From the IMG/VR virus record IMGVR_UViG_3300047353_000757, positions 1 to 20,978 of that record: DNA of 20,978 nt; one strand, 5' to 3'. The stretch is from a virus. The notes under the pieces are model-generated. The model saw nothing but the letters and a program-made list of their open reading frames with translations, did not search any database and was not told where the DNA came from. The position numbers and the translations under genes were made by a program. Of the stretch, positions 1 through 20,978 are shown in pieces; positions within the stretch are counted from its first letter, which is position 1, and every line of letters starts with the position of its first letter.

Positions 1-81
1 TGTGACTGCATAACTACCCATTGCGGCAATGACTCCGATCATTGCTGCCCAACCGTTGATGCGTTCTGCGTTTTCGTTCAT
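1..81 (-). CDS. hli: High-light-inducible protein (Hli), partial at window edge
   Basis: This is the first 27 codons of an Hli/CAB-like protein whose 3' end lies beyond base 1. Starting from the ATG at 81, the visible protein includes AERINGWAAMIG at residues 5-16. That matches the chlorophyll-binding helix of Hli proteins (Glu, Asn-Gly, Ala-Met-Ile-Gly), with Trp after Asn-Gly as in many cyanophage Hlis. In the family these one-helix thylakoid proteins bind pigment and protect photosystems; phage copies are thought to keep host photosynthesis running during infection. The ATG overlaps the TGA of the upstream gene by four bases (ATGA), so translation is probably coupled. It is the last visible gene of the hli operon. 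Identity is fairly certain, but its length cannot be judged. Confidence 0.82.
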   Translation of the reverse strand, partial: MNENAERINGWAAMIGVIAAMGSYAVT

Positions 82-314
82 GAGTTTTCTCCAAGGGTAA
101 GATAAAATTTGGTTTGATCTACTAGTAATTTCGGTGAAGGATCGTAGATAGAACTATCACCATAAGTTTTGTGGTCTTTGTATCCAACCATACGTCCTTT
201 CGTATTTTGGATTGCTCCCATCATAGCGATGATTAGGAATATTGCAGGTGGTCCTATAATAAGAGCACCACCGATTACATAATAAGTAAGGAGTTCAGCA
301 ATAGAAGTTTCCAT
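78..314 (-). CDS. Small membrane protein in the hli operon
   Basis: A 78-residue hypothetical protein. Residues about 8-36 form one long hydrophobic segment rich in Ile, Leu, Gly and Ala (for example VIGGALIIGPPAIFL), followed by a hydrophilic tail of about 40 residues; this suggests a single-pass or hairpin membrane protein. The start is the ATG at 314. A TTG three bases earlier is in frame, but it lies inside the preceding gene's end, and the ATG overlaps that gene's TGA in a TGATG junction. It sits between two hli genes, which suggests a thylakoid-membrane role during infection. I do not recognise a named family. Confidence 0.7.
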   Translation of the reverse strand: METSIAELLTYYVIGGALIIGPPAIFLIIAMMGAIQNTKGRMVGYKDHKTYGDSSIYDPSPKLLVDQTKFYLTLGENS

Positions 315-400
315 CAATAAGTCTCAGAGAGTTGTTCTATAGAGTAACAAAGCAGTACGAAAAATGCAATGCTTGTTAGTGTGAAAGTAACTTCAGTCAT
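314..400 (-). CDS. 28-residue single-helix membrane microprotein
   Basis: A short reading frame that ordinary length cut-offs would miss. The 28-residue product starts MTEVTFTL, has a hydrophobic core of about 14 residues (LTSIAFFVLLCYSI) and ends in a polar EQLSETY tail. Both ends fit exactly between its neighbours: its ATG overlaps the upstream hli TGA (TGATG at 402-398), and its TGA overlaps the next ATG (TGATG at 316-312). Such precise packing is unlikely for non-coding sequence. Small one-helix proteins of this size are common as photosystem or cytochrome b6f subunits, but I see no residue pattern that assigns it to one. The existence of the gene is well supported; its function is unknown. 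Confidence 0.62.
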   Translation of the reverse strand: MTEVTFTLTSIAFFVLLCYSIEQLSETY

Positions 401-618
401 CAGAATCCGAACGCACCAAAGAAAAATACGCTACCACTGAAAGCATAAGAGACAACAGCAGCAACAAATCCAACCATAGCAGTCCGTCCATTTAATTTCT
501 CTGCTTTCTCTGCATAACTCTCATATCCATAACGCTCTGCGTCTGTCTCAGAGATATACATTCTGGGTTCAGTGGCGTACATATTTGTGCGTCCACCGTC
601 TTCAGTTGTTACAGTCAT
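400..618 (-). CDS. hli: High-light-inducible protein (Hli)
   Basis: A 72-residue Hli protein. Residues 40-50 (EKLNGRTAMVG) hold the conserved Glu, Asn-Gly-Arg and Ala-Met-Gly positions of the chlorophyll a/b-binding-like helix. The helix continues as FVAAVVSYAFSGS and is followed by an unusual Phe-rich end (FFFGAFGF) in place of the usual G-Q-I-I-P-G-type tail. The N-terminal 35 residues are polar and include several Tyr and Glu. It is the first gene after a consensus promoter; the ATG at 618 lies about 20 bases downstream of the predicted transcription start, with no clear Shine-Dalgarno sequence. In phages, Hli proteins are thought to protect photosystem function in the host thylakoid. Confidence 0.88.
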   Translation of the reverse strand: MTVTTEDGGRTNMYATEPRMYISETDAERYGYESYAEKAEKLNGRTAMVGFVAAVVSYAFSGSVFFFGAFGF

Positions 619-643
619 CGTGCTTTGTTATGAAACTTTACAT

Positions 644-672
644 AGTATATAGGAAACGTAAAGTTTTGTCAA
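644..672 (-). promoter_or_regulatory. Consensus sigma70-type promoter of the hli operon
   Basis: Read on the minus strand, TTGACA (672-667) is followed by a 17-base spacer and TATACT (649-644). The -35 is a perfect match, the -10 matches five of six positions, and the spacing is ideal. The predicted start is near base 637, about 20 bases before the hli ATG. This fits a host-polymerase (early-type) promoter and separates the hli operon from the glycan cassette that ends at 676. Confidence 0.8.
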
Positions 673-675
673 GTT

Positions 676-1461
676 CTAAATTCTGATTCCTGGAGGCAAC
701 CTACCGATAAATGGGTCGTAATCAAAAAACTCGGTCCAGTTCATATCGATTGCTTGATTCTTCCAGAAGTTCCACAGACCAGAATGACTGCTCTTATGAT
801 ACACATCAATATGGATATCATGAATGTCAGATCCCAACTCAATCTTGTATAAGAATAATGGGATTGCATAAGTATTGCCAGAGTTGTAAATCAAATCATC
901 AGCAACTGCTCTTGGTTTAGATCCTTGGTCTAACTTATACTTACCATCTTTACAGTGCAAACGTACCAATTTCTCTGCGTGATGTCTCGTAATCATATAA
1001 CACGCTGTTGAGAAGTCATTTACAAATCTCTTATGCAACCTAGCGTGTATTTCACCTGGATTGATGATTGCCAACTGAACAACATCATAGTCATAAGGAA
1101 CTTTAGCGTAAAAATCTTTCCAAGTAAAAGGCCAGTGAGACACTGTTGAGAGATCACAGTCATCTTCCATCACTATCATACAGGTCTCATCAGTAGTCTC
1201 TAACCAGTGTTTTATTGCTTTCAGATGCGATGTAACACAACCTACTTCACCGGAGGACATATTGTCTGGATAACGTCCTTTGAGGATATCTGAAAGATCA
1301 TCTTCCCTACCGTCATATGCAGACAATCTTTCATAGTTCTCTATACCCCAGTATTTGAACTGGTTTTCCATCCACTGCCAACGATCTGGTTTCTCATCAA
1401 GATTGATGCAATAGATTCGTGGCAATCCTTTGAGTTTGTATATTGATTTATTCTTATCCAT
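676..1461 (-). CDS. GT25 family (LPS-type) glycosyltransferase
   Basis: A 261-residue glycosyltransferase of the GT25/LPS family, which includes LgtB/LpsA-type galactosyl- and glucosyltransferases. Diagnostic motifs in order are YCINLDEKPDRW (17-28), EVGCVTSHLKAIKHW (72-86) and the acidic VMEDDCD (97-103), which probably binds metal and nucleotide-sugar. The start is the ATG at 1461, preceded by AAAGGTGAAA as a ribosome-binding site; an in-frame GTG at 1467 is less likely. The gene overlaps the end of glf by 8 bases and is the last gene of the glycan operon. The donor is unknown. UDP-Gal or UDP-Galf would fit the neighbouring glf, but that is inference. Confidence 0.85.
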   Translation of the reverse strand: MDKNKSIYKLKGLPRIYCINLDEKPDRWQWMENQFKYWGIENYERLSAYDGREDDLSDILKGRYPDNMSSGEVGCVTSHLKAIKHWLETTDETCMIVMEDDCDLSTVSHWPFTWKDFYAKVPYDYDVVQLAIINPGEIHARLHKRFVNDFSTACYMITRHHAEKLVRLHCKDGKYKLDQGSKPRAVADDLIYNSGNTYAIPLFLYKIELGSDIHDIHIDVYHKSSHSGLWNFWKNQAIDMNWTEFFDYDPFIGRLPPGIRI

Positions 1462-2545
1462 TTTCACCTTTGAATTTATTCATTGCGGATTCAATCACAA
1501 CGTGCATATCCATATACTTATACTCTGCTAATCTACCACCAAATAATACATTAGTCAATATCTTTGACTTTTCTTTATACTGATCATATAAAGATTGATT
1601 GGTACTATCATTTATTGGATAGTACGGTGTCAATCCTCTCCGATACTTCTGAGGATATTCTTTTGTAATTACTGTGTGATTAGTCTTGACCCAATCAAAA
1701 TGTTTATGCTCACAAATACGAGTATAGTCTCTTGATTGATCACAGTAATTTACAATTGCAGTTCCCTGATAGTTTTCTTCATCCAGACATTGCTCTTCAA
1801 ATCGAAGTGACCTGTAATCAAGTTCCCCAAGTTCATAATTAAAGTATTCATCAATAGGTCCTGTAAAGATAATCTTATCAGCAAGTGAATCAAAGTATTC
1901 TTTATCTTCCAAATAATCCGTATTGATACGAACTTCTATACCATCCAACATCTTTTCAAACATTTTGGTATATCCACCAATAGGAATACCCTGATATCGA
2001 TCATTGAAATAGTTATCGTTGTAAGTAAATCGAAGCGGAAGTCTACGAATAATAAACTTAGGAAGTTCAGTTGCACTACGTCCCCACTGCTTTTCAGTAT
2101 AGTGCTTAATTAGTTTTTCATACACGTCCTTGCCAACAAGAGACAGTGCTTGCTCTTCTAGGTTAGTAGGTTTGCCTTTAAATTTCTGCTGCTCAATAAT
2201 CCATTTAGCATCTTCAGGTCTTCTAGTTCCCCACATCTCATTAAATGTATTCATATTAAATGGTAGTGAATACATCTTGTCCCCAGATATTGCCTTGGGT
2301 GATAAAACAAAATTATTAAAATCAGCAAACCGATGCACAAAGTCCCATACTACTTTGTTACTAGTATGAAAGATGTGTGGTCCATATCGGTGAATATTAA
2401 TGCCACCATTATTTTCAGTATAACAGTTACCAGCAATATGTTTTCTACGATCAATTACTAAACAAGACTTACCAGCATCTGTGGCAAGTCTTGCGAAGGT
2501 GGCACCGAAGAGACCAGATCCTACAATAAGATAATCATACTTCAT
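1454..2545 (-). CDS. glf: UDP-galactopyranose mutase
   Basis: A 363-residue flavoenzyme that interconverts UDP-galactopyranose and UDP-galactofuranose; the length is that of bacterial Glf. The N-terminus has the FAD-binding dinucleotide fold (YLIVGSGLFGA, 5-15, followed by VIDRR). GGINIHRYGPHIFHTS (47-62) is the hallmark Glf segment, and downstream WGRSATELP and RFTYNDNYF also match the family. The start is the ATG at 2545; a TTG at 2557 would add four residues before the fold. It overlaps the upstream gene by 11 bases. Its presence predicts galactofuranose in the product. A likely source of UDP-Gal is the host or the epimerase at 5376-6275. Confidence 0.95.
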   Translation of the reverse strand: MKYDYLIVGSGLFGATFARLATDAGKSCLVIDRRKHIAGNCYTENNGGINIHRYGPHIFHTSNKVVWDFVHRFADFNNFVLSPKAISGDKMYSLPFNMNTFNEMWGTRRPEDAKWIIEQQKFKGKPTNLEEQALSLVGKDVYEKLIKHYTEKQWGRSATELPKFIIRRLPLRFTYNDNYFNDRYQGIPIGGYTKMFEKMLDGIEVRINTDYLEDKEYFDSLADKIIFTGPIDEYFNYELGELDYRSLRFEEQCLDEENYQGTAIVNYCDQSRDYTRICEHKHFDWVKTNHTVITKEYPQKYRRGLTPYYPINDSTNQSLYDQYKEKSKILTNVLFGGRLAEYKYMDMHVVIESAMNKFKGENG

Positions 2546-3938
2546 AGGTAAAAACAAATCCCCATAGTCTTTCCATTTGATATGCCATCTCTGGATTCTG
2601 TGGGCAGAAGTCTGTCTTGATACCAGAGTTACCCAAAAGTTTTACTGCCAGTTCATCAGGTTCTTCTGGATTATGTTCAAAGATATTAAAGATGTTTTGA
2701 TAAAACTCTTTAGACCGTTTCCTGATCTGATCTCTAGACAGACAGAACTGTGCACCAGCACCAAATCTAAATGCCATCAAATTTTTTGGTGGTTCGGCAT
2801 CAAATATTTTTTCAAAAGCATATCGTAAGTTTGGAAATACTTTATGATATGGTTCCCGCTCATAATCAAAGTCTCCCTCAACAATCCTAGTAGAAATCCA
2901 AAAGAAATCTGGAATCTTTTCGTTTGAATTTAGTAGGTAGTTCAAATATCCATATAACTTGGGACTATGTGGATCAATTGGTTCACCCTGAAGAAAGACT
3001 GTATAATCTGCAAGATTATCGTAGTTGTTGATAATGTGATGTAGATAAGTATGTGCTTCTCTACCAATATTTTTTAGACAGATAGATCCTTCAATCTCAT
3101 CATCACCTTTATTATAAACAGTCAGATAGTCAGTATACTTTTTTGCCCAGTGCAGATCTTCATTGTATCGTGCAACAACGAGTTCCATATAGGATTTATC
3201 CTTATCCTCAATTAGATCAGACAACATCTGAAACAAGACATCAGTCTTTCTTTGACTATCAACTTTAAATCCATTGTGCCAAGCACAAGCATTTCTGAAG
3301 TGTAAGAACTTGCCATCACAATGCAGTTCAAAACCATACCCACCAGTTAGTTCATCATCCTGAAGATCAATGCCCTTATAATCTTCTGGATATTCGACAC
3401 CAGTATCTTCATACTTCAAACCCGCACGAAGTAATTTGTAGGTTCCACCACCAGTATCCAACATCTGACCATCCACTGTCTGTGGGAAGAAGTCAAACTC
3501 AACATCTTCAACAGAGGACTTCTTGCAAAAGAATAAACCTGGCCAAATATAATTGATATCTTCTCTAGACTGTAGACATCCCATAACATCGTTATTAGAC
3601 ATCTCTTCAGTAGCATTGAAATCATCAATCAAGAACATATCGTGGTCCAAGAAGACAGCAATACAATCATCACCACCTTTTACAAGATTATCATATGCCC
3701 ACTTGGCAGTCTGTGCGTGGTAAAAACTAGGAGATCCACCAGGTTCAGAAAGATGAAGATGCAACTCTACATCATGCTCATCACATACTTTTTTGAAATC
3801 TTCATAATATCGTTCGTCTCTAGTGTCATAAGCAACGCTTATAACCAACTCTCCTGCTATGAATTTTTTTAATGACCTAATCTGATAATCCAAAAAATCT
3901 GGACGATTAAATACACAACAAATTGCTTTAGTTTTCAT
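2535..3938 (-). CDS. Two-domain protein: GT-A-like transferase plus DUF3431
   Basis: A 467-residue protein that appears to be a fusion. Residues 1 to about 240 resemble a GT-A glycosyltransferase: an opening ICCVFNRPDFLDYQIRSL, an acidic LDHDMFLID (97-105) like a DxD metal site, and a later GYGFELHCDGKFLHF. Residues about 251-467 match the DUF3431 pattern, with VVARYNEDLHW (254-264), NIGREAHTYLHHI (290-302), then TVFLQG and FGAGAQFCLSRDQI; that family is often found with glycosyltransferases. The start is the ATG at 3938, preceded by AGAGGATGAA and one base after the FkbM stop; a longer frame from 3977 lacks such a site. The function is probably transfer of one or two sugars. The donor is unknown. 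Confidence 0.78.
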   Translation of the reverse strand: MKTKAICCVFNRPDFLDYQIRSLKKFIAGELVISVAYDTRDERYYEDFKKVCDEHDVELHLHLSEPGGSPSFYHAQTAKWAYDNLVKGGDDCIAVFLDHDMFLIDDFNATEEMSNNDVMGCLQSREDINYIWPGLFFCKKSSVEDVEFDFFPQTVDGQMLDTGGGTYKLLRAGLKYEDTGVEYPEDYKGIDLQDDELTGGYGFELHCDGKFLHFRNACAWHNGFKVDSQRKTDVLFQMLSDLIEDKDKSYMELVVARYNEDLHWAKKYTDYLTVYNKGDDEIEGSICLKNIGREAHTYLHHIINNYDNLADYTVFLQGEPIDPHSPKLYGYLNYLLNSNEKIPDFFWISTRIVEGDFDYEREPYHKVFPNLRYAFEKIFDAEPPKNLMAFRFGAGAQFCLSRDQIRKRSKEFYQNIFNIFEHNPEEPDELAVKLLGNSGIKTDFCPQNPEMAYQMERLWGFVFTYEV

Positions 3939-3939
3939 T

Positions 3940-4551
3940 TCATCCTCTAATGTAAAGTGCGTCTCCCCAAATCTCACCTGCCCAATCTGTCTCTACTCTC
4001 TTCATCCCATATTCACCAAGGAACTCATCTAGTTCCTCAACCAAAGCATTGTTCTCATAGACTTCATCACGATTGACTTCACAATACACATAGTCTACGT
4101 GCTCAAGAGTTTTCGTGCCACCTTTCAATACTTCCAATTCAAATCCCTGAACATCCATATTAATGAAGTTGCAGTTATCACAATCATAATCATCCAGAAG
4201 ATGAACCTCTACAGTCTCGGTAGAAGGAAACTTAACGTGAGGATGATGAGTCAAGTGCACTTTTGGTTTCAACAAAGAACTACTCTGCTTCTCATTATCA
4301 CTGACATACATCGTGAACTCGCCACGTTCAGATCCCAGAGCAACCTGATACCCAGCGATATTTGCATTCAGATCCTGTACTCGTTCAGAGAGAACATCAA
4401 AGTTCTCACTAATTGGTTCAAAGATAAGAATATCTTGAACACCATTCTGAACATACTCGGAGATCTCTTCACCGTAGTGTCCACCAACGTGGATAATCCC
4501 TTTGATATCCATATTATATTTTCTTTTCAGTGCTGTGAAACTAAGAAGCAT
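3940..4551 (-). CDS. FkbM family SAM-dependent methyltransferase
   Basis: A 203-residue methyltransferase of the FkbM family, which O-methylates sugars and other hydroxyls using S-adenosylmethionine. Visible motifs are GIIHVGGHYGEE (18-29), the SAM-binding glycine loop; ILIFEP (41-46), whose acidic residue usually contacts the ribose; and FINMDVQGFELEVLKGG (129-145), the family signature with Asn131 and Asp133. The family is common in polysaccharide and O-antigen clusters. The ATG at 4551 overlaps the upstream gene by 11 bases; Met14 (4512) is an alternative start just before the fold. It probably caps or decorates a sugar of the cassette's product. Confidence 0.88.
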   Translation of the reverse strand: MLLSFTALKRKYNMDIKGIIHVGGHYGEEISEYVQNGVQDILIFEPISENFDVLSERVQDLNANIAGYQVALGSERGEFTMYVSDNEKQSSSLLKPKVHLTHHPHVKFPSTETVEVHLLDDYDCDNCNFINMDVQGFELEVLKGGTKTLEHVDYVYCEVNRDEVYENNALVEELDEFLGEYGMKRVETDWAGEIWGDALYIRG

Positions 4552-5383
4552 AATGATCTAACAAAATTTGAACTGATTTTTGTGGTGATAACTCTCTATT
4601 TACAAAGTCAGCAGGACAATAGTTACCGTGATTTGCACAGAACTTATCAAAGGTCTCTTCCATAAGTGCTGGATTAATAAACTTTTCCCCACACTCATCA
4701 GACCAATATGGAACTGATGATGAAGGAACTTCGTATTGTTCTCCCATATAGTTCCAAGTTGGATAGTCCCAAACAAACAGAGGTTTGTTCGCTGCCATCA
4801 TCTCTTGAATAGCAATACCCTGGCTCTCTGTATTATCCAGTATAGCACACGCCTTCACAGAAGACAAAGCATTTTGGAAGTCTTCTGGAGTATACGATCC
4901 ATAGTTCAATTCAATAAAAGAATATCCTTTAGAGGAAATAAGATTCTTCAATGTCTGATGTTCTTGTTCAGATCTACCACCTTTGTTATAGATCAAAAAG
5001 TCTATACTCTGATCATCAGTAATGTCTGGACAGAAAATAGCAACTGGCCAAGTCAATGTCTTTGCACTGAAATGATTTTCAAACAGAGTCTTCACCCAAT
5101 CTGATGGAACAATAATCTTTCCATAGTCCTTTAAATCTGCAAAGTCTGGTGCAAATGGCCAGATCTGTGGACCGACAAGAAGAGTCTCTTTATTCTTCAG
5201 TTTGTGATACTTTTCAATATGATAGGTATCCCAATGAAGAAAGAGACTATCCTTATATTTTTCTTGATTGAGTGCAAAAGGAGTATCAGTTTCTTCAAGT
5301 GATCGAATCAGATTTTCAATGACCTTTTTAGGTCCAGACATTCTTCCTTGAAGATGATCATCCCTATAGTATACATTAAACAT
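4541..5383 (-). CDS. GT-B fold (GT4-like) glycosyltransferase
   Basis: A 280-residue glycosyltransferase. The C-terminal half has ESQGIAIQEMMA (186-197), an E-x7-E motif (Glu186 and Glu194) typical of retaining GT4-type enzymes, where these residues bind the donor nucleotide and phosphate. The N-terminus has SGPKKVIENLIRSL, like the acceptor-domain helix of GT4 enzymes, and VPSDWVKTLF (92-101) resembles the usual S-x-W/F-x-K linker. At 280 residues it is shorter than the typical 350-400. The start is the ATG at 5383, overlapping the epimerase by 8 bases; an in-frame TTG at 5392 is less likely. The donor is not predictable. Confidence 0.78.
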   Translation of the reverse strand: MFNVYYRDDHLQGRMSGPKKVIENLIRSLEETDTPFALNQEKYKDSLFLHWDTYHIEKYHKLKNKETLLVGPQIWPFAPDFADLKDYGKIIVPSDWVKTLFENHFSAKTLTWPVAIFCPDITDDQSIDFLIYNKGGRSEQEHQTLKNLISSKGYSFIELNYGSYTPEDFQNALSSVKACAILDNTESQGIAIQEMMAANKPLFVWDYPTWNYMGEQYEVPSSSVPYWSDECGEKFINPALMEETFDKFCANHGNYCPADFVNRELSPQKSVQILLDHYAS

Positions 5384-6275
5384 TTTTAGCAATCCATTCA
5401 GAAAGTGTCACTTTAGGTTTCCAACCAAATGTTTCTCTAAGTTTGTCTGTATTTGCAAGAGTAACTTTACTCTCACCTACTCTAGGTGGAATATTAGTTT
5501 GATTATCAGAAATCATATCAGCAATTTCTCTGATTGAATAGTTTGTACTGCAACCAACATTATATACTTGACCGTATGCCTCGTCATCACAGTTACTAAT
5601 TGCTGCCATAATATTTGCATTACAAACATCACTGACGTGTGTAAAGTCTCTACGCTGCTCTCCATCACCCACAATAGTCAGAGATTCTCCAGCATTCTTT
5701 TGACGCAAAAAGATGCCTATAACAGGAGCATACTGACCTTTCAGCGGTTGCCTCTCACCATATACATTGAAGTATCTGAAGATGACTGTAGGAAGACCAA
5801 AGAGATCCGTATACATCTTACACAGTTTCTCACCAGAAACTTTAGAGACTGAATATGGGTTAAGACAATCCTCAGGTTGTGTTTCTACGTTAGGTATTTC
5901 ATTAACACGACCATACGCAGATGATGTAGAAGAGTACATAACTTTCTTCACACCTGCCTCACGAGCACACTGAAGAACTGTGCAAGTTCCTACAGAATTA
6001 ATTCGAACTGCTTGAATTGGATTCACAATAGCAGGTTGAATACGTGCCTCGGCAGCGATATGAAACACATAATCTACGCCTTCATAAAGAGGACGTGTGT
6101 TTTCATAATCACAGATATCGTACTTATAGTTCTCTGCCTTATCATTCCAATAGAATTGTTCATGAACTTCAGAGAACTCGTTATCGATGACAACTACTTC
6201 GTGTCCAAGTTCAATAAGACGGTCTACAAGATTGGATCCGATAAATCCTGCACCGCCAGTTACTAATGATTTCAT
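5376..6275 (-). CDS. NAD-dependent NDP-sugar epimerase/dehydratase (GalE-like)
   Basis: A 299-residue extended short-chain dehydrogenase/reductase acting on nucleotide sugars. It has TGGAGFIGS (6-14) for NAD binding, VFHIAAEARI (70-79), YSSTSSAYG (114-122) and the catalytic pair Tyr141/Lys145 in YSVSK. FRYFNVYGERQ (following residue 160) and RRDFTHVSDV are typical of UDP-glucose/GlcNAc 4-epimerases. This class makes UDP-Gal, UDP-GalNAc or a uronic acid relative. With glf downstream, UDP-Gal for galactofuranose is attractive but not proven. It starts at an ATGA overlap with the preceding GT25-like gene. The fold is certain; the exact substrate is open. Confidence 0.88.
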   Translation of the reverse strand: MKSLVTGGAGFIGSNLVDRLIELGHEVVVIDNEFSEVHEQFYWNDKAENYKYDICDYENTRPLYEGVDYVFHIAAEARIQPAIVNPIQAVRINSVGTCTVLQCAREAGVKKVMYSSTSSAYGRVNEIPNVETQPEDCLNPYSVSKVSGEKLCKMYTDLFGLPTVIFRYFNVYGERQPLKGQYAPVIGIFLRQKNAGESLTIVGDGEQRRDFTHVSDVCNANIMAAISNCDDEAYGQVYNVGCSTNYSIREIADMISDNQTNIPPRVGESKVTLANTDKLRETFGWKPKVTLSEWIAKNV

Positions 6276-6919
6276 ACTATTTTTTCAGGTAAGAAGTATT
6301 GTTTGTTAAAGTTAAAGCACTCTTCAGTGGGATAACTTGTAAGGGGATTGACAGTGCCATGATATCCACTTGTCTGAAAGAAAAATGGATTATCAAAGGT
6401 ATAGACATTAAACCATCTTTGAATTTCAGCAAATCCAATGTCTTGATAATCTTCAATCACATATCCTGCGTGATACGTAACCCTTTGGCACATCTTAGCA
6501 TATTCATCCGTCAAATACAATACTGCGTGTCCACCAAGCATATTGTATGTGCGATACAAATCATCTTTGACGTGCTCGTATTGGACAAAGGGACCAGAAT
6601 GTCCGTTCATTCTACCCCAAGAGGAGATGCCAAGATATACTGCATCAGCATCTTTTGGAATTTCAATCTCTGGACGAAAGTTCTTGACCATACAATCATC
6701 CTCAAAAAGGACGAAAGGTGGGTCAAGTTCAGAAAGTCCTTTGTGATGGGCAGAAGAACATCCAGCAATGGGATTGTCTGGACGTGGAACACCTTCTACT
6801 CGAATGATATGTTTGAACCCACATTGCTTGAGAATCTTTTGCATATTCTCATTTTTCTCTGTATGCTGTTTAAGGTTCATATAAACAGCAGGGATATCTC
6901 TAAGATCTAAGTTCATCAT
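6272..6919 (-). CDS. GT25-like glycosyltransferase
   Basis: A 215-residue protein with a compact GT25-like order of motifs: VYMNLKQHTEKNENM (12-26), equivalent to the family's N-L-x-x-R/K-x-x-R start; AGCSSAHHKGL (52-62), equivalent to the G-C-x-x-S-H motif; and VLFEDDCMV (70-78), the acidic donor-binding motif. It differs enough from the gene at 676-1461 to have its own specificity. Two ATGs in tandem (6919 and 6916) make the exact start uncertain by one residue. It overlaps the GT6 gene upstream by about 20 bases and couples to the epimerase by ATGA. It probably transfers a hexose in the same glycan. Confidence 0.75.
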   Translation of the reverse strand: MMNLDLRDIPAVYMNLKQHTEKNENMQKILKQCGFKHIIRVEGVPRPDNPIAGCSSAHHKGLSELDPPFVLFEDDCMVKNFRPEIEIPKDADAVYLGISSWGRMNGHSGPFVQYEHVKDDLYRTYNMLGGHAVLYLTDEYAKMCQRVTYHAGYVIEDYQDIGFAEIQRWFNVYTFDNPFFFQTSGYHGTVNPLTSYPTEECFNFNKQYFLPEKIV

Positions 6920-7598
6920 GATTTTTTTTCAAAGCAATAATTTTAGGTTCATAAGGATAATCTGAATTACCCATAAATTCTTCAGCAAAACAATAAGATG
7001 GTGTCAAACTTAATGTGGGGGGATTATCAATGAGATAACGATTCATCTGCGACTCATCGTGCCACAGAGCAATTACACCTCTTACCAAATCTTTTGTTAC
7101 GCGATTTGCAAGAACTTCCGCCATCTCAAGAAAGCATTCAGTCTTACCACCATTAAACCCACCAGCATAGTAATGTTCCCCTTCTTCTCCAGAGGGAACA
7201 TAAGCAAGACTATTAGGATTTCTATCATACGATCTATCACCTTTTGGATAGAACGATTGATATGGGTGCATTGTTGCTACAAGATCACCAAGAACTTCTT
7301 CACCTACCTTATCAACAATGCCCATATCTACATCAAAGTAGAAGCAGTAATCAAATTGAGAAATGAATTCTTTCTCTTTCATAAAGTAGTTGTACCTTTT
7401 CAAGGTAGGCATTGGCCAGTCTTCATGATCAATCTGACTAATCTTTACATTATCAGATGATTCTTCAATCTCGTGATCAGTAAAAAGCAGACATTGAATC
7501 TCGTGCCCGTTTAGAAAGTTTTCTTCAATATTATTAAGAAGTCGCTCTACAAATTGAATATATTTGTTTGTGGCGATTGTCAGAATACAAATTTTCAT
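6900..7598 (-). CDS. GT6 family glycosyltransferase (ABO/alpha-1,3-galactosyltransferase-like)
   Basis: A 232-residue GT6 enzyme, the family of vertebrate ABO blood-group transferases and alpha-1,3-galactosyltransferase. Hallmarks are YFDVDMG (87-93) with an intact D-V-D metal site, NPNSLAYVPSGEEGEHYYAGGF over 127-148, GGFNGG (146-151) as the acceptor/donor wall, and ALWHDESQMNRYL (177-189), which is almost the vertebrate W-H-D-E-S-x-x-N-x-Y motif. It is the length of a bare catalytic domain, with no membrane anchor. In the family it adds alpha-1,3-linked Gal or GalNAc, often next to a fucosylated galactose. The upstream neighbour is a fucosyltransferase, joined by an ATGA overlap, which supports a blood-group-like epitope. 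Confidence 0.9.
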   Translation of the reverse strand: MKICILTIATNKYIQFVERLLNNIEENFLNGHEIQCLLFTDHEIEESSDNVKISQIDHEDWPMPTLKRYNYFMKEKEFISQFDYCFYFDVDMGIVDKVGEEVLGDLVATMHPYQSFYPKGDRSYDRNPNSLAYVPSGEEGEHYYAGGFNGGKTECFLEMAEVLANRVTKDLVRGVIALWHDESQMNRYLIDNPPTLSLTPSYCFAEEFMGNSDYPYEPKIIALKKNHDELRS

Positions 7599-8380
7599 AA
7601 GAATGTAAAATTATCAAATGGGATGTCATCCACCTCTTTATCTAGACATCCACCACCAAACCAGTTTTTGGGTGCATAGACTTGCTTACTCTTTGCTAAC
7701 CATGCTCCCCACCAAGAATATGATGAGTTAGCAATAATATGATACTTACACATAGACATTAGACAGAGATCACAGTCTGAAGAGTTATCTTCAGCAATTG
7801 AAAACCTTTCCTGACCAAAAATCTCTTGCTCTATGCACCATCCTGGATCATCAGAGAACACAAGCACAGGTAAATTAGGTAACTTGGATAATGCCTCTTG
7901 ATAAAACTCTAATGGTGTAACAGGATGATTTGGATTATGAACATAATCACCTCTGCGAACGTGTAGGGAGATTGTGTCTTCTGTCATAAAAGGTTTACAG
8001 ATCTCAAGTAGATCATTCTTAAAAGTAAAGTCTTCACGGATCTCATCTTCAATGTGCTTGAAATATCCTTCAGTCTGATAGTATCCAAGTAGATCTACAT
8101 CATCGGGACAGTTAGTGAATAGTTCTTTATCAAACCTGTGAGTTCTTTCCATCAAAAGTTTGTTCTCTGTAAGACCTACATTATTCTTACTCTCAAGATC
8201 AAAGACATCATAGATGTTCAAATCAGTTAGTTGCACCATCTGATCTTTCTTTCCAAAGACTTCTCTTGGAGGAATACAATAATCGTACCCACGATTCCTA
8301 GCAATCCCTTTCAGAGATGCATATTGAAACATTTGATTAGCAAGTCTGCCAAGATTTCCTAGGTGATTTAATGAAAGCAT
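7595..8380 (-). CDS. GT11 alpha-1,2-fucosyltransferase
   Basis: A 261-residue fucosyltransferase of family GT11 that moves L-fucose from GDP-fucose, usually onto galactose in an alpha-1,2 link. Motifs in order: LGRLANQMFQYASLKG (10-25), HVRRGDYV (140-147), which binds GDP, VFSDD (174-178), and IIANSSYSWWGAWL (215-228). All are strongly conserved in GT11. The start is the ATG at 8380, preceded by AGAGGTTAAT as a good ribosome-binding site and one base after the upstream stop; the frame extends to 8422 but without support. The donor is made by gmd and fcl of the same operon. Confidence 0.93.
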   Translation of the reverse strand: MLSLNHLGNLGRLANQMFQYASLKGIARNRGYDYCIPPREVFGKKDQMVQLTDLNIYDVFDLESKNNVGLTENKLLMERTHRFDKELFTNCPDDVDLLGYYQTEGYFKHIEDEIREDFTFKNDLLEICKPFMTEDTISLHVRRGDYVHNPNHPVTPLEFYQEALSKLPNLPVLVFSDDPGWCIEQEIFGQERFSIAEDNSSDCDLCLMSMCKYHIIANSSYSWWGAWLAKSKQVYAPKNWFGGGCLDKEVDDIPFDNFTFL

Positions 8381-8381
8381 A

Positions 8382-9083
8382 TTAACCTCTATAATTTGGA
8401 CAAGGACAGACCAGACTCTCAAGTTCTTTGTTGCCCATATAATACTCCCTCTTCAACCTTTCAATCTGTGTCCAAGGATTAAGAGTAGATCCTACATCCA
8501 TATAAGTATTATTCTTATTGTTGTCCCAAAGTTTGTGGACCAAAATGTTTGCAAATGCACCTGCTGCACAAAGGAACAACTTATCCTTCAGATCTTGTTC
8601 CAGGATTTCATCAACAAGATTACGATTTAGAACCCAAGCATCATACTCAATAGGATAAAACTTCTCAATTTTAAAAGGAAGGTCATCTAGATTGGTATTC
8701 TTATGAGTAACTAGATGAATGTCTCTTTCTTTATACAGATTGATGTAATGCTCTTTGTAGTATTCATAGTTTGAATTTACAAAAATATTTGCATAAGTAA
8801 TCTGATCCTCAGGTTGTCCAGAAAACTCAATACATTCGGTGTAGCAAGGACAAATAGCAACATAATAATTTGGATCTTGAAACTTCAAAGCATTTTCAAG
8901 TTCTTGTCTTGCAATACCATACAAAGGATGATTACCATTTGCTGCCCACTCACCATTTGCAGGAAAGAACTGTGTTCCTTTAATTGCTCCCCACTCACCA
9001 TCAGCAAACTTACCTAAAGCAAACTTTTCATTATTCAACAATTTTTTATAGAAAAATTCTATTTGTTTTTTATAATCTTTCAT
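8382..9083 (-). CDS. GT-D fold glycosyltransferase (DUF1792-like)
   Basis: A 233-residue protein resembling the GT-D (former DUF1792) glycosyltransferases. The N-terminal ALGKFADGEWGAI (22-34) contains the D-x-E motif (Asp28 and Glu30) used for metal and nucleotide-sugar binding in this fold. The C-terminal FLCAAGAFANILVHKLW (about 170-186) and TYMDVGSTLNPW match the family's Gly/Ala-rich segment and its D-x-G end. Characterised members transfer glucose in serine-rich protein glycosylation, which makes a protein acceptor conceivable here. It starts with an ATGA overlap after the WavE-like gene. Family assignment is by motif reading only. Confidence 0.75.
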   Translation of the reverse strand: MKDYKKQIEFFYKKLLNNEKFALGKFADGEWGAIKGTQFFPANGEWAANGNHPLYGIARQELENALKFQDPNYYVAICPCYTECIEFSGQPEDQITYANIFVNSNYEYYKEHYINLYKERDIHLVTHKNTNLDDLPFKIEKFYPIEYDAWVLNRNLVDEILEQDLKDKLFLCAAGAFANILVHKLWDNNKNNTYMDVGSTLNPWTQIERLKREYYMGNKELESLVCPCPNYRG

Positions 9084-9796
9084 TTCGGTCCTATTTTATA
9101 AGTTAGGTGGTAATCATCAGGAAAGTTGTCTTTTTCAAATTCATATCGGATAAATCTAGAAACTTGTAATCTATCAGTAGTATTATACCACGTATCATTC
9201 CTTACGTGTTCCATATAATGTTGTTCATCAATATCTTTTTTCAACCACCTAAACTTTGTTTGATCCGTTAAAGTATAATTGATATCTCTCCATTTGACAA
9301 CCTCCAGCATAGCATACGTCATAATATTCTCTGCGTGTGATTCTGAATCAATATCAATACAAGCCTTCATCAGTTCTATAATCTTATCAACAGGTCCAGA
9401 GAAATAGTAGTCGCATAAGTATCCAACACTCCCAGTATCCCACCCAAAGCAATTGAAGTGATCATACTTAGTTAATTCCAGAACTTGAGGAATATCGACA
9501 AGGAAATCAGAACGAACTCTCATACCAAAATCATACCCTTTCTCTTTAAGATATTCAAATCCTTTGAGCGTAGTGATCCATACATACATTCCAAAGTGCT
9601 CATCATACTTTAGTTCTGGAGGATCCAAAGTAATCAGAGTGATATTAGATTGTGCAGAAATATTATCAAGGTGCTTCCTTGGTTGTGTATTCCAAGTGAC
9701 CCATACACATTCATAGTCCTTATAATGATCTATGATTTGTTGATGATGTTCTGTGAGACCTTGTATTACGATTGGTGGTTTCTTTCTGTTGCCCAT
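9080..9796 (-). CDS. WavE-like LPS synthesis protein, probable glycosyltransferase
   Basis: A 238-residue protein with FGMRVRSDFLVD (90-101), like the R/K-x-R-S-D core of the WavE lipopolysaccharide family, followed by FNCFGWDTGSVGYLCDYYFSG, which resembles that family's description of a figure or site. The early IVIQGLTEHH and WNTQP also fit. WavE proteins were found in the Vibrio cholerae LPS core cluster, and their exact reaction is not settled. The ATG at 9796 has AGAGGA only two bases upstream. The gene overlaps the upstream one by 31 bases, the longest overlap in this operon. It is most likely a glycosyltransferase of unknown donor. Confidence 0.62.
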   Translation of the reverse strand: MGNRKKPPIVIQGLTEHHQQIIDHYKDYECVWVTWNTQPRKHLDNISAQSNITLITLDPPELKYDEHFGMYVWITTLKGFEYLKEKGYDFGMRVRSDFLVDIPQVLELTKYDHFNCFGWDTGSVGYLCDYYFSGPVDKIIELMKACIDIDSESHAENIMTYAMLEVVKWRDINYTLTDQTKFRWLKKDIDEQHYMEHVRNDTWYNTTDRLQVSRFIRYEFEKDNFPDDYHLTYKIGPK

Positions 9797-10551
9797 ATTC
9801 CTCTATCCGAAACTAAATTAGTAAGATTTCCATTGTCGTCCCAAGCAAAACCAGGATACCCCCAGAGATAGTTTTCATATCCCTCAAGATTATTATCAAA
9901 CATTTCCTGCTTTCTATTGCTCAATACTGCCCAGTTATTTGCTGCTCTGAAGTCAACCCATTTCAAAGTAAGAATATCTTTGATTACACAGTTATTCTTC
10001 AGTGCCTCTGTCCAGGTATCTTCTTCACAGAGATTGAAAAAGTTCTTTGCATGTGGAACTAGTCCATCAAGATTGGGATACCAGTCTGTGATATTCCAAC
10101 ACTTTTTCATAACATCAACTGACCCAAAATTAAAAAGATCACATAGCACAAAGTTATCTATAGCAGTTGCTTGAGTAGTCAAATACTTCTTTCTTTCAAG
10201 TTCACACATACACCACTCAAAGATGTTAGGCATCAAATTGATACAGTCAAGTCTTCCCTTTAAAAGATGACTGAAACCTTGATACTTAGCGTGATCGATT
10301 CCGCGATTGACTAGAATAGGATGACCATATCCAATATCAGATCTGATTAGTTCATCACTCCAATCAACATAATCACAATACTCTTCAAGTTTATCTGGTT
10401 TCAATCCATGACCTGTGACTATAATATAGTCATATGGATTGTTCTTTCTATAGTGTTCAACTACAAAATTACACTGATCTAACTTTTGCTCTTGACCAGA
10501 TTCAATAAAAACGTGCGTGAGTAGAATGCACCCTTGATATTTAATACTCAT
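9766..10551 (-). CDS. Hypothetical protein, possible glycosyltransferase
   Basis: A 261-residue protein that I cannot assign with confidence. It has GCILLTHVFI near the start, YDYIIVTGHG (40-49), FSHLLKGRLDCINLMP (93-108) and several Trp and aromatic residues in the second half (NLEGYENYLWGYPGFAWDD). K-G-R-L-D at 98-102 recalls the K/R-x-R-x-D core of the WavE-like neighbour, so it may be a distant glycosyltransferase of the same type. The start is chosen as the ATG at 10551, which overlaps the sulfotransferase by 11 bases; upstream ATG (10572) and TTG (10590) codons are in frame. Its place in the operon supports a role in glycan assembly. Confidence 0.6.
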   Translation of the reverse strand: MSIKYQGCILLTHVFIESGQEQKLDQCNFVVEHYRKNNPYDYIIVTGHGLKPDKLEEYCDYVDWSDELIRSDIGYGHPILVNRGIDHAKYQGFSHLLKGRLDCINLMPNIFEWCMCELERKKYLTTQATAIDNFVLCDLFNFGSVDVMKKCWNITDWYPNLDGLVPHAKNFFNLCEEDTWTEALKNNCVIKDILTLKWVDFRAANNWAVLSNRKQEMFDNNLEGYENYLWGYPGFAWDDNGNLTNLVSDRGIWATERNHQS

Positions 10552-11317
10552 AATTATAGGTTTCAAGATCATTTGCAAAATGTTCTTCAATAATCTTTTT
10601 GGTCCTTGGAGTATACATCTCCCTATAGTATCTGTGATTAGACCTTCTATCTTGATTAATAGTTAAATCAAACCCAACTCTATCAGAGATATACTCCATA
10701 TCACTCTTAATAGTTTCAACCTTACCAATATAGTCTGGAATGTCACCGATGACATCTGTTTGCGGTAAAAAGTGAATATCTCTAGACCAACCACTATCTA
10801 CAAACTGCTCGCAGAAGTAATCAAATCCCATGTTCTTTTTGATTGTTAGGAACTTTCCACCATCAACATCAGCAAGAATATCAAAGTATGATAGTGGTTG
10901 ACCATCTATGTTCCAATCATATGCTTGTCTATAGTGACTATAAAAGTCATCGTAAGATTCAAACTGTTTGGGATCAGTTTCCCACATACGGTAGATACAG
11001 AGAGTATCATCTTCCCACAATCCTTTACTCTGCAAAAATGTTTTATAGTTATTCTGTATTCTACCTACCAGTCTGTTCTGAGTAAAATCGGACCAAGCAG
11101 ATAGCAATCTATCAAAAGGATTTCTAACGATGGCAAACTTAAAATATTCTGATTTATTGGGAAAGAACTCAAGGTAATCTTTCGCCTTCATATGATGAAG
11201 AACGGGTGGTGGATCATCAGTCCAACCATACCGTTCTTTTAATTTGATATGAATTGATGTTCCACCTGCCTTTGGAACGTGGAAAAAAATAAACTTTTCC
11301 TTATCAGATACTAACAT
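10541..11317 (-). CDS. Carbohydrate sulfotransferase (PAPS-dependent)
   Basis: A 258-residue sulfotransferase. FFHVPKAGGTSI (11-22) is the 5'-phosphosulfate-binding loop, and FAIVRNPFDRLLSAW (61-75) is the 3'-phosphate-binding motif with Arg65 and Ser73, as in the sulfotransferase 2 family of carbohydrate sulfotransferases. These enzymes move sulfate from PAPS to a sugar hydroxyl. PAPS would come from the host. No signal peptide or transmembrane segment is seen, so it should act in the cytoplasm on the growing glycan or on a nucleotide- or lipid-linked sugar. It joins the upstream fusion gene by TGATG. A sulfated sugar in a phage-encoded glycan is unusual. Confidence 0.88.
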   Translation of the reverse strand: MLVSDKEKFIFFHVPKAGGTSIHIKLKERYGWTDDPPPVLHHMKAKDYLEFFPNKSEYFKFAIVRNPFDRLLSAWSDFTQNRLVGRIQNNYKTFLQSKGLWEDDTLCIYRMWETDPKQFESYDDFYSHYRQAYDWNIDGQPLSYFDILADVDGGKFLTIKKNMGFDYFCEQFVDSGWSRDIHFLPQTDVIGDIPDYIGKVETIKSDMEYISDRVGFDLTINQDRRSNHRYYREMYTPRTKKIIEEHFANDLETYNYEY

Positions 11318-12471
11318 CAGATAAACTTATTCAATCTAGTAAAGTGTCGTCCACCATCAAACGATGTATGCTGGATAGTATCGATAATAATCTCCATAGT
11401 TGATGGGTCAACATACTTTGAGGGAATGGCAAAATGATTAGCACAGTTGTGTCTAATCGCGTGCTCTGCAGTATAGTCATCGAAGACCAGTGCAGAGATA
11501 ATATCATTAGATTTGTTTGCCGCCAAGTTCACGCCCTGCCCAGAACGACAGAATGACATTGCAAAGTTACACTCGTTAGAGTAAATCAGAGATACTGACT
11601 GGGAAACATAATCATAGTAGTCACAAGGTTTATCTACATAGGTTCCAACGTCAATATAAGGAATACCTTTTACCTCAAGGATAGTCTTTGCTTTTTCTTT
11701 CAGTTCCCACCCAGAGTGATCACAAGCAAGTGCTACAGGTTTCTCTCCAAATCCTCTAATAACTCTCTTACAAAAGAACTCAAACGTTGCTGGCGTTCCA
11801 AGAACGTGCATCTTTTCAGTATCGTGTGCAGTAACCGTCAGACCATCTTCAATCATAAGGTTATACATTGGAGCAATATAGAACTCACCTTTTACATACA
11901 TTTCCTCATCAATGACACGTTTACCATATTTCAAAAACATATTACCTGTCTTGAAATAATAAAGACCGACGTTTGCGTGTTCAGAAATAACCTCCTTCTC
12001 TACTACTCTCGCTACCTTACCATTAATATCGGTCTCAGCATAACTGTGATCAGAACTATTTGCTAAAAACGTCAGCAAGAAACCATCAGAATCTACATCA
12101 ATAGTTTCTGGTTTGAACACTGGTTCAAAGCAGACATCAGGAGTGTAGATGATAAGTGGAATATTATTATCAATATACTTCTCTGCCAGAACACAAGTCT
12201 CAAGTGCTCCGCGTGTAACTTTATCTACAACAACAATCTGAATATCCTCTCCAAACTTTTGCTTCAGAATCTTATCAATACTAAAGTTATAGATGTGATC
12301 TAGTCTTATGATAAAGATAAGATTACACTCACTAGTATCAACAGAATCAATAGACCAGTCAATGACGTGCTTATCCTTAGCAAGGATAAGTGGTTTGGGC
12401 ATCATAAACCCAGCATCAAGGAACCTCTGTGCTCTTCCAGCAATGGGAAGAAGAAGATTATATTTTTTCAT
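11317..12471 (-). CDS. Fused sugar nucleotidyltransferase and RpiB-type sugar-phosphate isomerase
   Basis: A 384-residue bifunctional protein. Residues 1 to about 235 are a nucleotidyltransferase: NLLLPIAGRAQRF (5-17), a variant of the G-x-G-x-R signature, MPKPLI (24-29) with the conserved Lys26, IIYTPDV (107-113) with a metal-type Asp112, and ANVGLYYFK (166-174). Residues about 245-384 are an RpiB/LacAB isomerase: LACDHSGWELK (248-258), SFCRSGQGVNLAANK (306-320) with Cys308 as the proton-transfer residue, RHNCANHFAIP (340-350) with His341, and GGRHFTRLNKF (373-383). The second domain also has DVGTYV..CDYYDYV, as in RpiB. Both active sites look intact. It follows the kinase gene by ATGA. The substrate is unknown; see the pathway finding. 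Confidence 0.88.
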   Translation of the reverse strand: MKKYNLLLPIAGRAQRFLDAGFMMPKPLILAKDKHVIDWSIDSVDTSECNLIFIIRLDHIYNFSIDKILKQKFGEDIQIVVVDKVTRGALETCVLAEKYIDNNIPLIIYTPDVCFEPVFKPETIDVDSDGFLLTFLANSSDHSYAETDINGKVARVVEKEVISEHANVGLYYFKTGNMFLKYGKRVIDEEMYVKGEFYIAPMYNLMIEDGLTVTAHDTEKMHVLGTPATFEFFCKRVIRGFGEKPVALACDHSGWELKEKAKTILEVKGIPYIDVGTYVDKPCDYYDYVSQSVSLIYSNECNFAMSFCRSGQGVNLAANKSNDIISALVFDDYTAEHAIRHNCANHFAIPSKYVDPSTMEIIIDTIQHTSFDGGRHFTRLNKFI

Positions 12472-13139
12472 TTAGAACTCTTAAGAATTTCAGTTGTAGT
12501 TAAATGTGCGTATTCAATCCAGTCGTGGATATCTCCATATCCCTCTAGTAATTTATAAAGAAAACAAGAGGCAAATATATCACCAGCACCAAGAACATTA
12601 ACGTTCTTTAGCATCAGTTCCTTTGGTAGTTTGTAGAAAAACTCCTCTTCCCCATTAGATACAACGCTTCCAGATGCACTATGAAGAATCACCCACCCCT
12701 TTGTAGAGTTAGTGTATTCTGAAAGACTATCATTGATATCTTCATCAGAGATGAATAGATAGTCCACATACTGAAGCATCTCCATATTAACTGGTTTGCC
12801 AGGACAAATATCGGCAGTGACAATACTGTCCAAAGCAGGGATGAAATCGTGTCGTGTCAGTTCATTTAGATAAATCAGATGACTGATCTTAGAACTCATC
12901 ATCTTTACCTGATGCTGCACTAAACTCAAGTTGACTTTGGAATATCTTTTTGCAGCAGGTTTATCAACATAGATGAGAGCTTGTCCTACATCAATAGGAG
13001 ACAATCCAATATCAAGAGTTGGATCAATTTCTAATAATGCCTTCCAAACATTTGCCATTGATCCCAAAGTTTTCTTTTCTACATCACCATCAACAATAGT
13101 ATCGATAGTTAGATGACCATAAAGTGCAATGTCTTTCAT
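12468..13139 (-). CDS. PfkB-like sugar(-phosphate) kinase
   Basis: A 223-residue member of the ribokinase/PfkB superfamily. The C-terminal NVLGAGDIFASCFLYKLLEG (181-200) is the PfkB signature, with the anion-hole G-A-G and catalytic base Asp187. GSMANVWKALLEI (26-38) corresponds to the G-G-x-x-N-x-A substrate-domain helix, and YLFISDEDI (127-135) to the N-x-x-E/D region. It is short (a typical member has about 300 residues), mainly through loss of the lid and some middle strands. PfkB kinases act in ADP-heptose synthesis (the HldE kinase domain), which is relevant to its place between a HAD phosphatase and a nucleotidyltransferase-isomerase. It is coupled to both by TGATG and ATGA overlaps. 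Confidence 0.82.
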   Translation of the reverse strand: MKDIALYGHLTIDTIVDGDVEKKTLGSMANVWKALLEIDPTLDIGLSPIDVGQALIYVDKPAAKRYSKVNLSLVQHQVKMMSSKISHLIYLNELTRHDFIPALDSIVTADICPGKPVNMEMLQYVDYLFISDEDINDSLSEYTNSTKGWVILHSASGSVVSNGEEEFFYKLPKELMLKNVNVLGAGDIFASCFLYKLLEGYGDIHDWIEYAHLTTTEILKSSK

Positions 13140-13675
13140 CAGAACTTTTCTTTCAAATCAAGTTCGTAAATCTTATCTATTACTTTATCATAAGAAACAC
13201 AAGGAAGCAACCCATCTATTTCAAGTGTGTCGAATAGTGTCATAACTACATTTTCACCACCCTTAACTGACAGAACCTTTGCAACCTGCTTTACTATTCT
13301 TGGAGAATCCAACATACAAACAGGATATCTTACCTTCTTCATAATACCAATATCAAAAAGATCATCCCCAACATAAGCAGTATCTTTCTCTGTGCAATTA
13401 TATTGCTTCAAGATATCATCAAGATAATTTGCCTTGTCACTATGAAAACCTGATCCGCGATTAGCAATGACGTGTAAATTTCTGTTCTCAAGGATGCTAA
13501 CGTTGTACGGATCACCAGTCAAGAATACAACATTGACTCCGATTGCACGGAATCGTTTAATTGCAGTCCAATCTTTATCACAGAAAGTTTTAAGTTTTAC
13601 TGTCCCTTCACGATCATAATATTTGATACCGTCTGTCATAACGCCATCAACATCCAAAATTAATAATTTAATCAC
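13139..13675 (-). CDS. KdsC-like HAD sugar-phosphate phosphatase
   Basis: A 178-residue HAD-superfamily phosphatase of the KdsC type without a cap domain. Motif I is LLILDVDGVMTDG (4-16) with nucleophile Asp8 and acid Asp10, motif II is FLTGD (51-55) with Thr53, Lys81 (SDKANYL) is motif III, and VGDDLFD (102-108) is motif IV. Related enzymes include Kdo-8-phosphate phosphatase. The start is a GTG at 13675: the only nearby ATG would fall inside motif I, and AGGGGA lies eight bases upstream of the GTG. The GTG overlaps the preceding TAG by one base. It probably removes the non-anomeric phosphate from a sugar bisphosphate made by the adjacent kinase. Confidence 0.88.
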   Translation of the reverse strand: MIKLLILDVDGVMTDGIKYYDREGTVKLKTFCDKDWTAIKRFRAIGVNVVFLTGDPYNVSILENRNLHVIANRGSGFHSDKANYLDDILKQYNCTEKDTAYVGDDLFDIGIMKKVRYPVCMLDSPRIVKQVAKVLSVKGGENVVMTLFDTLEIDGLLPCVSYDKVIDKIYELDLKEKF

Positions 13676-14397
13676 TATAGAGTTCCCCTATCCTCAAGTT
13701 GAATATTATAGTCTAAAGCAAGTTGATTGATCTCTTTCTGATATTCTGAGGTGTTCCACTTACCTTTAATCAGAGCAGTAGCGATATATGGATATGCTTT
13801 ACTATCAAAGTGACCACCGCGATGAAGAGAACTTTCATGGAAGTAGAAAGCAGATTGATAACCCAACTGATGCATCGCTCTGCTAGCACCGCCAGCGTAT
13901 TCAAAGTTCCTCAACTGAACTGGATTGAGAAGATTAATGATTTTAATAAGGTCATCTTTCTTCCAAATAGATACCTGATGAACTGCCGAATAATAATCAC
14001 AACTCTTGTAAATATTAGTCGCTAACTTTTCTTCAAGAGTATCAGCACCAGATCGAAGTAGTTTAACACAAGAGAACTCATCATTTTTCTTTAAAAAATT
14101 CAGTGCCTTATTAAACTCTCTAGTTGAAACTTTATCATACAGCATAAAGTCTTCTTGAGCATAGATGACATATTCTTCATCTATTGCATCAAGGCAACCA
14201 AGAATTCTTTCAGCATATGAGTTTTTCTCATCATTTACAAGTTGAAGATGTTGATCGCCAATAACTTCCGAAAGGGAGTTAATAGCAACATAACTTTTTT
14301 CTACTTGCGGAAAGTATTTTTCAATACCCCCAAAATATACTGGAAACACATCCTCATATTCAGTGTTTGTCCAGGTGAATAATGCTACATTTTTCAT
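13675..14397 (-). CDS. GT-A-like hypothetical glycosyltransferase
   Basis: A 240-residue protein with features of a GT-A transferase but no family I can name. It starts MKNVALFTWTNTEYEDVFPVY, has a region predicting a Rossmann-like strand, then EEYVIYAQEDFMLYD (74-88), where the acidic Q-E-D-F may be the metal site, as in several O-antigen cluster proteins. Later segments SAVHQVSIWKKDDL, FEYAGGASRAMHQLGY and FYFHESSLHRGGH have the aromatic and His content of such enzymes. It joins its upstream neighbour by ATGA and downstream by TAGTG. Function inferred mainly from context. Confidence 0.6.
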   Translation of the reverse strand: MKNVALFTWTNTEYEDVFPVYFGGIEKYFPQVEKSYVAINSLSEVIGDQHLQLVNDEKNSYAERILGCLDAIDEEYVIYAQEDFMLYDKVSTREFNKALNFLKKNDEFSCVKLLRSGADTLEEKLATNIYKSCDYYSAVHQVSIWKKDDLIKIINLLNPVQLRNFEYAGGASRAMHQLGYQSAFYFHESSLHRGGHFDSKAYPYIATALIKGKWNTSEYQKEINQLALDYNIQLEDRGTL

Positions 14398-14828
14398 TTT
14401 AAGTTGCCTACATAATCGCTACAAATACCATAGCAGTCCGCTTCTCTATTTACACCTTCTAGATCAACCAGAACTGAATTTTTACTTACGTTTTTACCAG
14501 GATAAGTCCAGATATATCCTTGACTGGTAAGAGTATAGGCATCTTCTTCATGCCAAAAGTAATTGAATCCAATAAACTTTCTTTCAGTACAGTATGTGAG
14601 AGTAGCAAAGTCTTTACAGTGAATCCAAAGTTTACTTTTAAATGCATTCAACCAACTACTATCAATGAGGTATTGAGATTTATCATGCCCTAGTTGTAAA
14701 CCCAGACCAATTCTCAAATCGATTTCAACATCATATCCCTGCTTGATAGCACTCTCAATATACTTGGGAGAGTTTTCATTCTCAGGATCTGGACCATTGA
14801 TGTTTCCTCTATGAGCAATTAATCTCAT
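14394..14828 (-). CDS. Minimal GDPD-like phosphodiesterase
   Basis: A 144-residue protein with the active-site pattern of glycerophosphodiester phosphodiesterases: LIAHRGN (3-9) with His6 and Arg7, PENSPKYI-like ENENSPKYIESAIKQGYDVEIDLR (within 16-39) with Glu35 and Asp37 in E-x-D, and LGHDKS (46-51) with His48. Full-length GDPD enzymes have about 240 residues or more; this one has barely more than the first half of the TIM barrel plus an aromatic-rich end (FNYFWHEEDAYTLTSQGYIW). It may remove or process a glycerophosphate or another phosphodiester on the glycan, or act on lipid. It joins both neighbours by ATGA overlaps. Confidence 0.75.
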   Translation of the reverse strand: MRLIAHRGNINGPDPENENSPKYIESAIKQGYDVEIDLRIGLGLQLGHDKSQYLIDSSWLNAFKSKLWIHCKDFATLTYCTERKFIGFNYFWHEEDAYTLTSQGYIWTYPGKNVSKNSVLVDLEGVNREADCYGICSDYVGNLK

Positions 14829-15598
14829 TTTCGATCACGGTAGAGAACAAAACCATTATCGACACAGTGCTGAAGATACTTCTTCATTTCACCACTGCCT
14901 AGAGTTTCATATGCAGTTGCATACTGATCTGCACCATATTGAATTGCCTTAAGACTACTCCACATACGGGTATCATCCTTTGGATGTGGTGGAACATAGG
15001 TCTTCAGATCAGTGTATTTCTGAAGCATATAAGAGAAGTGGATATCTTCTCCACACAGCATAGACCAGTGCTCTGCAGGTAGTTCTCTCCACATAACTGA
15101 CAAAAGATCTCTAGCAAAGAACCAAGAGTGTCCTACAATGTCCACTTCAACAACTTCTTCATTGTTTCCATAGACATCTGGATTCACATTGTCCCAACCA
15201 TAACGTGCATACTTACCGTCAGGAAGTTTATCCAATTCATACTGCCCATTCTTGAAACGAAGACCAATACCACCAAGCAGACCTGGATGAGTCTTGTAAG
15301 TTTGAAGACAGTTTTCTAACCACATCTCACCTGGAATTGTGTCATCATCAAGGACACAGACGTAATCACTCTTTGCATTCAAAGCATAAGCAAATCGAGC
15401 CCATACACCATAATTATAGTTACTCAACGCAGAGTTCAATTCACAATAAGTATCCTCATCATAATTAAATCCAGGAGTGGTATTCTGCCAATAAAAAATT
15501 TCTTTTACTGGAACAGACTGATTGTTAACTGCCTCAACTTGTTCTTTCAGGTTCTGGCGTTTGTAACCAGAGAGAACAACTGTAATACTTTCGGTCAT
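14825..15598 (-). CDS. GT-A fold glycosyltransferase (GT2-like)
   Basis: A 257-residue glycosyltransferase. SITVVLSGYKRQNLKEQVEAV (4-24) is a GT2-style first strand and helix. YVCVLDDDTIPG (79-90) contains the D-D-D metal and nucleotide-sugar site, with VWARFAYAL (65-73) just before it as in exostosin-like/GT64-type transferases. VDIVGHSWFFARDLL and CGEDIHFSYML give the later conserved acidic residues. The start is the ATG at 15598, with AAAGG nine bases upstream. A 22-base gap separates it from fcl, the only visible intergenic gap of this size in the operon. The donor sugar is unknown. Confidence 0.8.
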   Translation of the reverse strand: MTESITVVLSGYKRQNLKEQVEAVNNQSVPVKEIFYWQNTTPGFNYDEDTYCELNSALSNYNYGVWARFAYALNAKSDYVCVLDDDTIPGEMWLENCLQTYKTHPGLLGGIGLRFKNGQYELDKLPDGKYARYGWDNVNPDVYGNNEEVVEVDIVGHSWFFARDLLSVMWRELPAEHWSMLCGEDIHFSYMLQKYTDLKTYVPPHPKDDTRMWSSLKAIQYGADQYATAYETLGSGEMKKYLQHCVDNGFVLYRDRK

Positions 15599-15620
15599 TG
15601 TTTATACCTTTATAATGTAA

Positions 15621-16574
15621 TTATACCATATCCTTGTACCATTCGTAGGTGGATTTGATTCCATCCTCCAAACTGATACTAGGTTCCCAACCAAGAGACT
15701 TAATTTTATCTACATTCAACACTTTACGTAGTGTACCATTTGGTTTAGTTGTATCCCAGTTTGTAAATCCAGGAAATCCTGCAACTTTAGAAATCATTTT
15801 TGACAATTCTTTGATGGTAACATCTTCACCAGTTCCAACATTAAGAGGTTCTGGACTATCATATTTGAGCATAGCAGTAAAACAAGCATCTGCTAAATCA
15901 TCAACGTGAAGAAACTCACGTCTTGCAGAACCATCACCCCAAAGATTTACATCTGGCCACCAAGGACCACCCATATCAACAGTATATCCATCAACAGTTG
16001 CGTGATGATACTTGGCAATCATTGCTGGAAGAACGTGTGATGTTTCAAGGTCGAAGTTATCATTAGGACCATAGAGATTCGTAGGCATCAAAGAGATTGC
16101 ATTGAATCCATACTGCTTACGATATGCCTGACACATCTTGATGCCAGCGATCTTAGCAATAGCATAAGCATCATTAGTTGGTTCCAAAGGACCTGTCAGT
16201 AGGTACTCTTCTTTGATTGGTTGTTCACACATCTTTGGATAGATGCAGGAAGATCCAAGAAACAAGAGTTTCTTAACACCAAACTTACGTGCGGTATGAA
16301 TGATGTTCGACTGAATCATCAGATTATCATAGATGAAGTGTGCAGGATAATCTTTGTTTGCACCAATCCCTCCCACTTTTGCCGCAGCAAGGTAAACATA
16401 TTCTGGTTCGTTGATTTCAAAAAACCTTTCAACATCAACTTGACGACGAAGATCAAAATGTTTTGATGGTGTTGAAAAAATATTCGTATACCCTTTCATA
16501 TGAAGCATACGAACAATTGCAGATCCTACCAATCCAGTATTACCTGCGACATAAACTTTACTATTACTGTCCAT
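15621..16574 (-). CDS. fcl: GDP-L-fucose synthase
   Basis: A 317-residue NADP-dependent epimerase-reductase that converts GDP-4-keto-6-deoxy-D-mannose to GDP-L-fucose. Visible are [12 protein letters not shown] (9-20) for [12 protein letters not shown] (63-70), the conserved [10 protein letters not shown] (105-114) and the catalytic Tyr137/Lys141 in YAIAK. The segments [12 protein letters not shown] and [16 protein letters not shown] are diagnostic for this enzyme. The length matches E. coli WcaG (321 residues). The start is the ATG at 16574, overlapping gmd by 11 bases; the open frame continues 28 codons further but lacks the fold. Together with gmd it supplies the donor for the GT11 fucosyltransferase. 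Confidence 0.95.
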
Positions 16575-17574
16575 AAAGAACCATATCCTCAATAAGTTGA
16601 TCAAATGTAGTCTTTGGTTCCCATCCAAGTTTCTCTTTTGCTTTTGTAGGATCACCAAGGAGGGACTCTACTTCTGCAGGACGAAAGTACTTAGGATCTA
16701 TCTTGATGACTGGACGCTTAGTATTCCAATCATATCCAACTTCACTCAGTCCTTCACCCATCCATTCAATATTCATACCAAAGTAGTCTGCAGACTTCTC
16801 TACAAACTCTCGAACTGAATGCTGTTCTCCAGTTGCAATCACATAGTCATCTGGTTCATCTTGCTGAAGCATCAACCACATTGCTTCCACATAGTCCTTA
16901 GCGTGTCCCCAGTCACGCATCGCATTGAGATTGCCAAGATAAAGACAGTCTTGGAGACCCACAGAGATGCGAGAGAGACCACGAGTGATCTTACGAGTCA
17001 CAAAAGTTTCACCGCGTCGTGGTGACTCATGATTAAAAAGAATACCAGAACTACAATGCATACCATATGCTTCACGATAATTCTTAATAATCCAGTATCC
17101 ATACAATTTTGCTACTCCGTATGGAGATCGTGGGTGAAATGGTGTAGTTTCACTCTGAGGAGTTTCTTGCACCAGCCCATAAAGTTCGGAAGTAGATGCC
17201 TGATAGATACGGACATCTTTCTCCATACCCAGAAGACGAACTGCTTCCAGAACACGGAGAGTTCCCATAGCATCAACGTCACCAGTATATTCTGGCATTT
17301 CAAATGATACTTTGACGTGACTCTGAGCACCAAGATTATAAATTTCGTCTGGTTTAACTTGCTGAATAACTCTCACCAAGTTAGTGGAATCAGTTAGATC
17401 ACCATAATGTAATGTCAATTGCGAATGATCATAAATCTGATCAATCCTATGAGTGTTGATCATAGAAACACGACGGATAATACCGTGAACTTCATAACCT
17501 TTTTCAAGGAGAAGTTCGGCAAGGTATGATCCATCTTGTCCTGTGATACCAGTAATTAATGCTACCTTTGCCAT
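16564..17574 (-). CDS. gmd: GDP-mannose 4,6-dehydratase
   Basis: A 336-residue short-chain dehydrogenase family enzyme that makes GDP-4-keto-6-deoxy-D-mannose from GDP-mannose. [17 protein letters not shown] (7-23) is the NADP-binding signature typical of Gmd, [12 protein letters not shown] lies nearby, QASTSELYG (125-133) carries the catalytic Thr/Ser-Glu, and YGVAK (152-156) has the Tyr-Lys pair. The segments [19 protein letters not shown] and [13 protein letters not shown] are almost invariant in the family. It is the first gene of the glycan operon, with its ATG about 22 bases downstream of a TATAAT element. GDP-mannose must come from the host, because no ManC or ManB is seen. Confidence 0.96.
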
Positions 17575-17595
17575 CTATAGATTGTGTTTCACTAC

Positions 17596-17624
17596 ATTAT
17601 ACTAAAAAAGGAGAGTTTATGCAA
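17596..17624 (-). promoter_or_regulatory. Candidate promoter of the glycan operon, partly inside the terminator hairpin
   Basis: On the minus strand, a perfect TATAAT (17601-17596) lies about 22 bases before the gmd ATG. Exactly 17 bases upstream is TTGCAT (17624-17619), a poor -35 match that falls in the loop and edge of the terminator stem. The -10 is convincing and the -35 is weak, so a phage activator could be needed. This is the only plausible start seen for the 17-kb operon. Confidence 0.5.
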
Positions 17625-17630
17625 CTCTCC
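17604..17630 (-). terminator. Rho-independent terminator
   Basis: On the minus strand, GGAGAGTT (17630-17623), a five-base loop GCATA, and AACTCTCC (17617-17610) form a perfect 8-bp stem. Six T follow at once (17609-17604). This ends transcripts coming from the promoter at 18264-18292 and isolates them from the glycan operon, whose -10 lies only three bases beyond the T run. Confidence 0.88.
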
Positions 17631-17748
17631 TCATAAGGTCTTGCCATGCACGCCACTTGCTCTTTGACCAGAAGCAAGAAACTGGACAGTAGTAACCCAC
17701 CCGCACCAACGGCATTTGAGAGATGCCGTAAACTCATAAGAGGGTCAT
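17631..17748 (-). pseudogene. Possible frameshifted small zinc-ribbon-like protein
   Basis: A stretch between genes that keeps the marks of a coding region. On the minus strand an ATG at 17748 is preceded by GGAG with good spacing, but the frame stops after four codons (MTLL). If one base is skipped near 17738-17741, the reading continues for about 35 residues as YEFTASLKCRWCGWV, then TTVQFLASGQ and RASGVHGKTL, stopping at 17633. The C-x-x-C pair and a later His look like half of a zinc ribbon. It could be a decayed gene, a programmed frameshift or chance. The stretch looks more GC-rich than its surroundings. No other gene is seen in 17631-17764. Confidence 0.35.
17709..17729. repeat. 7-bp stem, 7-base loop inverted repeat
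   Basis: ACGGCAT (17709-17715) and ATGCCGT (17723-17729) form a perfect stem around a seven-base loop. No T run follows on either strand, so it is not a simple terminator. It lies within the possible frameshifted gene, just after the proposed slip site on the minus strand. Confidence 0.5.
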
Positions 17749-17764
17749 AATGACTCCACCAGGT

Positions 17765-18025
17765 CTAGTTTTGAGACGATACCGAGTCTCTAACATAACA
17801 AGGAACACCATCTGGATCTAACCATTTGGTATATTCAAAATCCTCCATAGCAGTCATCAATTGCAATTCATTATCACAAAGATACATATCACGATAACGA
17901 CCGGTATATGAATCTGATTTTTGAATGCGACAATCTGGTTTACCATTGATTTCCAAAGTGCCAACTTGGATATAACGATAAGGAGATCTCTCAAGAAGAA
18001 CAGTTGGTTTATATACAACGTTCAT
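17765..18025 (-). CDS. Hypothetical protein
   Basis: An 86-residue soluble protein of unknown function. It is rich in Tyr, Asp and Arg, with GTLEINGKPDCRIQKSD in the first half and MEDFEYTKWLDPDGVPCY near the end, suggesting a small mixed alpha/beta or all-beta fold. No transmembrane segment or known motif is seen. The ATG at 18025 overlaps the previous stop by ATGA. It is the second gene of a two-gene transcript driven by the consensus promoter at 18264-18292, and is probably followed by the remnant and terminator downstream. Small genes like this are common in cyanomyoviruses. Confidence 0.72.
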   Translation of the reverse strand: MNVVYKPTVLLERSPYRYIQVGTLEINGKPDCRIQKSDSYTGRYRDMYLCDNELQLMTAMEDFEYTKWLDPDGVPCYVRDSVSSQN

Positions 18026-18240
18026 TGTGCAACCTCAACAGTTTCAAGATCTTTGTAGATGAGTTCCATCAACATTTCATAATCATCAAGTGGTTCTCCC
18101 GAAAACACAGATCCAGATTTCTCATAGAATCGGCGTACCTTTTTGAAAAGTTTTGGATTCTTTACATCAAGGAAAATTTCTCCAGAAGCAGCAGCACTAA
18201 GAGTGCTAATGTCTTTCTTAAATTTTTCAGTCAGTGCCAT
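18022..18240 (-). CDS. Hypothetical protein
   Basis: A 72-residue charged, mainly helical protein (ALTEKFKKDISTLSAAASG, then FLDVKNPKLFKKVRRFYEK and LDDYEMLMELIYKDLETVE). It has no Cys, no membrane segment and no motif I recognise; the size and pattern are typical of small cyanophage early proteins. It is the first gene after a perfect sigma70-type promoter, with the ATG at 18240 and an A-rich leader (AAACCAAAAACGACA) but no Shine-Dalgarno sequence. It is coupled to the next gene by ATGA. Confidence 0.75.
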   Translation of the reverse strand: MALTEKFKKDISTLSAAASGEIFLDVKNPKLFKKVRRFYEKSGSVFSGEPLDDYEMLMELIYKDLETVEVAQ

Positions 18241-18263
18241 TGTCGTTTTTGGTTTACCCTCAT

Positions 18264-18292
18264 ATTATATAAGAGGTGAGATTTTTTGTCAA
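18264..18292 (-). promoter_or_regulatory. Perfect consensus sigma70 promoter
   Basis: On the minus strand, TTGACA (18292-18287), a 17-base spacer and TATAAT (18269-18264) match the bacterial consensus at all twelve positions. The predicted start is near 18257, giving a leader of about 17 bases before the ATG at 18240. This suggests strong early transcription by host RNA polymerase. Confidence 0.88.
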
Positions 18293-18293
18293 T

Positions 18294-18325
18294 AAGGTCA
18301 ATTGGGAAACTGACCAATTGACTTT
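18294..18325. repeat. Inverted repeat, possible terminator or operator
   Basis: GTCAATTGG (18297-18305) and CCAATTGAC (18314-18322) are a perfect 9-bp inverted repeat with an eight-base loop. A wobble pair and two A-T pairs extend it to 12 bp. It lies just downstream of the gene ending at 18336 and directly abuts the -35 at 18292. On the minus strand no T run follows, so it is a weak terminator at best; it could be an operator for the adjacent promoter. Confidence 0.5.
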
Positions 18326-18335
18326 GGTAGTTTGT

Positions 18336-18545
18336 TCATAATCGATCTCCCCAGATTTCCCATCTATCTTTGAAGTAAAAATTAACTTCTGTTAGTATTC
18401 CTGTCGGAGTCTGCTCCTCAGATTCTGCCCACTTCATACAAAATTTATGTAGAGATTCTGAACTATTAACTGCTCTAACTCCATACATCCTCGCAAATGC
18501 AGACATAGCAAATCCATATCTATGTTTAATTTTTTCTTGATCCAT
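18336..18545 (-). CDS. Hypothetical protein
   Basis: A 69-residue protein of unknown function: MDQEKIKHRYGFAMSAF, then ARMYGVRAVNSSESLHKF and TEVNFYFKDRWEIWGDRL. The aromatic-rich end suggests a small folded domain. The open frame runs up to 18707, but the ATG at 18545 is chosen because AAAGGAGG lies about ten bases upstream, and because the upstream part overlaps a better-placed gene in another frame. It overlaps that gene by 20 bases. It is the last gene of the talC operon. Confidence 0.65.
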   Translation of the reverse strand: MDQEKIKHRYGFAMSAFARMYGVRAVNSSESLHKFCMKWAESEEQTPTGILTEVNFYFKDRWEIWGDRL

Positions 18546-18720
18546 TTGCGGATTCCCTCCTTTCGCAGGTGGTCTTTTCAAATAAGACTGGATGTGCTGT
18601 TCCGTTTCCGTCATATTTGTCACTTTCATAATAGATATTTTCACCTTTTCTGTACCCGAAATAGATGGTGGCACATAGAAAGGGTAGTGATCCGAAAAGT
18701 AAGACATCAGATAAAGTCAT
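18526..18720 (-). CDS. Small single-pass membrane protein
   Basis: A 64-residue protein with an N-terminal hydrophobic helix (LSDVLLFGSLPFLCATIYFG, residues 3-22) followed by a basic R-K and a polar tail (ENIYYESDKYDGNG, later TTCERRESANGSRKN). This fits an N-out, C-in one-helix membrane protein. The ATG at 18720 overlaps the stop of the gnd-like gene by ATGA, which is the reason to prefer it over the longer frame on the same strand at 18336-18707. The function is unknown; its position within a pentose-phosphate gene group may be only operon sharing. Confidence 0.6.
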   Translation of the reverse strand: MTLSDVLLFGSLPFLCATIYFGYRKGENIYYESDKYDGNGTAHPVLFEKTTCERRESANGSRKN

Positions 18721-19202
18721 TCAATATTGCTTGCGGATAGACATTGAAAAATTTTAGAGCAAGCATCAACAGCATAGGGTGCTCCATATACTCCAGAGAA
18801 AATATATGAGATACCTAACTTAGAGCAGTACTTCTCTAGTTCCTGACATTTTTTTATGTCACTGTTGCTATAGTCAATAATAATATCACCCTCCTCAAGT
18901 AAAGGTAGTAACTCATCAAGTGTGTCCTCTACGCTTACTTCTGGGAGTGCAATTTGAAAGATGCCTGGTTGTTTTGTATAGATTGCTTCTCCAGATTTTT
19001 CACCATAGATAGTCTCTACTGTTTTTACTTGATTGACAAGACCTTTAAGATTGGTAGTAACGCCAGTAACATATCCATTTTCATATGTCTCTTGTGCTCT
19101 GTCATAATTTTTTTGATACCCCCAGACTGTTATGCCTGCTTTCAGCATACGGCGAGACATACCCTCACCCATACGACCGAGACCAATCATTCCTACTCTC
19201 AT
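18717..19202 (-). CDS. Truncated 6-phosphogluconate dehydrogenase-like protein (NADP-binding domain only)
   Basis: A 161-residue protein related to the N-terminal domain of decarboxylating 6-phosphogluconate dehydrogenase. MRVGMIGLGRMGEGMSRRML (1-20) is the dinucleotide-binding motif, and LLEEGDIIIDYSNSD (101-115) is the family's G-D-I-I-I-D-x-x-N-S. It ends where the catalytic part should begin: the usual G-x-S-G-G region is replaced by FSGVYGAPYAVD (135-146), the catalytic Lys is not found and the helical dimerisation domain is missing. The start at 19202 is supported by AAAGGAGG and an ATGA overlap with talC; the frame extends to 19229 without benefit. It is either a remodelled redox or binding protein or a decaying gnd. 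Confidence 0.75.
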   Translation of the reverse strand: MRVGMIGLGRMGEGMSRRMLKAGITVWGYQKNYDRAQETYENGYVTGVTTNLKGLVNQVKTVETIYGEKSGEAIYTKQPGIFQIALPEVSVEDTLDELLPLLEEGDIIIDYSNSDIKKCQELEKYCSKLGISYIFSGVYGAPYAVDACSKIFQCLSASNIE

Positions 19203-19852
19203 ACTTCTCCTCCTTTTACTTGAGACCAATCGTTTTCAAAAATATCCATACCCTTGTCGGTAAGAATATGATCATACATCTGTTCAAATACTTTTGGCGG
19301 CATTGTTACGATTTGCGCACCGTTGTACCAGGATCTAACAGCACGTTGCACATTACGAATAGATGCAGACAGTACTTGAGTTCTGATACCATGAATCTGA
19401 TATAGTCCTGTGATAGAACGCACAACTTCTAAACCAGCGATAGACTGATCATCAAGGCGTCCCACAAATGGAGACACATAAGTAGCACCTGCCTTAGCAG
19501 CAAGAATTGCCTGAGCAGCACAGAATATAAGTGTGACATTTGTTCTAATGCCATCAGAAGCAAGATAGCGACACGTTGCCAAACCATCTTTAGTACATGG
19601 AACTTTAATTGTAGCAACATCGCCAAACTTTTTATGAAGACGACGACCCTCTTGGAGCATTTCAGTCCAGTTACCCATCACCTCCATACTGATGTCTCGA
19701 ACACCAATATCTTTGATCTCTTGATAGACCTCTTCAGGATCTTTACCAGATTTCATAATGAGGGTAGGATTGGTTGTAATACCGTCAATTAGTCCCGTAG
19801 TAAATGCTTCTGCAATAGTAGGAACTTCTGCTGTGTCTAAAAATATTTTCAT
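19199..19852 (-). CDS. talC: TalC-type transaldolase
   Basis: A 217-residue short transaldolase of the TalC/fructose-6-phosphate aldolase class. KIFLDTAEVPTIAEA (2-16) has the conserved Asp6, GITTNPTLI (24-32) is the family's T-T-N-P-T, and VATIKVPCT (79-87) holds the Schiff-base Lys83. SPFVGRLDD (at about residue 127 onward) is another hallmark. Transaldolase interconverts sedoheptulose-7-phosphate plus glyceraldehyde-3-phosphate with erythrose-4-phosphate plus fructose-6-phosphate. Cyanophage TalC is thought to redirect host Calvin-cycle carbon to the pentose phosphate pathway for NADPH and nucleotides. It may also affect the sugar-phosphate pool for the activated-sugar module (inference). 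Confidence 0.95.
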   Translation of the reverse strand: MKIFLDTAEVPTIAEAFTTGLIDGITTNPTLIMKSGKDPEEVYQEIKDIGVRDISMEVMGNWTEMLQEGRRLHKKFGDVATIKVPCTKDGLATCRYLASDGIRTNVTLIFCAAQAILAAKAGATYVSPFVGRLDDQSIAGLEVVRSITGLYQIHGIRTQVLSASIRNVQRAVRSWYNGAQIVTMPPKVFEQMYDHILTDKGMDIFENDWSQVKGGEV

Positions 19853-19861
19853 TGATGATTA

Positions 19862-20065
19862 TTAAAGTGTGATTTTAAGCCAAGGAAAAATAGGTTCAAT
19901 TACTCCAATGAGACGAAGCAAACCTTCCGCAAAAAGGGCAAGAACTACCCAACCGACGCACATAGAAATAATTGAGGCGTTACGGTTATGTTTACGGATT
20001 GCTGCATCGATCATCTCTTGGCACTCAACCTTTGTTATGTAGTGATCAGGTTTGATCTCATTCAT
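19862..20065 (-). CDS. Small membrane protein
   Basis: A 67-residue protein with a polar N-terminal helix (MNEIKPDHYITKVECQEMID, then AAIRKHNRNAS) and a hydrophobic segment of about 30 residues (IISMCVGWVVLALFAEGLL to GVIEPIFPWL), so probably one or two membrane passes near the C-terminus. The start is the ATG at 20065, which overlaps the stop of the upstream gene by eight bases; an in-frame ATG at 20077 would add four residues. It ends nine bases before talC. No family recognised. Confidence 0.65.
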   Translation of the reverse strand: MNEIKPDHYITKVECQEMIDAAIRKHNRNASIISMCVGWVVLALFAEGLLRLIGVIEPIFPWLKITL

Positions 20066-20225
20066 TCGGGGAACCATTTCCAACACTGTCCATAGGATCG
20101 GGTTGTCCCTCCACTATAGCACAAGCTCGCTTATAATAAAAGTTTTCAATATTTCCCGATTCTTCTAATGCTTCCTTGACTTTCACCCAATTTTCGTAGG
20201 ATGTTTTATCCATTGTTTTATTCAT
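20058..20225 (-). CDS. Small hypothetical protein, cyanophage type
   Basis: A 55-residue protein not reached by usual length cut-offs. It reads MNKTMDKTSYENWVKVKEAL, then EESGNIENFYYKRAC and AIVEGQPDPMDSVGN. The W-x-x-x-K-x-A-L, F-Y-Y-K-R-A and G-x-P-D-P pattern resembles short conserved cyanophage proteins I recall, but this is from memory. Two in-frame ATGs exist (20225 and 20213); the first is given, without a strong Shine-Dalgarno sequence for either. It is the first gene of the talC operon and overlaps the next gene by eight bases. Confidence 0.6.
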   Translation of the reverse strand: MNKTMDKTSYENWVKVKEALEESGNIENFYYKRACAIVEGQPDPMDSVGNGSPNE

Positions 20226-20321
20226 TTAGGGATACTTATTAGATATAATAGTTTTTACCCAAACGATACAAAATTTGTTAAGATTTCAACAAAAAACGGA
20301 GAGAATATGCTATAATATAAT
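20226..20321. promoter_or_regulatory. Divergent AT-rich control region
   Basis: This 96-base gap separates divergent genes. For the minus-strand talC operon, TTTGTA (20277-20272 region) with a 16-base spacer before TATTAT is a weak sigma70-like candidate. For the plus strand, two overlapping TATAAT boxes (20311-20316 and 20316-20321) lie directly before the ATG at 20322, with no good -35 and GGAGAG at 20298-20303. The short inverted repeat TTGTT/AACAA (20275-20279 and 20288-20292) may be an operator. None of these is strong alone. Confidence 0.35.
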
Positions 20322-20936
20322 ATGCAACAAACATTTTGTCAAGTGAAGAAAGAACTCATATTTGAAAACCTTCTCGTCAAACTTGGGTACGAAGATACAA
20401 TGCCCATTTATGACAAAGAAGATAAAAAATATCAACAAACAAATTTTAAATGCACAGATGGTGCAATGGCAATCTATACCTTTCTTATAGTATACAAAAA
20501 TAAAAAAAGTTATCTTTGGTTAGAATTTTTAGACAATTATGATGATTTAGATTTAGAGAATAAAATTGAAAAACTTGCTAAAAAGATTCGTTTTCATGAG
20601 AAAACAAGATTGATAGAAGTTGGTTATGAAGTCAAATATACCAAACAACCATCAGAATTCTCCTTAAAAGAAAGACGGAAGATATTGCATCACTTCATAC
20701 TATACACACATAAACATCTTTCAAATGGTGTGCTAGACGAAGTACCAAACCCTGGTGATATATTAGCAGCAAAACCTCACGGACCAAAGATTGATGAAGG
20801 ATTTACCGAATCATCTTTAACTGTAGGAAAAAGACAACGATCAATCGTTGCTAGAAGGTTTGGTTTTGGTGAACTATTTGACGATGGATTCCAATATGCT
20901 CGATATAATGACAACTGCCATCTAGAACCTATCTAA
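20322..20936 (+). CDS. Hypothetical protein, the only plus-strand gene
   Basis: A 204-residue soluble protein, Lys- and Asp/Glu-rich, with no recognised domain. A strand-rich part (TDGAMAIYTFLIVYKNKK, SYLWLEFLDNYDD) is followed by a charged helix region (LENKIEKLAKKIRFHEKT, SLKERRKILHHF) and a C-terminal end RSIVARRFGFGELFDDGFQ then YARYNDNCHLEPI. The A-R-Y-x-x-x-x-x-L-x-P-I end resembles tails of other cyanophage proteins I recall, but I cannot name it. The ATG at 20322 follows a TATAAT box without room for a leader, so the true start or promoter may be elsewhere. Its 3' end overlaps a convergent gene by eight bases. Confidence 0.7.
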   Translation: MQQTFCQVKKELIFENLLVKLGYEDTMPIYDKEDKKYQQTNFKCTDGAMAIYTFLIVYKNKKSYLWLEFLDNYDDLDLENKIEKLAKKIRFHEKTRLIEVGYEVKYTKQPSEFSLKERRKILHHFILYTHKHLSNGVLDEVPNPGDILAAKPHGPKIDEGFTESSLTVGKRQRSIVARRFGFGELFDDGFQYARYNDNCHLEPI

Positions 20937-20978
20937 CCTCAAAATTCATTTTACGAACTTTACGTTGCTTTCTTTGTT
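20929..20978 (-). CDS. C-terminal end of a convergent gene, partial
   Basis: The last 15 codons of a minus-strand frame open to the right edge. The visible tail is very basic (QRKQRKVRKMNFEVR) and stops with TAG at 20931-20929. A tail-to-tail overlap of eight bases with the plus-strand gene is compatible with phage packing, and the other minus-strand frames here close sooner. The tail alone does not identify the protein. Confidence 0.4.
   Translation of the reverse strand, partial: QRKQRKVRKMNFEVR

Follow-up and report, generated by a model that had tools for sequence, protein, structure and literature searches.

C1 phosphorylation by a PfkB-fold kinase is known from HldE of the ADP-heptose pathway, in which the PfkB domain is combined with a HIGH-type nucleotidyltransferase. 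The GDP-heptose route of Campylobacter jejuni employs an SIS isomerase, a GHMP kinase and a GmhB-like phosphatase together with a nucleotidyltransferase of the NTP_transferase type (PMC10680097). Among T4-like phages, the arabinose module of RB69 and Mosigvirus (ORF055c, ORF53_52c and ORF051) is proposed to provide an activated pentose, and its product decorates DNA (PMC6024577; PMC13390438). In those bacterial glycans that have been studied, the donor of ribofuranose is PRPP or polyprenyl-phosphoribose and not an NDP-sugar; this has been described as an exception to NDP-sugar donors, and no nucleotidyltransferase is involved (PMC11127046).

The window analysed here is the whole stretch of 20,978 nucleotides of IMG/VR virus record IMGVR_UViG_3300047353_000757. 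An initial annotation had reported three overlapping genes for a KdsC-like HAD phosphatase, a PfkB kinase and an NTase-RpiB fusion (the triad), which ORFs, Pfam, NCBIfam and AlphaFold models confirm. All three ORFs are intact and located on the minus strand, and the fusion is a single protein of 384 aa (11317-12471). The HAD stop and the PfkB start overlap in TGATG, the PfkB stop and the NTase start in ATGA, and the genes flanking the triad are overlapping as well. The surroundings of the triad in the window include glycosyltransferases, gmd/fcl and a sulfotransferase.

Features of the triad and its neighbours (positions in the window)
Feature	Position	Strand	Candidate role or evidence
HAD phosphatase, KdsC-like (C0 type), 178 aa	13139..13675	-	candidate distal-phosphate phosphatase
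Short PfkB/ribokinase-fold kinase, 223 aa	12468..13139	-	candidate anomeric (C1) kinase
NTP_transferase domain, fusion residues 1-240	11752..12471	-	candidate sugar-1-phosphate nucleotidyltransferase
RpiB domain, fusion residues about 241-384	11317..11751	-	candidate ketose-phosphate/aldose-phosphate isomerase
Altered catalytic loop FCRSGQG in the RpiB domain	11533..11553	-	alignments to five solved RpiBs
GDPD-like mini-TIM protein, 144 aa	14394..14828	-	homologue in 46/48 loci; PHROG 34507
Sulfotransferase family gene, directly downstream (context, not core)	10541..11317	-	PF03567, E 2.4e-18

The HAD protein matches Hydrolase_3 in Pfam (E 2.2e-9), its nearest NCBIfam family is KdsC/YrbI (E 1e-24), and the C0 motifs are present. 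With 84.8 bits against the TIGR01670 cut-off of 106.95 it appears to be a relative of KdsC and not a certified KdsC. Residues D8, D10, G11, K81 and G103-D104-D105 are invariant across 21 relatives. KdsC-type HADs can be promiscuous. The kinase passes PF00294 (28.4 bits, cut-off 25.8), scores weakly with all PfkB subfamily models of NCBIfam, and keeps D13, N30 and the GAGD residues G184-x-G186-D187 invariant across 20 relatives. Its AlphaFold model has a mean pLDDT of 94.6, and the structural matches are of the ribokinase fold. PfkB kinases phosphorylate a primary hydroxyl more often than C1.

The fusion was modelled with a confident fold (mean pLDDT 87). Its NTase half passes NTP_transferase in Pfam (24.0 bits, cut-off 21.2), matches RmlA/GlmU-type families in NCBIfam and has P25-K26, D112 and E158-K159 invariant across 21 relatives. 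The best PDB match of this half is 4evw, an uncharacterised NDP-sugar pyrophosphorylase from Vibrio; LicC is also among the structural matches. The RpiB half is most similar to the RpiB structure 1o1x (target TM-score 0.89). It scores 109 bits with PF02502 (LacAB_rpiB; cut-off 24.7, E 2.4e-31), lies above the TIGR00689 cut-off (106.8 bits vs 88.3) and below that of the TIGR01120 equivalog (86.8 bits vs 138.65). D251-H252, C308, H341-N342, G374-R375 and R379 align with RpiB active-site positions and are invariant in the phage relatives; we take C308, H341, R375 and R379 to be the catalytic Cys and His and the phosphate-binding Arg residues. The five solved RpiBs that were aligned have the loop CGTGxG, whereas all 21 phage sequences have FCR[ST]GQG, with an Arg for Gly beside the catalytic Cys and with C308, R309 and Q312 invariant. 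Judged by this loop replacement, the domain forms a subfamily of its own, and since the loop differs from the solved enzymes the substrate may not be ribulose-5-P.

When each protein was scanned for separately, almost all IMG/VR contigs with sufficient flanking sequence showed one and the same gene order, which is also found in two isolated phages, Synechococcus phages Bellamy and SynMITS9220M01. The viruses carrying the set infect photosynthetic bacteria of oceans and lakes. Counting only anchors with enough flank, and with contigs recurring between the counts, the full triad was present at 149 of 154 HAD, 147 of 151 PfkB and 153 of 155 RpiB anchors. Chance adjacency is ruled out, since three independent queries return the identical order. 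Removal of duplicates at 95% identity left 48 non-redundant loci, all with the HAD gene and 47 with the PfkB gene. The initial annotation had named a lack of such clustering elsewhere as evidence against its proposal; instead, the homologues recur together in these 48 loci and in both isolated phages. PF00294 matched nothing in the 112.8 kb record of one locus, L022, but this search likewise failed to pick up the diverged kinase of L024. A single-sequence scan for kinases like that of L077 returned only L077's own.

The NTase-RpiB fusion was found only in viruses. A plasmid search yielded relatives that were NTase-only or RpiB-only, and 84,980 genomes scanned with RpiB-specific peptide patterns gave three matches. 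The top match, L191, is identical with the phage contig of locus L086 and had been misbinned, and the remaining two are RpiBs of the ordinary type, so that a cellular origin was rejected. Among the matches listed, in order of score, for 297 genomes of the L191 phylum, the full fusion is confined to that contig. Compared to L086, the window is 99% identical in the HAD and 90% in the PfkB protein, and 50% and 46% in the NTase and RpiB domains; other loci are about 80% identical to the window NTase. The window is a mosaic, in which the fusion has been swapped as one piece with the set kept intact. This suggests a shared substrate.

From the observed domains, catalytic residues, gene order, conservation and distribution we infer a pathway, that is, every reaction, the reaction order, the substrate, the nucleotide and the final use. 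Our main reading, to which we give a probability of roughly 0.6, is a virus-confined operon of T4-like cyanophages that converts a sugar phosphate of the pentose phosphate pathway to an NDP-sugar. The RpiB domain would interconvert ketose and aldose phosphate, the PfkB enzyme would add a phosphate to C1 of the aldose phosphate, the KdsC-like HAD would remove the distal phosphate, and the NTP_transferase domain would activate the sugar-1-phosphate. The likeliest input would be ribulose-5-P/ribose-5-P and the likeliest output an NDP-pentose, with NDP-ribose as the simplest case, which is a guess; the neighbouring glycosyltransferases probably use the product for surface glycan. The narrower version, a virus-only route in which the NTase-fused RpiB subfamily serves to make true NDP-ribose for glycans, or else converts a pentose-5-phosphate directly to another NDP-pentose for this use, is a tentative proposal that we consider doubtful.

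The four-step logic of the initial annotation fits the conserved domains, the invariant catalytic residues and the near-perfect co-occurrence, but the isomerase turned out to be optional. HAD-PfkB-NTase is kept but RpiB is missing in a sister clade that comprises about 12 contigs, and the isomerase is therefore a dispensable part of the set. This favours a sugar phosphate made by every host, most simply ribose-5-phosphate. Ten RpiB-less records contained no RpiB or RpiA family match, although PF06026 was silent in the Synechococcus elongatus control, too. Such operons fit an aldose phosphate like ribose-5-P supplied by the host, presumably through host RpiA. The main reading also agrees with a split transketolase, likewise an enzyme of the pentose phosphate pathway, next to the set in L023, L024 and L077.

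The same four steps might act on a hexose or heptose phosphate, such as allulose-6-P or sedoheptulose-7-P, so that non-homologous enzymes would yield an NDP-hexose or NDP-heptose. Allose-6-P is a further substrate within the RpiB family, a change of substrate is suggested by the altered RpiB loop, and the transketolase that adjoins the set in L023, L024 and L077 is of an enzyme type with sedoheptulose-7-P as product. The step types match those of GDP-heptose synthesis (PMC10680097). Nevertheless we regard this reading as unlikely: SynMITS9220M01 has separate HddA/HddC-like and HddA-like/GmhA-like/HAD-HIGH-NTase sets, so that the triad set probably has a different product, a heptose route would be stranded in the sister clade by the loss of its isomerase, and the marine Synechococcus LPS studied so far is without heptose (PMC4515613).

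The four-step scheme offers no place for two companions of the triad, the GDPD-like gene and a cupin gene (25 of 48 loci); the sulfotransferase cluster is a common but not constant neighbour (11 of 48). The GDPD-like protein, a constant partner that is absent from the initial annotation, gave no match in a Pfam scan; its HRG, ExD and GHD residues H6, R7, E35, D37 and H48 are invariant in 46 sequences, as are H70, K72, H93 and D138. Its presence in 46 of the 48 non-redundant loci would fit a reading in which the NTase made a non-anomeric or polyol NDP compound of the CDP-glycerol/CDP-alditol type and the GDPD-like enzyme handled the phosphodiester product, with RpiB and PfkB only supplying the precursor. 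The gene accompanies the NTase in S-CAM9 and B23 too, weaker matches lie near bacterial NTases, and the structural similarity to LicC points the same way. Known CDP-alditol routes, however, need neither an RpiB fusion nor a PfkB kinase, and none of the constant partners was recognisable as a reductase; we hold this reading to be rather improbable.

Even less probable is an analogue of the RB69 route that delivers NDP-arabinose or another pentose for DNA hypermodification instead of glycan. Arabinose is present on RB69 DNA (PMC6024577), and the RB69 region encodes an NTase and a kinase-like domain along with an SIS protein resembling arabinose-5-P isomerase and a small HAD-like ORF. The triad, however, is surrounded by the glycosyltransferase, gmd/fcl and sulfotransferase genes and not by replication genes, and its isomerase and kinase families differ from those of RB69. 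The similarity of the HAD to KdsC would suit a route of the Kdo or nonulosonate type, with A5P isomerase, KdsC phosphatase and CMP transferase. Such a route is very unlikely, as no KdsA-like synthase or KdsB was recognised among the conserved neighbours examined, the NTase is NTP_transferase/RmlA-like and not of the CMP-Kdo synthetase family, and the PfkB kinase would have no role.

If the main reading, activation of a pentose-phosphate-pathway sugar, is true, cyanophages bring their own enzymes for turning a pentose-phosphate-pathway intermediate into an activated sugar, a combination of families that are not known to cooperate, and the known cyanophage push on the pentose phosphate pathway would be tied to surface-sugar synthesis. 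An NDP-pentose would belong to a class of donors in whose place bacteria have so far been believed to use PRPP; NDP-ribose would be novel as a donor, since in the bacterial glycans studied ribofuranose comes from PRPP (PMC11127046). A literature search found no paper matching the combination, which the initial annotation had also proposed as undescribed, and returned for NDP-ribose mainly NAD/ADP-ribosyl cyclase papers. Comparison of the variants, RpiB-less, transketolase-linked or mutase-linked, offers a way to test which substrate is used.

Compared with the described systems, the triad shares with the ADP-heptose pathway the PfkB-fold C1 kinase; the nucleotidyltransferase fold and the isomerase and phosphatase families differ, and the family assignments rule out membership. 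With the GDP-heptose route it shares all four kinds of step, ketose-phosphate isomerase, C1 kinase, distal phosphatase and NTP_transferase-type nucleotidyltransferase, but has RpiB, PfkB and KdsC-like enzymes for the first three, and its NTase is fused to the isomerase; SIS GmhA, GHMP HddA, GmhB and HddC all stay below cut-off in the triad. The proposed RB69 arabinose module is a close analogue with the same kinds of step (pentose-phosphate isomerase, kinase-like domain, NTP_transferase and apparently a HAD protein), so that the four-step logic is not restricted to heptose among phages. It has an SIS isomerase and an APH-like kinase where the triad has RpiB and PfkB, whose profiles do not match RB69 ORFs and thus exclude membership; only the NTase is distantly alike (ORF053, E 2e-7, a weak match). 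In PRPP-dependent ribofuranose incorporation a pentose likewise would enter a glycan. The S-CAM9 and B23 HAD-NTase fusions and bacterial LPS/capsule clusters share with the triad loci the NTase, as a homologue with E values of about 1e-32 to 1e-86, and the GDPD-like family (weak in bacteria), and the bacterial clusters also have a homologous cupin; no RpiB, PfkB or KdsC-like HAD was detected in them. Unlike the KdsC-like HAD of the triad, the HAD fused to the NTase in S-CAM9 and those adjoining the bacterial NTases belong to the beta-phosphoglucomutase family. This pairing is expected if kinase and phosphatase of the triad do the same net job, as if the two had replaced a mutase, and speaks for the main reading.

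Regional DNA similarity, together with genes for transaldolase and a short 6-phosphogluconate dehydrogenase, points to a T4-like cyanophage as the source of the 20,978-base window (IMG/VR virus record). The genes for the KdsC-like HAD phosphatase, the short PfkB-type kinase and the fusion of nucleotidyltransferase (NTase) and RpiB isomerase domains are intact, and successive genes share bases at their junctions (TGATG and ATGA). Domain searches returned the assignments of the initial annotation and AlphaFold models fit the expected folds; the observation of this triad is confirmed. It sits within an extended series of sugar genes that overlap one another and encode UDP-galactopyranose mutase, gmd, fcl, a sulfotransferase and a GT2-type glycosyltransferase.

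Positions of the triad and of related features (L numbers: compared contigs or loci)
Feature	Location	Remark
HAD	window 13139-13675	minus strand
PfkB	window 12468-13139	minus strand
NTase-RpiB	window 11317-12471	minus strand
Mosaic operon	window 11317-13675	switch near PfkB/NTase junction
GDPD-like protein	window 14394-14828	144 aa
Sulfotransferase	window 10541-11317	paired with next gene in 11/48 loci (clusters c10, c11)
Gene without Pfam match	window 9766-10590	
6-Phosphogluconate dehydrogenase-like gene	window 18717-19229	170 aa, NAD-binding part only; adjoins transaldolase; PHROG 3646 match
Split transketolase	L077:4641-5755	separate N and C parts
Split transketolase	L023:8161-9274	separate N and C parts
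Split transketolase	L024:8159-9272	separate N and C parts
SynMITS9220M01 genes	L196:467-2666	consecutive HddA-like kinase, GmhA-like SIS isomerase, HAD fused to HIGH-type nucleotidyltransferase
RB69 ORF051c	L215:2209-2595	annotated phosphoheptose isomerase

IMG/VR was scanned separately with NTase-RpiB, PfkB and HAD as queries, and the three scans recovered mostly identical contigs. The complete triad was present in the same order at 149/154 HAD, 147/151 PfkB and 153/155 RpiB anchors with enough flank, counts that take in overlapping loci of one contig. Collapsing loci at 95% identity left 48, of which all 48 contain HAD and 47 contain PfkB. The Synechococcus phages Bellamy and SynMITS9220M01 carry the same triad, annotated there merely as phosphatase and hypothetical protein, and active-site residues are invariant among diverse members of the three protein families. 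Searching other genomes, as suggested with the initial annotation, thus showed that the three genes form a conserved unit.

The copy in the window is a mosaic, with HAD and PfkB of one phage clade and NTase-RpiB of another. Identity to contig L086 is 99% for HAD and 90% for PfkB, with 50% for NTase and 46% for RpiB; contig L181 shows the reverse pattern (NTase 83%, RpiB 71%, PfkB 36%). The fusion was swapped as a single unit.

The triad had been read as a parallel route in which isomerase, C1 kinase, distal phosphatase and nucleotidyltransferase yield an NDP-sugar. The four-step logic and the conserved unit support this in part, and the triad is best explained as a dedicated NDP-sugar pathway (probability roughly 0.6). 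The particular sugar remains a guess: NDP-ribose or another NDP-pentose is a testable but rather doubtful product. The RpiB catalytic loop reads FCR[ST]GQG in 21/21 aligned phage members versus CGTGxG in five solved RpiBs. With this altered loop and a domain score under the RpiB equivalog threshold, substrate or anomer preference may have changed, and both features point away from plain ribose. Family scores of the PfkB kinase and the HAD phosphatase gave no substrate clue.

About 12 contigs carry HAD-PfkB-NTase without RpiB, and ten of their records (mostly fragments) gave no match to RpiB/RpiA families. The isomerase would be dispensable where the host already supplies the aldose phosphate; ribose-5-P would fit. 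The split transketolase adjoins the HAD-PfkB-NTase set in three contigs, two with RpiB and one without, pointing to pentose-phosphate chemistry; sedoheptulose-7-P is compatible too. S-CAM9 has a related NTase fused to a beta-phosphoglucomutase-family HAD, and such HADs also lie near bacterial NTase relatives. A mutase shifts the phosphate to C1 via a bisphosphate, and kinase plus phosphatase would match its net job; many HADs of this family are plain phosphatases. SynMITS9220M01 encodes, besides the triad, an HddA/HddC-like pair and an HddA-like/GmhA-like/HAD-HIGH-NTase set, the latter a second four-step set, so the triad likely makes a different product from these Hdd-type sets.

Homologues of the GDPD-like protein occur in 46/48 loci and keep HRG, ExD and GHD residues; from these motifs we assign it as a putative GDPD-like mini-TIM protein, and a Pfam search gave no recognised family. 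In 25/48 loci the next gene after the fusion encodes a cupin. The GDPD-like and cupin families each adjoin related bacterial NTases without RpiB or PfkB, and the GDPD-like family also adjoins the related NTase in S-CAM9 and B23. The two proteins probably function together with the NTase or with what it makes. Three bacterial plasmid LPS/capsule clusters (L186, L187 and L188) combine a related NTase, cupin and GDPD-like protein, an uncharacterised sugar cassette; L186 and L187 additionally contain beta-phosphoglucomutase-family HADs.

When 84,980 cellular genomes were scanned with peptide patterns diagnostic of this RpiB subfamily, a single match proved genuine, a 16-kb phage contig in a Crocinitomicaceae MAG (PACT01000001.1). 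Since the same contig occurs among IMG/VR viruses (contig 2825980227_000005), it was misbinned, and a cellular origin was rejected. Among the matches listed for 297 genomes of that phylum there was no further full-length fusion. The fusion is virus-confined within the data searched, as exact patterns can miss diverged members.

The enzyme combination is new relative to the literature searched, which contained no described system of this kind, in agreement with the initial annotation. A jumbo-phage survey reports that sugar clusters of cyanophages include PfkB kinases and HIGH-type NTases; the passages retrieved from it do not mention the triad (PMC7824862). The RB69 arabinose module is a proposed, unproven phage analogue (PMC6024577, PMC13390438). 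Its region encodes a SIS isomerase, an NTase and an APH-like kinase domain, the last on weak Pfam matches, and a small ORF there is HAD-like in sequence. This ORF051c starts like a HAD phosphatase (CFDVDDCITEW) and as such would complete a four-step arabinose set. GDP-heptose synthesis shares the four-step logic with the triad (PMC10680097). Known ribofuranose incorporation uses PRPP as the donor source (PMC11127046) in place of the NDP-sugar proposed here.

Follow-up and report, generated by a model that had tools for sequence, protein, structure and literature searches.

A nucleotidyltransferase–RpiB-type isomerase fusion in phages and its putative nucleotide-sugar cassette

Synthesis of ADP-heptose uses four activities: an isomerase, a sugar kinase, a phosphatase and a nucleotidyltransferase (PMC10948575). 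In the ADP/GDP-heptose pathway (GmhA; HldE, or HddA plus HddC; GmhB) the four are encoded together, with one bifunctional protein. The phage cassette described here has both properties, but its isomerase is of the RpiB type rather than the SIS-fold GmhA, its HAD phosphatase is KdsC-like rather than GmhB-like, and its RmlA-like nucleotidyltransferase (NTase) is fused to the isomerase, whereas HldE fuses kinase and NTase.

With RmlA-like NTases (PF00483; 4evw, HddC, RmlA, GlmU) the fusion shares the fold, G12, the PK pair, D112 and E158-K159; it differs in its C-terminal isomerase and in a divergent G-x-G-x-R signature. With the RpiB/LacAB/AlsB isomerases (PF02502, TIGR00689) it shares the fold, D251-H252, the catalytic C308, H341-N342 and R375-H376-R379. 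Here the differences are the placement of the domain as the C-terminal half of a fused protein, Arg, Cys or Tyr for a loop Gly, Cys for the Asp/Asn after His-Asn, Asn315, K281, and the usual loss of the Pro of D-Y-P. In trypanosomatid RpiB the cysteine is the catalytic base, the intermediate, an enediolate, is stabilised by main-chain amides beginning at the loop glycine, and the mutants C69S and H102N are inactive (PMC4783025). Two subunits contribute to each pocket of LacAB (PMC3755991).

A second fusion solution also occurs. In HAD-NTase fusions (cyanophages S-8S56 and B23; Alphaproteobacteria) a homologous NTase, 34–40% identical, is likewise joined to a second enzyme, but there the other enzyme is a beta-phosphoglucomutase-like HAD at the N terminus instead of RpiB; our examples (L018:4347-5732, L017:4347-5720, L101:5350-6735) are from phages and one alphaproteobacterium. 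Synechococcus phage S-SM2 encodes a 522-aa protein (L020:5995-7560) with tandem NTase domains at residues 2–242 and 268–498. A literature search on the NTase-RpiB fusion, and on RpiB in nucleotide-sugar pathways, found nothing relevant, the sole mention of rare sugars being of an engineered RpiB.

The stretch of DNA analysed, hereafter the window, is the IMG/VR virus record IMGVR_UViG_3300047353_000757 (20,978 nucleotides). An earlier note on its letters had proposed that one frame holds both an NTase and an RpiB domain with no stop between them, and this is borne out: the minus-strand frame running from 12471 to 11317 encodes 384 aa plus a stop, without internal stops (Table 1), and the plus strand of 11317–12471 is riddled with stops. 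The sequence motifs on which the proposal was based (AGRAQRF, PKPLI and YTPDV; ACDHSGWELK, C308 in CRSGQG, H341-N342 and GGRHFTRLNKF) are all present. Pfam models score above their cut-offs in both halves of the protein, NTP_transferase at residues 12–182 (24 bits; cut-off 21.2) and LacAB_rpiB at residues 246–382 (109 bits; cut-off 24.7). Structure prediction recovered both folds. The AlphaFold2 model, built from an alignment of 32 homologues, has a mean pLDDT of 94.1, a pTM of 0.88 and a short, confidently predicted interdomain linker. Its residues 5–236 match 4evw, a nucleoside-diphosphate-sugar pyrophosphorylase (Z 27.3, 227 residues, rmsd 1.9), and its residues 242–384 match Thermotoga maritima RpiB, 1o1x (Z 23.5, 142 residues, rmsd 1.2). 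Because the predicted fold matches 4evw, the NTase assignment holds despite the weak Pfam score. The C-terminal domain scores above the cut-off of the RpiB/LacA/LacB subfamily model TIGR00689 (106.8; cut-off 88.3) and misses that of the rpiB equivalog TIGR01120 (86.8 versus 138.65 bits). Judged by profile, predicted fold and catalytic residues, it is a divergent LacAB_rpiB relative, not an ordinary RpiB.

Table 1. Features of the fusion gene and its two upstream partners, in window coordinates
Feature	Coordinates	Strand	Basis or remark
Fusion gene: sugar nucleotidyltransferase (N-terminal) and RpiB/LacAB isomerase (C-terminal)	11317..12471	-	384 aa, one open frame; PF00483 + PF02502
NTase domain, RmlA-like fold, residues 1-236	11764..12471	-	structure match 4evw; invariant residues
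RpiB/LacAB-type isomerase domain, residues 244-384	11320..11742	-	structure match 1o1x; invariant residues
Active-site loop C308-R-S-G-Q-G313; Arg in place of Gly of C-G-T/S-G	11533..11550	-	
Short PfkB (ribokinase-fold) sugar kinase, 223 aa; proposed C1 kinase	12468..13139	-	Pfam PfkB, AF2 fold
KdsC-like HAD phosphatase, 178 aa; proposed remover of distal phosphate	13139..13675	-	NCBIfam KdsC models, HAD motifs

A census of this architecture found the full-length fusion, always in one frame, in at least 94 loci, with 71 distinct sequences and identity down to 46%. This set comprises the best 80 of the 179 IMG/VR loci with a relative, to which earlier matches and phage records were added. In all 71 fused NTases P9, G12, P25, K26, D112, E158, K159 and G169 are invariant. 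R16 of the G-x-G-x-R signature is present in 65 of 71, and the second Gly of the signature is Ala in 42 of 71, the window included. In one group (L003-L010, six distinct fusions) Arg16 is replaced by N and Pro27 by S; for the single pair compared within this group, NTase dN/dS was four times the RpiB-domain value, both being below 0.1. Among pairs with unsaturated dS, dN/dS was 0.015–0.09 for the NTase domain and 0.011–0.08 for the RpiB domain, values of strong purifying selection on each.

Where the fusion occurs, the HAD and PfkB genes upstream of it are almost always there too. Each of these is present in 49 of 52 non-redundant fusion loci, at a median of -1204 (HAD) and -670 (PfkB) bases from the fusion; L053 lacks PfkB in the usual place. 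Conversely, all 68 viral PfkB loci whose downstream sequence extends for 1.2 kb or more have the fusion as the immediate next gene, HAD is present in all 79 PfkB loci with room upstream, and among annotated phage records this PfkB occurs only in two fusion-bearing phages (one of them, Bellamy, under two accessions). The kinase of the window passes the PfkB model PF00294 (28.4 bits; cut-off 25.8), and its AF2 model (pLDDT 95.7) is a compact ribokinase fold with Z 21.9 to ribokinase; the G-x-G-D base motif is kept in 50 of 50 sequences. The HAD protein falls below the cut-offs of the KdsC models (TIGR01670, 84.8 versus 106.95; NF007019, 87 versus 208), and the motifs DxDG and GDDxxD are kept in 49 of 49.

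The three genes of the cassette encode all four ADP-heptose-type activities, so the simplest reading is a route from a ketose-phosphate to an NDP-sugar. We consider it probable that the bifunctional fusion supplies the first and last catalysts of such a four-step route, with the two steps between them left to the kinase and phosphatase encoded immediately upstream. The RpiB domain would convert ketose-phosphate to aldose-phosphate, PfkB would phosphorylate C1 to give a 1,n-bisphosphate, HAD would remove the terminal phosphate to leave the sugar-1-phosphate, and the NTase domain would join this to an NTP, yielding NDP-sugar and PPi. Glycosyltransferases of the phage, or its glycan cluster, would then use the NDP-sugar. 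We infer, rather than observe, the order of these reactions, the identities of sugar and nucleotide, and any channelling or feedback; specificity for C1 is likewise putative, because the PfkB fold leaves the phosphorylation site unfixed. The sugar would most likely be a 5–7-carbon aldose other than the product of the phages' separate heptose genes. That one chain might hold the first and last steps of a pathway had been suggested in the earlier note, which missed the kinase-phosphatase linkage; the suggestion gains strength from the adjoining genes for the two intermediate activities.

In the window the cassette is surrounded by GDP-fucose genes, a UDP-galactopyranose mutase gene, glycosyltransferase genes and a sulfotransferase gene, and the window also holds a transaldolase gene and a partial gnd. 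The latter (18717-19229, minus strand) encodes the N-terminal half only, its 170 aa corresponding to residues 5–160 of a 345-aa phage Gnd; the remainder was not found within the window. The minus-strand gene at 14394-14828 (144 aa) looks by eye like a truncated glycerophosphodiester phosphodiesterase, has no Pfam hit, and has relatives in 44 of 52 fusion loci; we rejected it as a pathway member, since it also adjoins phage NTases without RpiB. In 17 loci (e.g. L100:3740-4057), a bacterial copy included, the gene that immediately follows the fusion encodes a small cupin (∼106 aa), which may be an original member of the operon. A 719-aa protein with cytidylyltransferase-like and Zeta-toxin/AAA-type kinase domains (L028:7646-9802) is encoded near the cassette in five loci. 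Five loci have a split transketolase-like pair (∼215 and 159 aa, without a C-terminal domain) adjoining the fusion, downstream of it in L049, L051, L054 and L056 and between PfkB and the fusion in L078; a ketose-phosphate as input fits with this split transketolase.

These surroundings bear on what the isomerase domain does. The transaldolase and part of gnd in the window, and gnd and zwf near the cassette of cyanophage SynMITS9220M01, are what might be expected if the domain simply worked as a ribose-5-phosphate isomerase to strengthen the pentose phosphate pathway in infected cells, in the manner of the auxiliary metabolic genes talC, gnd and zwf, with an incidental link to an NTase. Ribose-5-phosphate is still a possible substrate of the fused family, but we regard this explanation as unlikely, given that the fusion is constant in at least 94 loci and linked to PfkB and HAD among glycan genes, and that the domain falls below the rpiB equivalog cut-off and has constant residues that are not those of RpiB.

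Alternatively, the cassette might make a heptose: an RpiB-type enzyme would stand in for GmhA, and sedoheptulose-7-phosphate would be turned into NDP-D-glycero-D-manno-heptose. The four activities are the same as in ADP/GDP-heptose synthesis, the split transketolase stands beside some copies, and NTase relatives in Leptotrichia and Brachyspira match the HddC model weakly. Against this, SynMITS9220M01 has genes annotated as heptose-7-phosphate kinase, phosphoheptose isomerase and ADP-heptose epimerase apart from its cassette, and Bellamy has a second kinase-NTase-epimerase set, so that the cassette would be redundant. Moreover, the characterised RpiB/LacAB substrates that we know of have four to six carbons. 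We judge a heptose product quite unlikely.

Across the family the RpiB domain is both well conserved and distinctive. In all 67 fused RpiB domains D251, H252, C308, G311, H341 and N342 are invariant, and R375, H376 and R379 are kept in all 66 with letters there. The active-site loop C-R-S-G-Q-G, pointed out earlier as differing from the common C-G-T-G-Q-G, proves to be a constant hallmark of the subfamily: the loop glycine of C-G-T/S-G occurs in none of the 67 (58 have R, 5 C and 4 Y, giving C-R/C/Y-T/S-G), versus 63 of 65 rows classed as free RpiB, where one of the two exceptions is a truncated fusion (63 of 64 without it). S253, N315 and F347 are constant in all 67, C343 is present in 66 (free RpiBs have Asp/Asn at that site) and K/R281 in 66 (mostly Glu/Asp in free RpiBs), and only four retain the Pro of D-Y-P. 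The active-site tyrosine (Y285) is Q in 9 of 67, all of one freshwater clade. By analogy with the shared LacAB pocket, we expect the RpiB domains to hold the fusion together as a dimer.

Isomerase activity of the fused domain is not assured, because the stabilising loop glycine is replaced and one clade has Q for the tyrosine; both changes would suit a domain that is no longer an isomerase and regulates the NTase through dimerisation or by sensing a sugar-phosphate. All other catalytic and phosphate-binding residues are nevertheless invariant (66–67 sequences), dN/dS is as low for RpiB as for the NTase, and none of the genes that constantly adjoin the fusion in the 52 loci encodes another isomerase, so we hold loss of activity to be improbable.

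In a tree of 128 rows all 66 fused RpiBs fall on one side of a branch (support 100/99), apart from all sampled free RpiBs. Since they form a single clade, one fusion event suffices. With midpoint rooting, and on a short alignment that leaves many inner forks open, a copy from Holophagaceae branches first among them. We tentatively suggest, as a possibility short of an even chance, that this subfamily, its pocket remodelled (R309, N315, C343, K281), acts as isomerase on a sugar phosphate foreign to known RpiB/LacAB enzymes; the fused NTase would then end a new, largely phage-kept pathway to an NDP-sugar not yet known from phages or cyanobacteria.

Rather than a one-off, the fusion gene belongs to a family spread among aquatic phages, marine cyanophages included. 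Two isolates carry it under the annotation ‘phosphatase’, cyanophages SynMITS9220M01 (49% identity by tblastn) and Bellamy (46%). Among 18 larger fusion contigs, a T4-type capsid protein gene is complete in two and a piece of it lies at the end of a third, and one contig has two photosystem reaction-centre genes; T4-like phages and cyanophages are thus among the carriers. A Staphylococcus phage match that seemed to span both domains was rejected, because the locus has two distinct RpiB-family genes in tandem, the arrangement to be expected of LacA and LacB, and no fusion. That the fusion is an assembly error or a frameshift artefact, as its lack of precedent and the metagenomic origin of the window might suggest and as the earlier note had allowed, can be dismissed, the identical frame recurring in at least 94 loci from many samples and in the two phage isolates.

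Outside phages the fusion is very rare, with one convincing bacterial genome, that of Holophagaceae. A peptide-pattern scan of 84,980 species, in which two patterns covered cyanobacterial genomes, recovered the complete fusion from just three MAG contigs, none longer than 18.6 kb. Samples of 396 Acidobacteriota, 198 Bacteroidota, 398 Pseudomonadota (overlapping an earlier 299-genome draw from the same phylum) and 299 Bacillota genomes yielded no further fusions; free RpiB genes were common in these samples. The Holophagaceae contig looks truly bacterial, with 68% G+C, TPR, PDZ and PEGA proteins, and envelope-type genes near the cassette; its fusion neighbours are HAD, a cupin and a PfkB longer than the viral form. 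The Flavobacteriaceae contig is of low G+C and has only glycan genes. The contig of a MAG labelled Crocinitomicaceae (L099, PACT01000001.1) has 15,998 bases, the same size as a cassette-bearing IMG/VR virus record, and is probably viral, i.e. phage contamination of the MAG.

The fusion is genuine and widespread; on sequence grounds it is a bifunctional enzyme of a familiar type that apparently has not been described before. The domain architecture and the RpiB subfamily appear to be new, and the gene partnership is strongly supported by the loci compared. The cassette would be a compact, conserved enzyme set that lets phages make their own activated sugar, until now masked by the labels ‘hypothetical protein’ and, wrongly, ‘phosphatase’. 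The fused RpiB subfamily would be a natural active-site variant of a well-studied isomerase. With only three small proteins, testable in one pot, the question of which sugar decorates virions or hosts becomes concrete.
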